Source: Clostridia bacterium
GTDB taxonomy: Bacteria; Bacillota; Peptococcia; DRI-13; SM3-B62
NCBI GenBank assembly: GCA_018432615.1
Contig: JAHDSQ010000014.1
Location: forward strand, 62,001-126,000
DNA length: 64,000 nucleotides
Direction of reading: 5' to 3'
The notes under the pieces are model-generated. The model was not told the origin of the DNA and did not search any database. It saw only the letters and a list, made by a program, of their open reading frames with translations. This document shows, in pieces, positions 1-64,000 of the stretch (the stretch's first letter is position 1; each line of letters starts with the position of its first letter). The position numbers and the translations under genes were made by a program.

Positions 1-381
1 AGGGAGAGTGAAAACGGTGAAGAGCCTGATCCATTCTGGGATGATCAATTCATGTTGGCTTCAACACCATGGGGTGATGTATTGATTTTGGGCTGTACCC
101 ATTCGGGACTAGGCAATGCCTTATTGCACGCTCAAAAAATGAATGGCGGCAAGAAAATCAGGATGGTCTTGGGAGGCATGCACTTAATTGATATGGGTGA
201 TGCAGAGGTGAAAAAGAATATCGAGTTGTTAAAGGAAATGGAAGTTGAGTATGCAGCCCCCATGCATTGCAGTGGTTTCCCGGCCCGGTGTATGGCCAGG
301 GAGATGTTTGGGAAAAAGTATCTTGAACTTAAGGTAGGGACAAAAATGACGTTTAGCGAGGACGGTTTGCTCGTTAGCTAG
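1..381 (+). CDS. MBL-fold metallo-hydrolase, C-terminal part (5' end outside window)
   Basis: The reading frame is open from base 1, so the gene begins upstream; 126 C-terminal residues are visible. The stretch starting DPFWDDQ, then LILGCTHSGLGN, VLGGMHL and PMHCSGF, matches the C-terminal half of the metallo-beta-lactamase subfamily annotated as 7,8-dihydropterin-6-methyl-4-(beta-D-ribofuranosyl)-aminobenzene-5'-phosphate synthase-like. In that family the His of the GC(T/S)H motif and the His near the C-terminus help bind the two metals. The substrate cannot be told from this part. queT starts 13 bases after the stop, so the two are probably co-transcribed. Confidence 0.8.
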   Translation, partial: RESENGEEPDPFWDDQFMLASTPWGDVLILGCTHSGLGNALLHAQKMNGGKKIRMVLGGMHLIDMGDAEVKKNIELLKEMEVEYAAPMHCSGFPARCMAREMFGKKYLELKVGTKMTFSEDGLLVS

Positions 382-394
382 TGAGAGGTGTGGC

Positions 395-853
395 GTGAAT
401 ACCAGAAAATTAGTACGCATTGCCGTAATAGCAGCGCTGTACGCAGCTATTACGATTGTACTGCATCCCCTCAGTTATGGTGTAGTACAAGTACGAGTCT
501 CCGAAGCATTGACGGTGGTGCCTTTTATTTTTCCGGAAAGCATTCTAGGTTTGTTTTTGGGGTGTTTAATAGCTAATATTTATGGCGGATTAGGGATGAT
601 CGATATTGTTTTTGGCAGCATGGCAACCCTTATTGCCGGTTATTTAACCCGGAAAATGCCCGGCGTGTGGCTCGCACCCTTGCCGCCGGTGTTGGTAAAT
701 GCTATCGTTGTAGCCTTTATACTCAGGTTAGTGATTGGTGCACCGCTTGTATTAAGCATGGTTTACGTTGGAGTGGGACAGGCTTTAGCTTGTTATGGAT
801 TGGGGCTCCCACTCCTTTATTTGCTCAGGAAATATAGGTGGGATGAGTATTAA
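395..853 (+). CDS. queT: QueT-family transporter (ECF-type substrate-binding membrane protein)
   Basis: A 152-residue membrane protein with about five hydrophobic helices. The N-terminal pattern RIAVIAALYAAITIVL and the following VQVRVSEALTVVPF are hallmarks of the QueT family. QueT proteins are S-components of energy-coupling-factor transporters proposed to import queuosine precursors; that role is known for the family and only inferred here. GTG at 395 is chosen because GAGAGGTG lies just upstream. No preQ1 riboswitch is visible because the gene follows the previous one almost directly, and no queuosine genes are nearby. The energising ECF subunits must lie elsewhere. Confidence 0.85.
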   Translation: MNTRKLVRIAVIAALYAAITIVLHPLSYGVVQVRVSEALTVVPFIFPESILGLFLGCLIANIYGGLGMIDIVFGSMATLIAGYLTRKMPGVWLAPLPPVLVNAIVVAFILRLVIGAPLVLSMVYVGVGQALACYGLGLPLLYLLRKYRWDEY

Positions 854-908
854 AGGATTTATTTTGTGTCGAAGATTATCTTGCTGATATGGTTAAGGGG
901 AGAAAATA

Positions 909-1907
909 ATGAAAAAAGACCTTGTCGATAGATTTGGACGCAAGCACGACTATTTAAGGGTCTCGGTAACGGATCGTTGTAATCTGAGATGTGTCTACTG
1001 TATGGGACCGGAAGGTATACAGCTTATTGATCATAAGGATATCCTGCGCTATGAGGAGATAGTTAAAGTTATTAATGCTGCTGCTGAGTTGGGTATTGAG
1101 CGAATCAGGCTGACCGGGGGAGAGCCGCTGGTAAGGTTAGGAATAGAAGAACTTGTGGCGAAAATCGCGGCAATACCGGGTATCAAAGATGTTGCTATGA
1201 CTACAAACGGCATTTTTTTGGCGGATAAGGCCAAAGTGTTGAAAGAAGCCGGATTAAATAGGGTCAATATCAGTATGGATTCTCTTAAAGCGGAGGTTTA
1301 TCGTGGAATTACCCGCGGGGGAGACTTGGACAAGGTCTGGGCAGGGATCAAAGCTGCCCTCGCTTGCGGATTATCTCCTGTCAAAATCAATGTAGTGTTG
1401 ATGAAGAATGTAAATGATAATGAAATCGAGGATTTTTTACGGCTGGCCTTAGAATATCCTCTGCATTTGAGATTTATCGAATACATGCCGCTGGATTTTC
1501 ATGACGAAGACTGGAGGGGAAAGTATCTGCCGCTGGAGGTGGTTTTAGAGAAGGCGGAGGCGTTGGGTCTTCCCCTACAACCTGTGGAGGAAAATGACTC
1601 TTCAGGCCCGGCGGAAATGTATCGCCTGTCGGGTGCGCCGGGGATGGTTGGGCTGATCCATCCGGTAAGCCGTCATTTTTGCGATAAATGCAAAAGGCTG
1701 CGTTTGACGGCAGACGGCTTTATTAAACCCTGTTTGTATTGGCAGGGAGAGTTTTCCGTGTTGCCCTTTCTCCATGATAATGTGGAATTAAAGTGTATTT
1801 TGCAGAAGGCACTTGATTATAAGAAGGAGAGGCATGCCATGTATACGGAAAACCAGGGCAGACAAGAAAATGGTATAGTGCGCGGCATGTCCAAAATCGG
1901 AGGATAA
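909..1907 (+). CDS. moaA: GTP 3',8-cyclase MoaA
   Basis: A 332-residue radical-SAM enzyme that begins molybdopterin biosynthesis by converting GTP to 3',8-cyclo-7,8-dihydro-GTP. The N-terminal [4Fe-4S] motif is CNLRCVYC (Cys24, Cys28, Cys31), preceded by RVSVTDR. RLTGGEPL is the glycine-rich SAM motif. The second cluster is carried by FCDKCKRLRLTADG followed by KPCLY. Length and motif order match the family. ATG at 909 follows AGGGGAG. It opens a moaA-moaC-mog run; the cofactor would serve the molybdenum hydroxylase at 56.7-60.3 kb. Confidence 0.96.
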   Translation: MKKDLVDRFGRKHDYLRVSVTDRCNLRCVYCMGPEGIQLIDHKDILRYEEIVKVINAAAELGIERIRLTGGEPLVRLGIEELVAKIAAIPGIKDVAMTTNGIFLADKAKVLKEAGLNRVNISMDSLKAEVYRGITRGGDLDKVWAGIKAALACGLSPVKINVVLMKNVNDNEIEDFLRLALEYPLHLRFIEYMPLDFHDEDWRGKYLPLEVVLEKAEALGLPLQPVEENDSSGPAEMYRLSGAPGMVGLIHPVSRHFCDKCKRLRLTADGFIKPCLYWQGEFSVLPFLHDNVELKCILQKALDYKKERHAMYTENQGRQENGIVRGMSKIGG

Positions 1908-1921
1908 GAGGGGGAGTAGCG

Positions 1922-2464
1922 ATGAAACCGCCTGTTCAATCGCCCGCCGGGGAGATAAAAGGTGGGTTTACTCATTTTGATGACCAGGGAAGGGCCAAGA
2001 TGGTGGATGTAACCGAAAAAGGTACAACCAACAGGGTGGCGGTTGCCAGAGGCGAAATTGTAATGAGCAGAGAAACCATGCGGATGGTGAAGGAAGGGCA
2101 AATGGCTAAAGGAGATGTATTGGCCGTTGCTCAGGTTGCCGCAGTGATGGGTGCTAAGGAAACGAGTCGTCTCATCCCCATGTGTCATCCCTTGATGCTT
2201 GGCGGGATTTCGGTAGATTTTCGTTTCGATGAGGAAGCAAAAGGTGCAGGCGGCGAAAGCCCACAAGGCAAAATAGAGGTTACGGTTGAGGTCAAACTGG
2301 CCGGACAAACCGGTGTGGAAATGGAAGCCTTGACGGGAGTGAGTGTTGCTCTGCTGACCATATATGACATGTGCAAGGCTGTCGAAAAGAATATGTTGAT
2401 AAGCAATATCCGTTTGTTAGAAAAAAAGGGCGGAAGGTCGGGTCATTTTATCAATGACGCATGA
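1922..2464 (+). CDS. moaC: cyclic pyranopterin monophosphate synthase MoaC
   Basis: A 180-residue protein for the second step of molybdopterin synthesis, making cyclic pyranopterin monophosphate from the MoaA product. Family motifs are present: MVDVTEK near the N-terminus, IPMCHPL in the middle, and GVEMEALTGVSVALLTIYDM with the active-site acidic and lysine residues (DMCKAVEK). ATG at 1922 follows GGGGGAG. It starts 14 bases after moaA and is 38 bases before the MOSC-MogA gene, so the three form one operon. Confidence 0.96.
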   Translation: MKPPVQSPAGEIKGGFTHFDDQGRAKMVDVTEKGTTNRVAVARGEIVMSRETMRMVKEGQMAKGDVLAVAQVAAVMGAKETSRLIPMCHPLMLGGISVDFRFDEEAKGAGGESPQGKIEVTVEVKLAGQTGVEMEALTGVSVALLTIYDMCKAVEKNMLISNIRLLEKKGGRSGHFINDA

Positions 2465-2502
2465 TTTAAAGTGACTTTGTTGTTAAGGATTGGTGAAGGG
2501 AA

Positions 2503-3360
2503 ATGGGGATCATTGCGGCTATTTATATAAACAACGGAAATAGTGAACATGTGCGGGAGCTTGTCTTAGAGGATAAGAAGCGCCTATCTTTACAGTTGCC
2601 GTTACAGGACAAAAAAAAAGACCCTAAGGACAGGCCTGACCTTGTAGCCGGTGATTATTCCAGAGAATATGAGTGCTGTTTGAAGGTGGAAGGCTTGAAG
2701 TTAAAAGATTTACAGCCACAATGTAGGCTGAAAGTCGGAGGAGGTATCTACCTGCGTGTTGTCCAAACAACAGGATATGTAGCAGCTTCCGACGGTTCTG
2801 CTGGAGTAGCTTCGGTTGAAGTTCTGCTGGGAGGGAAGGTAAACACGGGGGATAGTATTGTAGTATATCCGAAGTATCGCTTTGCCGTGGTAACTGCCAG
2901 TGATAAGGGCTCACAGTCCCTGCGGGAAGATACTAGCGGTCCTTTAATCAGAGAGATGCTCATGCCTTGGGGGGATGTTGCGGAATATTTGGTTGTTCCT
3001 GATGATAGGGATAGACTTAGGGATGTGATGGTCGATCTGGTAGATCAAAAAAAGGTTGATATAGTCTTTACTACCGGAGGAACAGGTTTTAGTCCCAGGG
3101 ATGTTACGCCGGAAGCTACCCGGAGTGTAATCGAAAGGGAAACACCGGGAATACCTGAAGCCATGCGCTTGGAAAGTTTAAAGGTGACACCAAAGGCAAT
3201 GCTTTCTCGGGCTGTTGCCGGTATTCGCGGTAAGACGCTTGTCATAAATCTTCCCGGAAGTCCAAAGGCTGTCCGGGAGAATTTAGCGGTATTTCTTCTG
3301 GTAATGGATCATGCCCTGGAAATTTTGACCGGAAGAGGTGGAGAATGCGGACATGAATAA
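2503..3360 (+). CDS. MOSC-like / MogA (molybdopterin adenylyltransferase) fusion
   Basis: A 285-residue two-domain protein. Residues about 125-280 are a MogA/MoaB domain with VTASDKGS, TTGGTGFSPRDVTPEAT and NLPGSPKAV, the signature of the enzyme that adenylylates molybdopterin before metal insertion. Residues 1-120 resemble a degenerate MOSC domain: GGGIYLRVVQTTG and LLGGKVNTGDSIVV fit the end of the MOSC fold. The conserved cysteine normally found shortly after that first strand is absent, so the MOSC half may bind pterin rather than act as a sulfur carrier (inference). It is last in the moa operon and converges on the glycosyltransferase with an 11-base gap. Confidence 0.88.
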   Translation: MGIIAAIYINNGNSEHVRELVLEDKKRLSLQLPLQDKKKDPKDRPDLVAGDYSREYECCLKVEGLKLKDLQPQCRLKVGGGIYLRVVQTTGYVAASDGSAGVASVEVLLGGKVNTGDSIVVYPKYRFAVVTASDKGSQSLREDTSGPLIREMLMPWGDVAEYLVVPDDRDRLRDVMVDLVDQKKVDIVFTTGGTGFSPRDVTPEATRSVIERETPGIPEAMRLESLKVTPKAMLSRAVAGIRGKTLVINLPGSPKAVRENLAVFLLVMDHALEILTGRGGECGHE

Positions 3361-3371
3361 GCGCGCTGCAT

Positions 3372-4631
3372 TTACCTTTGCTTGACAATATCAGCCAGAT
3401 GAATGCTCCTGGTATGAAGAGTATGTGACCAGGAAACTCTTGTTTTACCAAAAAAGCTAATACACATAATCGGTATCCAGCTATATACGAAGAAGAGGTA
3501 ATGGAAAAAGGTCCACTTAACTACGCGACGCGGTAGTTTATCAATCCAAATAACCAAGAAGGGGTAAAGAATTTGCAGGGAAAAGACTAATTCCCAGAGA
3601 AGGGGCGGCCAAATGTATCGAAAAACAGGGGTGTAGATATTGACTACGAATGCGTCGAATAAGCCGATGAGGGAGAAAACACCCATAAATAGTACCAGTA
3701 AGGGTTGTATCGATTGGAGAGCGCCGTCGAAAAGAACTTTAGTTCTCTTGCTAAGGGCCTGCTTGATGAATTCCAGGCTGTATGTACGGAACAATTCAAC
3801 ATGGCCTAATGCCCAACGCTTTCGCTGGTGCCAGGCTTGTTGGAAAGTAAGGGGCTTTTCGTCGTAGACGATAGCTTCGTGAGCCCAGGTTGTTTTGTAT
3901 CCGAGCAGGAGTGCTTTAAGACTGAATTCCATATCCTCTGTTAAAGAGGTTGCACCCCAGCCGATTTCCTTTAAGACATCAAGGGAGATAGTCATTCCTG
4001 TGCCTGCCAGATAATTTGACAATCCCAGATTATACCGAGCTAGCTGTAACATGCGATTAGGCACCCAAAAAGACATGGCGAAGACTGCGGTTACCCAGGT
4101 GTCGGTGGGGTTTTTCGCGTCAATGTATCCCTGTACAATTTTGGCTCCACCGCAAAGCCGGTTGTTCATATGCTTTAGAAACTGCAAATCTACCAGGTTA
4201 TCGGCATCAAAAATAACAACGGCATCATATTTTTTTGGCATGGTGTACAGCTTGTTGAAGAACCATTCCAGGGCATAACCTTTTCCCCTAAGCTCGGTAT
4301 TGAATCTTTCATATACGATTGCACCATGTTTTCTTGCAGTATCTGCCGTCAAATCGGTGGCGTTATCGGCAATTACAAACACATCGTATAGCTCCCGAGG
4401 ATAATCCAGGGAGTTGAGGTTTGTTACCAAAGGGCCGACAACCATTTCCTCGTTGTGTGCCGGGACAATAATGGCGAACTTTTTTTGCGGAGAGTATTCT
4501 TTTGTGGTGCGAAAATGCACAAGGCCTGACATTCCCAGAACGAAGAAATAGAAGGCAAGCAGGGAAAAGACAAGCTGCGCCGGGATCATGATATAATCTA
4601 AAGGCATGATAAATAGTTCTTTAAAGCTCAC
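3372..4631 (-). CDS. family 2 glycosyltransferase, membrane-bound
   Basis: A 419-residue processive-type GT2 enzyme. It has one N-terminal membrane segment, a GT-A domain with IIVPAHNEE, the metal-binding FDADN (DxD), the catalytic LTEDME and the acceptor-site QRKRW, and three to four C-terminal membrane helices. This layout is that of synthases that polymerise or extend cell-surface polysaccharide with nucleotide-sugar donors; the sugar is not known. GTG at 4631 is preferred because GGAGG sits 8 bases upstream; longer ATG starts at 4667 and 4724 lack a well-spaced ribosome site. No other polysaccharide genes are adjacent. Confidence 0.88.
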   Translation of the reverse strand: MSFKELFIMPLDYIMIPAQLVFSLLAFYFFVLGMSGLVHFRTTKEYSPQKKFAIIVPAHNEEMVVGPLVTNLNSLDYPRELYDVFVIADNATDLTADTARKHGAIVYERFNTELRGKGYALEWFFNKLYTMPKKYDAVVIFDADNLVDLQFLKHMNNRLCGGAKIVQGYIDAKNPTDTWVTAVFAMSFWVPNRMLQLARYNLGLSNYLAGTGMTISLDVLKEIGWGATSLTEDMEFSLKALLLGYKTTWAHEAIVYDEKPLTFQQAWHQRKRWALGHVELFRTYSLEFIKQALSKRTKVLFDGALQSIQPLLVLFMGVFSLIGLFDAFVVNIYTPVFRYIWPPLLWELVFSLQILYPFLVIWIDKLPRRVVKWTFFHYLFFVYSWIPIMCISFFGKTRVSWSHTLHTRSIHLADIVKQR

Positions 4632-4931
4632 AGGTTCTGTCCTCCAAATAATATTTAATAAAAGCATCTTTCTTTTGTATTTCCTTCTTATAGTATGACT
4701 TGATTGTTGCCAATTTAGTTCCAAACAATCATATCATATTTTACCATAAAATTCGTTGTTGTTTTTGTACTAACTTTGGCGAAACTTGCAATTTTATTTT
4801 CTAATTATATAATTTAGGTATATACTAATTATGCAATCTAGGTATATACTTAAATACCGATATTTATGATGAGAAATCATTTTGGCAATAGAATTACGAT
4901 CAAACGCAACAGTGTCAAGAGGAGGAGTGTA
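4632..4931. other. divergent intergenic region, AT-rich
   Basis: This 300-base region separates the minus-strand glycosyltransferase from the plus-strand PspC-like gene and should hold both promoters. No gene is seen. Its one clear structure is the tandem 24-base repeat at 4802-4849, listed separately. Confidence 0.6.
4802..4849. repeat. tandem 24-base direct repeat upstream of the PspC-like gene
   Basis: Two adjacent 24-base units (4802-4825 and 4826-4849) both start TAATTAT and end TAGGTATATAC, with three mismatches. They lie about 80-130 bases before the PspC-like start and between two divergent genes. A tandem operator is the simplest reading, but no regulator is identified. Confidence 0.7.
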
Positions 4932-5129
4932 ATGACCGAAAAAAAACTTTACCGTTCTCTAACCAAGAAAAAGATAGCCGGAGTTTGCGGCGGCTTGAGT
5001 GACTATTTTGATTTGGATGTATCCTTAATACGCGTGTTGTTGGTGGCTATGGTTGTGTTGGGTTGTGGTTCAGGTATAATTCTATACATTCTTTGTTGGC
5101 TGATTATACCTGAGGAGCCATATTATTAA
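4932..5129 (+). CDS. PspC domain protein
   Basis: A 65-residue small membrane protein. LYRSLTKKKIAGVCGGLSDYF and the following hydrophobic helix ending CWLIIPEE are the PspC signature (phage-shock protein C family). These proteins take part in envelope stress sensing in several phyla; the role here is inferred. ATG at 4932 is chosen over an in-frame ATG at 4866 because AGGAGGAG lies directly upstream and the family starts here. It is followed by yhbY. Confidence 0.85.
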   Translation: MTEKKLYRSLTKKKIAGVCGGLSDYFDLDVSLIRVLLVAMVVLGCGSGIILYILCWLIIPEEPYY

Positions 5130-5151
5130 AAAATGAACAGGGAGCATATTT

Positions 5152-5203
5152 AAGGAGGTGTTATCAGCACCGTCGGAGCAAGACGATTGAGTGCTGTTGC
5201 CAA
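5152..5203 (+). promoter_or_regulatory. ribosome site separated from yhbY start by a stable hairpin
   Basis: A perfect AAGGAGG (5152-5158) lies 45 bases before the yhbY ATG at 5204, too far for normal use. Between them CAGCACCGTC (5165-5174) can pair with GACG (5182-5185) and GTGCTG (5191-5196), leaving a 7-base loop and a 5-base bulge. Folding would shorten the effective spacer to about 13 bases. No in-frame ATG, GTG or TTG lies closer to the ribosome site. Confidence 0.5.
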
Positions 5204-5497
5204 ATGTTAACAGGAAGACAAAGAAGATTTTTACGGGCCTTTGGTACAGGGATAGATCCTGTAATTCAAATCGGGAAATCCGGAGTAACGGAAGCTGTCT
5301 ACAGACAGTTGGATGAGGTCTTGGAGTCCCGGGAGCTTGTCAAGGTAAGGGTTATTTCCAATGCGCCGGTGGAACCTCAAAATATTGCGGACGATTTAGC
5401 CGATGCGACCCGATCTGAAGTGGTACAAATAATAGGACGTAATCTTCTTTTTTATCGGCGGTCGGAAAAGAAGCCCTTCATTGAGCTTCCCCGCTAA
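5204..5497 (+). CDS. yhbY: YhbY-type CRM-domain RNA-binding protein
   Basis: A 97-residue single CRM-domain protein. It begins LTGRQRRFLRAFGTGIDPVIQIGKSG and contains the GxxG-like IIGRNLLFYR motif; both are typical of YhbY, which associates with pre-50S ribosomal particles. Length matches the family. It lies between pspC-like and proB, 21 bases before the chosen proB start. In many Firmicutes yhbY, nadD, yqeK and rsfS sit together, and here the same set is present with proB and an RRM gene inserted. Confidence 0.93.
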   Translation: MLTGRQRRFLRAFGTGIDPVIQIGKSGVTEAVYRQLDEVLESRELVKVRVISNAPVEPQNIADDLADATRSEVVQIIGRNLLFYRRSEKKPFIELPR

Positions 5498-5518
5498 TCT
5501 ATGTGTCAGGTGATGTCT

Positions 5519-6652
5519 ATGAGAACGAAAGAACATAAAGAATTATTAACTGCAGCTAAACGGATAGTTGTTAAAGTAGGAACCAGTACTTTGACTCACC
5601 CTAACGGTAAGCTCAATTTATTTCGGATGGAGAGCTTAGCCCGGGATATAGCCGACCTCAGCAATCGCGGGCTGGAGGTCATTTTGGTTTCTTCCGGTGC
5701 CATCAGTGCCGGTATGGGCAGGATGGGCATTGCTGAAAAACCCAAGGCTATGCCTGAAAAACAGGCATTGGCTGCTGTGGGCCAAGGAATATTGCTTCAT
5801 ATGTATGAGAAGCTCTTTGGTGAATATGAGCAGATTGTTGCTCAGGTTCTGCTTACTAAGGACGATATACAGAATAGGGAAAGGTATTTGAATGCCAGGA
5901 ATACACTCTTTGCTCTGCTTAATTATGGGGTAACACCGATTATTAATGAAAATGATACGGTAGTTGTTGAGGAGATTAAGTTCGGTGAAAATGATACATT
6001 ATCGGCCTCAGTGGCAGGACTTGTTGACGCGGATTTGTTAGTGCTTTTATCGGATATTGAGGGGTTGTATACCGCTGATCCGCGGATAGACGATGATGCT
6101 CAGTATATTGATGTGGTTGAGGAAATAACGCCGGAGATAGAGAGTCTTGCCGGCGATTCGGTAAGTAAGCTGGCTTGTGGGGGGATGGTTACAAAGATCA
6201 AGGCAGCCAGAATAGCTTGCGGGATGGGTGTGCCCATGGTTGTCGCCAACGGCTCCAGAGGGGGAATAATTCGGGAAATCATTGAGGGTAAGGAGTGCGG
6301 GACGCTTTTTTTGCCCCGCGGCGGACACTTGAATTCCCGTAAATGCTGGATTGCCTTCGGTTCGAAAACAAGCGGACTTATCAGATTGGATAGGGGAGCC
6401 GAACAGGCTATTGTAAAAAAAGGGAAGAGCCTTTTGCCAAGCGGTATTATTGGAGTTGAGGGTGAATTTAGCAGAGGGGATGTCGTCAGTCTTTACGGTA
6501 GTAAAGGTGAGATTGCACGTGGCATCGTGAACTATGGGTCGGCTGATATTGATAAGATTAAGGGATGCCAGAGCAATGAGATTACGGAGAAACTGGGCTA
6601 TAAAGATGACGACGAGGTGATACACCGGGATAATCTTACGTTATGCGTGTGA
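5519..6652 (+). CDS. proB: glutamate 5-kinase ProB
   Basis: A 377-residue enzyme that phosphorylates glutamate, the first step of proline synthesis. The amino-acid kinase domain has VVKVGTSTL, VSSGAISAGM, NENDTV and LLSDIEGLYTADPR; the C-terminal part from about residue 280 is a PUA domain (RGDVVSLYG). ATG at 5519 is preferred over ATG at 5501 because CAGGTGATG precedes it at normal spacing. proA, often next door, is not in the following interval. Confidence 0.95.
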   Translation: MRTKEHKELLTAAKRIVVKVGTSTLTHPNGKLNLFRMESLARDIADLSNRGLEVILVSSGAISAGMGRMGIAEKPKAMPEKQALAAVGQGILLHMYEKLFGEYEQIVAQVLLTKDDIQNRERYLNARNTLFALLNYGVTPIINENDTVVVEEIKFGENDTLSASVAGLVDADLLVLLSDIEGLYTADPRIDDDAQYIDVVEEITPEIESLAGDSVSKLACGGMVTKIKAARIACGMGVPMVVANGSRGGIIREIIEGKECGTLFLPRGGHLNSRKCWIAFGSKTSGLIRLDRGAEQAIVKKGKSLLPSGIIGVEGEFSRGDVVSLYGSKGEIARGIVNYGSADIDKIKGCQSNEITEKLGYKDDDEVIHRDNLTLCV

Positions 6653-6991
6653 GATAATTTAGTTCTTACCTTCGTTGCCTGATAAAAAACCGGGTCTTAT
6701 GATATAAGCGGCGGTGCGGCTGTTGCCAGTATATTCTTGCTCTTGCCTTCCATAACAATCGTCTTATGAAGTATCTAAGCATGGCGTTTTTACCTTTCTT
6801 TCCGGATGCTTGGTCACATTTTTGTGCCGGGGTAATCTGGTTAGGATATAGTATGTTTTAAAAAACCCCGAGGTTCTTTGGGATGTTGATTAAATCCGCA
6901 AATTGTACAGAGGTGCAAGATAGAAAATTCTGCTTGTTTGTCACAAGGATATAATGTTATACTGGGGTAAATCGTGGCATAGGAGAAAAAT
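6653..6991. other. intergenic region between proB and nadD
   Basis: These 339 bases hold no gene I can support. A weak promoter for nadD is possible near the right end: TTGTTT about 18 bases before TATACT (around 6934-6963). No terminator with a clear uridine run was found after proB. Confidence 0.4.
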
Positions 6992-7633
6992 ATGGACGAG
7001 CATACGGATGTGCAATTTAAATCACTGAGCAGGGTAGGGATAATGGGGGGAACATTTGATCCGATACACCTGGGACATTTGGTGACGGCTGAGGCAGCTC
7101 GTTCCGAATTCAAGTTGGATAAGGTTATCTACGTTCCTTCCGGTCAGCCGCCTCACAAGAAGGGTCTGCACGTTACCGACAAAAAACGCCGCTATTTGAT
7201 GACATTTCTGGCTGTTTCCGCCAACCCATATTTTGAGGTTTCACGTGCAGAGATTGAACGCCCGGGAGAAACTTATACTATTGACACGGTACGCTATTTT
7301 AAAAAAAACATGGCTTTGGGTAGTGAATTGTTTTTTATCACGGGAGCAGACGCGATTTTTGAGATTTTATCTTGGAAGAATGTGGATGAGCTATTTGAAT
7401 TGTGTACGTTTATTGCCGCTACTAGGCCGGGTTATAACCTGGGTGGTTTAAGAAAAAAACTGTCCACGGAGTTAAAAGGGCGGCAGTTGGAGAAAATAAT
7501 ACCTATTGAGGTTCCGGCTATGGCCATTTCTTCCACTGATATCCGCGAGAGGGTCAAAAAGGGCAGAACAATCAAGTACTTACTGCCGGAGCCGGTTGAG
7601 AATTATATTCATAAAAAGAATTTGTACAAGTAA
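6992..7633 (+). CDS. nadD: nicotinate-nucleotide adenylyltransferase NadD
   Basis: A 213-residue enzyme that adenylates nicotinate mononucleotide in NAD synthesis. [12 protein letters not shown] is the nucleotidyltransferase signature with the H-x-G-H type motif, and [11 protein letters not shown] is the second ATP-binding motif. About 10 residues precede the usual start, but ATG at 6992 has AGGAGA upstream. It is followed by the RRM gene, yqeK and rsfS, a conserved neighbourhood. Confidence 0.95.
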
Positions 7634-7730
7634 TAATACTGTTTGATTTAGACGGAACGAAGTATAATAGAGGGTCTTTAACGCATAATAAAAGCAGAGA
7701 AATTTTTAATTGTTGATAGAGGTGAACGAA

Positions 7731-8006
7731 TTGGCAAAAACCATCTATGTGGGTAATATTCCTTGGACAACTACGCCCCAAGATTTAGTTGATTACTTTA
7801 GTGAATATGGACGAGTCATCAGCAGCAGAGTGATAAAGGACAAAGAAACTAACCGTTCCCGGGGCTTTGGTTTCATAGAGGTTGCCGACGAAGACGTCGA
7901 AAAGATACTTGAAGTCACTGACGGCAAAGAGTATAAAGGGCGTGTTCTGACTGTTAATGAGGCAAAGGAAAGGGATAATGAAGCAGAAAAAAACCTTGCC
8001 CCCTAA
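7731..8006 (+). CDS. RRM-type RNA-binding protein
   Basis: A 91-residue single RNA-recognition-motif protein. RNP2 is IYVGNI (residues 4-9) and RNP1 is RSRGFGFIEV. Such small RRM proteins occur in cyanobacteria and some Clostridia and bind RNA; the target is unknown. TTG at 7731 is chosen because GAGGTGA sits 5 bases upstream, and AKTIYVGNI is the usual start. An intrinsic terminator overlaps the stop codon. Confidence 0.9.
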   Translation: MAKTIYVGNIPWTTTPQDLVDYFSEYGRVISSRVIKDKETNRSRGFGFIEVADEDVEKILEVTDGKEYKGRVLTVNEAKERDNEAEKNLAP

Positions 8007-8022
8007 TCTATGGGGGTTTTTT
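7999..8022 (+). terminator. intrinsic terminator after the RRM gene
   Basis: CCCCC (7999-8003) pairs with GGGGG (8012-8016) and is followed by TTTTTT. The stem starts inside the last codons of the RRM gene. The next gene, yqeK, starts only 25 bases downstream, so readthrough or a nearby promoter must feed it. Confidence 0.75.
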
Positions 8023-8046
8023 GTTTTTATCTCGGAGAGGAAAAAA

Positions 8047-8628
8047 ATGGATAACAATTATTTGTGTAATATAGTAAGAAAAAGGTTAAGTGAAAAAAGA
8101 TTCAATCACTCCCTGCGCGTGGTTGAAACAGCCTTGAAAATGGCTGAAGGTTTAAAGGTTGACAAGGAGAAGACTCACGTTGCCTCCCTTTTGCACGATT
8201 ATGCGAAGAATATGTCTCCTGAGGAACTTCTTTCGATTGCCAGAAGGAATCAACTGATTTCTTCTTGGGTCGAAGAACGGCAGCCCGGCTTGCTGCACGG
8301 TCCGGTGGCGGCTTATTTATGCAAAAAGGAACACGGGATTGAAGATGAAGGGATATTGCGGGCTATACGCTTCCACACAACGGGATGCGAGAACATGACC
8401 ACCCTGGATAAAATTGTGTATTTAGCGGATGTTATTGAGCCGGGGCGTACATATGAAGGAGTAGATGAATTAAGGGATATTTGTAAACATGATATTAATA
8501 GAGGTCTGTTATTTGCATTTGATCGTACAATTGGTTATGTTATAAAAAGAAGGATGCTAATTCATCCGTTTACTGTTGAAGCCAGAAACTGGATAATTAC
8601 GGAAATAGAACGAGGGGGAATGCTATGA
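8047..8628 (+). CDS. yqeK: HD-domain hydrolase YqeK (bis(5'-nucleosyl)-tetraphosphatase)
   Basis: A 193-residue HD-domain protein. Visible motifs are FNHSLRVVETA, LLHDYAKN (the HD pair), HGPVAAYL and FHTTG, in the order of the YqeK family, whose members hydrolyse Ap4A symmetrically to ADP. ATG at 8047 follows GGAGAGG; longer in-frame starts would run through the upstream terminator. The last four bases overlap the start of rsfS (ATGA), which indicates translational coupling. Confidence 0.93.
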   Translation: MDNNYLCNIVRKRLSEKRFNHSLRVVETALKMAEGLKVDKEKTHVASLLHDYAKNMSPEELLSIARRNQLISSWVEERQPGLLHGPVAAYLCKKEHGIEDEGILRAIRFHTTGCENMTTLDKIVYLADVIEPGRTYEGVDELRDICKHDINRGLLFAFDRTIGYVIKRRMLIHPFTVEARNWIITEIERGGML

Positions 8629-8969
8629 ACAGCAGAGAGTTGGTAACGAAAGCAGTAAAAGCCATTAGGGAAAAAAAGGGAAACAATATCATTATACTTC
8701 AGATGAAGGATTTATCGGCACTTACCGACTATTACGTTCTTGCTAATGGAAATTCGCGGGTGCAGACCCAGGCAATAGCCGACGAAATCAAAGATGAAAT
8801 GGCCAAAGTCGGTATTTCATTCGCGAGAAAGGAAGGTTATGCTGAAGGCAGGTGGATATTGCTTGATTTTGGCAATGTAATCGTCCATATTTTTCAGGAG
8901 GAAGAGAGAGAGTTTTACAGTCTTGAGAGGCTATGGGGGGATGCAAAGCGCGTTCCCTGTGAGGAATGA
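8625..8969 (+). CDS. rsfS: ribosomal silencing factor RsfS
   Basis: A 114-residue protein of the RsfS/Iojap family, which binds uL14 on the 50S subunit and blocks subunit joining in starvation. DLSALTDYYVLANGNSRVQ, KEGYAEGRWILLDFG and VIVHIF match the family core. Length is normal. It overlaps yqeK by four bases and is followed after 6 bases by a methyltransferase. Confidence 0.95.
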   Translation: MNSRELVTKAVKAIREKKGNNIIILQMKDLSALTDYYVLANGNSRVQTQAIADEIKDEMAKVGISFARKEGYAEGRWILLDFGNVIVHIFQEEEREFYSLERLWGDAKRVPCEE

Positions 8970-8975
8970 TTTATT

Positions 8976-9725
8976 GTGACGGCTTATTTTGATTTAGCAA
9001 GGGTTTATGACAGATTAATGGATCATCTTGATTTTTCAGGGATAACTGATTATTACCTGAAGCTTGCCGCAAAACACGGTTGGCCCGAAGGTAAAATCCT
9101 TGATCTGGCGTGTGGTACGGGAAATATCAGTCTGGAATTGAAAAAAAGAGGCTATGATGTTTGCGGAGTCGATCTTTCGGTCGATATGTTGGCTGTGGCG
9201 GATAAGAAAATACGCGAGGCCGGGTATATGCCGTGTCTGACCAGACAGGACATGAGATCTTTCTGTGTTACGCAGCGGTATGCCATGGTGCTGTGCGCTT
9301 TTGATAGTCTGAACTATATCATGAAGGAAGAGGGACTTTGCGAGGTACTGACAAGAGTAAATGAGGCATTACTGCCAAAGGGGCTCTTTCTTTTCGATGT
9401 TCATAGTTTGTATAAGATGAAGGAAATGATAGGGGATAATGTTTTTACTTATCAATCCGAGGACCTCTGTTATATCTGGAAAAATTGGTATCTACCGAAT
9501 GAGGGCGTTTGTGAGATGCAGTTGGATATTTTTCACACGCTGGAAAACGGTCATTACGAGAGGATTGAAGAGTATCATAAGGAAAAGTATCATTCACAGG
9601 AGTTGATATGCAGACTACTGAAACAGGCGGGGTTCGAGTTTCTTGGAGTTTATGATGGGGTGGGCTTAGATCAACCTGGAGAAAAAACCGAGAGGCTGTA
9701 TTTTGTAGCCCAAAAGCACGATTAA
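8976..9725 (+). CDS. class I SAM-dependent methyltransferase
   Basis: A 249-residue methyltransferase. Motif I is ILDLACGTGNISLEL (about residues 38-52), followed by the acidic GVDLSVDML and the motif II region MVLCAFDSLNYI. The start FDLARVYDRLMDH is shared with proteins often found downstream of rsfS in Firmicutes. Substrate is unknown. GTG at 8976 has GAGGAATG 7 bases upstream. It closes the nadD-yqeK-rsfS run before tRNA-Ala. Confidence 0.88.
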   Translation: MTAYFDLARVYDRLMDHLDFSGITDYYLKLAAKHGWPEGKILDLACGTGNISLELKKRGYDVCGVDLSVDMLAVADKKIREAGYMPCLTRQDMRSFCVTQRYAMVLCAFDSLNYIMKEEGLCEVLTRVNEALLPKGLFLFDVHSLYKMKEMIGDNVFTYQSEDLCYIWKNWYLPNEGVCEMQLDIFHTLENGHYERIEEYHKEKYHSQELICRLLKQAGFEFLGVYDGVGLDQPGEKTERLYFVAQKHD

Positions 9726-9781
9726 GAGAGATGTTGCCATTGACAAGTCGTATGATTATTAATATAATTTATAGGTGCCGT

Positions 9782-9857
9782 GGGGCTATAGCGCAGCTGG
9801 GAGCGCGCTTGACTGGCAGTCAAGAGGTCAGGGGTTCGATCCCCCTTAGCTCCACCA
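9782..9857 (+). tRNA. tRNA-Ala (anticodon GGC)
   Basis: A complete 76-base tRNA with encoded CCA. The acceptor stem GGGGCTA pairs with TAGCTCC (one G-U). The anticodon stem CTTGA/TCAAG encloses CTGGCAG, giving anticodon GGC at 9815-9817. The T arm AGGGG/CCCCT encloses TTCGATC. The 60 bases from 9798 to the CCA end are repeated at 10616-10675. Confidence 0.97.
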
Positions 9858-9936
9858 TATCAAAAGATTCTGGGGTCGGTTTTCGATCTCAGTTTTATTT
9901 TATTAGAATGGCAATTTACTAACATAACCAAATCAT

Positions 9937-9962
9937 GATATAATTAGACTATATATTATATC
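9937..9962 (+). promoter_or_regulatory. promoter and inverted-repeat operator of the toxin-antitoxin pair
   Basis: GATATAAT (9937-9944) is an inverted repeat of ATTATATC (9955-9962) with a 10-base spacer. The left arm contains TATAAT (9939-9944), a good -10 box, with TTTACT about 18 bases upstream. Antitoxins of the YefM type usually repress their own promoter through such a site; binding is inferred. The ATG of the antitoxin is at 9978. Confidence 0.6.
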
Positions 9963-9977
9963 GGAGAGAGGTTTACC

Positions 9978-10256
9978 ATGGAAACAGTAATCAGACCATC
10001 AGCAGATTTGAGAAATCATTATAGTGAAATCTCTAAGCAGTGCAAAGAAACAAGGAATGCCGTTATTATTACCGTGAATGGACGAGGTGATACAGCAGTT
10101 CTTGGATTGCATGATTATTACCAAATGAAATCAGAACTGGAACTGCTCAGGACACTTGCAGAAGCGGAGAATGATGTAAAAAGTGAAAGAGTAGCACCAA
10201 TGCAGGGTTCGTTAGACGATCTTCGTGCATCTTTACTGGAAAGGAAGAATGGATGA
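9978..10256 (+). CDS. YefM/Phd-type antitoxin
   Basis: A 92-residue protein with the Phd/YefM fold: IRPSADLRNHYSEISKQCKE, then VIITVNGRGDTAVLGLHDYYQMK. These antitoxins bind operator DNA with the N-terminal part and neutralise the partner toxin with the C-terminal tail. GAGAGAGG precedes the ATG. The gene overlaps the toxin start by four bases (ATGA), a typical antitoxin-first arrangement. It lies between tRNA-Ala and the partial tRNA copy. Confidence 0.9.
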   Translation: METVIRPSADLRNHYSEISKQCKETRNAVIITVNGRGDTAVLGLHDYYQMKSELELLRTLAEAENDVKSERVAPMQGSLDDLRASLLERKNG

Positions 10257-10564
10257 AGTATCAAGTTTTAAGAACGGATAAGGCTGAGGAGCAGTTGCGT
10301 GACATCATATATTATATTGCAGATGAATCAGGTGATATTGATATTGCGCTGGGATATCTGGATAAGATTGAAACTTCAATCAATCGTCTGCAGGAGTTTC
10401 CGGAATCAGGAAGCATACCGAGATATTCGATATTAAAAAAGCAGGGATTTAGAGTAGTAATTGTTGAAAGACATCTTGTGTTTTATAAAATTAATGAGGC
10501 AGATAAAGCGGTTATTATATATGCTATCGTAGATGGCAGAAGGGAATACCGAAATTTAATTTAA
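10253..10564 (+). CDS. ParE/RelE-superfamily toxin
   Basis: A 103-residue toxin-like protein. The pattern is KYQVLRTDKAEEQLRDIIYYIA at the N-terminus, RLQEFPESGSIPR in the middle and FYKINEADKAVIIYAIVDGRREY at the C-terminus, which fits the ParE branch of the RelE/ParE superfamily. ParE toxins poison gyrase and RelE toxins cut mRNA; which applies cannot be decided here. It overlaps the antitoxin gene by four bases. Confidence 0.9.
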   Translation: MKYQVLRTDKAEEQLRDIIYYIADESGDIDIALGYLDKIETSINRLQEFPESGSIPRYSILKKQGFRVVIVERHLVFYKINEADKAVIIYAIVDGRREYRNLI

Positions 10565-10615
10565 GAAGTACAAAAAAGTAGTTTGGTCAATACACGGTTA
10601 GGGATAGGGTTCTTT

Positions 10616-10675
10616 TGGGAGCGCGCTTGACTGGCAGTCAAGAGGTCAGGGGTTCGATCTCCCTTAGCTCCACCA
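10616..10675 (+). repeat. partial tRNA-Ala copy (attachment-site-like direct repeat)
   Basis: These 60 bases copy tRNA-Ala positions 9798-9857, from the D-loop end to CCA, with one mismatch (C to T in the T stem). The 5' acceptor strand and most of the D arm are missing, so this is not a functional tRNA. Together with the intact gene it brackets a 758-base insert holding the toxin-antitoxin pair. No integrase gene is present. Confidence 0.9.
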
Positions 10676-10689
10676 AATGAAATTTAAGC

Positions 10690-10724
10690 AAAAGGACTTG
10701 ATCTCTCGTGGATTTAGTCCTTTT
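10690..10724 (+). terminator. intrinsic terminator after the partial tRNA copy
   Basis: AAAAGGACT (10690-10698) pairs with AGTCCTTTT (10716-10724), followed by GTTTGTG. It lies 15 bases after the truncated tRNA copy. If the insert came in at the tRNA, this was originally the terminator of tRNA-Ala. Confidence 0.75.
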
Positions 10725-10748
10725 GTTTGTGTAATACTTATAATAATC

Positions 10749-10814
10749 AATGTAAAAAGATCTTTACATTCTTGATTTTAATATATATAATAAATGTAAA
10801 GACTTATTTACATT
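10749..10814 (+). promoter_or_regulatory. promoter flanked by two identical operator palindromes
   Basis: Two sites, 10749-10770 and 10793-10814, each read AATGTAAA, six bases, TTTACATT, and are 44 bases apart. Between them is a near-consensus promoter: TTTACA (10763-10768), 17 bases, TATAAT (10786-10791). The first site overlaps the -35 box; the second sits just after the -10 box, over the likely transcription start. The XRE protein encoded downstream is the natural candidate repressor. Confidence 0.8.
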
Positions 10815-10826
10815 TGGAGGTATATC

Positions 10827-11186
10827 ATGAAATCGTTTTTTTCAAAATTAGGCTTTCGTAAAATGGATGAAATGGAGAAAGATATTGCCCTTAAAGCACA
10901 AAGAAATGCTTTGATTTATGTTTTATTGGTTTTAGTGACATGGTCTTTTTATGAATCTTTCAAGGTGTATACACAGCACACACCTCTCAATTCAGCACCC
11001 AGCTTTTTATTAGTAACTACGAGTCTTGTACTAATTTTATCACAACTCGTGTTACAAAAAAGAGTTGTAAAAGGTGATGATGAATATAAAGATACTACTC
11101 CAATTTTAAAAATTATCGTAGTAGGTATAATTGTTGCTGCAATTATTATTTCAATTGGCGCTTGGATAATCTTGTCAGGGATATAA
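10827..11186 (+). CDS. small membrane protein of unknown function, paired with an XRE regulator
   Basis: A 119-residue protein with three predicted membrane helices (about residues 28-48, 54-75 and 94-117) and a charged N-terminus. I do not recognise the family. GGAGG precedes the ATG. It is followed after 4 bases by a 63-residue Cro/CI-type regulator. Pairs of a small membrane protein and a small XRE protein are common in Firmicutes and often act as a signalling or immunity-like unit, but nothing here shows which. Confidence 0.7.
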   Translation: MKSFFSKLGFRKMDEMEKDIALKAQRNALIYVLLVLVTWSFYESFKVYTQHTPLNSAPSFLLVTTSLVLILSQLVLQKRVVKGDDEYKDTTPILKIIVVGIIVAAIIISIGAWIILSGI

Positions 11187-11190
11187 AAAA

Positions 11191-11382
11191 ATGAAGAATA
11201 GTATAAAGAAATTAAGAAAAGACAAAGGTTTACGACAAGAAGATATGGCTGTTTCATTAAATGTCTCAAGGCAAACAATAATTGCAATAGAAAACAACAA
11301 ATACAATCCTACGCTGGAATTGGCTATGAAAATGGCCAGATTATTGGATACAACCATAGAAGAATTATTTATTTTAGAGTAA
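11191..11382 (+). CDS. small Cro/CI (XRE) family regulator
   Basis: A 63-residue protein made almost entirely of one helix-turn-helix domain: IKKLRKDKGLRQEDMAVSLNVSRQTIIAIENNKYNPTLELAMKMA split over five helices. It belongs to the short YozG/YgzD-like class of XRE regulators. It probably binds the paired palindromes at 10749-10814 and represses its own operon (inference from position). Confidence 0.9.
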   Translation: MKNSIKKLRKDKGLRQEDMAVSLNVSRQTIIAIENNKYNPTLELAMKMARLLDTTIEELFILE

Positions 11383-11449
11383 CTTCTTGATTTGAGCATA
11401 AATTCGTAGCAAAATGACGGCATCTTTTATTACCTAACTTCTTATGGCA

Positions 11450-11470
11450 AACCCTGCAGAAAGCAGGGTT
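11450..11470 (+). terminator. hairpin, possible terminator of the XRE operon
   Basis: AACCCTGC (11450-11457) and GCAGGGTT (11463-11470) form an 8-base stem with a 5-base loop. The following ATATTTATAT is only weakly uridine-rich, so termination efficiency is uncertain. Confidence 0.5.
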
Positions 11471-11946
11471 ATATTTATATATGATAGAAATAGAAGGCAG
11501 CGAACCCTTCGGAGGGTTTGGAGGTGTCCCTCATATATTGATAAAAAATGATTTGCTGATCTTGCATTACCGCGAAGCGGCTTCTGTTATATTGCAATGA
11601 CTTAGCTTGGTGTGCGATAAAATATAATCCGCAGTAATAATTCGGACACTGGGACCACCTTCTCCCAGATCAAACATATTGTAAATAAAGATTGCCTGTA
11701 GAGATTAAAGTATATCAATGCACGGTTTAGTTATTTTTTTGTTAATTTTGTTCCAGGTGATATTTTTGAAGTCTACAGGTACGTCATCTTTTTTGTATCC
11801 TCAAGTCACGTAGAGACTTAATAGAAGATACAACATGGAGATAAGGCTCCTTTTATTTTGGGGTAGTGTTTATTAAATGACGTTGATAATTGTTTGACAT
11901 TTTGCGTGAACCTTGACATCAGAAAGGCAATGCAACGGGGTAAAAA

Positions 11947-11956
11947 ATGGTATAAT
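11947..11956 (+). promoter_or_regulatory. extended -10 promoter of fic
   Basis: ATGGTATAAT contains a TG dinucleotide one base before a perfect TATAAT (11951-11956), the extended -10 form that does not need a good -35 box. Transcription would begin near 11963, making ATG 11968 almost leaderless and favouring ATG 11989. Confidence 0.55.
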
Positions 11957-11988
11957 AATAGGGTATTATGAATAAAGGGGTTATGCCC

Positions 11989-12717
11989 ATGAAACAGCGC
12001 TTATTGGGACAATTGCTAGAGGAAAAGGAAATGAAGCTCAAAGGTGGTCTGTATCATCAGACTCAGATTAAGCTTGCGTATAATTCTAACCGGATTGAAG
12101 GCAGCCGCCTTTCTGAAGAGCAGACCCGGTATATTTACGAAACGAATACGGTTAATATTGAACAGGATGAAGTGGCAAGTGTCGATGATATCATTGATAC
12201 TGTCAATCATTTTTCCTGTTTTGACTATATGCTTGTCCATGCGGATGACGAATTGACGGAAGATGTGATTAAGGAGTTTCACAGGCTTTTGAAACGGAAC
12301 ACATCCGATGAACGCAAAGAATGGTTCCGAGTCGGGGACTACAAGACCAGACCAAACGTGGTCGGCGACATGGCAACAACGGCACCTGCAAAAGTCAGTG
12401 ATGAAATGCAAAAACTGCTTACTGATTATCATCAAAAAGGAAATATCACAATAGGAAACATAGTAGATTTTCATTACAGATTTGAAGGTATACACCCTTT
12501 TCAGGATGGTAATGGAAGGGTAGGTCGTATCATCATGTTTAAGGAGTGCTTGCAGAATAATATCATGCCTTTTATCATTGACCATGAGCATAAATTGTTC
12601 TATTACCGCGGCCTTAAGGAGTATAAAACAGAAAAAGGATATCTCATGGATACTTGCCTGGCGGCACAGGATCAATACGAAGCAATGGTCTCATATTTCT
12701 TTCCGGATATTAAATAA
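11989..12717 (+). CDS. Fic-domain protein (putative AMPylase with N-terminal inhibitory helix)
   Basis: A 242-residue Fic protein. The catalytic loop is HPFQDGNGRVGR, matching HxFx(D/E)GNGRxxR; the histidine acts as base in transfer of AMP or a related group to hydroxyl side chains. Near the N-terminus SNRIEG fits the inhibitory [S/T]xxxE[G/N] helix whose glutamate blocks ATP, so this is a self-inhibited (class II) Fic. ATG at 11989 is chosen for AAAGGGG upstream. No separate antitoxin gene is adjacent, consistent with built-in inhibition. The target is unknown. Confidence 0.9.
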   Translation: MKQRLLGQLLEEKEMKLKGGLYHQTQIKLAYNSNRIEGSRLSEEQTRYIYETNTVNIEQDEVASVDDIIDTVNHFSCFDYMLVHADDELTEDVIKEFHRLLKRNTSDERKEWFRVGDYKTRPNVVGDMATTAPAKVSDEMQKLLTDYHQKGNITIGNIVDFHYRFEGIHPFQDGNGRVGRIIMFKECLQNNIMPFIIDHEHKLFYYRGLKEYKTEKGYLMDTCLAAQDQYEAMVSYFFPDIK

Positions 12718-12816
12718 TCCGGTTCGAAAATATATCAGCCCTAAAAAATGATTTGAAGGTTCTATTTGCGTTTTTTGAGTAGGTATTCAAAGTATTTAAG
12801 AGAGGAGTTAGAGGTC

Positions 12817-13665
12817 ATGAAATCAGAAAGTGAGGAAAACAAGGTTTCAGAAAACATTGAAGCAACAGAAGAGAAAAATACAATAATTGGTCAAGAAAAT
12901 ATTGAAAGTAAAAGTCCAAATATTAGAACGGAGACTTCCTTAAGGGTAAGGGATTATCTATTAATTTTACTGGTTTTTGCTATACCCCTTGTTAATATTA
13001 TTGCAATCTTAAAATGGTCTTTCAGTAAGGGTATTAATGTCAACAAACGGAATTTTGCCCGGGCTGCTCTTATCCTTAGCATAATGGCTGTCATGATTAT
13101 AACAGCATCCACTATGCTGTTCAGACCTGACAGGCCATCGGAGTGGGCAGAAGAGGAGGTAACGGCGGCACTTGTTAATGGGCTTGTACCGGGAGGATTC
13201 ACCAGAAACTATGGGCAAGGGATTATCCGCCAAGAAGCAGTTGACCTTATGGTAAGGGTTTATGAAAAAGCAAAACAAGAAACAATCGAACCTGCAGACC
13301 CCCAGTTGATTAAAGATACAGAGAATGAAGCGGTACTCAAGGCGGCTGCATTAGGCATCGTCTCGGTTGCTTCCGGGGAAACGGTTGAGTTCAGGCCTGA
13401 TGATATTGTCTCCAGGCAGGAAATGGCTGTTTTTATGCTGAGAACCGCACTGGCCGTGAAGCCCAAACAAAACTTCGATACAAAAGCGCAGGTTACCTTT
13501 GCTGACGCTGATGAGATTCAAAGCTGGGCCCAAGAAGGCATATATTTTGCCTTTAATAATAAAATCTTCAGCTCTTATGAAGAAAGAATAGCCCCCGCTA
13601 TGACTCTTAACAGGGAAGAGGGCATCATATGCGCACAAAGACTTTACGAAGTATTGGCAAGGTAG
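12817..13665 (+). CDS. membrane-anchored protein with SLH-like domains
   Basis: A 282-residue protein: a polar N-terminus rich in Glu and Ser (1-60), two membrane helices (about 64-82 and 93-112), then an outside segment with two SLH-like units, WAEEEVTAALVNGLV with RQEAVDLMVRVYE, and FADADEIQSWAQEG with NREEGIICAQRLYE. SLH modules bind pyruvylated secondary cell wall polymer. ATG at 12817 follows AGGAG; an in-frame start at 12766 would add 17 residues. The next gene, for a secreted protein, begins 13 bases downstream, so the two are likely expressed together. Confidence 0.75.
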   Translation: MKSESEENKVSENIEATEEKNTIIGQENIESKSPNIRTETSLRVRDYLLILLVFAIPLVNIIAILKWSFSKGINVNKRNFARAALILSIMAVMIITASTMLFRPDRPSEWAEEEVTAALVNGLVPGGFTRNYGQGIIRQEAVDLMVRVYEKAKQETIEPADPQLIKDTENEAVLKAAALGIVSVASGETVEFRPDDIVSRQEMAVFMLRTALAVKPKQNFDTKAQVTFADADEIQSWAQEGIYFAFNNKIFSSYEERIAPAMTLNREEGIICAQRLYEVLAR

Positions 13666-13678
13666 GGAGGTGTATAGT

Positions 13679-15055
13679 ATGACTGCAAAAAAATACATAT
13701 TCTTAATTGGCTTTCTGCTTATCGGCGTCATTGTCCACGGTAATCTACTGGCAGCAAATACGCCTGAAGTTACAATAGACGAGATTATTGGAACTTGGGA
13801 GGGGACTGTGACCACCGAGTTGGCGGAAGGAGATCTGGACCCTGAATCTGTAAAGAGTGTCGGTTACGGTGAAACCACGGTCATATTTACAAAACCCATG
13901 AACAGTGATGTTGTTTCTTTTCGAGGCATCAATTACTACGCCTCCGGTGCCATATTATACCCGGACGGAAGGGTGACGGCGAAACAGGAATTCACAAGCA
14001 ATGTCGATCCGGCAAAACCGGTTATTGCAGTTTACAGTATGGAGGGTACTATCGAACGGCAAAATGGGAAGTTGCTTTTAAAATGCAGGATGGAACACAT
14101 CCAATATGAGTCGCCCCATGGCGGCGCTCACAGATGGATTACCCATTTTACCGGAACTAAAGATACCCCGGTAAAGCCGACCCCGGCCACGGAAAATAAA
14201 CCGGAAACCAAAGAAACTTCGGCTCCTGCCACGGTTCCTGCCACAAAAACACCTGCCGGTGAAACGTCGGGCAAAACCGGTCAGCAGGCTGACACTGCAG
14301 CACCAAAGCAGGCTGAGACACAGCCTGACGCACCCCAGACAAAAGAAGAGTTAGACCGGGAATGGCGTCAAAATTTTATGAAAAGGGATGTTCCCGCGGA
14401 AATACTGGTGACACCGGAAAATGCCGAGATTAAGGGAGACCCCTATGGGAGCACGATGGAAAATGCCGTACCCCAAGGCAAAGGAGCAGATCCTTTCGAG
14501 AGCACCATGGAAAACGTTGACCCGCAAAAGACCTCTATATTTGAAATAATGCGCAGACCCCAGGGAGTCGATTTTTATTCGGCGAATGCAGAGGAGAACG
14601 AGGAATACGTGAACGGAGTGCTTTCCAGAACTGCGGATGTAGTTGCTCCTCCGGTGGGAGCGGGGATAGGTTTATGGAGTGATTTTGCCGATAATGTCAG
14701 GCGTGGCGATGGGATAATCTTATCTACGGGTAAATCCATCTCCGGTAATGCTATTTACGGCCTTACAGGTTTGGTTGGTTCCTCCATCGATTTGGTTACT
14801 TTTTCCGCGGGGGGCGAAAGCCAGCACAGCTTACAAGATGCGGTGAAGGGTAATATTAATCTGGTTTGGGATATCGTCACGAGGGTGGAAAAGGAAGAAA
14901 AGATAGCCAGAGCCCGGGACGGTCATTACGGCTACAAGCACAGGTATTATGACGGCAGCGCCGATTATTTCGATAGTAAAAATACCCAGGACCCCCGGGA
15001 ACATGAACGGTTCAAGCATGATGAGGTGGCTCCCGGAAATGATGCTTTCTATTAA
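13679..15055 (+). CDS. secreted protein of unknown function with Pro/Thr-rich linker
   Basis: A 458-residue protein with a signal peptide (KKYIFLIGFLLIGVIVHG, cleavage likely after LLA). Residues about 28-160 form a beta-rich domain (IIGTWEGTV, VSFRGINYYASGAIL) reminiscent of lipocalin-like folds. Residues about 165-225 are a low-complexity linker rich in Pro, Thr, Ala and Lys. Two near-repeats, DPYGSTMENAVPQ and DPFESTMENVDPQ, follow. The last 170 residues are not recognised. ATG at 13679 follows GGGAGGTG. It probably works at the surface with the SLH protein encoded just upstream. Confidence 0.6.
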   Translation: MTAKKYIFLIGFLLIGVIVHGNLLAANTPEVTIDEIIGTWEGTVTTELAEGDLDPESVKSVGYGETTVIFTKPMNSDVVSFRGINYYASGAILYPDGRVTAKQEFTSNVDPAKPVIAVYSMEGTIERQNGKLLLKCRMEHIQYESPHGGAHRWITHFTGTKDTPVKPTPATENKPETKETSAPATVPATKTPAGETSGKTGQQADTAAPKQAETQPDAPQTKEELDREWRQNFMKRDVPAEILVTPENAEIKGDPYGSTMENAVPQGKGADPFESTMENVDPQKTSIFEIMRRPQGVDFYSANAEENEEYVNGVLSRTADVVAPPVGAGIGLWSDFADNVRRGDGIILSTGKSISGNAIYGLTGLVGSSIDLVTFSAGGESQHSLQDAVKGNINLVWDIVTRVEKEEKIARARDGHYGYKHRYYDGSADYFDSKNTQDPREHERFKHDEVAPGNDAFY

Positions 15056-15062
15056 ATGGTTG

Positions 15063-15096
15063 AAGAGATACAACCGATAGGGCTGTATCTCTTTTT
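15063..15096 (+). terminator. intrinsic terminator of the SLH/secreted-protein operon
   Basis: AAGAGATACA (15063-15072) pairs with TGTATCTCTT (15084-15093) around an 11-base loop and runs into TTTTTAT. Confidence 0.85.
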
Positions 15097-15119
15097 ATAC
15101 TACCAGACTTTCATGCTAT

Positions 15120-15344
15120 ATGGGCAGCATCACTGATGAATTAAAGGCATACTCACAGCGAATAAATGAACGTACAAAATGTTTGGTGCAGATGACATTG
15201 ACTACCTACGATGAAGATTTGTGTAGGGTTTTAGAGCCGAACGTATCTACGACGCATAAACGATTTAAGGTACTTGAAGTTTTACGTGACGAAGGGATCC
15301 CAACGGTTGTGTGGTTATCGCCTATATTGCCGAGCGTGTGCTGA
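15120..15344 (+). pseudogene. fragment of a SPL-like radical-SAM protein
   Basis: About 74 residues resemble the middle of spore-photolyase-like radical-SAM proteins: LVQMTLTTYDEDLCRVLEPN, then RFKVLEVLRDEGIPTVVWLSPILP. The N-terminal Cx3Cx2C cluster motif and the whole C-terminal half are missing, and the frame ends just where family members continue with PFIND. It lies between a terminator and an AraC gene with no promoter of its own visible. This is most likely the remains of a deleted gene. Confidence 0.65.
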
Positions 15345-15377
15345 AGATTGAAACAATGCTGGAGAAAGGAGAGATAG

Positions 15378-16253
15378 ATGGATACTACAGAGTACATGCA
15401 AAGGGTTAATCAGGCTGTTGACTACATTCACAAAAACCTGGACAAGAACCTGACGGCGGAAGAAATCGCAGATTATTGCCGCTTTTCGAGATTTTATTTC
15501 AACAGGATGTTTAAAGCGATAATGAACGAAAGTGTATACTCTTTTATAAAAAGGCGGAAGTTGGAGAATGCGGCTTTTCTTCTGAGGGCAAAGTCAAACC
15601 TACCTGTAACAGATATTGCTTTTAGAAACGGTTATAGTCCGTCTAATTTTGCCAGCGCTTTTAAAGACTATCATGGTATAAGCCCAACGGAATATCGGAA
15701 AAAGAACGATATTCCCCAAAAAGATTCCTATCTTGAGGTTACCGAGCATATAAAAAGTATGAGGAAAAGGGCGGATTGTTTTGATGAGGTAAACAATAAA
15801 ATAAAGATAAGAAAAATTGAGAAGATGAACCTTTTGTATGAAAGGTTTATCGGTAATTATATTGACTTAGCGGGTTTTTGGAGGGGGTTTTGTCAAAAGG
15901 TAACCGAAAAGCAACTTGTTAACGAAAATACGCGTTTTATCGGAGTATCCTACGATGATCCGCTAATCATTGATGAAAACAGGTGCATTTACGATGTCTG
16001 CATCAATGTAGAAAACGGAGGCGGTCCTAATGTGCATATAGTGGAGGGAGGGTATTATGCCTGTTATAAGTACCATGGGAGGGTAGAAAATCTCGTCAAG
16101 GCGTACAACGAGATTTTTTCTATTTGGTTACCCTTTTGCGGCTATGATGTGGATCATAGGATTCCTCTGGAGATATATAATTGGGTATCGGATGGAGAAG
16201 AAGGTATGTGGTTGGACTTGGATATCTGCATACCAATAGTTAAAGAGGATTGA
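15378..16253 (+). CDS. AraC-family regulator with GyrI-like effector domain
   Basis: A 291-residue protein. Residues about 8-105 hold two helix-turn-helix motifs (NLTAEEIADYCRFSRFYFNRMF and LPVTDIAFRNGYSPSNFASAFK, then GISPTEYRK), the AraC DNA-binding domain placed N-terminally. Residues about 130-291 resemble the GyrI/BmrR effector-binding fold, which binds small amphipathic ligands. AAAGGAGAG precedes the ATG. A MATE efflux gene follows 90 bases downstream, and this regulator probably controls it (inference). Confidence 0.88.
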   Translation: MDTTEYMQRVNQAVDYIHKNLDKNLTAEEIADYCRFSRFYFNRMFKAIMNESVYSFIKRRKLENAAFLLRAKSNLPVTDIAFRNGYSPSNFASAFKDYHGISPTEYRKKNDIPQKDSYLEVTEHIKSMRKRADCFDEVNNKIKIRKIEKMNLLYERFIGNYIDLAGFWRGFCQKVTEKQLVNENTRFIGVSYDDPLIIDENRCIYDVCINVENGGGPNVHIVEGGYYACYKYHGRVENLVKAYNEIFSIWLPFCGYDVDHRIPLEIYNWVSDGEEGMWLDLDICIPIVKED

Positions 16254-16343
16254 CCATATTGCTCACAGCACGAATTCAGAAGTTATAAAAAAACTCATGT
16301 CTTAAAATCATTCTATAGAAGTTTGTTAAAAGGAGAAATGCGA

Positions 16344-17672
16344 ATGATTCAGGACAAGAGTAAAAAGGGTTTGATGAAAACCTTCTTAAACTATTCAATC
16401 CCTTGTATTATCGGTATGTTTCTTGCTTCTTTCATTACCATAGTTGACGGCATATTCATAGGGAATAAGTTAGGAGGGAACGGGCTTGCGGCGGTAAATT
16501 TGACCCTTCCGGTTCTTTATTTGTTGCTAGGTATAAGCATAATGATGGCACTGGGTGGAGTAACCCTGGCAACTCAAAATTTGGGGGCCAAGGAATATGA
16601 CAGTGCCAGGCAGCGTTTTAGCTTTACACTATTTTTGAATGTGGCGGCAATTCTGGTAATAGTTCTACTGCTCAGACTGTTTCTTGATGATGTAGTGTGC
16701 CTACTGAATGCTAAAGGCCATCTCCAGGGATATGTAAGGGATTATTTAGGTACGATGTCGTTTTTTTATGTATTTATGACTACAAATATTATCTTCTCAA
16801 GTTTTATCAGAGGTGAGGGCAAACCACAGCTGTCTTTGTTCTTCGGGGTTGCCGGTAACATAATCAATATACTTCTTGATTATTTGTTCATCATTAAATT
16901 GGAATACGGTATGAAGGGAGCTGCGTTTGCATCGGGTATTGCAGTGCTTATTCCTTTCCTTCTCGGCCTTTTCTATTTTCTGCGGGGAAGGTCGGTATTC
17001 AGGTTCGTTAAGCTTGTTTTTGACTGCGAAGATTTCAAAAAAATCCTGTTTAATGGTTTTTCGGAATTTATCGGACAGGTTTCAATTGGATTTACTACAT
17101 ACCTTTTCAATTACGTTATCTTAAGGAGAATTGGTGTTGACGGCGTTGCTGCTTTTGCAATTATCGGTTATGTGGCCTTTATCCAATATATGATACTTAC
17201 AGGTATTGCTCAGGGTGTGAATGTCCTTGTCAGTTATAGCTACGGAGCACGGGATTTGGATACGATACTGGGCTTTCTTAAGCTAGCGCTGAAATCTGTT
17301 ATTGTGGTCGGGGCGCTTTCGTTTATTATTTCCATCACCGCAAGTGAAGGGATAGTAAGGATGTTTGTGGGAGATCGCAGCGGCATAGTGGAAATAGCAA
17401 AAGGCGGCTTGAGGATATTTGCCCTGATGTTTCTGTTTAACGGATATAACTTTATAGCCTCAGCATATTTCACTTCTCTGGGAGATGCCAAGACTTCCGC
17501 CACCATAGCCTTGCTTAGGAGCATTATCTTGTTGAGTGCATTTGTTTTAACGCTTCCCCTTGTCCTGGGGGATATAGGCATATGGCTTACAGCACCGTTG
17601 ACAGAAGCTGTAACCCTTATCTTTTCTTATTTATGCATAGCGAAGTCAAAGTCACAGCTTTTCTTAAAATAG
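16344..17672 (+). CDS. MATE-family multidrug efflux transporter
   Basis: A 442-residue membrane protein with about twelve helices in two repeated halves. The N-terminal IVDGIFIGNKLGGNGLAAVNL is the classic MATE motif, mirrored by QGVNVLVSYSYGAR in the second half. MATE proteins export cationic drugs using Na+ or H+. ATG at 16344 is chosen because AAAGGAG lies 8 bases upstream. It follows an AraC/GyrI-type regulator, the usual arrangement for drug-responsive efflux. Confidence 0.93.
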   Translation: MIQDKSKKGLMKTFLNYSIPCIIGMFLASFITIVDGIFIGNKLGGNGLAAVNLTLPVLYLLLGISIMMALGGVTLATQNLGAKEYDSARQRFSFTLFLNVAAILVIVLLLRLFLDDVVCLLNAKGHLQGYVRDYLGTMSFFYVFMTTNIIFSSFIRGEGKPQLSLFFGVAGNIINILLDYLFIIKLEYGMKGAAFASGIAVLIPFLLGLFYFLRGRSVFRFVKLVFDCEDFKKILFNGFSEFIGQVSIGFTTYLFNYVILRRIGVDGVAAFAIIGYVAFIQYMILTGIAQGVNVLVSYSYGARDLDTILGFLKLALKSVIVVGALSFIISITASEGIVRMFVGDRSGIVEIAKGGLRIFALMFLFNGYNFIASAYFTSLGDAKTSATIALLRSIILLSAFVLTLPLVLGDIGIWLTAPLTEAVTLIFSYLCIAKSKSQLFLK

Positions 17673-17718
17673 TACTGAGGGATACATGAATGGAGTCCTT
17701 TCTGGGATAGTTAGCAAA

Positions 17719-18219
17719 CTATGCTAAATTAAAGAACTGTTCTTGAGATATAGAGAATTGTGTTTCCTTGGCTAAATCCATTTCTTTTCGGAAGCCCACC
17801 TTTTTAAATACTCTTTTTGATCTTTTGTTTTCCATATGGATTTTAGCGATTACTTTTCTATGTCGTAATGTGAAGAAGGCATGTTTTAAACCAAGATATA
17901 TGGCTTTACAGCCGAACCCTTTACCCCAGTTCTTTATATCACCGATTATCACAACTATTTCAGATACATCACCATTAGGAACGAGCCTCAAAAATCCTAT
18001 CGGCTCGTTCCTTTTAGTAATTACAAAAAAACTGCCGTTCCTATTGAACAAATGGGTAAGAATAGGCATTTTTACCCTGTATATTACTTGTTTAATTGAT
18101 TTGCTGATATTCTGTCCCTCATTAAGATACTGTGTCACTTTAAATTCCTCTAACCACTCGGCGATTTTCCAAGCATCAGATGCAAAGATTTCTTGTCTTA
18201 ATTGTATTGTGGATGGCAC
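17719..18219 (-). CDS. GNAT-family N-acetyltransferase
   Basis: A 166-residue GNAT enzyme. GDIKNWGKGFGCKAIYLGLKHAF is the acetyl-CoA binding motif A (compare R/QxxGxG/A), and HMENKRSKRVFKKVGF is the typical C-terminal motif of the RimJ/SpeG-like branch. GTG at 18219 is chosen because AAGGAGG sits 9 bases upstream on the minus strand; a longer frame lacks a ribosome site. The substrate is unknown. Confidence 0.88.
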   Translation of the reverse strand: MPSTIQLRQEIFASDAWKIAEWLEEFKVTQYLNEGQNISKSIKQVIYRVKMPILTHLFNRNGSFFVITKRNEPIGFLRLVPNGDVSEIVVIIGDIKNWGKGFGCKAIYLGLKHAFFTLRHRKVIAKIHMENKRSKRVFKKVGFRKEMDLAKETQFSISQEQFFNLA

Positions 18220-18443
18220 AGTTATAATCCTCCTTACATTAGGCTTTTGCGTTGTTGTAATATAACAATTAATGGTATTTATCAAAAAAATACAATAAGA
18301 CACCTCACATGTAAAATGCGAAATGTCTCATCCATTAATATATCACTAATGTTAATGGCTGTCAATTATGGAGCCGAATAACACTTAATGGCAAATAGGA
18401 TATTTCTTGGGCATAAACCTGCAAAAAAAATAATATTAAGATA

Positions 18444-18473
18444 TTTACAATACTGTATGACATACAGTATAAT
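18444..18473 (+). promoter_or_regulatory. padR promoter with perfect palindromic operator in the spacer
   Basis: TTTACA (18444-18449) and TATAAT (18468-18473) are separated by 18 bases. The 21-base sequence from 18450 to 18470 is a perfect palindrome (ATACTGTATG, A, CATACAGTAT) that fills the spacer and overlaps the -10 box. It contains the TGTAT...ATACA pattern known for PadR operators. A bound dimer would block RNA polymerase, so PadR autorepression is very likely. Confidence 0.85.
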
Positions 18474-18494
18474 GTGACCATGGGGGTATGAGAA

Positions 18495-18836
18495 ATGGAG
18501 ACAGAGAATGCCACTAAGTTGCTAAAAAACTTTTCACTTGAATTGAGGCGGGGAACTTTAGTGTTGAGCATCCTCAGTCAACTTAAGGAACCTAAATACG
18601 GTTATCAGCTTCTTGCGAGTTTTTTAGAAAAAGGAATGGAGCTTGACCAGGGAACCATTTATCCTATGCTTAGAAGGCTAGAACAGCAGGGAATACTGGA
18701 AAGCAATTGGTCGGTGGAACAGCCTCGCCCACGTAAGTATTATCACTTGACCACGAAAGGCTCCGAAATTCTTGAGTGGTTGATAAAAGAGTGGGAAAAA
18801 CAGACTGAGGTAATGAAGCGTTTGTTGCATGAGTGA
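18495..18836 (+). CDS. PadR-family transcriptional repressor
   Basis: A 113-residue winged-helix protein: LVLSILSQLKEPKYGYQLLASFLEKG, then QGTIYPMLRRLEQQGILES and PRKYYHLTTKGSEIL, the PadR signature. The C-terminal helix serves dimerisation. It is followed after 18 bases by a membrane protein with a HAAS domain, a pairing widespread in Firmicutes in which the membrane protein is thought to sense the envelope. The site at 18450-18470 is its probable operator. Confidence 0.95.
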   Translation: METENATKLLKNFSLELRRGTLVLSILSQLKEPKYGYQLLASFLEKGMELDQGTIYPMLRRLEQQGILESNWSVEQPRPRKYYHLTTKGSEILEWLIKEWEKQTEVMKRLLHE

Positions 18837-18854
18837 AGCGAGGGGGGTATCGGT

Positions 18855-19871
18855 ATGGATTTGGTAAAAAGATATGTTTATTCTGTTGGGCGCAGGCTTC
18901 CGGAAAAGCAGCGGATTGACATTGAGAAGGAATTGGAGTCATTAATACTGGATACATTGCAGGGGCGGAACCCTGAAGGTGAAAAACCGTCCGAAAAGGA
19001 TATTATCGAGGTTCTGAAGGAGTTTGGACCGCCCAATGAGGTAGCAGCACGTTATACTCAACGTCCAAGGTATCTAATAAGCCCTAGGTTGTATAATGCA
19101 TATTTTATGTTAATGGGCATAGTATTAGGTGCACTTGCACTTGGGCTTACAGTCAGTGGCGTGATTGGTTTTATTGGTAGGACAGAAGGAGCGGGGAACA
19201 TATTTACGGCAATGATCGGTATTATACCCGGCTTTATTTCAGCCTCGTTAAGCGCAATAGGTTCCGTTATAATTGTTTTTGCTATAATGGAACGTGTTAT
19301 ACCGGAGGATGAATCAATTGAATTTAATGACGGGGATTGGAATCCTTCGGATCTACCTGAAATTCCCATTAAAAATGAAAGAGTCAAGTTAGGTGAATGC
19401 ATCGCGGGAGTTTTCTTTATTCTGGTTTTCTTTGCTGTGATAAATCTGTTTCCGGATAAGATAGGATTATATTTTTATGAAAAGGGAATAGGCTGGCAAG
19501 TTATGCCTTTATTTTCTCAACAGGCCTTGGCATCATATATTCCTTATTGGAATGTTTTGATGTTTTGCTCACTCATTCTGCATTTTGTGTTGCTTTACAG
19601 ACGTCGCTTTAGTCTTACTGCACATATATTTGAAATTGTATTGTCTTTCGGCGCATTAATTGTTCTGTCAGTTATGGTTGCTGATCCGAATTTAGTCAGC
19701 TTAATACTACCGGTTGGAAAGATTGACGTTGCCGCATTTGAAGGATATAAAGTTGCAGCAGAAATTTTGCGTAGACTCATCAGGGTAGTATTAGTTATCC
19801 TGATATTGATTACTTCAGGAGTAAACATAAAAAAGATATACTATTTATTTAGGCAAAGAACGGCTGAATAA
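18855..19871 (+). CDS. HAAS-domain membrane protein
   Basis: A 338-residue protein. Residues 1-75 form a HAAS (heat- and acid-like) signalling domain: IDIEKELESLI and PSEKDIIEVLKEFGPPNEVAARYT. Six or so membrane helices follow. Such proteins are normally encoded right after a padR gene and are proposed to relay envelope signals; the actual function is unknown. Ribosome site GAGGGGGG precedes the ATG. Confidence 0.85.
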   Translation: MDLVKRYVYSVGRRLPEKQRIDIEKELESLILDTLQGRNPEGEKPSEKDIIEVLKEFGPPNEVAARYTQRPRYLISPRLYNAYFMLMGIVLGALALGLTVSGVIGFIGRTEGAGNIFTAMIGIIPGFISASLSAIGSVIIVFAIMERVIPEDESIEFNDGDWNPSDLPEIPIKNERVKLGECIAGVFFILVFFAVINLFPDKIGLYFYEKGIGWQVMPLFSQQALASYIPYWNVLMFCSLILHFVLLYRRRFSLTAHIFEIVLSFGALIVLSVMVADPNLVSLILPVGKIDVAAFEGYKVAAEILRRLIRVVLVILILITSGVNIKKIYYLFRQRTAE

Positions 19872-19882
19872 ATATAGGGGTA

Positions 19883-20311
19883 TCACGTCTGAGAATAAGA
19901 AATCGTTTGTGCTATGCCAATAAAATATTCCGATTCCCGGCGGATGTGGCTAATCACTGTGAGAGCCACAGGATTGTTTCTGACGGCCTCGCTTTTAACA
20001 GTGAGTTCATTTAAAAATATAATGAATTGTTGACTCTGTTCCAGACAAAAGCAAACCAACTGTAATATTTGTTGCTCCAACGCGGCATCAACAGTACTTC
20101 CTGCTCTGATCACTGTTTCTATATACCTTATTACCGTATCCTCAGTCTGTGAAAAAGCAAGTTGCCAGTTTTTCAACTTTTCTACATAATCATGCTCCAA
20201 ACCGATTACAATCTCACGGATTACAACGGTATGCTCTGATTCCTGGTGTTTCCAAAACTCGGCTTCATCCAGTACTCTTAGTAAGTTTTTATCTCCGTAC
20301 AAAAAACGCAT
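19883..20311 (-). CDS. DUF2935-type helical protein
   Basis: A 142-residue all-helical protein. DEAEFWKHQESEHTVVIREIV and HIRRESEYFIGIAQ carry the paired Glu/His pattern of the DUF2935 family, which has a ferritin-like fold that may bind metal. Family members occur in spore-forming Firmicutes; the role is unknown. The gene converges on the HAAS gene with an 11-base gap. Confidence 0.75.
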   Translation of the reverse strand: MRFLYGDKNLLRVLDEAEFWKHQESEHTVVIREIVIGLEHDYVEKLKNWQLAFSQTEDTVIRYIETVIRAGSTVDAALEQQILQLVCFCLEQSQQFIIFLNELTVKSEAVRNNPVALTVISHIRRESEYFIGIAQTISYSQT

Positions 20312-20430
20312 AGATGATGCTCCTTTCTTATTATGACTACAAAAATCAAATCAAAAGGATTGTTTGTTATATAGTATTCAAAACGGCCAGGGTTGCCACA
20401 AGATCTAAACAGGGGATTACAGCTATAATT

Positions 20431-20472
20431 AAACAGCCTTGGTTCAATGAAAGTTCGAACCAAGGCTGTTTT
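20431..20472 (-). terminator. strong terminator after the Phd-Uma2 gene
   Basis: AAACAGCCTTGGTTC (20431-20445) pairs with GAACCAAGGCTGTTT (20457-20471), a 15-base perfect stem with an 11-base loop. On the minus strand it lies 36 bases past the Phd-Uma2 stop, and a short T run follows the stem. Confidence 0.8.
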
Positions 20473-20508
20473 GCCGTAAAGCGCTAATTTTGATTGATAT
20501 ACATACCT

Positions 20509-21258
20509 TTACCTATCCGGGAAGATGCTGTCAAGTTCAATCTGCAATTCTTCGAAATGAAAAGACTTAATCATATCTCCCTTTCTGAAGTTGGCGCTGT
20601 CACAAATGTCCTTATTTGAAAAAAGATGAACGGTGGCTTCTTTTGTCAGTGGGTTGATGATCCAGTATTCTCTGATACCGCAGGACATATAAAGGTCCAA
20701 TTTTTTGACCTGGTCTTTGCTGCGCGTGTTTTCTGAAAGGATTTCCACTACCAGGGCAGGAGTTCCCATGTAGTAGTCCTTTTCATTCAGCTTCTCTTTT
20801 AGGTCACAGATGACCATGATGTCAGGTTGGACTATGTTGATGTCCTTGGGATACCTGCTTAGAGTGATATCAAAAGGGGCAACATAGGGACGGCATTTCT
20901 TGCCTTTGAACCAGTTGTAGAAGAGACCGAACAGTTCGGTCAGGGTTGCTTGATGTTTAACTTTGGGCGATGAAAGCAGGTAGATTTCACCGTCGATGTA
21001 TTCGTACCTTTCCTCAGAATCGGCTGAAAGGCCAAGGAATTCCTCATAAGAGGCTTTCCGTCCGCCGTAGTTGCCTTTGGTCATTACCTCGCGAACCATA
21101 TCTGGCGATTGGGTGGAACCGGTACAAATACCGGCATCTTTTTTTGCCGATAGTACAGCAATCTCCATGCCGTTACGGGTGATGACGATATCTGCTTTAG
21201 CGGCCAGCTGCAGGTATTTGCCAAAGTTGTTTTGCACTTCTGTAGAGCTGACTTTCAT
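20509..21258 (-). CDS. Phd-type antitoxin domain fused to Uma2-family endonuclease
   Basis: A 249-residue fusion. Residues 1-45 (STEVQNNFGKYLQLAAK, IVITRNGMEIAVL) match the Phd/YefM antitoxin DNA-binding domain. Residues about 65-249 are a Uma2 (DUF820) PD-(D/E)xK-type nuclease domain: YEYIDGEIYLL, VQPDIMVICD, ALVVEILSENTRSKD and LYMSCGIREYWIINP. The catalytic acidic residues are present. Uma2 proteins are abundant in cyanobacteria and some Firmicutes and their role is not known. GGAGGTG precedes the ATG. A 43-base palindrome lies directly upstream and is the likely operator. Confidence 0.85.
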   Translation of the reverse strand: MKVSSTEVQNNFGKYLQLAAKADIVITRNGMEIAVLSAKKDAGICTGSTQSPDMVREVMTKGNYGGRKASYEEFLGLSADSEERYEYIDGEIYLLSSPKVKHQATLTELFGLFYNWFKGKKCRPYVAPFDITLSRYPKDINIVQPDIMVICDLKEKLNEKDYYMGTPALVVEILSENTRSKDQVKKLDLYMSCGIREYWIINPLTKEATVHLFSNKDICDSANFRKGDMIKSFHFEELQIELDSIFPDR

Positions 21259-21283
21259 TGGTACACCTCCGCTGAGAAAAATA

Positions 21284-21326
21284 GGGTATAGTTATATTAG
21301 CTAATTTAGCTAATATAACTATACCC
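21284..21326. repeat. 43-base near-perfect palindrome upstream of the Phd-Uma2 gene
   Basis: Two 21-base arms (21284-21304 and 21306-21326) are exact reverse complements around one central base. Each arm contains ATATTAGCTAA. On the minus strand it carries a possible promoter, TTAGCT then 17 bases then TATACC, so an operator for the fused Phd domain is likely. It also follows porB on the same strand with a short T run (TATTTTTC) after it, so it could double as terminator. Confidence 0.9.
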
Positions 21327-21407
21327 ATGCCGGAAAATCGTGTCAAGTCGTTCCGTTGCTCATATCTTGCTGTCTACCGTCGCAATCGTTCATCTTCTCA
21401 GTATCTG

Positions 21408-22361
21408 CTAGGATGTTACCACATTTGACTTTTCGCCACAAAGAGCCAAGAGGTCTTCCCATCTTTGGTCTATCTCTTTCTGGTATTCTTGGATAAGATG
21501 TTCATTATCCGGTGTAAACAAATGCTTAAATCTGCCTTGCGGTTTCAGGAAATCTGCGATGGGCAGCTTCTTTTTCGGAATATAATTCAGCTTCCATTTA
21601 CCGTCTTCAACCTCATACAGTGGCCAAAAACATGTATCGACGGCTAATTTACACATTTCCATAATGTCCTCGGTAGGATAACGCCAGCCTCTGGGGCAGG
21701 GGGCCAGGACATTCAAGAAAGCAGCGCCCTTTTTGTAAATGGCTTTTTCTGATTTTTCATGGAGGTCCTTAAAGTTCCTGAAGAAGGTGGTTTGAGCTAC
21801 GTATGGAATATGATGATTAGCAATTATTTGGGTCAAATCTTTCCTGCCCTGCGGTTTTCCGGTAGATTCCTTGCCGGAGGGCGTTGTGGTGGTATCGGCA
21901 AATTTCGGCGTAGCCGAAGATCTTTGGATCCCCGTATTCATATAAGCTCCGTTGTCATAGCAGACATATACCATGTCATGTCCTCTTTCCATGGCGCCGG
22001 AAAGGGATTGCAATCCGATATCGTAAGTTCCGCCGTCTCCGCCAAAGGCGATGAATTTGTACTCGCCTTTGATTTTGCCTTTTCTCTTTAAGGCCTTGTA
22101 GGCTGCCTCAACACCGCTCATAGTTGCTCCGGCATTTTCAAAGGCGTTATGGATAAAGGAATCCTTCCAGGAGGTATAGGGGTACATAAATGTAGATACT
22201 TCCAGACAACCGGTTGCGCAACCAACGACAAGCTTATCTCCTTCTTTGACAGCCCGTGTGACACCCCTTACTGCGATGGGAGCACCGCAACCTGCACACA
22301 TTCTATGTCCTCCGGCCAGCCTATCAGGCTTGGACAGTTCTTGTTTCAGATTATATGCCAT
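21408..22361 (-). CDS. porB: 2-oxoacid:ferredoxin oxidoreductase, beta subunit
   Basis: A 317-residue thiamine-pyrophosphate-binding subunit. HRMCAGCGAPIAVRG and GCATGCLEV carry cluster-binding cysteines, and FGGDGGTYDIGLQ plus DNGAYMNTG form the TPP/Mg2+ motif. With the other three subunits it oxidises pyruvate or a related 2-oxoacid to the acyl-CoA with reduction of ferredoxin. The ATG directly follows the porA stop. The order G-D-A-B is that of the four-subunit PFOR/VOR class; pyruvate is the most likely substrate but is not proven. Confidence 0.92.
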   Translation of the reverse strand: MAYNLKQELSKPDRLAGGHRMCAGCGAPIAVRGVTRAVKEGDKLVVGCATGCLEVSTFMYPYTSWKDSFIHNAFENAGATMSGVEAAYKALKRKGKIKGEYKFIAFGGDGGTYDIGLQSLSGAMERGHDMVYVCYDNGAYMNTGIQRSSATPKFADTTTTPSGKESTGKPQGRKDLTQIIANHHIPYVAQTTFFRNFKDLHEKSEKAIYKKGAAFLNVLAPCPRGWRYPTEDIMEMCKLAVDTCFWPLYEVEDGKWKLNYIPKKKLPIADFLKPQGRFKHLFTPDNEHLIQEYQKEIDQRWEDLLALCGEKSNVVTS

Positions 22362-23555
22362 TTATTTTCCCTCCTGATCTCTTACTGAAAGATATCTGTA
22401 TGTTTCTCCGGTAATACCGGTTGCCAGTATTTTATAGAGGTCTTCATAGACACTGCCGATGTCCTCTACCCTGACATCCCTGCCGCCTAAGCCATAGATA
22501 TAATTTATTACTGTCGGGGATTCTTTTTCGTGATACAGGGCTGCTTTGATTTCGGCGCCCAATGGACCGCCTTGACTGCTGAAGCTTTCGGTCTTGTCCA
22601 TGGCGGCTAAGACCTTGACATGTTTTAAGGCTTTGGCGATTTCTTCGGCAGGGAACGGTCTAAAGAGCCTTATTTTCAGTAAGCCTACTTTCTTTCCTTC
22701 GTTTCTCAGTTTATCAACTGCATCTTTAGCTGTGCCGGCGGTAGAGTTGATAATTACAATAGCTGCTTCCGCATCCTCCAGCTTGTAGGCTTCAAACAAA
22801 CCGTATTTTCTTCCGCTGATCTTTTCAAACTCTTTAGCAACTTCTAAGGCAACTCTTTTAGCGTTTTTCATGCCTTCCGCTTGCTGTCTTTTATGCTCGA
22901 GATAGTAGCTTGGTGTATCATAAGGCCCAATCGACATAGGTTGTTTTTCGTTTAAAAGATAGCACTCCGGATTATATTCACCGACAAATTCCTTAACTTT
23001 GGCATCTTCAATCAATTCGATATTTTCTACGGCATGACTAGTGATAAAACCATCCTGACAAACCATTGCAGGTAATTGCACATCCTTATGTTCCGCGATT
23101 TTAAGGGCTTGGATAAAATTATCATAGGCTTCTTGATTGTTTTCGGAATATATCTGTATCCAGCCGCTATCCCTTGAACCCATAGTATCCGAATGGTCAG
23201 CGTTGATGTTTATTGGTCCTGACAAGGCCCTGTTGATGGCTGCGATCGTTATCGGCAGTCTATTCGAAGCGGCCACATATAGTATTTCGTGCATCAGGGC
23301 TAAACCGCAGGAGGAAGTAGCTGTCATGGTTCTCGCTCCCGCTGCTTGCGAGCCCACGCAGGCCGAGATGGCGCTATGTTCACTTTCCACAGGCACAAAC
23401 TCCGTATCTACCTGGCCATCGGCTACATATTGGGAAAAATACTGGGGTATTTCTGTGGAAGGTGTTATCGGAAAAGCCGCTACGACATCGGGATTTATCT
23501 GTTTCATGGCAAAGGCGATCGCCTCATTGCCTGATAATCTTTCTCTAATGGACAT
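22362..23555 (-). CDS. porA: 2-oxoacid:ferredoxin oxidoreductase, alpha subunit
   Basis: A 397-residue subunit. SGNEAIAFAMKQINPDVVAAFPITPSTE is split by the usual substrate-binding TPST motif, ESEHSAISACVGSQAAGARTMTATSSCGLALM is the conserved core, and the C-terminal domain includes DKTESF. Alpha supplies part of the substrate pocket and CoA site. AAAGGAGGT precedes the ATG. It follows porD by 22 bases. Confidence 0.93.
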   Translation of the reverse strand: MSIRERLSGNEAIAFAMKQINPDVVAAFPITPSTEIPQYFSQYVADGQVDTEFVPVESEHSAISACVGSQAAGARTMTATSSCGLALMHEILYVAASNRLPITIAAINRALSGPININADHSDTMGSRDSGWIQIYSENNQEAYDNFIQALKIAEHKDVQLPAMVCQDGFITSHAVENIELIEDAKVKEFVGEYNPECYLLNEKQPMSIGPYDTPSYYLEHKRQQAEGMKNAKRVALEVAKEFEKISGRKYGLFEAYKLEDAEAAIVIINSTAGTAKDAVDKLRNEGKKVGLLKIRLFRPFPAEEIAKALKHVKVLAAMDKTESFSSQGGPLGAEIKAALYHEKESPTVINYIYGLGGRDVRVEDIGSVYEDLYKILATGITGETYRYLSVRDQEGK

Positions 23556-23577
23556 TGGTATTACCTCCTTTAACTTC

Positions 23578-23880
23578 TTAATTATCGGCTTTCATTTCAA
23601 TGGCTTTAACCGGACATACTTTGGCACAGATGCCACAGCCTTTGCAATATTCATAGATAAAATCGCCCCTTTTTCCGTCCTTGACCGGAATTGCCAAATC
23701 CGGGCATACGGGTGCGCATAGTAGGCATTGGTTACATTTATCGGCTATGAATACAGGTTTGATTGTCCGCCAATCACCGGTATGAAACTCTTCGGAGTTA
23801 CCGCTGGCGCATACATTCCCGCCCGGGGTGATTTCTTGCCAGCTGATTGTTTCATCAATATTTATTTTATTTGTCATCAT
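23578..23880 (-). CDS. porD: 2-oxoacid:ferredoxin oxidoreductase, delta (ferredoxin-like) subunit
   Basis: A 100-residue subunit with two [4Fe-4S] motifs, CNQCLLCAPVCP and CKGCGICAKVCP, and an N-terminal stretch typical of PorD. It passes electrons from the TPP site to external ferredoxin. The start lies inside the end of porG (14-base overlap), with GAGGAGG upstream. Confidence 0.93.
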   Translation of the reverse strand: MMTNKINIDETISWQEITPGGNVCASGNSEEFHTGDWRTIKPVFIADKCNQCLLCAPVCPDLAIPVKDGKRGDFIYEYCKGCGICAKVCPVKAIEMKADN

Positions 23881-24448
23881 CCAACCTCCTCAGTGTCATA
23901 ATCAAAGCATTCATGTTACCCTCGATAACATTTGGCTTAGCTGCGAATTTGTGCTCGAAGGAATGCTTCATTTCATCGAGAAATCTGTCTTCGTCCATCA
24001 GTTTGCTAACTTTGACTACGGCTGCCAGCATGGGGGTATTGGGGAAATATTTACCCAGCGTACTTTCGGATATTTCCTTAGCATCAATGGTATAGATGCG
24101 ACAATCATAATCAGGATAATTGTTCTTGATTTCTTCCGGGGTCTTGGCGGTGTTGATAATAATGGCGCCGTCTTTCTTCAAGCCTTTGGACACAGGAACC
24201 GATTCTAACAAGGATTCGTCAACAACGACTACATAGTTCGGTTCATAGATATTGGAGTGGACCCTGATTTTTTCTCCGCTTATTCTGTTATAAGCTGTTA
24301 TGGGTGCTCCCATTCTTTCAGGCCCGTACTCTGGGAAACCTTGTACATACATGCCGGTACTAAAGGCGACATCTGCCAAGAGTAAGGCCGCTGTTTTGGC
24401 ACCCTGGCCGCCACGCCCATGCCAGCGGATTTCTGTTAAATTGGACAT
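23867..24448 (-). CDS. porG: 2-oxoacid:ferredoxin oxidoreductase, gamma subunit
   Basis: A 193-residue subunit and first gene of the operon. EIRWHGRGGQGAKTAA is the gamma-family signature and FPEYGPERMGAP follows it; this domain forms the CoA-side interface. GAGGAGG precedes the ATG. A -24/-12 promoter lies 40 bases upstream and a sigma-54-type activator gene is divergent to it, so the operon is probably induced rather than constitutive. Confidence 0.93.
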   Translation of the reverse strand: MSNLTEIRWHGRGGQGAKTAALLLADVAFSTGMYVQGFPEYGPERMGAPITAYNRISGEKIRVHSNIYEPNYVVVVDESLLESVPVSKGLKKDGAIIINTAKTPEEIKNNYPDYDCRIYTIDAKEISESTLGKYFPNTPMLAAVVKVSKLMDEDRFLDEMKHSFEHKFAAKPNVIEGNMNALIMTLRRLDDDK

Positions 24449-24487
24449 TAATTGAACCTCCTCACGTTTGATTAACTTAATTTATAA

Positions 24488-24504
24488 TGCAAGAAGCATG
24501 CCAA
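24488..24504 (-). promoter_or_regulatory. sigma-54 (-24/-12) promoter of porGDAB
   Basis: On the minus strand TTGGCATGCTTCTTGCA fits the sigma-54 consensus TGGCAC-N5-TTGC with exact GG-to-GC spacing of 12 bases. The predicted start is near 24477, 29 bases before the porG ATG. Confidence 0.85.
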
Positions 24505-24545
24505 GGCTAAAAAAAGCTAACATGCAACGTTTTTCTTGAGGAAAT

Positions 24546-24585
24546 ATGTTATAAATGTTAGAATGATGGCATAAGATGTTATAAA
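24546..24585. promoter_or_regulatory. direct repeats, candidate activator sites for porGDAB
   Basis: ATGTTATAAA occurs at 24546-24555 and again at 24576-24585, exactly 30 bases apart (about three helix turns), 40-100 bases upstream of the -24 box. The position fits an upstream activating sequence. They also sit just before the regulator gene, so could serve its own control. Confidence 0.5.
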
Positions 24586-24600
24586 CGACGGGTGGTTATA

Positions 24601-25980
24601 TTGCTAAAATATGAAGATTTGCATGAGAATAAACTGTTTGAAAGGATTCTTAATAGTTGTAATGATGGTATTAACGTAGTGGACAAAAAGGGGATATTGA
24701 TTTATGCAAATAAAGTGTCTGCCGATTACGCTAATAGTAAACGAGAAGAGATGATAGGCAAGCATATTTCCCTTTTTTATCCGCAGGCAGTTGTACTGAA
24801 AGTGTTGGAAACTCAAACTGCCATATTAGATGAAAGAATCCATTATGTAGGGCAAAAAAAGTATGTGATTAGTTCCTATCCTATCTATATTGGTAACGAA
24901 TTTCAAGGGGCATATTCTGTTTTTCAGGATATTCGGGAAATTGATGAGCTTAATCGAAGGATTAAGTATTTAGAACTCCATTTGGCCTTGAGTAAAACAG
25001 AAACGAACATCACCTCTGTTATTGGTAATAAGGGGAGTCTGGAAGATGTGCTCATTAAAGCCAAAAGAACAGTCGGGTCGCTGGCAGGACCCAGACACTC
25101 AATTATTATCGGGGAATCCGGGACAGGGAAAACAATGCTGGCGAATCTTATCTATAAATATGCGATAGAAGTAGGTGTTCTTGATAAAAAGGCCCCTTTT
25201 ATTGAAATAAACTGCGGGCAGTTTACCAACTCTGATATTGCCGCACTAGAGATATTTGGCAGTGAAGAGGGGGCTTATACCGGGTCTAAGCAAAAAAAAG
25301 GCCTGTTTGAACAGGCCAGCGGCGGAATTTTATTTTTGGATGAAGCACATGCTTTAGAAAACTACCAAACTCTTCTTCTTAAAGCGATTGAATCAGGACG
25401 TATTCGCAGAATAGGAGGCAATAGAGAAATCCCGGTGGATGTAATAGTTATCGCAGCCTCCACAAAAAACTTGAAAGAAGCAATGCTTCCGGAACTCTAT
25501 CAACGTCTGGCGCAATATGAGTTATATCTTCCTTCGTTGAAGGAAAGAAGTTTTGCAGAGAAAAAAAGTTTGTTTAATCATTTTGTTGAAAAGTACATCA
25601 ACGCCGTGGAAAGCCTGCATGGAATCAAATTCAAAATTTCTTTTGATAAGGAAACCAAAGAATCCATTCTCAAAGCTAATTATCCTAGAAATATACGACA
25701 GTTGCGTGACGTGATTAATTACAGCATTGATGCGGCTACTCCTTTAATTACAGATATCAAGGATGAAAATACGATCAGCGTGATTGTTGATCTTGAACAT
25801 CTTCCATTTGAAAAAAGCCATGGTAAGAAGATAAGCATCGATGAAAGGGCAGAGGATCTGATAAAGGGGTATTATAGACAGGGGTACGGACCGAGAAGGA
25901 TTTCAAAAAAACTCATTAGTGTCGGTTACAACATTGAGTACTATAGGATAGCTTATTACTTAAAGAAACATACAGGATGA
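24601..25980 (+). CDS. sigma-54-dependent-type activator of porGDAB (PAS-AAA+)
   Basis: A 459-residue regulator. Residues about 10-120 are a PAS domain (CNDGINVVDKKGILIYANK). The AAA+ core has Walker A GESGTGKT and Walker B ILFLDEA. The sigma-54 contact loop reads GAYTGS instead of GAFTGA, and the region around it is shortened. The C-terminus (EDLIKGYYRQGYGPRRISKK) is an unusual helix-turn-helix rather than the Fis type. TTG at 24601 is chosen for GGGTGG upstream; GTG at 24592 is possible. Divergent position and the -24/-12 site make porGDAB the obvious target. Confidence 0.83.
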   Translation: MLKYEDLHENKLFERILNSCNDGINVVDKKGILIYANKVSADYANSKREEMIGKHISLFYPQAVVLKVLETQTAILDERIHYVGQKKYVISSYPIYIGNEFQGAYSVFQDIREIDELNRRIKYLELHLALSKTETNITSVIGNKGSLEDVLIKAKRTVGSLAGPRHSIIIGESGTGKTMLANLIYKYAIEVGVLDKKAPFIEINCGQFTNSDIAALEIFGSEEGAYTGSKQKKGLFEQASGGILFLDEAHALENYQTLLLKAIESGRIRRIGGNREIPVDVIVIAASTKNLKEAMLPELYQRLAQYELYLPSLKERSFAEKKSLFNHFVEKYINAVESLHGIKFKISFDKETKESILKANYPRNIRQLRDVINYSIDAATPLITDIKDENTISVIVDLEHLPFEKSHGKKISIDERAEDLIKGYYRQGYGPRRISKKLISVGYNIEYYRIAYYLKKHTG

Positions 25981-26004
25981 TTACTAATGTGAAGGATGAT
26001 TTAA

Positions 26005-26643
26005 TTGTACAAAGGGATAAGATGCAGATTATGTAATGCTGAAACAACGTTTTTCTCTGAATTCAGGGGTAATCGGTATTACCGATGTTCTGGCTGTTTA
26101 TCTCTAATGTTGGATCCTCAAAAGTATCTTTCACAAGAAAACGAAAAAAAGCTCTATGAAGAGCACAATAATGACGTGGAAGACCCGAGATATCAACAAT
26201 TTGTGACTCCTATACTCGAAAAAGTTGAACATAGGTTTGATCAAGGACATTTAGGCTTGGATTTTGGTGCCGGAACGGGGCCTGTTATTACAAAGCTTTT
26301 GCGGGAAAAGGGTTATAACATGGAACTCTATGACCCTTTTTTCTGGAATGATCACAAGGTTCTTGAACTGAGGTATGACTTCATCGTTTGTTGTGAGGTA
26401 ATCGAGCACTTTCATAATCCGGGCAAGGAGTTTGAATTATTACGGTTGCTACTAAAACCCGGTGGTTCCCTTTATTGTATGACGGTAGTTTATAGTGAGG
26501 ATATTGATTTTGGTAAGTGGCATTATAAAAATGACCCAACTCATGTGTTTTTTTACCATGAACGTGCGCTGGCGTGGATCAAAGAACATTATGACTTCTC
26601 GGCAGTAAGAAAAGAAGGCAGATTGATTCAATTTGAAGTTTAG
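26005..26643 (+). CDS. SAM-dependent methyltransferase with N-terminal zinc ribbon
   Basis: A 212-residue protein. CRLCN and CSGC near the N-terminus form a probable zinc ribbon. The methyltransferase core has LDFGAGTGPVITKLL (motif I) and FIVCCEVIEHFHNPGKEF, and the end shows DPTHVFFYHERAL, the pattern of Methyltransf_23/class I enzymes often linked to sugars or lipids. TTG at 26005 follows AAGGATG. Its 3' end overlaps the longest form of the next gene. Substrate unknown. Confidence 0.83.
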   Translation: MYKGIRCRLCNAETTFFSEFRGNRYYRCSGCLSLMLDPQKYLSQENEKKLYEEHNNDVEDPRYQQFVTPILEKVEHRFDQGHLGLDFGAGTGPVITKLLREKGYNMELYDPFFWNDHKVLELRYDFIVCCEVIEHFHNPGKEFELLRLLLKPGGSLYCMTVVYSEDIDFGKWHYKNDPTHVFFYHERALAWIKEHYDFSAVRKEGRLIQFEV

Positions 26644-26665
26644 CAGTACAAAGCGAGGTAGTATT

Positions 26666-29600
26666 TTGAAAATTATTACGTATATAAGAGATAAAATAAT
26701 AGTAGTTTGTGGTTTGCTTATAGTTGTTTTAATACTTGCCGGTGTATATTGGTTAGCGACGCAAGAAAATAATACGAATAAGCTCATTAATAATGGTTTT
26801 CTGGATTTAGCTTCTTGGGATTCATCGTCTGATGGTATCTTTAATCTTAACGGAGAATGGGAGTTTTACTGGGACAAGCTTTTCACGTATGAAGATCTCT
26901 CTAGCGACGACATTCAACCGGACTTAATGGCTGAAGTGCCAAGAGTATGGAACAAATACCAGTTGGGTGGTAATAACTTACCTGGTTTTGGAGCTGCAAC
27001 CTATAGGTTGAAAGTAAAAAATGCCCAAGAAGGACAGAAGTACGCAATAAGAATGCCGGCTATTTCAGCGGCATATAAACTTTACATAAATGATGAAATG
27101 CTTGCTGCAAACGGCGAGGTGGGATTAAGCCCAGAACACTTTAAGCCCCAATATCAACCCACCCTGGTTCAATTCAAACCACAGCCCGAGAGTTTTGATA
27201 TAATCATCCAGGTTGCCAACTTCTCTTATGCCCGTGGCGGTTTGTGGAATCCCGTTTATTTGGGTTTTGCTCAAAGTATCATCAATTACGACAAAGCCAT
27301 AGGGTATAAGGATTTATTTTTGGTTGGCGCATTTTTAATGATGGCGCTATATTATCTATGTGTATTTTTCATGCGGATCGATGGGAAGCGCAGTCTATAC
27401 TTTGCTTTATTGTGCCTGACGGCAATAACCATGACCATAATTTATGGTGATTATCTGATAAATAGGATATTTTCATGGGTAGATTATAATTTTATTGTTG
27501 CCGTAGATTATATTTCAACCAGCTTGGCTCCAATCATCCTTGTTTTTCTCATAGGAGAGCTTTTTCCTGAGCATACCTCCCGAAAAATCAGAAAATTGCT
27601 TGCCATATATGCGGTTATTGTATCTCTTTTTATTCTCCTTGTTCCTATTCAGATTTATACCAGTCTGCTCTATTTCTTCCAAGCCTTAGGTGTGGCAATG
27701 GCTGTTTATGCAGTAGCTTGTGCTGCAAGAGCCTACGCAAAAAACAAGGGAGATTCTGCTCTTATTATGCTAGGGGCGCTGATTGTTACCTTAGGGGGTA
27801 CATATGATGTTTTTTATCACAACAACGTAATATCCTCGGATTTTGGCGAGGTTTCTTCCGTGGGATTTCTTATCTTTCTCTTTATCCAGGCCTTTATTTT
27901 AGCAAGGCGTTTTTCCAGATCTTTTCTTGAGGCCAAAAGGCTGTCGGAGAAGTTAATTAAACTGGATAAGCTCAAGGATGAGTTTCTGGCCAATACAACT
28001 CATGAACTAAGGACTCCCCTTAATGCCATGATCAATATTGCCGACGGAATATCCAGAGGCACAGAAGGCCCGGTAAATGAGAGCCAAAGGATGGCGCTTG
28101 ATTTGATTTCCGGTAGTGGCAAGCGACTTACCAATTTGATAAACGATATCTTGGATTACTCAAAGCTGAGAAACTTAAATCTCAAATTGAATATTCAGCC
28201 GGTAAATCTAAGGCGTGTTGTTGGAAGTGTTATAAACACATTGGAAAGAACAAACAAGCCGGAAGGGGTACAGCTGGTAATCGATATTCCCGATGGTATT
28301 CCTGATATTAAGGCGGATGAAAACAGGCTGGTTCAAATATTTTACAACCTGCTTGGTAATGCTTTGAAATTTACTGAGTCAGGATATATCAAAGTTAGTG
28401 CAGTCCAAGTCGAGGATGCTTTAGAAATATGTGTAAAGGATACGGGGGTTGGCATTCCTGAAGAGAAACAGAAAATCATCTTTGATTCTTTTAAACAGCT
28501 TGAAGATTCATTGACCCGGAGAAGCGGAGGTGCCGGATTGGGACTTTATATAACAAAGCACCTGGTTGAAGCTCATGGCGGTGAAATAAATGTAAAATCG
28601 AAGGTAGGAGTCGGTTCTGAATTTTTCTTCACCATACCCGTTTCTACAGGGACTGCAATTGAAAAACCATGGGATTTTGAAACATCTGAGGCAGAAATGG
28701 CAACAACTCAATACAGCGGGAGTGATATTAATAAGTTTCCTTTCAGATATGCTGGGGAAGGACCCCATATCATGCTGGTGGATGATAATAGAGCAAACCT
28801 TATATCTTTGGCCGGTATTTTAAGACTAAAGAATTACACTATTACCGCAATTACTTCCAGCGAGGAGTTCTTTACAGAATTTAATACCTCAAAGGATGTT
28901 TCCCTTGTTATTTTGGATGTAATGCTGCCGGGCTTATCGGGCTATGAGATATGCCGGGAAATCAGAAAAAAATATACGGTTTCCGAACTGCCCGTATTGA
29001 TGCTGACTGCCAGAACAACAACAAAGGATATTGTAATGGGTATGGAGGCAGGAGCCAATGATTATCTCGCCAAGCCTTTTGATACCGATGAACTTTTAGC
29101 AAGGGTGGGTACTCTTATACAGCTAAAAATATCGGTGGATAAAGCCATGGCTTCAGAATTAGCTTTTCTCCAGGCCCAGATCAAACCCCACTTTTTATAT
29201 AACGCCTTAAATACCTTTGCTTCGATATCTTTGTATGACATTGATAAGGCAAGGAAATTGATTATAGAGTTCGGGAATTATTTGAGAAGGACCTTTGACT
29301 TTAAGAACTTGAGCCAGCTGGCACCGTTAAAGAATGAAATAGAGCTTGTAAAAGCTTATCTGGAAATTGAGAAAGCACGTTTTGAGGAAAGGATAGAAGT
29401 CACATATGACCTGCCTGATAATCTGGAAATAAAAATACCTATTCTGACACTGCAACCTATTGTGGAAAATGCCGTGATACACGGAATACTTCCCAAAGAC
29501 GAGGGAGGGCGCATTGAAATAACCATCAAAGAGCAAGAAGAAAAATTGGTTTTCATGGTTAAAGACAATGGTGCATGTATGGACTCGGCTCAGAAAAGTC

Positions 29601-29743
29601 GTATTTTTGATCATGATTTTGGAAGCGGTATCGGACTTTCGAATATAGATTACAGATTGAAGAAGCTTTATGGAAAAGGGCTTAATATTATGAGTAATCC
29701 TGGTAGTGGAACAGAGGTAAGATGGGAGATACCGATAAGATAG
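26666..29743 (+). CDS. hybrid sensor with two kinase modules (7TMR-DISM, HisKA, REC, LytS-type)
   Basis: About 1025 residues. Order: signal-anchor helix; extracellular 7TMR-DISMED2 jelly-roll domain (about 60-190) that may bind carbohydrate; seven-helix 7TMR-DISM membrane domain (200-405); HisKA with THELRTPL (His about 446) and HATPase (545-655); receiver domain with phosphoacceptor Asp about 751 (VILDVMLPG); then a second, LytS-like kinase with QIKPHFLYNAL (His about 842) and its own ATPase (PIVENAVIHGI). TTG at 26666 is chosen for GAGGT upstream; ATG 26633 would overlap the previous gene. The response regulator follows 16 bases later. Confidence 0.88.
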   Translation: MKIITYIRDKIIVVCGLLIVVLILAGVYWLATQENNTNKLINNGFLDLASWDSSSDGIFNLNGEWEFYWDKLFTYEDLSSDDIQPDLMAEVPRVWNKYQLGGNNLPGFGAATYRLKVKNAQEGQKYAIRMPAISAAYKLYINDEMLAANGEVGLSPEHFKPQYQPTLVQFKPQPESFDIIIQVANFSYARGGLWNPVYLGFAQSIINYDKAIGYKDLFLVGAFLMMALYYLCVFFMRIDGKRSLYFALLCLTAITMTIIYGDYLINRIFSWVDYNFIVAVDYISTSLAPIILVFLIGELFPEHTSRKIRKLLAIYAVIVSLFILLVPIQIYTSLLYFFQALGVAMAVYAVACAARAYAKNKGDSALIMLGALIVTLGGTYDVFYHNNVISSDFGEVSSVGFLIFLFIQAFILARRFSRSFLEAKRLSEKLIKLDKLKDEFLANTTHELRTPLNAMINIADGISRGTEGPVNESQRMALDLISGSGKRLTNLINDILDYSKLRNLNLKLNIQPVNLRRVVGSVINTLERTNKPEGVQLVIDIPDGIPDIKADENRLVQIFYNLLGNALKFTESGYIKVSAVQVEDALEICVKDTGVGIPEEKQKIIFDSFKQLEDSLTRRSGGAGLGLYITKHLVEAHGGEINVKSKVGVGSEFFFTIPVSTGTAIEKPWDFETSEAEMATTQYSGSDINKFPFRYAGEGPHIMLVDDNRANLISLAGILRLKNYTITAITSSEEFFTEFNTSKDVSLVILDVMLPGLSGYEICREIRKKYTVSELPVLMLTARTTTKDIVMGMEAGANDYLAKPFDTDELLARVGTLIQLKISVDKAMASELAFLQAQIKPHFLYNALNTFASISLYDIDKARKLIIEFGNYLRRTFDFKNLSQLAPLKNEIELVKAYLEIEKARFEERIEVTYDLPDNLEIKIPILTLQPIVENAVIHGILPKDEGGRIEITIKEQEEKLVFMVKDNGACMDSAQKSRIFDHDFGSGIGLSNIDYRLKKLYGKGLNIMSNPGSGTEVRWEIPIR

Positions 29744-29759
29744 GAGGGTCAGTGGTTAA

Positions 29760-30854
29760 ATGATTAATGTTGTACTGGTGGATGACGAAAGACCGGCACT
29801 TAAGGGGCTTGAATTTTTATTGAAAGAGTATCCTCAAATTTCCATAACCGGTATGTATACTAATCCCTTGACTGCCATCGAGGAAATTGGACGCTTGAAA
29901 CCGCAGGTGGTTTTTCTGGACATCAACATGCCCCAACTGCGGGGTATAGATGCGGCATCAAGAATTTTAGACTTAAGTGCGCGCACGGATATTGTATTTG
30001 TAACAGCCTTTGATCAATATGCCGTTGAGGCTTTTGACTTGTATGCCCTTGACTATTTGTTAAAACCCATTACCCCGGAACGCTTTAAAAAAACCATTGA
30101 ACGCGTAATGCATAAGAATAAAGCAGTCCGTAAAAGCGTTGAACGCAGACTTAAAATTAAATGCATGGGATGTTTTCAGGTGGCCTGGGATAATCAGGAA
30201 CCCATCAAGTGGCGTACGGAAAAGACGAAAGAGTTGTTCGCTTTTTTACTGCAGAATAACGGCAGGAATATATCAAAGGATGAGTTGTTGGATAAGCTTT
30301 GGGCAGAGGATGCCCCTGAAAAAGCAATCCGTCAGTTGTACAATGGTATTTACTATATTCGTAAAGCCCTGGAAGAGTATGGGATAGATAGGTCATTGAC
30401 TAGAATAGACAGCAATTACAACCTTATGCTTGGGCCGGTGGATTTTGATGTAAGACGTATTTACGAACTATCTAAAAAAGATATGCATGATTCGGATATG
30501 CTGGAGGAAATGGAAACCCTTTATACAGGAGAATATCTGGCAGGTGAAGACTATCAATGGGCATATTTTGAGAGGGAAGGTTTGAGAAAGCTATCCCAAG
30601 AATGTTTAATAAAATTGGCAAGGCAATACATTAAAAAAGGTTATTATGACAAGGCAGAGAGTAAATTAACTAAAGCTTATTCTCAAAACCCATATGAAGA
30701 AATGATCACGGAACTTCTCTTGCAACTTTACATTGCTACAGGGAATAAGAGTAAAGCTGTTATGCATTTCAAATCATATTCTGAGATTCTAAAGGAAGAC
30801 TTGGGTATCGAACCGAATGATAAATTGAATGGAATATATAAATCCATCAAGTAA
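29760..30854 (+). CDS. response regulator with OmpR-type DNA-binding and BTAD (SARP-like)
   Basis: A 364-residue regulator. The receiver has DDE near the N-terminus, phosphoacceptor Asp54 in VVFLDINMP and TAFDQYAVEAFDLYALDYLLKP, the form normally seen in LytTR regulators. Residues about 140-220 are a winged-helix trans_reg_C domain (KWRTEKTKELFAFLL), and 225-364 a BTAD helical-repeat domain (SEILKEDLGIEPN). It is encoded directly after the double-kinase sensor and is its probable partner, likely signalled by the C-terminal LytS-like module. Confidence 0.9.
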   Translation: MINVVLVDDERPALKGLEFLLKEYPQISITGMYTNPLTAIEEIGRLKPQVVFLDINMPQLRGIDAASRILDLSARTDIVFVTAFDQYAVEAFDLYALDYLLKPITPERFKKTIERVMHKNKAVRKSVERRLKIKCMGCFQVAWDNQEPIKWRTEKTKELFAFLLQNNGRNISKDELLDKLWAEDAPEKAIRQLYNGIYYIRKALEEYGIDRSLTRIDSNYNLMLGPVDFDVRRIYELSKKDMHDSDMLEEMETLYTGEYLAGEDYQWAYFEREGLRKLSQECLIKLARQYIKKGYYDKAESKLTKAYSQNPYEEMITELLLQLYIATGNKSKAVMHFKSYSEILKEDLGIEPNDKLNGIYKSIK

Positions 30855-30879
30855 TGACTGCTTATCAAGGATTATAGCA

Positions 30880-30937
30880 AAAGCCGTTGGTCTATCAATC
30901 AGATTTTGATAGATCGGCGGCTTTACTTTTTTTGATG
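30880..30937 (+). terminator. intrinsic terminator after the response regulator
   Basis: A long interrupted stem: AAAGCCG (about 30880-30886) with CGGCTTT (30917-30923), and inside it CTATCA with TGATAG. It is followed by ACTTTTTTT. Confidence 0.85.
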
Positions 30938-31031
30938 AAATTTTGATGAAAACCACCCTGTATAATCACATCCAAGATGAAAAATTTGTCGATTCATGTC
31001 TAATGCTGTTTCGATACGAGGAGGTGGGTAT

Positions 31032-31376
31032 TTGAAGGTATATATTCTGGATGAACGCGGTAAAAACCGCGATCAGTTGCAATATTGGTTGGCTGAGGAT
31101 ATAAAAACAGGTACGGTTGAGACCTTTGAGGATTATGTCAGGTTTATTGAGAAGGTCGGTCAGTCTCCTCCCGATTTTTGTTTTATTCGTGTGGGTAAGA
31201 GTAAAATACCGGGATTGATAACGTCTGAGATGGTAAGGCAAGTCAGTGCCGATATCCGGGTTGTTTTTATTTCTAATGATAGGGACTATGCCGTGGATGC
31301 GTATGAGGTCGGAGCTTATGGATACCTGGTATATCCCCTTCAGCGGGATAGTGTGGCACGATTATTCCGACAATAA
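31032..31376 (+). CDS. degenerate receiver-domain protein
   Basis: A 114-residue protein shaped like a receiver domain (KVYILDERGKNRDQL, VVFISNDRDYAVDAYEVGAYGYLVYPL) with the LytTR-like end of the fold. At the place of the phosphoacceptor it reads DFCFIRVGKS, with no aspartate, so it cannot be phosphorylated there. No output domain is present. TTG at 31032 follows GAGGAGGTG. It stands between the two-component pair and the giant SLH protein and may be a phosphorylation-independent adaptor (inference). Confidence 0.75.
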   Translation: MKVYILDERGKNRDQLQYWLAEDIKTGTVETFEDYVRFIEKVGQSPPDFCFIRVGKSKIPGLITSEMVRQVSADIRVVFISNDRDYAVDAYEVGAYGYLVYPLQRDSVARLFRQ

Positions 31377-31413
31377 CTATTTAATCACATGAGAAAAGAA
31401 TGGAGGTTAGGTA

Positions 31414-34400
31414 ATGAAGAAAAAAATTATGAAAGCAATGGCAGTATTTCTTGCGCTGATAATGATGGGCGGTATGCTGCCGGGGACAGGTTTTCTGTCC
31501 CAGAAAGCCTATGCGGTAGTTGAAGCCCCTACGGTCTTGCCTACGAGCGGCTTTTTCCAGGATGATGACGGAGATGAGAACGAAATCGGTGGAACCATAT
31601 CCTGGACAGCGGCCAGCCCCACAGACTACATTGACGGCTATAAGGTATACTGGGGCTCTGATACGTCAACTAAGCTTGCCGGTAATGATGGCGTCGTCTA
31701 TACCGTAGAAGGTGCGTCAAGCACATCACAGACAGTTGCAGAAAATACGGCTTTGCCGGCAGGAGCGACCCATTTTCTGATTTACAGCTATAATGCTCGC
31801 GACAATAGCGCAACCTGCCTGGCCGTGAACATAAATGACGTAGCACCTGTAGTTGCACCGACACTTTCGGTAACTATTGGACCGGGTTCAGCGGGGGGGG
31901 CCACGAAGGCAGTAATAACGGGTACTCCGGATCATAGCTTCAAGATTAACATAACAGATTCGGCCGTTCCTGTACCCAATGCAGGGGATCCTATCCCATT
32001 TCCGTTGGTCGTTAATAATTATACCTCGGGGGACAACATCGCAGATGATAGTGTGGCCGCAGGAAAGTATATTCAGGTTTATGACGGGACCGTAAACGGT
32101 TATGTCGTGAAATTCTACCAGCAACAGCTTACCGCAGATGATATTGGGGACGGTTCAACGCCTCCTGCCCCCACGGTGCTGCCCGCAGGTGGTTCCTTCA
32201 CCGATACGGATACAGATGCGGACGAAATCGGTGGAACCATATCCTGGACAGCAGCCAGCCCCACAGACGGCATTGACGGCTATAAGATTTACTGGGGTTC
32301 TGATATCACTACTAAGCTAGCGGGGAATGATGGTGTCGTCTATACCGTAGAAGGTGCGTCAGGCACATCACAGACAGTTGCTGAAAATACGGCATTGCCG
32401 GCAGGGGCGACCCATTTTCTGATATATAGCTACAATGCCGGCGGCAACAGCGAAAACTGCCTGGCCGTAGCCATTACTGATGATACCGGGGCGCCTCCCG
32501 GTGATGAAGACTATGGCCTGACTTTTAGCGGAGGTTCCTTCAAGGTAAACGGAGCCGGGGAATATGCAAGCCTGGCAGCAGCCTTGGCAGCATGTACAGA
32601 GGCCGGCGGTGACGGGGAACTGGTGATTAAGTTGGGGGATGCAGGTTCACCCCTTATGCTGCCTCAAGCCGACAGGCATAGCCCGGCTAATAACCAACTC
32701 CTAACAGCCACCTATACAGGCAATATCCAGATCCAAAACGAAGATGTATCCCATAGGCTGGGCTTGTTCATACCTAACGGCGTCACGGCGACCCTCCGTG
32801 ATTTAGTACTTACCCAGACGGGTACAGCAGGCTCGGTTTTCAACATGGTGGAAGTCGACGCCGGCGGTATACTGAACATTGAAGAAGGTACAAGTCTTAC
32901 CGTGGGAAATTCTGATGATAAAGGCGTCTATAATGACGGCGGTACCGTAAATATAACCGGAGGGACCCTTTCGGCCACTGGCGATTGGGCTCAGGCCATT
33001 CATAACTATGACAATGGAACTGTTAATATCAGCGGCGGTACCATCAGCGCCAGCGGCACCGATACGACATATACACCAACGCCGATATACAACCGCAGTA
33101 CATTGTCGGTATCAGGAACAGCAACTTTATCCGGAGTCAGGTATGGCGTCTATAACTATGGCAATGACGCAAATATGGAAATAAGCGGCGGTACGATCGA
33201 AGCAACGGGAGCCGGTGAAAATGCTCTTTACACTGCGGGTACGGGGACAATAAACATGACCGGAGGAACGATAAGGGCTACCGATACGGGCGATGGCAAC
33301 AGCCACGGTATATATAACAGTAACAGCATTATCAATATCAGTGGCGGAACGGTCTCCTGTGCCGGACAAGGAACCAGCAACGCTGCTGCCATCTTATTAG
33401 GGGGCACTGCTACCGCAAATGTTAACATTTCCGGTACGGCCACCATTACCGGGGTGAAATACGGTATATACAACAGCGGTACTAAAACATCGGATAACGG
33501 TGCGGTATATATAATCGGGGGCACAGTCACAGCTACCGGAGCAGGTGGAAGTGGAGGCCTTGCAATAAACAACCAGAGAACAGGTATTGTCACCATAGCG
33601 GGGGGGACGGTGGAAGTAGCGGGCTCCGGTGCAACCGCGGTGAATAATAACGATAAGGGCATCATTACTATCACCGGGGGTACGGTACAGGCCACCAACT
33701 CAACGGATAATGCCAACTATGCCCTAACAGTGCCATACGGCGGTACGGTGAATATCAGCGGAGGAACTGTTTTTTCCGCCGGAACAGGCTCATCAGCGGC
33801 AGCAATCAGACTCAACAATCCGCCGGCAGGCGCGATAACGGTAAGTACGGCAAATATTACCGGAACCCCAAGAATCATCTCGGCTTCCGGCAATACGGTG
33901 AAATTGTCGAAAAACAGCTCCTTCGCCGACGCGGAAAAATGCGTTGTTTTCGGTAAAGCCTTCTACAGCGACACTCTGGCGGATATTATCATCACAGGTG
34001 CCACAGTTGACGGTAAAAAGGAAATCAACTCCACAAATTATGGTGACGCCACAGTCACGGCGTCAAGTATCACTTTTGGAAAATCATTCATCGGTTGGAT
34101 GAGCGATTCCGCACGGACAGTATCCATCAGTACCACCAACGGGGCTGACATTACTAGCCTGACCACAGGTGATAATAACGGGGTTACCGATGTCTATCTT
34201 AAGGCCGGGGAGCCTCTTCCTGTGCCCACGGTCTTGCCTACAAACGGCGCATTTACCGATACGGATACGGATGCGGAAGAAATCGGTGGAACTATATCCT
34301 GGACAGCGGCCAGCCCAACGGACGGCATCGACGGCTACAAGATATACTGGGGTTCAAATGAGACTACTGTCCTGGCGGGAAACACAGATGTGGTATACAC

Positions 34401-37251
34401 TGTGGCCGGAGCAGGTACAGAATCTCAGGAGGCACCGGCTGATACGGCATTACCGGCAGGGGCTACACACTTCTTGATATACAGCTATAATAGCGGTGGC
34501 AACAGTACAAACTGCCTGGCTGTAGCCATTGCCGACGATACAAGCTGGGGCCCGGGTAGTGATTCCGGTTTCATTGATGGCGACGGTGAGAACGGGCTGA
34601 ATAAAAACCCTGCCACTGTGGCTTGGTATCCTCAAATCACCGAACTAAACGGCAGTTTATATGTTGCCTGGGAAGAAGGGACACCCAATCAAATAAGGGT
34701 GGCTAAATTTAACGGAACAAACTGGAGTTTTATCGACGGTAATCATGATACTAACGGGTTAAACTATAATAACGCCGAAAACGCGAAAACTCCGGATATT
34801 GCAACTTATAACGGAAAAATATATGTAATATGGAAAGAGAAAAATTTCCCATCGCAGATTAGAATCAAAGCCTATGACGGGATAAGTTGGACAACCTTTG
34901 ATGCCCTCAATTATTTACCGTTGGAGGAAGAACGGTCGTCGACCAATCCGCAATTGACGGTGCATAACAATGAGTTATATGCGAGCTGGGCTGAATATGA
35001 TGCAAATTATGAAACCCAGATCAGGGTGAAAAAGTATGATGGGACAAGCTGGACCTTTGTTGACGGTAATGGTGTGGCCGGTTTAAACAAAGCTTCTCTT
35101 TGCTCGGCGGATAGTCCGCAACTTGTATCCGACGGTACAGACCTTTATGCCACCTGGGTTGAGTATGATGCAGCTTATAACAACCAAGTGAGGGTGAAGA
35201 AATACAACGGCACAAGTTGGGAATTTATTGATGGAGACGGTGATGCTGGAATAAACAAGCTTAGTACAAATTCTGCATCGGATCCGTCGATTACAGTATC
35301 TAATGGAAACATTTATGTAGCATGGGAAGAGAACAATCAAATCAGAGTTAAAAAATATGACGGCACAAGCTGGGAATTTGTAGACGGGGGCGGCGCAACG
35401 GGATTAAATTACAATGTCTCAAGCGAATATACCGCTGGAGTAAGCTTAGTAACAGTAAATAATGTGCTTTATGCCTTTTGGAATGAAAATACTGGTTTAA
35501 AAGCACAATTAAGGGCTAAAAAATATGACGGTACAAGCTGGACCTTTGTTGATGGCGGGGGTGCAAACGGATTAAATAAGGACAACGGGCAAAGTGCCCT
35601 TTTCCCGGAGGCGATAGTAGTAAATGGGGAAATTTATCTTGTCTGGTACGAGGAGAATGACGGCAATGGCAATTACCAGATAAGAGTAAAAAAACACGAA
35701 GACTTATTTAGTTACAACGTAACCTACAATGGCAACGGCAGCACCGGCGGGACTGTTCCCACTGACAGTAATAAATATGTGCAAGGAGCGACGGTAACCG
35801 TCCTTGATAATACAGGCAACTTAGAAAGAACCGGTTATAACTTTGCCGGTTGGAATACGACAGCAGATGGCAGTGGAACAGATTATGCCGTAGGAGCAAC
35901 CTTTACCATGGAAGATGCAGACACAATCCTCTATGCAAAGTGGACTGCTGTGGAAACAGGGAATAACGACGGTAGTTATCCTTCCGTTGATTCTTCTAAC
36001 AATATGCCTATAACAGTTGATGGGCAGACCCAGCAGCAAGGGGCTACGGTTTTAACTCAGACCCGAAACGGTACGACCGTAACTACTGCTACGCTGGATA
36101 CGGATAAACTGACGGAACGCGTTAATCAGGGGCAAAACGGCAGTCGTATTACTGTTCCCATAGCAGGTAACCCTGATGTAGCGGTGGGTGAACTGAACGG
36201 ACAATTGGTTAAAGCCATGGAAAGCAAACAGGCGGTTGTTGAGGTTAAGACCCAATCGGAAACCTATACCCTGCCGGCTCAGGAAATCAATATTGATGCG
36301 GTCTCGGCACAATTGGGACAGGATGTTGATTTGTCCGATATTAAGGTAAACATAGAAATAGCTAAAACTTCACAAGAAGCAGTTAAAGTGGTGGAAGACA
36401 CCGCGGCCAAGGGTAACTTTTCTATTGTAGTTCCGCCTGTTGATTTTTCGGTAAAATGCACTTACGGCGATAAGACTGTTGAGGTCAGCCAGTTCAATAG
36501 CTATGTAGAAAGGACTGTGGCCATACCTGGTGGAGTCGATCCCTCGAAGATCACAACAGCCATTGTAGTGGATGTTGATGGTACAGTAAGACATGTGCCG
36601 ACAACTATAGTAATCATTGACGGTAAATATCATGCAAAAATCAATAGCCTTACTAACAGCACCTATTCTGTCATCTGGAATCCGGTGAAATTCAAGGATG
36701 TAGAAACGCATTGGGCTAAGGATACATTGAATGATATGGGCTCTAGAATGGTCATCATTGGGGACAGCAACGACATGGTTCATCCGGATGAACAAATCAA
36801 TCGTGCTGAGTTTGCCATGGTTATTGTCAAGGCTTTAGGACTAAAACCCGATAGCGGCAACAGCATCTATGAAGACATTAAAAATACGGACAACTATTGT
36901 GGTCATATCAATACCGCAACCCAGTATAAGATTGTGGCCGGGTATGGCAATGGCATATTTGGTCCCAGTGACAGAATAACCCGGGAACAGGCTATGTCCA
37001 TGACTGCCAGAGCTATGGATATCACAGGGCTGAAAGCCGAGTTTGCGCCCGGCGAAAGGGAGCGGTTGTTAGCACACTTCATAGACGCGGACAAAGTAGA
37101 GGATTATGCCGAAAGCAGTGTGGCAGCGTGTATCAAAACGGGTGTCATCGTCGGTAAGGGCATGAATACGATAGCTCCTAAGGATTATATTACCAGAGCG
37201 GAGCTGGCAGCGGTCATACAAAGGTTATTACAGAAATCTAAGCTCATTTAA
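31414..37251 (+). CDS. giant SLH-anchored mosaic surface protein (1945 residues)
   Basis: An exported protein with a signal peptide ending QKAYA (about residue 34). Order: two fibronectin-III-like modules (about 40-145 and 250-355), a right-handed beta-helix region (370-920) with many NISGGT-type turns, a third FnIII-like module (935-1045), a seven-unit repeat region (1049-1429) carrying IRVKKYDGTSW-like motifs, an InlB/Flg_new-type repeat (1432-1512, FAGWNTT), a domain common before SLH units, and three SLH domains (1760-1945; FKDVETHWAKDTL, YEDIKNTDNYCGHI, FIDADKVEDYAESS). It would be displayed on the cell wall. Ligand unknown. Confidence 0.9.
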   Translation: MKKKIMKAMAVFLALIMMGGMLPGTGFLSQKAYAVVEAPTVLPTSGFFQDDDGDENEIGGTISWTAASPTDYIDGYKVYWGSDTSTKLAGNDGVVYTVEGASSTSQTVAENTALPAGATHFLIYSYNARDNSATCLAVNINDVAPVVAPTLSVTIGPGSAGGATKAVITGTPDHSFKINITDSAVPVPNAGDPIPFPLVVNNYTSGDNIADDSVAAGKYIQVYDGTVNGYVVKFYQQQLTADDIGDGSTPPAPTVLPAGGSFTDTDTDADEIGGTISWTAASPTDGIDGYKIYWGSDITTKLAGNDGVVYTVEGASGTSQTVAENTALPAGATHFLIYSYNAGGNSENCLAVAITDDTGAPPGDEDYGLTFSGGSFKVNGAGEYASLAAALAACTEAGGDGELVIKLGDAGSPLMLPQADRHSPANNQLLTATYTGNIQIQNEDVSHRLGLFIPNGVTATLRDLVLTQTGTAGSVFNMVEVDAGGILNIEEGTSLTVGNSDDKGVYNDGGTVNITGGTLSATGDWAQAIHNYDNGTVNISGGTISASGTDTTYTPTPIYNRSTLSVSGTATLSGVRYGVYNYGNDANMEISGGTIEATGAGENALYTAGTGTINMTGGTIRATDTGDGNSHGIYNSNSIINISGGTVSCAGQGTSNAAAILLGGTATANVNISGTATITGVKYGIYNSGTKTSDNGAVYIIGGTVTATGAGGSGGLAINNQRTGIVTIAGGTVEVAGSGATAVNNNDKGIITITGGTVQATNSTDNANYALTVPYGGTVNISGGTVFSAGTGSSAAAIRLNNPPAGAITVSTANITGTPRIISASGNTVKLSKNSSFADAEKCVVFGKAFYSDTLADIIITGATVDGKKEINSTNYGDATVTASSITFGKSFIGWMSDSARTVSISTTNGADITSLTTGDNNGVTDVYLKAGEPLPVPTVLPTNGAFTDTDTDAEEIGGTISWTAASPTDGIDGYKIYWGSNETTVLAGNTDVVYTVAGAGTESQEAPADTALPAGATHFLIYSYNSGGNSTNCLAVAIADDTSWGPGSDSGFIDGDGENGLNKNPATVAWYPQITELNGSLYVAWEEGTPNQIRVAKFNGTNWSFIDGNHDTNGLNYNNAENAKTPDIATYNGKIYVIWKEKNFPSQIRIKAYDGISWTTFDALNYLPLEEERSSTNPQLTVHNNELYASWAEYDANYETQIRVKKYDGTSWTFVDGNGVAGLNKASLCSADSPQLVSDGTDLYATWVEYDAAYNNQVRVKKYNGTSWEFIDGDGDAGINKLSTNSASDPSITVSNGNIYVAWEENNQIRVKKYDGTSWEFVDGGGATGLNYNVSSEYTAGVSLVTVNNVLYAFWNENTGLKAQLRAKKYDGTSWTFVDGGGANGLNKDNGQSALFPEAIVVNGEIYLVWYEENDGNGNYQIRVKKHEDLFSYNVTYNGNGSTGGTVPTDSNKYVQGATVTVLDNTGNLERTGYNFAGWNTTADGSGTDYAVGATFTMEDADTILYAKWTAVETGNNDGSYPSVDSSNNMPITVDGQTQQQGATVLTQTRNGTTVTTATLDTDKLTERVNQGQNGSRITVPIAGNPDVAVGELNGQLVKAMESKQAVVEVKTQSETYTLPAQEINIDAVSAQLGQDVDLSDIKVNIEIAKTSQEAVKVVEDTAAKGNFSIVVPPVDFSVKCTYGDKTVEVSQFNSYVERTVAIPGGVDPSKITTAIVVDVDGTVRHVPTTIVIIDGKYHAKINSLTNSTYSVIWNPVKFKDVETHWAKDTLNDMGSRMVIIGDSNDMVHPDEQINRAEFAMVIVKALGLKPDSGNSIYEDIKNTDNYCGHINTATQYKIVAGYGNGIFGPSDRITREQAMSMTARAMDITGLKAEFAPGERERLLAHFIDADKVEDYAESSVAACIKTGVIVGKGMNTIAPKDYITRAELAAVIQRLLQKSKLI
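31531..31839 (+). repeat. FnIII-like module, DNA copy 1
   Basis: First of three closely similar DNA units of about 310 bases in the SLH mosaic gene (others at 32173-32484 and 34228-34540). All start ACGGT(C/G)(T/C)TGCC and share GAAATCGGTGGAAC. High identity at DNA level points to recent duplication or gene conversion. Confidence 0.8.
32173..32484 (+). repeat. FnIII-like module, DNA copy 2
   Basis: Second copy of the module at 31531-31839. The shared core with copy 1 includes long identical runs around GAAATCGGTGGAAC and GGTGCGTCA. Confidence 0.8.
34228..34540 (+). repeat. FnIII-like module, DNA copy 3
   Basis: Third copy, placed after the beta-helix region. It shares the first half (GAAATCGGTGGAAC, GACGGCATCGACGGCTA) with copy 2 more closely than the second half. 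Confidence 0.8.
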
Positions 37252-37270
37252 TCAAAATATCAGTCTCCTA

Positions 37271-37310
37271 AGGATGTCCCGTAGATTAAGCTATGGGACA
37301 TCCTTTTTTT
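37271..37310 (+). terminator. strong intrinsic terminator of the SLH mosaic gene
   Basis: AGGATGTCCC (37271-37280) pairs with GGGACATCCT (37295-37304), 14-base loop, followed by seven or more T. Confidence 0.92.
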
Positions 37311-37314
37311 TAGT

Positions 37315-37344
37315 GAATTATTATCCCATTCGTTTGACATAATA
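37315..37344 (+). promoter_or_regulatory. sigma-G-like (forespore) promoter of the spoVA-type operon
   Basis: GAATT (37315-37319), 18 bases, CATAATA (37338-37344). The -10 element matches the sigma-G/F consensus CATWHTA, the spacing is exact and the -35 matches four of five bases of GHATR. Transcription would begin near 37351, before the GTG at 37379. A forespore promoter fits the spoVA genes behind it. Confidence 0.65.
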
Positions 37345-37378
37345 AATGAGGCGAGGATATTTAAAGGAGGAGAATGTC

Positions 37379-37585
37379 GTGACTGTCGGTTCCCAGGTCA
37401 AACAAACGCTTGCCGGTCTCAAGGGTGTCGGTGCTACCTTGAAAATCTATGCAACACAAAGCGAAGAAGAAGAGATTAAAACCGTTTTTACAGATGCAAC
37501 CGGGATTACTGAAAGCGTTATTAAAGACTTGGAAGAAAGAATCAAAGTATTGGAATTTCAGGAACCACAATACAAGGGTCATTAG
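37379..37585 (+). CDS. DUF1657 protein, first copy in the spoVA-type operon
   Basis: A 68-residue helical protein (VTVGSQVKQTLAGLKGVGAT, KIYATQSEEEEIKTVF) of the DUF1657 family. GTG at 37379 is chosen because AAGGAGGAG sits just upstream and the second copy at 40343 starts the same way. DUF1657 genes flank spoVA genes in the spoVA2mob operon of Bacillus, linked to spore heat resistance. Function unknown; the similar tail of the next protein suggests partner binding. Confidence 0.9.
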   Translation: MTVGSQVKQTLAGLKGVGATLKIYATQSEEEEIKTVFTDATGITESVIKDLEERIKVLEFQEPQYKGH

Positions 37586-37597
37586 TGAGGGATATAT

Positions 37598-38458
37598 ATG
37601 CCGGAATGGATTAATATTCTGCTTCGTTCAGTTGCGTTCTTCATAATCGTGCTTATCTTGGTCAGGCTCATGGGGAAAAGGCAACCTGCCGGGCTGACTC
37701 CGTTTAATTATGTAACATATGGGGTAATTGCCTTCATAACATCCCTTGTCATTTTAAATGTAGTAAATAATATAGCCTTCGGTCTCGTTGCCTTAGTTGT
37801 CTGGACCATGTTGCCCATTGCTTTAGATTTGGCAGCCATGAAAAGCAAATGGCTCCACGACTGGATCAATGGGAAACCCACCACCCTGATTAAGCAAGGT
37901 AAGGTGATGGAAGAGAACTTGGCCCAGGTCAGACTGACCGGGGAAGAGCTTTTACGCGAACTGCGGGCCAAAGATGTTTTTAGACTGGCAGACGTGGAAT
38001 TTGCCATCATGGAACCAACCGGTGCGGTAAATGTCATGCTCAAAGCGGATAAAAAACCTTTGACTCCCCATGACATAGGAAAACAGGTTTCACCTCAAAC
38101 CGAACCCCAAACGGTAATCCTGGACGGTAACGTTATGGATGAGTCCTTAGCTAATATGGGTTTAAACAAGAACTGGCTGGAAACCCAATTAGCCGGGATC
38201 GGCGTGTCCCTAGACAACGTATTTATAGGACAAATCGATACTACCGGAGACTTGTACGTCGATTTATATGATGATGCGATTCAGATGCCACAGCCTAAGG
38301 TAAAGGAGCTTCTTTATGCAAACTTAGAAAAGTGCCAGGCTGATTTATTGACGTATGCTCTGGAAACAAAGGATACAGGGGCTAAGGACATGTACGATAA
38401 AAATGCCGAAAAGCTGGAGCAACTGATCAAGAAATTAAAACCCTATTTATTAAGGTAG
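37598..38458 (+). CDS. DUF421 (YetF-type) membrane protein with DUF1657-like tail
   Basis: A 286-residue protein. Three N-terminal membrane helices (about 7-26, 34-55, 60-78) lead to the DUF421 cytosolic core (KGK..LIKQGK, RELRAKDVFRLADVEFAIMEP, VILDGNVMDESLANMG). The last 50 residues (LTYALETKDTGAKDMYDK) closely resemble the DUF1657 proteins at both ends of this operon, so the domain occurs three times. YetF-like genes are a fixed part of spoVA2mob-type operons. It starts 12 bases after DUF1657. Confidence 0.9.
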   Translation: MPEWINILLRSVAFFIIVLILVRLMGKRQPAGLTPFNYVTYGVIAFITSLVILNVVNNIAFGLVALVVWTMLPIALDLAAMKSKWLHDWINGKPTTLIKQGKVMEENLAQVRLTGEELLRELRAKDVFRLADVEFAIMEPTGAVNVMLKADKKPLTPHDIGKQVSPQTEPQTVILDGNVMDESLANMGLNKNWLETQLAGIGVSLDNVFIGQIDTTGDLYVDLYDDAIQMPQPKVKELLYANLEKCQADLLTYALETKDTGAKDMYDKNAEKLEQLIKKLKPYLLR

Positions 38459-38470
38459 CGGGTGATTTTT

Positions 38471-38950
38471 ATGTCCAATAAGAAAAAGAAAAAGTTGACA
38501 CCAACTCAACAGGAATACCAGGCTTTAGCTAACAACCTGGAACCCAAACGACCTGTGATGGCCAACTGTATAAAAGCCTTTTTGGTTGGCGGAACCATTT
38601 GCACCTTAGGTCAGGGGTTGCAGTGGATGTTTATAGAATATTTTAATTTCACGGAAGACACAGCAGGTGATCCCACTGTTGCGGTATTGATCTTTATTTC
38701 CGCCTTGCTTACCGGTTTGGGTGTATATGACCATATAGCCCAATTCGGTGGTGCCGGTACAGCCGTACCTGTTACCGGATTCGCCAATACCGTTGCTTCC
38801 GCTTCCATTGAACACCGCAGTGAAGGCTACGTCCTGGGTGTGGGAGGCAATATGTTTAAGCTGGCGGGATCAGTGATAGCCTTTGGGGTATTTTCGGCCT
38901 TTGTAGTTGCCCTGGTGAAAATAACAATCAAAAAGTTAGGTGGGATGTGA
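38471..38950 (+). CDS. spoVAC: stage V sporulation protein AC
   Basis: A 159-residue membrane protein with about four helices. NCIKAFLVGGTICTLGQ, FAGAG-like FGGAGTAVPVTGFANTV and EGYVLGVGGNMFKLAGSVI match SpoVAC. SpoVAC forms a mechanosensitive channel in the spore inner membrane that takes part in dipicolinic acid movement. ATG at 38471 is preferred, with GGGTGA upstream. The stop adjoins the spoVAD start (one base between). Confidence 0.95.
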   Translation: MSNKKKKKLTPTQQEYQALANNLEPKRPVMANCIKAFLVGGTICTLGQGLQWMFIEYFNFTEDTAGDPTVAVLIFISALLTGLGVYDHIAQFGGAGTAVPVTGFANTVASASIEHRSEGYVLGVGGNMFKLAGSVIAFGVFSAFVVALVKITIKKLGGM

Positions 38951-39952
38951 ATGCTCAAGGGTCATCAGACTTGGGTTTTTGAATCCAAGCCTGTTATTGC
39001 GGCCTCCTCGGCGGTGGGAGGGCCCTTTGAAGCCCAGGGGGCTTTAGCCGGTGATTTTGACAAACTGCACGAAGACATCTGGTTAGGTCAGGACAGTTTT
39101 GAGAAGGCGGAGAAAAGATTGCTGGAGGAGGCCTGTGAAGTTGCCATTAATAAAGCCGGCCTGAAAAAGGAAGATGTGCAGTTTTTTTTAAGCGGCGATT
39201 TGATGAACCAGATAATCTCCAGCAGCTTCACTGCCCGTACACTGGGAGTCCCTTTCCTGGGTCTTTTTGGGGCATGCTCCAGTTCTATGGAGGCGTTATC
39301 TTTAGCGGCCTTGCTGATTGATAGTAAAGCAGCCGAAAATGCCTTGGCTGCGGCATCAAGTCATAATGCCACTGCTGAAAAGCAATTTCGTTATCCCACA
39401 GAATACGGAGCGCAAAAACCGCCCACCGCCCAGTGGACGGTTACAGGAGCAGGAGCGGCGTTGCTGAAAGGAGAGGGAGATGGGCCCCGGGTTGTCGCCG
39501 CCACCATTGGCCGGATTGTGGATATGGGTCTTTCAGACCCGTATAACATGGGGGCTGCCATGGCGCCTGCTGCTGTTGATACGATTCAGGCCCATTTTCG
39601 GGATCTAAACAGAGATATTACTTACTATGACATTATAGCCACCGGAGATTTGGGAAGAGTCGGTCACCAAATCGCTTCGGCTCTCTTGGTCAAACATGGC
39701 CTGGAAATCCCGCCTGGAATATTTACCGATTGCGGCATTTTAATATATAACCAAGAACAGCCCGTTCTGGCCGGAGGCAGTGGATGTGGTTGTTCGGCCA
39801 CGGTGACTTTTGGCCACTTTCTAAACAGAATGCGAAAAGAAGAACTTAGAAGGTTACTTATTGTTGCTACAGGAGCATTGATGTCACCTTTATCTTATCA
39901 ACAGAAGGAAAGTATACCCTGTATTGCTCATGCTGTAGCAATTGAGATATAA
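38951..39952 (+). CDS. spoVAD: stage V sporulation protein AD
   Basis: A 333-residue thiolase-fold protein. GACSSSMEALSLAALLID, ASSHNATAEKQFRYPTEYG and CGILIYN are strongly conserved SpoVAD motifs. SpoVAD sits on the outer face of the spore inner membrane and binds dipicolinic acid. Length is normal. It lies between spoVAC and spoVAE; the next gene starts 16 bases after its stop. Confidence 0.97.
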   Translation: MLKGHQTWVFESKPVIAASSAVGGPFEAQGALAGDFDKLHEDIWLGQDSFEKAEKRLLEEACEVAINKAGLKKEDVQFFLSGDLMNQIISSSFTARTLGVPFLGLFGACSSSMEALSLAALLIDSKAAENALAAASSHNATAEKQFRYPTEYGAQKPPTAQWTVTGAGAALLKGEGDGPRVVAATIGRIVDMGLSDPYNMGAAMAPAAVDTIQAHFRDLNRDITYYDIIATGDLGRVGHQIASALLVKHGLEIPPGIFTDCGILIYNQEQPVLAGGSGCGCSATVTFGHFLNRMRKEELRRLLIVATGALMSPLSYQQKESIPCIAHAVAIEI

Positions 39953-39968
39953 AGAGGGAGGTATGGCT

Positions 39969-40322
39969 TTGGAAAAGTTCTTGTGGGCCTTTGTGATAGG
40001 CGGAGGTATATGTGTAATCGGTCAGATTATGATGGATGTATTTCGCTTGACACCTTCACATACTATGAGCACATTGGTTGTGGCAGGCGCTGTTTTGGGC
40101 GGCCTTGGTTTATATGAACCGTTGATTAAATTTGCCGGAGCCGGGGCCTCAGTTCCTATCAGTAGTTTCGGAAATTCCTTAGTTAAAGGTGCTCTGGCCG
40201 AAGCTGAAAAAACCGGCATTATCGGAGTATTAACAGGTATCTTTGAGGTAACCAGCGCAGGTGTATCTGCCGCTATAATTTTTGGTTTCATAGCTTCTTT
40301 GCTATTTAGGCCAAAGGCATAA
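39969..40322 (+). CDS. spoVAE: stage V sporulation protein AE (AEb type)
   Basis: A 117-residue membrane protein: EKFLWAFVIGGGICVIGQIMMD, GLGLYEPLIKFAGAGASVPISSFGN and GIIGVLTGIFEVTSAGVSAAI are the SpoVAEb pattern, related to SpoVAC. TTG at 39969 is chosen because GGGAGG ends 7 bases upstream; an ATG at 39963 is only one base from the ribosome site. Confidence 0.93.
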   Translation: MEKFLWAFVIGGGICVIGQIMMDVFRLTPSHTMSTLVVAGAVLGGLGLYEPLIKFAGAGASVPISSFGNSLVKGALAEAEKTGIIGVLTGIFEVTSAGVSAAIIFGFIASLLFRPKA

Positions 40323-40342
40323 AAGCTTGAGGAGGTGATAAC

Positions 40343-40549
40343 GTGACTGTATCTACCCAGCTTCAACAAGCCATTTCCAGTATCCAAAGCGTATCTGCCA
40401 GCATGAAGTCTTTTGCTTTAGAAACTGAAGACCAGCAAGCAAAACAGACCTTTGAGCAACTGGCTCAGACCATGGATTCATCTTTAGAAAGTCTGAAACA
40501 AAGACAGCAATATATTGAGAGTCAGGAGCCTCAGTATAAACAGCACTAA
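40343..40549 (+). CDS. DUF1657 protein, second copy
   Basis: A 68-residue paralogue of the protein at 37379. TVSTQLQQAISSIQSVSAS, FALETEDQQAKQTFEQLAQ and the end ESQEPQYKQH (first copy: EFQEPQYKGH) show common origin. GAGGAGGTGATAAC precedes the GTG. It closes the operon; a terminator follows. Confidence 0.9.
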   Translation: MTVSTQLQQAISSIQSVSASMKSFALETEDQQAKQTFEQLAQTMDSSLESLKQRQQYIESQEPQYKQH

Positions 40550-40588
40550 ACTGTCATTGATTAAACAAATATTTTGAGTAAGCGCAAT

Positions 40589-40644
40589 GAAAAGGGCGTG
40601 TCGCGAAAACTTTGTTTAAAAACATAGAGTGACGCGCCCTTTTC
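40589..40644 (+). terminator. terminator of the spoVA-type operon
   Basis: GAAAAGGGCG (40589-40598) pairs with CGCCCTTTTC (40635-40644), with GTC/GAC extending the stem inward. The loop is about 30 bases. Confidence 0.8.
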
Positions 40645-40735
40645 AATTCTTTATTAATATAATACGGCTGTCACGTATAGACATCACCTGGCATATTATG
40701 AATTATCCAAACGTTAAAAAGGAGGAACTAAAAAT

Positions 40736-40864
40736 ATGGCACAAGAAGTTTCCGGTGGCTATGGAGCATTTGGTGGTTTTGGGCAAAAAGGATTTGGCAT
40801 CTTCTTTCTAGTTATTCTTATTCTCCTTTTATTCCCCAGCTTTTTCGGCGGATATGGTTACTAG
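40736..40864 (+). CDS. YjcZ-like small spore peptide
   Basis: A 42-residue peptide: a Gly-rich start (GGYGAFGGFGQKG), one hydrophobic helix (FGIFFLVILILLLFP) and a GGYGY end. This is the layout of YjcZ/sporulation small proteins found in spore formers. AGGAGG lies 9 bases before the ATG. GGCATATTATG upstream resembles a sigma-K -10 box, weak evidence for mother-cell expression. Confidence 0.75.
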   Translation: MAQEVSGGYGAFGGFGQKGFGIFFLVILILLLFPSFFGGYGY

Positions 40865-40894
40865 AACTCGTCATGAGTTCTCAGAATTACAACA

Positions 40895-40935
40895 AAATGG
40901 CTCCCAAGCGGTACCGCTTGAGAGCCATTTTTGTT
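40895..40935 (+). terminator. terminator after the YjcZ-like gene
   Basis: AAATGGCTC and GAGCCATTT pair, and CAAGCG with CGCTTG extends the stem around a GTAC loop; TTTTTG follows. Confidence 0.88.
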
Positions 40936-41064
40936 CAATCAAAATATGCTATTATAAAATATTATGAAAAATAAACAAAAGAGCAGGAATTATAACTGTT
41001 TAAAGAGAATAAGTTTTCATAATGTGCAGATTATTGCACAATTCGAAGGGCAGGAGGCGGGATT

Positions 41065-42900
41065 GTGATTTCGAGAATGAGTTTAAGGGTCCGCCTTATT
41101 GTCATCTTGCTTTTTACGGTTACAGTCCCTATACTTTTAACCGGTTATTTTATGATGAGCCAGGCCGAAACCGCTCTTCTCAGTGAAAAAGAGGCTAAGC
41201 TGTTTGGTTATGCCCGCTTACTGGACAAGCACTTGGAAGGTTCATATAATGATATTTTGGCCAAAGAAGGCGCCCTAAACAGTGACCGGGATACTAAAAT
41301 TAAAATACTGAACCGCGCCCTACGGGATTATACGGATCGGGTGGCTTCGACTCATCCGGGACTTGGAATCGGTTACTACTCTAAAGAATTGGATGCCATA
41401 CTTACTTATGGTCCCAGCAAAGAGTTTGCCGAAACGGTAGGACAGTCCATTTTTACCGGTCACCAAGGCTATACTGTCATGGAATCAGGGAAGGAAATGG
41501 TACAATCAGGGCCTTTGGTGAGGGGAGCCATCATGAATTGCATGGTACCCATCATCCGGGACGGGGAGGTTATCGGATATATCTGGTCAAATGAGTTGTT
41601 GTCGGACATCGAAGCCCAGATTTCCGGCATGGAAAACCGGGTTCATGAAACCATCGTTATTGGAATTTTTTGTGCTTTATGTTTGGCGTATCTCTTAACG
41701 GCAAATATTGCTCAGGGTGTGGAGACAATAAAAAACGGTTTAAAGACACTCCAAAAAAGCATTTCCTACCGTCTTCCGCCACTTAAGGCGGAAATGGGAG
41801 AGATTGTTGAAGCTATCAATGAAATGTCCGATGCTTTGAAAAACATGAAAACACATACTGAAAACATTGTGGCCAGTACCCCTAATGGATTAATTACCGT
41901 TAATAATCAAGGTATTATTACAATTTTTAATTTACAGGCAGAGCGCTTTACCGGGGTATCCGCACGTGACATCATTGATCGGCCATATATGGAAGTTTTT
42001 CAGTCTTGGCCGCAAATGGTGGAGATTTTCAAGAACGCCTTCGGGGGTGAGCCTTTTCAAAACAAGGAATTAACGCTTTCTTTCCAAAACAGGCAAATGC
42101 CACTGCTGGTAACCACTTCTGCTTTGTTAAGCGCTAATGACGAGCAAACGGGTATTCTCATGATTATTCGAGACCTTACCGATACTAAAAAGCTGGAAGA
42201 ACAGGTGCGAAGGGCCGATCGCCTGGCTGTTACAGGAGAGCTGGCCGCAGGTATTGCTCATGAGGTAAGGAATCCTCTTACCGCAATTACCGGTTATCTC
42301 CAGCTTTTAGCCGTTGAAATGAAAAAAAATGATCCCCGACACGAATTCACCAGAATAATTACCAAAGAAATAGTCCGGCTCAACCATTTGATCGACCAAC
42401 TCCTTTATTTTTCTCGGCCGCTGCCTCCTCAGTTCTTGACTACTGATCTGCATAAAGTAATAGAGGAGTGCCTGCTGTTAATAAATAATCCGGCAATCTT
42501 AAAAAAGGTTAATATTATAACCGATTTTAAGGACGATTTACCCCCGGTAAAATTGGACGCCGTTCAATTCAAACAGGTTTTATTTAATATCATGCTCAAC
42601 GGGATTCAAGCCATCAAGGATTCCGGTTCTTTGTTCCTAAGCACCTGTTATGATAGTACTTCTTCTCATGTATGCTTGCAAATCGAGGATACCGGAAGTG
42701 GCATTCCGGCTGAAAACATTCCTCGGCTCTTTGATCCCTTTTTTACCACAAAAGAAAAGGGAACAGGATTGGGGTTATCTGTTGTAGATAAGATTATGGA
42801 GGTGCATCAGGGATTTATTGAGGTAGAAAGTGAAATAGGGAAAGGAACTTGTTTTTCGTTATATTTGCCTGTGCAAGAGGAGGTTAATAATAATGGCTGA
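41065..42900 (+). CDS. AtoS-like sensor histidine kinase
   Basis: A 611-residue kinase. An N-terminal membrane helix (about 10-30), an extracellular sensor (35-190), a second helix (195-215) and a HAMP-like segment lead to a PAS domain (270-375, IVASTPNGLITVNNQGIITIFN). HisKA has ELAAGIAHEVRNPL with the phosphorylated His; the ATPase has NGIQAI, DTGSGIP and GTGLGLS. GTG at 41065 follows AGGAGG. The stop overlaps the start of the regulator gene by eight bases. Layout and context match AtoS, the sensor for short-chain fatty acid use. Confidence 0.9.
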   Translation: MISRMSLRVRLIVILLFTVTVPILLTGYFMMSQAETALLSEKEAKLFGYARLLDKHLEGSYNDILAKEGALNSDRDTKIKILNRALRDYTDRVASTHPGLGIGYYSKELDAILTYGPSKEFAETVGQSIFTGHQGYTVMESGKEMVQSGPLVRGAIMNCMVPIIRDGEVIGYIWSNELLSDIEAQISGMENRVHETIVIGIFCALCLAYLLTANIAQGVETIKNGLKTLQKSISYRLPPLKAEMGEIVEAINEMSDALKNMKTHTENIVASTPNGLITVNNQGIITIFNLQAERFTGVSARDIIDRPYMEVFQSWPQMVEIFKNAFGGEPFQNKELTLSFQNRQMPLLVTTSALLSANDEQTGILMIIRDLTDTKKLEEQVRRADRLAVTGELAAGIAHEVRNPLTAITGYLQLLAVEMKKNDPRHEFTRIITKEIVRLNHLIDQLLYFSRPLPPQFLTTDLHKVIEECLLLINNPAILKKVNIITDFKDDLPPVKLDAVQFKQVLFNIMLNGIQAIKDSGSLFLSTCYDSTSSHVCLQIEDTGSGIPAENIPRLFDPFFTTKEKGTGLGLSVVDKIMEVHQGFIEVESEIGKGTCFSLYLPVQEEVNNNG

Positions 42901-44275
42901 TTTTTCTTATACCATACTGGTTGCAGATGATGAGTCCAGTGTACAATCCTTGCTGTGCAGTGTACTGCAAAAGGAAGGCTACAATGTTGTCACAGCGGAT
43001 AACGGACGGGAGGCCCTGAAGGCTTTTCGCAAGCATACTCCCGATTTGATCCTTTTGGACATCCGTATGCCGGAACTAGACGGTATCGAAACATTTAAAG
43101 CCATCCGTCAGGAGAATCAGGATATACTTGTCATCATGGTCACGGCTTACGGTACTATTGAAACTGCGGTGCAAGCTATGAAAATGGGTGCCTTCGATTA
43201 TCTGGTAAAGCCTTTTAATATTGAGGAAATAAAGGTTGTTATCAAGAAGGCCCTAAAAATGCGTAACATCAGTAAGGAATTGACTGTCCTGCGACAAGAA
43301 CTTTCTGAGAAAAACACCAGGAATCTGGCTCTTTCCAAGAGCCCCCGTATGCAGGAAATAATCAATTTGGCCAGTATCGTAAGTAAAAGTGATGCCACTG
43401 TATTGCTGCGGGGGGAAAGCGGTACCGGGAAAGATTTGCTGGCCCGTTTTATCCATGCTAATAGCCCAAGGGCTAAGGGACCTTTTGTCAAGATACATTG
43501 CGGAGCTTTGCCGGAAACACTGGTAGAAAGCGAACTTTTCGGCTACGAAAAAGGGGCTTTTACGGGAGCCGTTAACCGCAAGCAAGGCAAAATAGAGTTG
43601 GCTCGTGGAGGTACGCTTTTTCTGGATGAAATCGGGGAAATAAATCCCGGGATACAAGTCAAGCTTTTACGAATACTTCAGGACAAAGAGTTTGAAAGAC
43701 TAGGGGGGACGGATGTCCTGAAAACAAATGCCCGCATTATTGCGGCCACCAATAAAAATTTAGAAGAGGCAATGCAACGCAAGGAATTCCGGGAGGATTT
43801 GTTTTACCGCCTTAATGTAATACCTATTCATTTGCCTCTCTTAAGAGAAAGAAAGGAAGATTTGCCTAACCTTGTAGAATATTTTGTTGATTTCTTCTGC
43901 AAGGAACTGAGTCGTTCTTCCCTGGAGGTAAGTGAAGAAGCTCTTGCTATTTTAATGTCTTATGATTGGCCGGGGAACATCCGGGAGTTGGAAAATACCA
44001 TTGAGAGGGCGGTAATTCTTACAACCGGTTCTGTAATTACTCCTCAAGTTTTGCCGCACAACATTAATCATTATAAGCAGCGATCAACACAGCTTTTGTC
44101 TTCCTCCGGCGAGCGTCCTTTGAAGGAAGTTATGTCGGATATTGAAAAGCAAATCATTATAAAAATCCTGGAGGAAACAGGTGGGAATCGTTCAAAAGCC
44201 GCGCAACGTTTAGGAATAAGTCGTCGCTCCCTTCATTATAAACTGGTGGAATATAAATTGGATTTTGACGAATAA
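42893..44275 (+). CDS. AtoC-like sigma-54-dependent response regulator
   Basis: A 460-residue NtrC-family regulator. Receiver 1-120 (VADDESSV, phosphoacceptor in [13 protein letters not shown]), AAA+ domain with GESGTGKD, sigma-54 contact motif GAFTGA and Walker B GTLFLDE, and a Fis-type helix-turn-helix ([22 protein letters not shown]). It probably activates the transporter gene at 44569 through the -24/-12 promoter at 44434. Confidence 0.94.
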
Positions 44276-44307
44276 TGGACGAATAATGATTGTAATATTT
44301 TGCTCAG

Positions 44308-44334
44308 AGTGCGCAAAAGCATGCGCACTTTTTT
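44308..44334 (+). terminator. terminator of the AtoS/AtoC-like operon
   Basis: AGTGCGCA (44308-44315) pairs with TGCGCACT (44322-44329), six-base loop, then TTTTTT. Confidence 0.9.
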
Positions 44335-44393
44335 GTTTATTCAATATTGTTCAAATATCCTTTTAGGTTCGGAAGATACCGTCGATTAAGAAT

Positions 44394-44403
44394 CCCCAAG
44401 GGG
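44394..44403. promoter_or_regulatory. short palindrome, candidate activator site
   Basis: CCCCAAGGGG lies 31 bases before the -24/-12 promoter. It is a perfect 10-base palindrome but short for an activator site; support is positional only. Confidence 0.3.
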
Positions 44404-44433
44404 TATAAAAATTTTCAATTATCACAAAATTAT

Positions 44434-44450
44434 ATGGCCCGGTTCTTGCA
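44434..44450 (+). promoter_or_regulatory. sigma-54 promoter of the fatty acid transporter gene
   Basis: ATGGCCCGGTTCTTGCA has GG and GC 12 bases apart and matches TGGC...TTGCA. Predicted start near 44461, about 108 bases before the ATG, leaving a long leader that contains no obvious structure. Confidence 0.8.
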
Positions 44451-44568
44451 ATATCATACCGACAGGGCTTGGAAAATATCTGCTTAAGGGGGTGAAACGG
44501 ACGCCTTAGTCCTAGTCCTAACTACCATTATTATTCTTTAAGATTTAATAATTCAAGGAGGTATAATA

Positions 44569-45891
44569 ATGATTAAAAAACTTACCAAGGGTTGTGTGGC
44601 TTTGGTCCAGCGGTATTTGCCCGATCCCTATTTGTTTGCCGTTATTCTGACACTTATTGTGTTTATAATGGGCTTGGGTATTGCTCAAAATTCCCCGTTG
44701 CAGATGGTCCAGCACTGGGGTAATGGATTTTGGAGTCTGCTGGCCTTTTCCATGCAGATGGCTTTGGTCTTAGTAACAGGACATACTTTAGCGAGCAGCC
44801 CACCCTTTAAAAAGCTGTTGGGCAGTATTGCCGGAGCTATGTCAAGCCCGGCTCAAGCCGTTATGACCACAACTTTTATAGCATTAATCGCAGCCTGGGT
44901 CAACTGGGGATTCGGCTTGGTTATCGGTGCCCTGTTAGCGAAGGAAATGGCCAAAAAGGTCGAAGGAGCCGATTATCCTTTGTTAATAGCTGCCGGATAT
45001 ATCGGTTTTCTCATTTGGCACGCAGGTTTTTCCGGCTCGATTCCGCTGACTATTGCTACTGCAGGTCACTTTATGGAAGAGACCATGGGTATTGTTCCTA
45101 CGTCGCAAACGATTTTTGCCGTCTTTAATATTGTGCCCATGCTCATTATCATCATCACCATGCCCTTTTTAGTCAGGGCTATGATGCCTGATAAGGATAA
45201 AGTAATTACTATTGATCCGGCTTTGCTGGTTGAAGCTCCGGTGGCAGCGGTGGTGGATAAGGCTGCTCAGACTCCTGCCGATAAACTTGAAAACAGCACA
45301 ATAATTTCGATGATTACCGGGTTATTGGGCATGTGCTATATCGTCTGGTACTTTGCCACTAACGGTTTTGCTTTGAATTTGAACATTGTTAATTTCATTT
45401 TCCTGTTCGTTGGCATTATCTTCCACGGTACTCCTCGGAGGTTCTTGGATGCACTCGCTGTAGCAGCCAAAGGTACCGGGGGCATTATCCTCCAATTCCC
45501 CTTTTATGCAGGAATTATGGGGATGATGACCGGATCGGGTTTAGCGGCGATAATTTCCATGTGGTTTGTAAATATCTCTACCCCCACCACTTTCCCTCTC
45601 TTTACCTTCCTGAGCGCCGGACTGGTTAACTTCTTTGTTCCTTCCGGCGGAGGCCAGTGGGCAGTGCAGGCACCGATTATGGTACCGGCCGGTTTAGACT
45701 TAGGTGTATCTATGGCTAAGACATCTATGGCCGTGGCCTGGGGCGATGCCTGGACCAATATGATTCAGCCTTTCTGGGCCTTGCCTGCTTTGGGCATTGC
45801 CGGCTTAAGTGCCCGTGATATCATGGGTTACTGCGTGGTCGCCATGCTTTATAGCGGGATAATCATCGGGCTTTGCTTGATGTTTATCTAG
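44569..45891 (+). CDS. atoE: short-chain fatty acid transporter (AtoE family)
   Basis: A 440-residue membrane protein with about eleven helices. LPDPYLFAVILTL at the start, AAWVNWGFGLVIGALLAKEMA, LIWHAGFSGSIPL and FFVPSGGGQWAVQAPI are motifs of the SCFA_trans family (E. coli AtoE). It would import acetoacetate, butyrate or similar acids. AAGGAGGT precedes the ATG. The AtoS/AtoC-like pair upstream and the sigma-54 promoter support inducible uptake. No atoDAB genes follow in the window. Confidence 0.92.
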   Translation: MIKKLTKGCVALVQRYLPDPYLFAVILTLIVFIMGLGIAQNSPLQMVQHWGNGFWSLLAFSMQMALVLVTGHTLASSPPFKKLLGSIAGAMSSPAQAVMTTTFIALIAAWVNWGFGLVIGALLAKEMAKKVEGADYPLLIAAGYIGFLIWHAGFSGSIPLTIATAGHFMEETMGIVPTSQTIFAVFNIVPMLIIIITMPFLVRAMMPDKDKVITIDPALLVEAPVAAVVDKAAQTPADKLENSTIISMITGLLGMCYIVWYFATNGFALNLNIVNFIFLFVGIIFHGTPRRFLDALAVAAKGTGGIILQFPFYAGIMGMMTGSGLAAIISMWFVNISTPTTFPLFTFLSAGLVNFFVPSGGGQWAVQAPIMVPAGLDLGVSMAKTSMAVAWGDAWTNMIQPFWALPALGIAGLSARDIMGYCVVAMLYSGIIIGLCLMFI

Positions 45892-45940
45892 CATAAAATC
45901 TGATGTTTTTTGGGGATTACATAGGGTTTAAACGTGACTG

Positions 45941-45971
45941 AGGCCTGTACAATGCTGTGCAGGCCTTTTTT
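45941..45971 (+). terminator. terminator of the transporter gene
   Basis: AGGCCTG (45941-45947) pairs with CAGGCCT (45960-45966), 12-base loop, followed by TTTTT. Confidence 0.88.
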
Positions 45972-46112
45972 GTTTTTATTATATTAATGCCCCTGTATAA
46001 TATATGGGTAAAAAAGTACAGCATAGAAGGGAAAGCCCGGTACTTGACGAATATAAAAAATAAGCATGAAATTGTTGGTAAAAATATTTTGATCTAAAGG
46101 AGGAAATATTTA

Positions 46113-47219
46113 ATGAACAAGGTTGAAAAAGCTTTGATGCATGGCCTTTTTGTACACTTGCATCATAATATCGATAAGGCTATTGATTTTGGTGCATTTA
46201 AAAAGCTTAATCAAAAAGTAAGCGATACATGGCCGGGAGTTCTTTTGGTAGGGCCTGATGCTAATGACGATGCGGGGGTTGTTAAAATACCCGGGGAAGG
46301 AACGCTTGTTGTAGCAAAGATGGAAAGCCATAATTCTCCCTGTGTTCCAAGACCGTATGACGCAGCGGCGACGGGGGCCGGTGGAGCTATGCGGGATGTG
46401 GTGGCGATGGGGGCAAGACCCCTTTTCATTCTGGATTTTATAGGGACCCGTCCCCTGGAAGAAAAAGTATTGGTTGGACCCTGTGGTTTTAAAGGAGAAT
46501 GTACCTGCGGCAAATGTGAGGTAATGACCAGCCAGGATCGTGTGAACTTGATGCTGAAAGGCATAAAAGATATGTGTGACGTTATGGATGTTTTTGTTGT
46601 AGGCGGAGGCTTTTCTACCTCCTTTAGTGATATAGTACCTGCTTGTGTTGTTTCTGTTGTTGGTAAGCTTGTAACTGAAGAACCGGTGACCAAGCCTGCC
46701 AAGTTTGCCGGGGACAAGATAATAATAATCGGAGAAACCGGGACCGACGGGAACGATACCCTGTACAGAGCAGGTCTGGTTTCAGAAATGCGTCCTGCTG
46801 TAGCCCTTTTTGAAGAGGAACGGGCAACCATGGAGGCCAGTATTGCAGCCTTCAAAACGGGAAAAATCAATGCCTGTTCCGACCTGGGGGCGGCCGGTAT
46901 AGGGGCGGCAGTGTCTGAATCAGCCCGTTTCGGTGGTTTTGGAGCAAGAATAGACTTAACGAATGTACCGGTCAGGGATAAAGAAATTACCCCGGAGGAA
47001 ATACTAATCTGCGAGACCCAAGCCCGGATGCAGTTCCAGGTTAATCCGCATGATGTGGATGAAGTTATGGAAGCAATTCAGTCCCAGAATGTAAAGGCTG
47101 CCGTTATCGGAGAAATCACTGATGACGACAAAACAGTTTTTGAGTACAACGGAAAAGTAGTTGCCTCGATTCCCAATAGTCCTTCCGAAGAAATCATTGC
47201 AGAGCTATCTAAGCCATGA
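46113..47219 (+). CDS. orphan PurL/AIR-synthase-like protein
   Basis: A 368-residue single-unit member of the PurM/PurL/SelD/HypE ATP-binding superfamily. AATGAGGAMRDVVAMGARP, DLGAAGIGAAVSESARFGG and ICETQARMQFQV follow the second half of PurL. In PurL the motif is ESHNHP with a key histidine; here it is ESHNSP (residues 71-76). An insert with Cys124, Cys130, Cys132 and Cys135 (CGFKGECTCGKC) looks like a metal site. No purine genes are adjacent. It is therefore unlikely to be FGAM synthase, and its real substrate is unknown. AAGGAGG precedes the ATG. Confidence 0.75.
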   Translation: MNKVEKALMHGLFVHLHHNIDKAIDFGAFKKLNQKVSDTWPGVLLVGPDANDDAGVVKIPGEGTLVVAKMESHNSPCVPRPYDAAATGAGGAMRDVVAMGARPLFILDFIGTRPLEEKVLVGPCGFKGECTCGKCEVMTSQDRVNLMLKGIKDMCDVMDVFVVGGGFSTSFSDIVPACVVSVVGKLVTEEPVTKPAKFAGDKIIIIGETGTDGNDTLYRAGLVSEMRPAVALFEEERATMEASIAAFKTGKINACSDLGAAGIGAAVSESARFGGFGARIDLTNVPVRDKEITPEEILICETQARMQFQVNPHDVDEVMEAIQSQNVKAAVIGEITDDDKTVFEYNGKVVASIPNSPSEEIIAELSKP

Positions 47220-47260
47220 TGTTTTTAAGCCGGATAAACTGAAATTTAAAGGTGGTCAAA

Positions 47261-48340
47261 ATGGATCATATAATCGGGTTTTATTATTCAATTGACAGTA
47301 TTATCGTTGATGCAGGTGTCGCTGCAGCTATATTTTTGGCATTCCTTGTATTTAGGAAAATTTTTGTAAATTACATATTAAAATTGCTTTTGAAGTTTGC
47401 AAAAAAGACAAAGACAGAGTTAGATACCGCTATTGTAGTATCTTTTGAAAAGCCCTCAAGAATGTTTTTAATCATACTGGGGATATATTTTGCGCTTTTG
47501 TATTTGCCTTTGCAACTAAAATATGACTTAGTATTGCTGAAGCTGTTCCGCATTTCCGTTATTATATTTATTGTGTGGGGTCTGTATAATTTTATCGAGA
47601 ACTTTGCGATCCTTTTTGCGGAAATGGGAAATAAGTTCAACATCAGTTTTGATAAAATATTAGCGCCGTTTTTTTCCAGGGCAATAAAGTTTGTTTTAGT
47701 ATTTCTTGGGTTGATGCTGGTCATTAGCGAATTAGGCTATGATATTAACGGCTTTGTGGCTGGGTTGGGACTGGGTGGTCTTGCTTTTGCTTTGGCTGCT
47801 CAGGATACGGTAGCCAACATATTCGCTGGTATTGTAATTATTATTGACAAGCCTTTTTCGATCGGAGATTGGATTAATACTACGGGTATCGAAGGGGTAG
47901 TGGAAGATATAAACTTTAGAAGTTCGAGGATCAGAACATTTGCCAATGCTTTAATAACCGTGCCAAACTCCACGTTAGCAAATCAACCGATAACAAACTG
48001 GACAAAGATGGGCAAGAGAAGGGTCACCTTCAATTTAGGAGTGACCTATACTACACCCAAGGATAAGCTGCAAAAGTGCGTCGAGAGGATCAGGGAAATG
48101 TTAGAATGCCATGAGGGCGTTCACCAAGATACAATATTTGTAAGATTTGATAAGTTTAACGATAGCAGTCTTGATATTCTTCTATACTTTTTCACTAAGA
48201 CAACGGTTTGGGGAGAGTTTCTTAAGGTTAAGGAAGAAATTAATTTTAGAATTATGGAGATACTTGAGGAAGAAGGAGTTTCGGTTGCGTTCCCCAGCAG
48301 AAGCTTATATTTAGAAACCCCTTTGGATATTTCTAAGTAA
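47261..48340 (+). CDS. MscS-family mechanosensitive channel
   Basis: A 359-residue membrane protein. Four helices lead to the pore-lining segment GLGGLAFALAAQDTVANIFAGIVI, then the beta domain (FSIGDWINTTGIEGVVEDINFRSS, VPNSTLANQPITNW) of MscS/YnaI type. It opens on membrane tension to release solutes. ATG at 47261 follows AAAGGTGG. It converges on the SOD gene with a 4-base gap. Confidence 0.93.
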   Translation: MDHIIGFYYSIDSIIVDAGVAAAIFLAFLVFRKIFVNYILKLLLKFAKKTKTELDTAIVVSFEKPSRMFLIILGIYFALLYLPLQLKYDLVLLKLFRISVIIFIVWGLYNFIENFAILFAEMGNKFNISFDKILAPFFSRAIKFVLVFLGLMLVISELGYDINGFVAGLGLGGLAFALAAQDTVANIFAGIVIIIDKPFSIGDWINTTGIEGVVEDINFRSSRIRTFANALITVPNSTLANQPITNWTKMGKRRVTFNLGVTYTTPKDKLQKCVERIREMLECHEGVHQDTIFVRFDKFNDSSLDILLYFFTKTTVWGEFLKVKEEINFRIMEILEEEGVSVAFPSRSLYLETPLDISK

Positions 48341-48344
48341 TGTA

Positions 48345-48989
48345 CTAAGTGTACAAAGGTATTTGAGCCTGCAGAGCCCACAGCAAACGGTTTTCTACTT
48401 GACTCCAATTTACCAGTTTCCACCATTCTTCAATGTAATCGGCACGGCGATACTGATAATCGAGATAATAGGCATGCTCCCAGACATCCAATACAAGAAG
48501 GGGAATCCCTCCCCATTGGGTAAGATTCTGATGTTTTTCGGCTGTTAATATTTCCATATGCCTCCAGGTGGGATGCCATATCAGGACTGCCCATCCGGAG
48601 GCTTCAATGTCTGCAGCCGCTTTGCTGAACTGCTCTCGAAAAGCCGGGAAGCTACCGAAATAAGCGTTTATCATATTGAGGGTATTGGTTTGAGGTTCTC
48701 CGCCTGTGCCAACAGGAGCCATTACTGTCCAGAAAATACTATGCAGGATATGCCCGGAGCCGTGAAAGGCTAATTCGCGCTCCCAGTGTTTCACAAGGGA
48801 AAAATCTCTATTTTGTCTGGCTTCTGCCAGTTTGAGTTCGGTTTTATTTAATCCTTCTACGTAGGATTTGTGGTGCCGATCATGGTGCAGTCGGAGCAAG
48901 GTAGAGCTTATGACCGGTTCAAGAGCATTATAGGGGTATGGAAGGGGTGGTAGTTGGTGACCACCAGGTGGAATCATATAGTAAGGCAT
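48345..48989 (-). CDS. superoxide dismutase, Fe/Mn family
   Basis: A 214-residue enzyme that converts superoxide to oxygen and peroxide. LHHDRHHKSYVEGLN, GHILHSIFW and DVWEHAYYLDY carry the three His and one Asp metal ligands. Metal type cannot be decided by eye. A short Pro-rich lead (PPGGHQLPPLPYPY) precedes the usual start. ATG at 48989 is chosen for GGAGG upstream. It gives this anaerobe oxygen tolerance. Confidence 0.94.
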   Translation of the reverse strand: MPYYMIPPGGHQLPPLPYPYNALEPVISSTLLRLHHDRHHKSYVEGLNKTELKLAEARQNRDFSLVKHWERELAFHGSGHILHSIFWTVMAPVGTGGEPQTNTLNMINAYFGSFPAFREQFSKAAADIEASGWAVLIWHPTWRHMEILTAEKHQNLTQWGGIPLLVLDVWEHAYYLDYQYRRADYIEEWWKLVNWSQVENRLLWALQAQIPLYT

Positions 48990-49107
48990 GAAAAGTTCCT
49001 CCTTTGAATTCACTGTTATATGATATGCCGGTTTTAGTAGTTTGTTCCGGTAGCGGTGATAATAATAGTGTTTTACGATCTGCGTTAATCAGAATGGAGG
49101 GAAGCCC

Positions 49108-51315
49108 ATGAAGAACAGTTTTCAAATAAAAGGCATGAGTTGTGCAGCTTGTGCCGCCAAGGTTGAGAAAACGCTCAATTCCTTGCCGGGTGTGAGTAAA
49201 GCCAGTGTAAATATTGCCACTGAAAAAGCTGCCGTATCATACTCATCTTCCGAAATAACGATCAATGATATCTGGGATGCTGTGGAAAAGCTGGGATATA
49301 AGGTGGAAGATAATGAGGAGGACTTAAGCAATGACAGGGAGCGGGAAGACAGAGGACAGGAAATTAGGCGACAAAAAGTCTTATTGGCCTTTTCGCTGTT
49401 GTTCTCCCTGCCTTTAATGGTTGTTATGTTTGCGGAAATGTTTGTGTGGGATTGGATGCCTACCTTTACCGGCAACAAGTATTTTCAACTGGCATTAGCC
49501 ACTCCTATACAGTTTGTGGCAGGAGCCCAGTTCTATAGAGATGCCTATTATGCACTGAAGAATAAGAGTGCTAATATGTCGGTGCTGGTGGTTTTAGGAA
49601 CTTCTGCGGCTTATTTTTTCAGTTTGGCGGTTACATTCTGGGGAGAACAACTGGGGCTAATGCATGTCTATTACGAAACGTCTGGAATTATCATTACACT
49701 GATTATTTTAGGCAAACTATTAGAGGCTATTGCTAAGGGCAAAACCTCTGAAGCTATCCGGAAACTGATGGGGATGCAGGCCAAGGCCGCCCGGGTGATG
49801 CGGGAGGGGAAGGAACAGGAGATTCCTATAGAAGAGGTAAGGATGGGGGAATTAATAATAGTTCGTCCGGGTGAGAAGATACCTGTGGACGGGGTAATTA
49901 TAGAAGGATATTCTTCTATTGACGAATCTTTGCTGACGGGTGAAAGTATTCCCGTCGACAAAACCGTTGGTGACGAAGTTATCGGGGCCACTATTAATAA
50001 ATATGGTACCTTCAAATTTGAGGCGACTAAGATTGGCAAAGATACGGCATTAGCTCAGATAATCAAGGTAGTGGAGGAAGCGCAGGGTTCCAAAGCCCCT
50101 ATTCAGAGGATGGCCGATATTATTTCTTCATATTTTGTGCCGGCGGTTATTGGGATTGCAGTTCTAACATTTTTGGTGTGGTATTTTGTAGCTGAACCGG
50201 GAGATTTTAATAGAGCCCTCATCAATTTCACGGCAGTTTTGGTTATTGCCTGTCCTTGTGCTCTGGGGTTGGCTACCCCTACTTCGATTATGGTTGGGAC
50301 GGGTAAAGGTGCGGAGAATGGTATTCTGTTTAAAGGGGGAGAACACCTGGAAAACGCTCATCAGATTGACACGGTGGTTCTGGATAAGACCGGAACAATT
50401 ACCAGAGGGCAGCCGGAGGTCACGGATATTGTAAATCTTACTGAGCTGGAGGAAAAAGAGATTCTTTATTTTGCAGCTACCGCTGAAAAAGGATCGGAGC
50501 ATCCCTTGGGGCAAGCAATTGTTAAATACGGGGAAGAAATCTTGGGGGAGGTGGCTTCTGCTGAGGAATTCGCTGCAATCCCGGGAAGGGGGATTGCAGC
50601 GAGAATAAAAGGCAAAAGTGTGTTATTAGGCACCAGAAAGATGATGCAGGAAAAGAAAATAGTCGTTAAAGAAATTGAAGGGCAAATGAGCGAGATGGAA
50701 GATTTGGGCAAGACTGTTATGCTCATGTCCCTTGACGGAGAGATTGCCGCTATCATAGCCGTTGCCGACACGGTAAAAGAGAATTCCGAGGAGGCTGTGA
50801 AGGAACTGCAACGGATGGGAATGGAAGTAATCATGATTACCGGGGATAATAAGCGGACAGCACAGGCGGTAGCGCGGCAGGTAGGTATAGATCGTGTATT
50901 GGCTGAGGTCTTGCCTGAAGATAAGGCTGAGGAAATAAAGAAATTGAAGGCTAAAGGGAAGAAGGTCGCTATGGTAGGGGATGGGATCAATGATGCCCCG
51001 GCTTTAGCAATTGCTGATGTGGGAATTGCCATTGGAACCGGAGCGGATGTAGCCATGGAAGCCGCCGATATTACCTTGATGGGAGGGGACCTTTTGGGAA
51101 TACCTGCCAGTATTGCCTTGAGCCGGGCTACAATGAAAAATATCAAACAAAACCTTTTTTGGGCCTTGATATATAATACTTTGGGACTTCCTATTGCTGC
51201 TTTTGGGTTGTTAAATCCGGTGATTGCGGGGGGAGCCATGGCTTTCAGTTCGGTGTCCGTGGTGACAAATGCTTTGCGTTTGAAACGATGGTCATTTAAA
51301 TCAGACTTGAGATAG
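49108..51315 (+). CDS. copA: Cu+-transporting P1B-type ATPase CopA
   Basis: A 735-residue P-type ATPase. One heavy-metal-associated domain with MSCAAC (Cys12, Cys15), eight membrane helices, the metal-selective CPC (Cys382-Pro-Cys384), phosphorylated Asp426 in DKTGT, the HP locus (SEHPLG) and [13 protein letters not shown] plus the C-terminal [16 protein letters not shown] are typical of Cu+ exporters. GGAGGG precedes the ATG. No csoR or copZ gene is adjacent. Confidence 0.95.
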
Positions 51316-51346
51316 ATTGAAATTTGCAGAGGAATAAAGTTAAGGG

Positions 51347-51376
51347 CTAAGGATTTGCTCCTTAGTTCTTTTTTTG
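51347..51376 (+). terminator. terminator of copA
   Basis: CTAAGGA (51347-51353) pairs with TCCTTAG (51359-51365), five-base loop, followed by TTCTTTTTTT. Confidence 0.9.
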
Positions 51377-51583
51377 TACTTTTAATTTACAAACATATAA
51401 ATAACAGATAAACAATTAACAATAATATTCGATATATATATAAAAGCATATTGTTGATTTTCAGTAAAAAACGGCAATAAGTGAATAATTCAAGCCTGAC
51501 CCCATCAGGGTTTTATCGAAATTTGTCGAATAAAGTCACATACTGAAAAGAATCTAATATGACTCTAAGAAGGGGGATCGGTA

Positions 51584-53593
51584 ATGAAAGGTTATTTTAA
51601 GAGTTTCTCGTTTACACTTGTTATTCTTATTAGCATTATTTTGGCGGTGGTATGTGTTAGTCTCGGTGTTATTAGTTACAATTCGGCTTCACAGGCGGTT
51701 AATGATGAAGTCGACAAAGCTTTGTTAGAGCTGTCCGAACAGGGTGGCTATCTTATTAGGTCTTATCTTGATTTGCAAATGGAGAAGTTGGAGATGGTCG
51801 CTGACGATGACATTATCAAAGATGTCGATAGAACCTGGGAGGAAAAGCTTGCAGTATTAAATGAGGAGATAGCAAGAGCCGGACATGTTCGCATGGGTAT
51901 AGCTGATCTCAACGGGGAACTGACAAGCTCAAACGGAGCCGTTTCGGATATTACGACCCGCGAGTATTATCAGGAGGCACTGGCCGGAAAAACAGCGGTT
52001 TCTGATCCGATAGTCAGTAAAGTTGATGGCTCAGTAATTATAATTTATGCGACTCCTATCAAGAGTGGTAATCAAACTGTCGGTGTTTTGGTGGCTATTC
52101 GTGACGGGAATGATTTGAGTGAAATTACCGATAAGATAACGTTTGGAGAATCCGGAGAAGGATATATGAATTCGAAAGATGGTACTATCATAGCCCATAA
52201 AAATCGGGACTTGGTAGTTAACATGCATAATGCATTGGAACAAGTAAAAACCGATCCGAGTGTAACGGTCTTAGCCGAAATGGTTGAGGTCATGATGCAG
52301 GGGGAAGCAGGCACCTGGGCCTACACATTTGAAGGGCAAGAAAGTTATGTGGGTTTTTCGCCCGTACCGGGAACAACCTGGTCGTTGGCGGTAAAGGCAC
52401 CTGCAGCAGAGGTGCTGCAGGGAGTAGAAAACCTAAGAAATACAATTTTTATGACATCTCTAATCTTTATTATCGTTGGTATAATGCTTGCCGCTGTACT
52501 GGCCAACAGAACTGTTCGTCCTTTGAAAAAGGCTACTGAACTGACACAATCGTTGGCTGAAGGTGATTGGCGGCAAGAGGTTTCCGAAAAGGATCTGAAG
52601 CGAGGTGACGAATTTGGAGACCTGTCACGTGCTATCAATGAGATGATTATTAATATCCGCAAGTTGGTATCCGGTATCGTTACAATGGTAAATGAAGTGG
52701 CGGCTTCCAGCGAAGAACTGATGGCTACCAGTCAGAGCACGGCAGCTAATATGGAAGAGGTTTCGGCTTCTACTGAGGAAATGGCGGCAAGTCTGGAGGA
52801 AGTGTCTGCTTCGGCTGATGAAATTAGTGCTTCCAGTCAGGAGATGAACGGAACGGTCGAGAACCTCAACAACGAAATGAAAAACGGTAGCGATAAAGCT
52901 AAGGCAATCGAGAATAACGCTTCTGAAATTCAAGCCCAGGTATTGCAGAATCAGAAAACAGCTACGGAAGTATATACGGATTTAGAAGGAAGAATGAAGG
53001 CTGCTATTGAGAAAGCAAAGATTATTGATGAAATTTCCAGTATGGCATCGTTAATATCCGATATTGCTTCTCAGACTAACCTGTTAGCCTTGAATGCCGC
53101 TATAGAGGCGGCCAGAGCGGGCGAACAGGGACGAGGATTTGCCGTTGTGGCGGAAGAGGTCCGCAAACTGGCGGAGCAATCTGCGGAGACGGTCACAAGA
53201 ATTCAGGGACTTACTGAACAGGTACATGCCAATGTGGGTGAGTTGACGAAGGATGCCCAAGCCTTGCTTGAATTTATGAGCACTGATGTGGATAAGGATT
53301 ACAAGGAATTTGTCAACACGGCAGATAAATATAAAATGGATGCGGTTGCCTTCTATAATCTTACCCAAGAGGCTGAGAAGCAAAGCCAGCACTCCATTGA
53401 GGTTGTAACTCAGGTAGCAAAAGCAATTGAAGAGGTAACAAGCAGTATCAATCAGAGCAATTTAGGTGTTCAGCAGATTGCGCAGAGTACGGATCACTCC
53501 AGTAAGTCTATGGTGCAGATTAATGACGCAGCCGTGAAATTAGCTGAAATGGCTGAAGAGTTATCTAACATGGCTGGAAAATTCAAGGTATAA
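51584..53593 (+). CDS. methyl-accepting chemotaxis protein with dCache-type sensor
   Basis: A 669-residue chemoreceptor. Helix 1 (about 9-30), a periplasmic-side dCache-like domain (35-280) with [10 protein letters not shown] and [13 protein letters not shown], helix 2 (about 288-308), HAMP (309-360, [21 protein letters not shown]) and a long signalling coiled coil whose tip is [20 protein letters not shown]. Glu/Gln methylation-site regions flank the tip. GAAGGGGG precedes the ATG. The ligand is unknown; no che genes are nearby. Confidence 0.94.
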
Positions 53594-53624
53594 GAAAAGG
53601 ATATTTACGGTAAAAGACACAGCG

Positions 53625-53653
53625 AAAGCAGGGGCAAGATTGCCCCTGCTTTT
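53625..53653 (+). terminator. terminator of the chemoreceptor gene
   Basis: AAAGCAGGGGC (53625-53635) pairs with GCCCCTGCTTT (53642-53652), six-base loop, ending TTTT. Confidence 0.92.
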
Positions 53654-53914
53654 AGTTCGTCCGGATGGTAATCACTTTTTTTGTCATAACTTCCTTGACT
53701 TTTGTTTTTGTTAATAGATCATGCCCTTATTAAAAGCCGCAAAATCAGAGATGTCGGAATAGGGTAAGAGCCAGAAAGTAGACTTATGGCAAACATTCAG
53801 TAGATTTTTTATTTAATTATCCTGATCATGAACAAATATGGTAGTATAAAATAAATCGAACATAATTGTTTCTGCTTATTAGGTAAAGGTTATTTACATA
53901 TAAGGGGGTATATA
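53654..53914. other. crcB upstream region
   Basis: About 260 bases, AT-rich, with no gene. A fluoride riboswitch was looked for and not found (no GGNGAUGG core). Promoter-like AT tracts lie near 53840-53905. Confidence 0.5.
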
Positions 53915-54301
53915 ATGAATACGGCACTATATGCGGCCATTGCTCTTGGAGGTGCTTTGGGAGCTTTAAGCAGATATTTTATTTCTACTTGGGTATATAA
54001 TAAGTGTGACTTTGCTTTCCCTTGGGGGACATTCGTGGTCAATATCCTTGGCTGTTTCATTCTTGGTATGGTTTTCATCTGGGGAACGGAAAGGGCGATG
54101 ATAGGCCCAAACATGCGAGCCTTTCTGGGCGTAGGATTACTAGGCGCTTTTACGACCTTTTCCACGTTCTGTTTGGAAACAATAAATATAATCAAAGACG
54201 GGGAAATAAAATCAGCCTTGCTTAATACTGTGGGAAGCGTAATATTGGGTTTGTTGGCTTTGTGGCTGGGTACAGTTATCGCCGCATTGTTATCAAAATA
54301 G
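53915..54301 (+). CDS. crcB: fluoride channel CrcB/Fluc
   Basis: A 128-residue four-helix protein. GGALGALSRYFIS, FPWGTFVVNILGCFILG and GLLGAFTTFSTFCLET are the Fluc motifs, including the Asn and the Phe-box residues that line the fluoride pore. Works as a dual-topology dimer that exports fluoride. It is followed after 25 bases by a DUF190 gene, a common pairing. Confidence 0.95.
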   Translation: MNTALYAAIALGGALGALSRYFISTWVYNKCDFAFPWGTFVVNILGCFILGMVFIWGTERAMIGPNMRAFLGVGLLGAFTTFSTFCLETINIIKDGEIKSALLNTVGSVILGLLALWLGTVIAALLSK

Positions 54302-54326
54302 ATAAGACCCACGAGGAGGTGCCTGT

Positions 54327-54668
54327 ATGGTTAAAATATCGGGGAAAGCAAGAAGGTTGCGGGTTTATCTTGGTGAAGCCGGTAAGTATAAAGGAGTCCC
54401 GGTGTATCACGCTATTGTGCTTAAGGCCAAAGAATTGGGGCTGGCGGGTGCCACCGTTTTTCGCGGCGTTGAAGGGTTTGGGGCTAATAGCAGAATTAAA
54501 ACAAGCAGAGTACTGGAATTATCCAATGATCTGCCTCTGGTAATAGATATTGTAGATAGTATTGAATACATAGAAAAAATCATGCCATTTTTAGATGATA
54601 TTGTGACGGAGGGATTAATAACTATTGAAGATGTTGAAATAATCAAATATACAACTAAAGGCGGATGA
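54327..54668 (+). CDS. DUF190 (PII-like) protein
   Basis: A 113-residue protein: KARRLRVYLGEAGKYKG, GLAGATVFRGVEGFGANSRIKT and LPLVIDIVDSIEYIEKIMPFLDD match DUF190, which has a PII-like ferredoxin fold. It is frequently encoded next to crcB and may regulate it; no mechanism is established. GAGGAGGTG precedes the ATG. Confidence 0.92.
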   Translation: MVKISGKARRLRVYLGEAGKYKGVPVYHAIVLKAKELGLAGATVFRGVEGFGANSRIKTSRVLELSNDLPLVIDIVDSIEYIEKIMPFLDDIVTEGLITIEDVEIIKYTTKGG

Positions 54669-54714
54669 ATATTGCGAAGTTCCATATATTTGTCTCTCAG
54701 ATAGCCTAGTTAGA

Positions 54715-54780
54715 AATATTGTATATTGATGCATAGATAAAAGTACAAAAATTCAGAAGTAATATAGTATATTGATACAT
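54715..54780. promoter_or_regulatory. paired 20-base repeats upstream of the nicotinate regulator gene
   Basis: AATATTGTATATTGATGCAT (54715-54734) and AATATAGTATATTGATACAT (54761-54780) differ at two positions and start 46 bases apart. They fill the promoter region of the regulator at 54861 and may be its operator pair. Confidence 0.6.
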
Positions 54781-54860
54781 TTTAAAATATGACTTATAAT
54801 GGCGATGGATATTTGATTTTTTGATCTCTTTAATAATTGTCATATTGGGGAGGCGGTCCG

Positions 54861-56438
54861 GTGGTAATAGAACTGAGTGTTTTGATTGAGGTATTGCCTG
54901 TTTTGGCCAGGATATCGGGTGGGTATGCTACAGTTACAGATAGGGAAGGTATCAGAATCAAAACATTTGATTCTAACGGTAACGAAGTTAGGGAATTAGT
55001 TGGTGTGCAATACTCGATGGCCAAGGAGGCCGGATTAACAGGAAAGATTCAAAGCGGGTTTTCGGAGATAGTAAAAAGCGCAGAAGCTTGGGCGTTACCT
55101 CTGGGGGATTATGTTTTAGCGACCAGTAATGTAGAACGCATCCAAAGAGATAAGGAATTAAAAGAATCAATAAAAACGGCGTTACCTTTTATTGCGAGAG
55201 TTGCGGGAGGCGAAGCGGTATTATTTGATAGTAGCGGTAAAAGATTAGCCAGTGTTGACCATAACGGAGAAGTTAATCCTGATTTTATTGGTAGTGTAAG
55301 CAATGCTGCTTTGCGGGCTATGCAAGAACAAAAAACAGTCATAGGGGAATCCATGTCAGTAAGTGGAGCAGTGGGGGTCAGGATACCTATAACTGAGGAT
55401 TTCGGTTTTGGTTTTAACAACGAACAGAGTGTTAAGCGCGAACATAAACTGCTCGAAGAAGTGAAAAAGTATCAATATGCTAAGTATAACTTTAACGATA
55501 TAGTCGGTGAAAGCGAAGAAATCAAAAAAGTAAAAAAAATAGGCTCTTTTGTTGCGCAAGGGTTATCTTCGGTTTTAATTACCGGCGAAACCGGGACAGG
55601 TAAAGAATTGTTCGCTCAGGCTATTCATAATAGCAGTGAAAGAAGAGCAAAGCCCTTTGTAGCTGTTAATTGTACTGCCATACCATCTTCTCTGATCGAA
55701 AGTTATTTGTTCGGCTATGTTGAAGGGGCCTTTACGGGCGCAAAAAAAGGAGGTAGCCTCGGTTGCTTTGAACAAGCGGAAGGGGGTACTATTTTTTTGG
55801 ATGAAGTCAGTGAAATGGAGTATGGATTGCAAAGCAAGCTGTTGAGGGTATTGCAGGAAAGAGAAGTGACAAGGATCGGTGGTTCTGCAAATACCAAAGT
55901 AGATGTTAGGGTTATTGCGGCAACCAACAAGGACCTTATTACTGAAATTAAGAAGGGACGGTTCAGGGAGGATTTATTCTACAGACTCAATGTTGTCCAA
56001 TTAAACATTCCGCCGCTGAGAAGAAGGGAAAAAGATATACCGTTATTAATTAAGTTTTTTATCAATAAATACAATAAAACTCTTGAAAAATTTATTCTGG
56101 AAATTGACCAAGAGGCATTAAATATTATGCTTTCCTATGAATGGCCGGGGAATGTTCGACAGTTACAGAATTGCGTTGAATATGCAATGAATATGGTTGG
56201 TATTAATGAATCGGAAATAGCCGTTCAGCATTTACCGACATATTTATTTGAAGATAATCCGGAGCTTATGAAAAGCAAATATTTAACATTAAAAGAAACG
56301 ATAAGAATCGCTGAGAAAGAGGCAATTCTTAAGGCTCTGGTTCACTACAATAATTCAAAAATAAAGGTTGCTCAAGTCTTGGGAATCAGCACTACTTCAT
56401 TATGGAGGAAAATGACGGAATATAAAATAGATGTATAA
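54861..56438 (+). CDS. sigma-54-dependent activator of the nicotinate operon
   Basis: A 525-residue activator without a receiver. The N-terminal 190 residues contain a duplicated module: VLPVLARISGGYATVTDREG (from residue 11) and ALPFIARVAGGEAVLFDSSG (from residue 107), both followed by similar helical parts; this is probably a ligand sensor. The AAA+ domain has GETGTGKE, GAFTGA and GTIFLDE; the Fis-type helix-turn-helix (NSKIKVAQVLGISTTSLWRKM) is C-terminal. GTG at 54861 follows GGGGAGG. The -24/-12 promoter of the ndh operon is 170 bases beyond its stop, so this is its likely activator, responding to nicotinate or a product. Confidence 0.88.
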   Translation: MVIELSVLIEVLPVLARISGGYATVTDREGIRIKTFDSNGNEVRELVGVQYSMAKEAGLTGKIQSGFSEIVKSAEAWALPLGDYVLATSNVERIQRDKELKESIKTALPFIARVAGGEAVLFDSSGKRLASVDHNGEVNPDFIGSVSNAALRAMQEQKTVIGESMSVSGAVGVRIPITEDFGFGFNNEQSVKREHKLLEEVKKYQYAKYNFNDIVGESEEIKKVKKIGSFVAQGLSSVLITGETGTGKELFAQAIHNSSERRAKPFVAVNCTAIPSSLIESYLFGYVEGAFTGAKKGGSLGCFEQAEGGTIFLDEVSEMEYGLQSKLLRVLQEREVTRIGGSANTKVDVRVIAATNKDLITEIKKGRFREDLFYRLNVVQLNIPPLRRREKDIPLLIKFFINKYNKTLEKFILEIDQEALNIMLSYEWPGNVRQLQNCVEYAMNMVGINESEIAVQHLPTYLFEDNPELMKSKYLTLKETIRIAEKEAILKALVHYNNSKIKVAQVLGISTTSLWRKMTEYKIDV

Positions 56439-56448
56439 AAAACATTCC

Positions 56449-56492
56449 AAAAATGAAATAGCATTTCAATTTTGAAATGCTATTTCATTTTT
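56449..56492 (+). terminator. long-stem terminator after the activator gene
   Basis: Two 21-base arms (56449-56469 and 56472-56492) are exact reverse complements around a two-base loop, with the right arm ending in a T run. It contains CATTTCA...TGAAATG, a motif that recurs at 56556-56568. Confidence 0.85.
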
Positions 56493-56555
56493 TAGCGGTT
56501 AAACAAAGGTTAAACGTTTTTCAGCAAAGGATAATGTGATAAAAAAGCGAACAAA

Positions 56556-56568
56556 CATTTCAGAAATG
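56556..56568. promoter_or_regulatory. palindrome, candidate activator binding site
   Basis: CATTTCAGAAATG is a 13-base perfect palindrome 44 bases before the -24/-12 promoter, where an upstream activating sequence is expected. The same half-sites occur in the terminator stem about 90 bases further upstream. Confidence 0.5.
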
Positions 56569-56611
56569 AAAAGATTTAAGATGAAACCATGGTGATAAGC
56601 TATCTTTCGGG

Positions 56612-56628
56612 GTGGCATGATTATTGCT
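56612..56628 (+). promoter_or_regulatory. sigma-54 promoter of the nicotinate operon
   Basis: GTGGCATGATTATTGCT matches TGGCAC-N5-TTGCW with GG-to-GC spacing of 12. Predicted start near 56639; the first start codon is at 56684. Confidence 0.88.
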
Positions 56629-56683
56629 TATTAATTATGTCGAGAAAAAAATTGTATAAATTAATATATTGGAGGTGATTTTA

Positions 56684-57550
56684 TTGGATTTTGTATATCA
56701 TAATCCTCGAAATTTGGAACAACTTTTCAATATTGTGAATGGAACAGGAAATTGTACTTTATTTGCCGGCGGGACTGACTTGTTAGTAAAAATGAAAAAA
56801 AAATTAATAGAACCGGAAAACATTGTTGATTTAAAAGGAATCGACGATTTAAAGGGGATCGTGCCGGAAGGAGAATTTCTTAATATTAAGCCGTTAGTTA
56901 CCCATGACGAGATTGAGAATTCCGAAATCATCAAGAAAAAGGCCTACGTTATTGCAGAAGCCGCAGCACAAGTGGGATCGCCACAAATCAGAAACATGGG
57001 AACGGTAGGGGGCAACATTGGGAATGCTTCACCGGCGGCAGACATCGTTCCCGCTTTGTTGGTTCTTGATGCAAAAGTAGAGATGCAAAGTATTCAAGGC
57101 CAGGAAGAAAAAGAGTTATTAAGCGTTTTTAAGGGACCGGGACAGTTAAGTATCAAGAAAGGGCAGGTCATCAGCAATATAAAAGCAAGGGTTTTGGCGG
57201 AGCAAGAAGGAGCGGCATTTATGAAATCAGGGCAGCGCAAAGCCTTGGCCATATCGGTTATCAATGGTGCCGTATGGCTTAAAGTAAATGGCAACAAGAT
57301 TGAAGATGTGAGAATTGCCTTAGGTGCCGTTGCCCCTACCCCTATAAGATTGTTTGATGTGGAAAAATGGCTGATAGGCAGGGAGGCTAATGAAGACGTA
57401 TTTAAAAAGGCCGGTGAAATGGCTAAAGAGGTAGTAAAGCCAATTGACGACATTCGTTCCAGCGCGGAATACAGAAAAACAGTGAGTGCTGCTATTGTCT
57501 ATAACGGCTTAAAAACAGCTCTGCAAAGAATAGGGGGCTTAAGTCAATGA
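56684..57550 (+). CDS. ndhF: nicotinate dehydrogenase-type hydroxylase, FAD subunit
   Basis: A 288-residue FAD-binding subunit of a molybdenum hydroxylase. LFAGGTDLLVKMKKK and IRNMGTVGGNIGNASPAADIV are the two FAD-binding signatures; RKALAISVINGAV and the C-terminal domain (YRKTVSAAIVYNGL) fit the CoxM/XdhB family. It passes electrons from the Fe-S subunit to an acceptor. TTG at 56684 is chosen because GGAGGTGA ends 5 bases upstream. The stop overlaps the ndhS start. Confidence 0.88.
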   Translation: MDFVYHNPRNLEQLFNIVNGTGNCTLFAGGTDLLVKMKKKLIEPENIVDLKGIDDLKGIVPEGEFLNIKPLVTHDEIENSEIIKKKAYVIAEAAAQVGSPQIRNMGTVGGNIGNASPAADIVPALLVLDAKVEMQSIQGQEEKELLSVFKGPGQLSIKKGQVISNIKARVLAEQEGAAFMKSGQRKALAISVINGAVWLKVNGNKIEDVRIALGAVAPTPIRLFDVEKWLIGREANEDVFKKAGEMAKEVVKPIDDIRSSAEYRKTVSAAIVYNGLKTALQRIGGLSQ

Positions 57551-58020
57551 ATACGATAAATATCAGTTTCAAACTAAACGGTAAAGATATGAAAATGGAG
57601 ATTAAACCACAATTGTTGTTGCTGGATATGTTACGGGAAGAGTTAGGTTTGACGGGGACAAAAAATGGTTGCGGCGAAGGGGATTGTGGTGCATGTACCG
57701 TGCTTTTTGACGGTAAGCCGATTTGTTCTTGCCTGGCTTTAGCGGTAAATGCGGACGGACATGAAATCACTACCGTAGAGGGATTAGGTAGCGAAGAAAA
57801 GCTTGATCCGCTACAGCAGGCATTCATTGATGAAGGTGCGGTGCAATGCGGGTTTTGTACACCCGGGATGCTCTTAAGCGCCAAAGCCCTGCTGAACAAA
57901 AACAATGACCCTTCAGATGCTGAGATTAAGAGGGCTATCTCGGGCAATCTTTGCAGATGCACCGGTTATACAAAAATTGTGAAAGCGATAAAAAAGGCTG
58001 CCAAGATGAAGGAGGTGTGA
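57547..58020 (+). CDS. ndhS: nicotinate dehydrogenase-type hydroxylase, [2Fe-2S] subunit
   Basis: A 157-residue subunit with two [2Fe-2S] clusters. The plant-type N-terminal cluster has Cys42, Cys47, Cys50 and Cys62 (CGEGDCGAC); the second uses Cys101, Cys104, Cys136 and Cys138 (CGFCTPGM, CRCTGY). It links the molybdenum site to FAD. It overlaps ndhF by four bases and is followed 2 bases later by ndhL. Confidence 0.93.
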   Translation: MNTINISFKLNGKDMKMEIKPQLLLLDMLREELGLTGTKNGCGEGDCGACTVLFDGKPICSCLALAVNADGHEITTVEGLGSEEKLDPLQQAFIDEGAVQCGFCTPGMLLSAKALLNKNNDPSDAEIKRAISGNLCRCTGYTKIVKAIKKAAKMKEV

Positions 58021-58022
58021 GA

Positions 58023-59294
58023 ATGGTTGAAAATAGGGTTGTCGGGAAATCCGTCAAAAAAATAGATGCTAAAGAAAAGGTGTTGGGTACTGCCTTATAT
58101 GCGGCTGATATAAAAAAGAAAGAAATGCTTTATGGCAAAATACTTACGAGCAATATTACTCACGGTATTTTAAAGAGTATTAACACAGAAAAGGCTAAAG
58201 CGGTAAAAGGGGTACATGCTGTATTGACCGGGGAAGATGTGCCGGGTTTGAATTCTACCGGAATGATCATTAGAGATGAACCGGTTATTGTCAAAAAGGG
58301 TGACAAGATAAGAAAGATTGGCGATACTTTGGCGATTATCGCTGCTGAAACTGAAGAAATTGCAGAAAACGCTTTAAAAATGATAGAGGTGGAAATTGAA
58401 GAACTAACGCCGGTCTTTTGTCCTTATGAAGCTATGAAAGAAGGCGCTCCGCAAGTACATGAAAAAGGTAATATTTTATCTGTCAGAAAAATAATCAAGG
58501 GTGATGTGGAGGATACGTTTAGTAAGTGCGCAGCAGTGGTGGAAGGTACATTTAAAACAGGAATTCAGGAGCATGCCTATATTGAACCGGAAGCAGGCAT
58601 TGCGGAAGTTGTTGGGGATGTAATCAATGTTTGGTGCTGTACGCAAAATCCACATATGGATCGTAAAGAGATCGCGGCGAATTTAAATGTAGGATTACAG
58701 AAAGTCAGGGTCATCCAAACAACAACTGGCGGCGGGTTTGGAGGTAAACTTGACGAATCTGTGCAAATCCATCTTGCATTATTGGCGAAAGCGACCAATA
58801 AACCGGTGAAAATGGTTTATTCAAGGGAAGAGTCCATCATTTATACCGGGAAAAGGCATCCCATTACCATGAAATATAAAACAGGCTGTGATGCTCAAGG
58901 CATGTTATTGGCGATGGAGTGTGAAATCGTGGCCGACACGGGAGCTTATGCCTCCTACGGACCCGGGGTCGCCACCAGGTGTGCTGTTCATGCCACAGGA
59001 CCATATTATGTTCCCAATGTTAAAATAACAGCCTTTTGTATTTATACAAACAATCCACGGTCAGGTGCATTTAGGGGTTTTGGAGTCCCGCAGGTAGCGC
59101 TGGCACATGAATCACAGTTAGATATGCTAGCAGAGAAAATCGGTATTACCCCATACGAGATTCGCATTAAAAATGCGCTTAGGCCTAATATGAAAACTGC
59201 AACGGATCAGTTATTGGAGCAAAGCGTAGGAATAACCAAAACACTGGAAGCCGCTAAAACCAGAGCAGAACAACTGCTTAAAATAAGGTTATAG
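58023..59294 (+). CDS. ndhL: nicotinate dehydrogenase-type hydroxylase, large molybdopterin subunit
   Basis: A 423-residue protein equal to the N-terminal half of a xanthine-dehydrogenase-type molybdenum subunit: KVLGTALYAADI, QEHAYIEPEAGIAEV, TTGGGFGGKLDESVQ and SGAFRGFGVPQVALAHE. It ends at IRL-stop where one-chain enzymes continue. The second half is encoded by the next gene with its own strong ribosome site. The NdhL/NdhM division is known for nicotinate dehydrogenase of Eubacterium barkeri (about 50 and 37 kDa chains). ATG at 58023 follows AAGGAGG. Confidence 0.9.
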   Translation: MVENRVVGKSVKKIDAKEKVLGTALYAADIKKKEMLYGKILTSNITHGILKSINTEKAKAVKGVHAVLTGEDVPGLNSTGMIIRDEPVIVKKGDKIRKIGDTLAIIAAETEEIAENALKMIEVEIEELTPVFCPYEAMKEGAPQVHEKGNILSVRKIIKGDVEDTFSKCAAVVEGTFKTGIQEHAYIEPEAGIAEVVGDVINVWCCTQNPHMDRKEIAANLNVGLQKVRVIQTTTGGGFGGKLDESVQIHLALLAKATNKPVKMVYSREESIIYTGKRHPITMKYKTGCDAQGMLLAMECEIVADTGAYASYGPGVATRCAVHATGPYYVPNVKITAFCIYTNNPRSGAFRGFGVPQVALAHESQLDMLAEKIGITPYEIRIKNALRPNMKTATDQLLEQSVGITKTLEAAKTRAEQLLKIRL

Positions 59295-59309
59295 AAAGGA
59301 GGGAGAAAA

Positions 59310-60296
59310 GTGAAAAAGAAGGGCGTTGGAATTGCAAATATGTGGTATGGGATTGGCAATACAGGTTTACCCAATCCGGCCAGTGCATATGTAGAATTAT
59401 TAGATGATGGGACAGCGATAGTTTTAACGGGGTGTGCCGATATCGGTCAAGGTTCTGATACTATCCTGGCACAAATAGCGGCTGAAGAACTGGGTATAGA
59501 CATGGATGACGTTGCCTTAATATCTGCTGATACCGGGGTGACACCCGATGCGGGAAAAACATCGGCCAGCAGACAAACATATATTTCCGGTAATGCGGTA
59601 CGCTTTGCCGCACGAGAAGCAAAAGGGGTTGTAATAGATGAAGCGGCACGGCTATTGTCAGTTGACCCTGAAAAAATAACTTTAAGGAATAAGATATTGA
59701 CGGCTGAAGGTACCGAAAAATCAATATCACTGCTTGACTGCCTAAATGAATGCAGAAAACAGGGAAAATTAACCCTTGGGCATGGCTCCTTTAATCCCGA
59801 AGTTATTGCTTTAAACTCGGAGACGGGCGAAGGCAAACCTTATGCATGTTATGGCTTTGCCACTCAGGTTGCGGAAGTCGAGGTTGATACCGAAACCGGC
59901 GATATAACAGTGCTGAGAATGGTATGCGCGCATGATGTAGGTAAAGCAGTAAACCCGTCAAATGTAGAGGGGCAAATCGAAGGCGGGGTATCAAATGGTT
60001 TAGGATACTGTTTAACGGAAGAGATTGTTGTTGAGAATGGAGTTATTAAAAATACTGATTTAGCTACGTACTTAATTCCCACTTCGTTAGATGTTCCCGA
60101 GATCGAATCTATAATAGTGGAGGACCCCGAGATGACCGGTCCTTTTATGGCCAAGGGTGTAGGGGAACCAGCGCTTATTCCTACTCCGGCTGCAATTGCA
60201 AACGCCATTTATGATGCTGTAGGTGTCAGGGTAACTGAGTTGCCGGTTAAAAAGGAGACCTTATTATTTAAGATGTTAAAAAAGGAGGTTAGTTGA
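59310..60296 (+). CDS. ndhM: nicotinate dehydrogenase-type hydroxylase, small molybdopterin subunit
   Basis: A 328-residue protein equal to the C-terminal half of the molybdenum subunit: GCADIGQGSDTILAQIAAEELG, DTGVTPDAGKTSASRQTY, HDVGKAVNPSNVEGQIEGG and KGVGEPALIPTPAAIANA, where the Glu of GVGEP is the catalytic base of the family. GTG at 59310 follows AAAGGAGGGAG. In E. barkeri this enzyme hydroxylates nicotinate to 6-hydroxynicotinate and carries selenium near molybdenum; selenium use here is unknown. Confidence 0.9.
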   Translation: MKKKGVGIANMWYGIGNTGLPNPASAYVELLDDGTAIVLTGCADIGQGSDTILAQIAAEELGIDMDDVALISADTGVTPDAGKTSASRQTYISGNAVRFAAREAKGVVIDEAARLLSVDPEKITLRNKILTAEGTEKSISLLDCLNECRKQGKLTLGHGSFNPEVIALNSETGEGKPYACYGFATQVAEVEVDTETGDITVLRMVCAHDVGKAVNPSNVEGQIEGGVSNGLGYCLTEEIVVENGVIKNTDLATYLIPTSLDVPEIESIIVEDPEMTGPFMAKGVGEPALIPTPAAIANAIYDAVGVRVTELPVKKETLLFKMLKKEVS

Positions 60297-60299
60297 TTC

Positions 60300-61337
60300 A
60301 TGAGTCAAGCGCAAGCGGAAACTAATGAAAAAGTCAGCTTTTTAAAGAGGAAGAACATTGAGTTTTCTCTAAAAAGGTATGGCGTTGATGCTTTGGGTGC
60401 AATGGCATTAGGACTTTTTTCTTCGTTGATTGTCGGATTGATTCTTAAAGTATTGGGTGAACAGTTGGGCGTTGGATTTCTTCTTGATTTTGGTTTGCGG
60501 GCTATGGCTATGACGGGTCCTGCCATTGGTGTCGCGGTGGCCTTTGGACTAAAAGCTCCGCCCCTAGTTGTGTTCGCGTCTACTATCACCGGTATGGCCG
60601 GAAATGAGCTCGGAGGACCCGCCGGTTGTTTCGTAGCGGCAGTAATCGGTGCGGAATTTGGTAAATTAGTTTCGAAAGAGACAAAGGTGGACATAATCGT
60701 GACGCCCGTTGTAACAATTATCACAGGTGTGGCAGTGGGTATACTGGTTGGCCCCGGGATTGGTAAATTCATGACTTGGCTGGGTATCGTGATTATGAAA
60801 GCGACCGAATTGCAGCCTGTTCCCATGGGGATTTTGGTTTCCGTATTAGTCGGCGTCGCACTGACATTACCGATTTCCAGTGCTGCCTTGTGCCTGATGC
60901 TGAGTCTTGGTGGTTTAGCCGCAGGGGCAGCTACAGTAGGCTGCTGCTCGCAAATGGTTGGATTTGCCGTAGCCAGTTACAGGGAAAATGGTTGGGGAGG
61001 GCTGCTATCCCAAGGTTTAGGGACTTCAATGCTGCAAATACCGAATATAGTTAAAAATCCGAGAATATGGATTCCGCCTACTCTGTCTTCAGCAATCATA
61101 GGACCTATAGCGACCACTGTTATGCGGATGGAAAACGTTCCGGCGGGAGCAGGAATGGGTACATCGGGGCTGGTTGGACAGGTAGGTACTGTTGAAGCTA
61201 TGGGAGCGAGTGCAGGGGTGTTTTTCAAAATCGGTATTTTGCACTTTGTATTACCTGCCGTATTGACTCTAATCATTGCAGAGTACATGCGGAAGAAAGA
61301 ATGGATTAAATTTGGTGATATGAAGCTGGATGTATAA
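60300..61337 (+). CDS. EIIC-like membrane transporter (PTS_EIIC_2 type), candidate nicotinate importer
   Basis: A 345-residue protein with nine to ten membrane helices. GFLLDFGLRAMAMTGPAIGVAVAFGLKAPP, broken here at its Gly-rich turns, NELGGPAGCFVAAVIGAEFGK and GCCSQMVGFAVASY match the PTS_EIIC_2 family. There is no EIIA or EIIB domain or gene nearby, so it is unlikely to be a phosphotransferase. Its place between ndhM and ena, with a 3-base gap after ndhM, suggests uptake of nicotinate or export of a product (inference). AAGGAGG precedes the ATG. Confidence 0.75.
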   Translation: MSQAQAETNEKVSFLKRKNIEFSLKRYGVDALGAMALGLFSSLIVGLILKVLGEQLGVGFLLDFGLRAMAMTGPAIGVAVAFGLKAPPLVVFASTITGMAGNELGGPAGCFVAAVIGAEFGKLVSKETKVDIIVTPVVTIITGVAVGILVGPGIGKFMTWLGIVIMKATELQPVPMGILVSVLVGVALTLPISSAALCLMLSLGGLAAGAATVGCCSQMVGFAVASYRENGWGGLLSQGLGTSMLQIPNIVKNPRIWIPPTLSSAIIGPIATTVMRMENVPAGAGMGTSGLVGQVGTVEAMGASAGVFFKIGILHFVLPAVLTLIIAEYMRKKEWIKFGDMKLDV

Positions 61338-61345
61338 ACTAACGA

Positions 61346-61380
61346 GATAACGGGCTTGTTTTTAAAACAAGCTCGTTATC
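61346..61380 (+). promoter_or_regulatory. intergenic hairpin between the transporter and ena
   Basis: GATAACG (61346-61352) with GCTTGTTTT pairs with AAAACAAGC and CGTTATC (61374-61380), with one mismatch. No T run follows (AAATTAAAAT), so it is not a normal terminator. It could mark mRNA processing or tune ena expression. Confidence 0.5.
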
Positions 61381-61409
61381 AAATTAAAATGTTAAAGAGG
61401 TGCGGTCAT

Positions 61410-62567
61410 ATGAGTAACCTGATCATTACAAATATAGGAACTATTGTTAGCGGCAAAATCGAAAAGCCGATTCTAAAAGGCAATACGATTGTGATCAAGG
61501 ACAAAAAAATCGTAGCCATCGGCGGAAGTGAATTGGTTAAAGATTACAAAGACTTCAAAATGATCGATGCTAATGGTACCACCGTTACTCCCGGTTTGAT
61601 TGATTCTCACGTTCATCCTGTCATAGGGGATTTTACACCCAGGCAAAATACTTTGAACTTTATTGAAAGCTCAATGCATGGCGGCGTGACTACCATGATT
61701 TCGGCCGGTGAACCTCATACGCCGGGCAGACCAAAGGATCCTGCCGGTGTGAAGGCTTTAGCGGTGTTAGCCAGCAAATGCTTCTATAACAAACGTCCTG
61801 CGGGCGTTAAGATGCACGCCGGTGCCCTTATCTTAGAGCCTGGTTTGACAGAGCAGGACTTTGCCGAATTAAAGGAGCTTGGAGTATGGCTGGTGGGAGA
61901 GATCGGCCTGGGTGGGGTGAAAAAGCCGGAGGATGCAGCTCCTATGGTGAGATGGGCCAAATCATACGGTTTCAAAGTAATGATGCATTGTGGAGGCACT
62001 TCGATACCGGGAAGTTCAACGGTAACGGCAGATGATGTTATCAAAACGGATCCTACGGTAGTAAACCATATCAACGGAGGTCCTACCGCTATCCCTCCGG
62101 AGGAGATAGACAGACTGATCGATGAAACAGACCTTCCCGTTGAAATAGTCCAATGCGGAAACCCGAAAGCTGCCCATCATGTGGCCGATAAATTAAAGAC
62201 AAAGGACCAGCTCAACAGATTGCTTATTGGGAATGATTCTCCTTCGGGAACGGGCATTATCCCCTTAGGTATCCTGCGTTCGATATGTCAAATATCCAGT
62301 GTCTCAAAAGTAAGCGGCGCAGAAGCCTTAGCCTGTGCAACAGGTAATACTGCTCGGGTTTTTGGCTTGCAGGTAGGGATAATCGAGGAAGGTAAAGAAG
62401 CCGATCTTGTTATCATGGATACCCCGCTGGGTTCTATCGGTAAAGATGCCGTAGGGGCGATAGAGGCAGGGGATATTCCCGGTGTCGCTACGGTGATCAT
62501 TGACGGTGAGATTATGTGCAAGAAGAGTAGGAATACTCCTCCGGCGACAAGAAACCCTATTTACTGA
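61410..62567 (+). CDS. ena: enamidase (amidohydrolase of nicotinate catabolism)
   Basis: A 385-residue amidohydrolase. Metal-binding DSHVHP (His67, His69), MMHCGG, HINGGPTAIP and the C-terminal LLIGNDSPSGTGIIPLGILR are present. The pattern SSMHGGVTTMISAGEPHTPGRPKD, seen in two pieces, is specific to E. barkeri enamidase as I recall it, and length is the same. Enamidase opens the ring of 1,4,5,6-tetrahydro-6-oxonicotinate to 2-formylglutarate and releases ammonia. ATG at 61410 is chosen for AGAGGTG upstream. Confidence 0.9.
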   Translation: MSNLIITNIGTIVSGKIEKPILKGNTIVIKDKKIVAIGGSELVKDYKDFKMIDANGTTVTPGLIDSHVHPVIGDFTPRQNTLNFIESSMHGGVTTMISAGEPHTPGRPKDPAGVKALAVLASKCFYNKRPAGVKMHAGALILEPGLTEQDFAELKELGVWLVGEIGLGGVKKPEDAAPMVRWAKSYGFKVMMHCGGTSIPGSSTVTADDVIKTDPTVVNHINGGPTAIPPEEIDRLIDETDLPVEIVQCGNPKAAHHVADKLKTKDQLNRLLIGNDSPSGTGIIPLGILRSICQISSVSKVSGAEALACATGNTARVFGLQVGIIEEGKEADLVIMDTPLGSIGKDAVGAIEAGDIPGVATVIIDGEIMCKKSRNTPPATRNPIY

Positions 62568-62583
62568 TCAAGGAGTGAAGACT

Positions 62584-64000
62584 GTGGTAATAGTCAATGC
62601 AGAGCTATGTAGGGGATGTGGGCTTTGTTCGAAAAATTGTCCTGTAGGTGCCATAGAAGTTATAGCAAGAAAAGCAAAGGTAAATGAAAAATGCGTGCAA
62701 TGCGGTATTTGTATTCGTGTTTGTAAGTTTGATGCAATACAGCGGGCACAGGAGATAAAAGAAGGAACCGTAAAATGTACTTCCTGTCCGGTCCAATGTG
62801 AAATTCCTGAAGGCTACACAGGTGCCTGCCAAAGATATTCAAATCAAAACGGAGTTTTGGTTCGTAATCGTGAGCTGGTGATTGATCCGGTCTATCAGGA
62901 AAACATTAATGAAGCAGTAAGGAAACCTTTGACCACTGGGGTTGGTGCCGGAACTGCATATCCTTGCTGTAGACCGGCACCGCATATTGTTAAGGATTGT
63001 GTTAACGGGGTGGAGGTAGTAACGGTAGTAACGGAGGTTCCCTTAAGCTATAGCGGCGTAAAAGTGAAAATCGATACCAATTTCCATATCGGTGAGGAAG
63101 GTGCCAAGGTAAAACAAAACGGGAAAACAGTTGGTATAGTTGAAACAGAACAATATGGTTCTAAAATGCTCTCTCTTGGGGGGGCGAACCTTCTGACCGG
63201 TGAGGATGGTTTTATTGTAGCCAGAACAATAGTGGATTTTGCCAACGGTGAAAAGGTAGCCCTGGTGATCGAAAACGGTGCCAAGCTTGTCTTACAGCAA
63301 GGTCAGCCCGCTGTTGTTAATGGTATAAAAGACACTAAAATGCGTGTTGGTTGCGGCAGCGCAACCGTTGGCTTGTTTGCTCGCAGAATGAAGGGGGTCG
63401 TGGACGAAGCAATTATTCTGGACTATCATGTTGTCGGCCTGTTCTCTGAGCATATGGCCGGAGCCGAAGTAGGGATGACCTGGAGCGGTGTTGTACCTAA
63501 GGCCAGAAAGAGCACCAGAGGCAGGTACTTTGGTGAGCCGGGGAATGGTTGGGGCGGAACTAATATAGAAGACCCTCTTGAGGCGATAGCATCAGTTGAT
63601 ATGAGTATTGCCAAACCGGGCATGAAGATTTTAGTCACTGAAACGACAGGACAAAAATTTGCGCTCTTTGAGCTGTCGGAAACAGGAGAAGTAAAAGAAA
63701 TACCCTTGACCCAAGAGGTTGAAAGCCTTGTTGAACATATCAGAGACAATTGTGAGGATTCCAATGTTTCCGTAATATATTTTGGGGGAACCGGAGGCAG
63801 TGCCCGAGCGGGCGTGACTACCGAGCCCTTAGCCCTGACAAAAGCCATTCACCAAGAAAAAGCCTTTCTGACGATAGGCGGGGGACCTGCATATATCCTA
63901 CCCGGGGGCGGTATAAACTTTATGGTTGATGTTGACAAGGTTGTGCCAAAGGCTTTTACCTGGGTGCCGACTCCGGCGACTGTCGCACCGGCGGAATATA
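62584..64000 (+). CDS. hnr: 6-hydroxynicotinate reductase (3' end outside window)
   Basis: The frame is open from GTG 62584 to the window end, 472 residues. The N-terminus is a two-cluster ferredoxin domain, CRGCGLCSKNCP (Cys9, 12, 15, 19) and CVQCGICIRVC, followed by CTSCPVQC and a long unique domain (YPCCRPAPHIVKDC, VGCGSATVGLF, GEPGNGWGGTNIEDPLEA, FGGTGGSARAGVTTEPLALTK). This matches ferredoxin-dependent 6-hydroxynicotinate reductase, which makes tetrahydro-6-oxonicotinate, the enamidase substrate. AAGGAGTG precedes the GTG. About the last few residues or domain are missing. Confidence 0.85.
   Translation, partial: MVIVNAELCRGCGLCSKNCPVGAIEVIARKAKVNEKCVQCGICIRVCKFDAIQRAQEIKEGTVKCTSCPVQCEIPEGYTGACQRYSNQNGVLVRNRELVIDPVYQENINEAVRKPLTTGVGAGTAYPCCRPAPHIVKDCVNGVEVVTVVTEVPLSYSGVKVKIDTNFHIGEEGAKVKQNGKTVGIVETEQYGSKMLSLGGANLLTGEDGFIVARTIVDFANGEKVALVIENGAKLVLQQGQPAVVNGIKDTKMRVGCGSATVGLFARRMKGVVDEAIILDYHVVGLFSEHMAGAEVGMTWSGVVPKARKSTRGRYFGEPGNGWGGTNIEDPLEAIASVDMSIAKPGMKILVTETTGQKFALFELSETGEVKEIPLTQEVESLVEHIRDNCEDSNVSVIYFGGTGGSARAGVTTEPLALTKAIHQEKAFLTIGGGPAYILPGGGINFMVDVDKVVPKAFTWVPTPATVAPAEY

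Follow-up and report, generated by a model that had tools for sequence, protein, structure and literature searches.

What does a single protein do that joins a DNA-binding domain of an antitoxin family to a predicted nuclease, and that is encoded behind an unusually long palindrome? The gene in question encodes 249 amino acids and lies at positions 20509-21258 on the minus strand of the window, by which we mean the whole 64,000-nucleotide stretch of Clostridia bacterium contig JAHDSQ010000014.1 that was analyzed. It was delimited by its open reading frame, Pfam and NCBIfam matches and an AlphaFold2 model. In the sequence, the ATG is preceded by a ribosome-binding site, GGAGG (21266-21270, minus strand), and the palindrome search placed a hairpin with 15-bp arms on the 3' side of the gene (20431-20471, minus strand), which is a possible end of the transcript.

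An earlier, sequence-only reading had proposed that a Phd and a Uma2 domain share this one chain, and the profiles and models agree with it. The match to TIGR01552 (phd_fam) scored 21.8 bits, above the cut-off of 20.8, and the match to PF05685 (Uma2) was unambiguous with 104.7 bits (cut-off 27), while PF02604 was matched with 27.0 bits (E 3.7e-6), slightly under its cut-off of 29.8. Both families were matched in all 32 aligned relatives. The model of residues 1-47 (pLDDT 89.7) had the beta-alpha-alpha-beta-beta fold of the Phd type, and its best solved structures were YefM (2a6q), Phd (4zlx), VapB46 (6jqy) and M. tuberculosis RelB1 (9g12), with TM values of 0.68-0.78 and a Foldseek probability of 1.00. 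The corresponding E values of 0.03-0.1 are modest, the domain being very short, yet the top 24 matches were all Phd/YefM-type antitoxin domains. In the full-length model, this Phd/YefM-type DNA-binding domain (residues 1-40; 21139-21258, minus strand), which carries Gln9-Asn10 in helix 1, is followed by a linker of predicted disorder (residues 41-64; 21067-21138, minus strand; pLDDT <50) and by the Uma2 PD-(D/E)XK domain (residues 66-249; 20512-21063, minus strand). The model of the latter was matched by Foldseek to four Uma2/DUF820-type structures (6okh, 9y1l, 3ot2 and 1wdj) with target-normalized TM values of 0.77-0.89. The detailed comparison covered 94 different full-length fusions, drawn from Bacillota, Spirochaetota and one MAG labelled Actinomycetota, and residues E86, D146 (of the PD motif), E172, D182 and K186 were invariant in all of them. 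Profile match, PD-(D/E)XK fold and conserved active-site residues thus all place the C-terminal domain in Uma2. The sequence-only reading would have fallen had the N terminus failed to score as Phd or the catalytic residues been lost on alignment; neither was the case.

The same reading had gone further and suggested that the protein acts as toxin and antitoxin at once, with the Phd part neutralizing the Uma2 toxin in the same chain until cleavage or a change of shape sets it free. Phd is by its profile matches a member of an antitoxin family, Uma2 has been put forward as a probable solo toxin (PMC2701414), and fused toxin-antitoxin proteins exist, CapRel being an example (cited in PMC10440598). 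However, the Phd part of the fusion spans only positions 3-39 of the 74 in PF02604, which is the DNA-binding part, and in comparison with the Phd proteins of two Phd-PIN relatives (loci L047 and L148) it lacks the C-terminal toxin-neutralizing segment. Such a tail is the neutralizing element in other antitoxins (PMC10440598), and its place is taken here by the variable, predicted disordered linker and by Uma2. Among the 94 fusion loci there was also no recurrent partner gene (in some, other fusions lie nearby), and at 83 no same-strand open reading frame of 80 aa or more follows within 60 bp, so that the separate adjacent toxin and antitoxin genes of a type II system are not what these loci contain. 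Because the neutralizing tail is missing and no partner gene is conserved, the combination of toxin and antitoxin in one chain is unsupported, and we consider it improbable. A Phd domain that lacks this tail is therefore better seen as a borrowed operator-binding domain than as an antitoxin.

The window also holds what looks like an ordinary two-gene toxin-antitoxin pair (9978-10564, plus strand). There, another gene of the Phd type (92 aa; PF02604, 39.8 bits) is overlapped by a 103-aa open reading frame that by eye has the look of a RelE/ParE-type toxin. Just before this pair, at about 9785-9857 (plus strand), a putative element resembles the 3' half of a tRNA ending in CCA.

We then considered the palindrome, which proved to be exactly as first described: 43 bp at 21284-21326, with perfect arms of 21 nt (21284-21304 and 21306-21326) and a one-nucleotide centre. 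Such palindromes are expected by chance about 7e-8 times per 64 kb of random sequence, and there is no second copy in the organism's own genome. Its length, noted in the sequence-only reading as unusual for a simple operator, can be explained as four hexameric sites at a 9-bp period. Read on the gene's strand, the flanks GGGTA and TACCC enclose TAGTTA, TAGCTA, TAGCTA and TAACTA, separated by TAT, AAT and ATA; two hexamers are perfect and two degenerate. The two TAGCTA cores lie at 21307-21312 (promoter-proximal) and 21298-21303 (gene-proximal), and the outer hexamers, read from the sequence on the minus strand, at 21316-21321 (TAGTTA) and 21289-21294 (TAACTA). The assignment of the whole as an operator array rests on the palindrome search and on the enrichment of the cores in relatives described below. 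The promoter, a consensus match, consists of a -35 box TTGACA (21341-21346, minus strand) and, after a 17-bp spacer, a -10 box TATAGT (21318-21323, minus strand). The latter overlaps the TAGTTA hexamer and sits within the promoter-side arm, as the claimed overlap of palindrome and promoter requires. Because of this position, transcription is expected to begin within the palindrome, so that the main transcript could not form the full hairpin, and the leader RNA from this region folded no better than shuffled sequences. Orthologues with 91% and 76% identity retain arms of 21-23 nt in which changes are symmetrical on both sides; selection for two-fold binding could explain this, as could replication errors that correct palindromes.

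A palindrome in this position could instead serve mainly to terminate transcription of the por operon upstream, its place on the promoter being of secondary importance. Directly after it comes a T-rich run, TATTTTTCTC (21274-21283, minus strand), which scores as terminator-like for read-through from that operon; the predicted fold of the read-through RNA is strong (z = -6.2), and both the T-run and the co-directional upstream por operon are present in the window and in a sister genome. On the other hand, the 76% orthologue (L067) has a palindrome with 22-nt arms but no T-run and a divergent upstream gene, TAGCTA cores recur at loci that have no hairpin, and across the family long core palindromes showed no significant link with upstream genes that run in the same direction (p = 0.43). 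Given the T-less palindrome of L067 and the lack of such an association, a terminator role is at most secondary, and as the main function it is unlikely. A terminator-like hairpin in read-through RNA would in addition insulate the nuclease gene.

In the 110 bp upstream of the fusions at 92 loci, TAGCTA occurred 166 times where 1.6 copies were expected, an enrichment of about 100-fold. It was present at 72 of the 92 loci, usually in 2-3 copies spaced by 9 bp, 17-23 bp or 30-32 bp (about two or three helical turns). Core palindromes with arms >20 nt were found in only 3 of about 90 fusions examined, long palindromes at L073, L077 and L104 having been discounted as runs of N. Other fusions therefore share the operator in its core form, as the sequence-only reading had asked, but rarely the long arms. 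Palindromic cores over the own promoter are a feature of Phd/YefM-type regulators, and by sequence they are present here.

The type of core followed the Phd subtype, as defined by residues 9-10 in the first helix of the modeled domain. In the first set, TAGCTA preceded 69 of 72 Gln9-Asn10 proteins and none of the six Lys9-Thr10 proteins, all six of which had CGTACG-like cores instead. In a held-out set of 93 further fusions outside the first 94, TAGCTA was found with 51 of 53 Gln9-Asn10 fusions (p = 7e-19 against the rest) and CGTACG-like cores with 15 of 15 Lys9-Thr10 fusions. Since the Lys9-Thr10 proteins form a separate, well-supported clade in the tree, residue and clade are inseparable as the source of the association in this class. 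A strict two-residue code (Gln9-Asn10 for TAGCTA, Lys9-Asn10 for CAGCTA, Lys9-Thr10 for CGTACG) fitted the first 94 proteins and was given up when Lys9-Asn10 failed in the held-out set; this pair occurs with TAGCTA, CAGCTA and, in that second clade, CGTACG. Residues 9-10 thus predict the core incompletely, and the associations that hold are those of Gln9-Asn10 and Lys9-Thr10 alone. Operator and Phd domain could co-occur through shared descent alone, although the sampled Gln9-Asn10 proteins have identities down to about 45% and span Bacillota and Spirochaetota. Two further observations concern the other classes. Lys9-Gln10 fusions (L252, L260, L272, L276, L294 and others) have no TAGCTA and mostly no CGTACG, and several have degenerate GTAC-centred sites, such as GGTACC in L294, so that they perhaps form a third operator class. 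At two Lys9-Thr10 loci (L006 and L056), a palindrome of 32-38 bp surrounds a single CGTACG core, and the T-run that comes after it lies shortly before the promoter; hairpin and T-run resemble those of the window.

Genome-wide, the pattern TTAGCTA-N(1-33)-TAGCTAA occurs at three places in the own genome, before its three Gln9-Asn10 fusions, and at three in the sister genome, likewise always before Gln9-Asn10 fusions, and its reversed control had no match in either. A larger regulon was rejected, as two further, looser matches look like chance (C30, within a coding frame, and C31, within a frame of the opposite strand). This distribution bears on the possibility that the fusion is solely a transcription regulator, whose Uma2 fold is catalytically dead or works as a sensor. 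The domain does read E-I-L in place of a classical ExK motif with its Lys, and we found no demonstrated Uma2 activity in the literature searched, which lay mostly outside subscription journals. Against this, all 94 proteins retain the acidic residues and a Lys downstream of these, and since the paired cores of the genome occur only before the fusions themselves, such a regulator would have no regulon to serve; we give this explanation little credence. Finally, the Phd domain might guide Uma2 to cut at TAGCTA arrays, whether those of the gene's operator or others in invading DNA. This would fit the flexible linker between a DNA-binding domain and a predicted nuclease and the possible extrusion of a cruciform by the palindrome, but we consider such targeting very unlikely, because cutting at sites in the gene's own promoter would be self-damaging, TAGCTA in flanking DNA shows no depletion that would signal cleavage (observed/expected 1.53) and few family members have long palindromes. 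The last two points also make it unlikely that the palindrome generally serves as a nuclease substrate, as had been proposed.

The reading that we favour, with a probability of roughly 0.7, is that the fusion is a one-protein, self-repressing predicted nuclease that is autorepressed via its TAGCTA array. The N-terminal Phd/YefM-type domain, very probably dimeric, would bind the palindromic hexamers and, on neighbouring sites, block polymerase at the -10 box and the start site. As the four hexamers cover the -10 box and the predicted start site, the protein would shut its own promoter and thereby keep the predicted Uma2 nuclease scarce. Loss or dilution of the protein, or release of the operator, would then allow the gene to be expressed. 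The parts of this proposal differ in strength. The sequences compared are strong evidence for the domain make-up, for an operator array that lies on the promoter and for the joint occurrence of this array and the Phd subtype in many species. From these we infer DNA binding, dimerization and repression by the fusion; a nucleic-acid-cutting activity of Uma2 and a defence- or stress-like role are weaker suppositions. More tentatively still, and with considerable doubt on our side, Phd-Uma2 fusions might be widespread one-gene, self-timed defence nucleases that arrived at their TAGCTA/9-bp/-10 grammar independently of the E. coli repressor RptR. Two unrelated repressors of nuclease loci would then have converged on one kind of regulatory DNA, possibly because it is acted on by a common trigger such as infection.

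The arrangement itself recurs widely. Uma2 occurs six times in the own genome and never without a DNA-binding domain on the same chain, which is of the Phd type in five proteins and HTH_17 in the sixth. When 398 genomes were sampled evenly across the phylum, 65 had a match at E <=1e-40; in nine of these it covered Uma2 alone, so that 56 genomes contain the fusion. Searches of phage records, plasmid records and viral contigs returned Uma2-type domains only and no fusion, and the idea of carriage by mobile elements was dropped. The copies also decay, since broken or shortened ones exist: L143 (Bacillus sp. SD088) is split, L065 is without its Phd part, and L054, L235 and L280 have in-frame stops (TAA, TGA and TAG, respectively). 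The HTH_17-Uma2 fusion of the own genome (L008, contig C66) is followed by an open reading frame that by eye is AbrB-like. In the literature searched, again mostly outside subscription journals, we found no description of a Phd-Uma2 fusion or its operator, and the arrangement seems to be undescribed as a system. Uma2 proteins are abundant in bacteria, and a family that couples the predicted nuclease directly to a DNA-binding domain from toxin-antitoxin systems, behind an operator that can be read, offers a handle on the timing and trigger of Uma2. The natural operator classes (TAGCTA and CGTACG) are likewise useful for studying DNA choice by Phd domains.

How does this system compare with known ones? 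With the Uma2 family (DUF820, COG4636; PDB 6okh, 9y1l, 3ot2 and 1wdj), long called predicted endonucleases or likely solo toxins (PMC2701414) and with Uma2-like candidates listed by PADLOC as PDC-S03, the fusion shares a complete domain, the conserved residues and a solo gene, but it carries a DNA-binding domain, as do all six Uma2 proteins of this genome and unlike most that are known. Stand-alone Phd proteins paired with PIN-domain toxins (L047, 1489-2113; L148, 3001-3623) closely resemble the Phd part of the fusions and have the same T-E-V-Q-N-N-F-G helix, that of L148 being 61% identical over the domain; they differ in having two genes, a neutralizing tail and a PIN ribonuclease as the toxin. 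The Gln-Asn Phd of L047 has two TAGCTA cores upstream, the same pairing as in the fusions, and there was none upstream of the L148 pair in the DNA examined. YefM-YoeB and Axe-Txe have the same DNA-binding fold, and their antitoxins repress via paired palindromic hexamer cores that overlap their own promoter (PMC7730913); in these systems, the core is TGTACA, the spacing 12 bp, the toxin a separate gene, and the antitoxin has a C-terminal neutralizing tail.

The most striking comparison is with the operator of RptR. This E. coli autorepressor of a nuclease and defence locus acts through direct TAGCTA repeats that recur every 9 bp across the -10 box of a restriction island, needs two or more sites, and controls Type I restriction genes and DarTG2 (PMC12255303). 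Unlike the fusion, for which the model gives a Phd-type fold, RptR is a separate 79-aa, all-helical protein of four helices, with no Phd fold and not fused to a nuclease. As far as the published description of RptR goes, the use of one hexamer, at one spacing and one position, by two unrelated folds is apparently a case of convergence, and the operator match allows a direct test of convergent control at nuclease loci.
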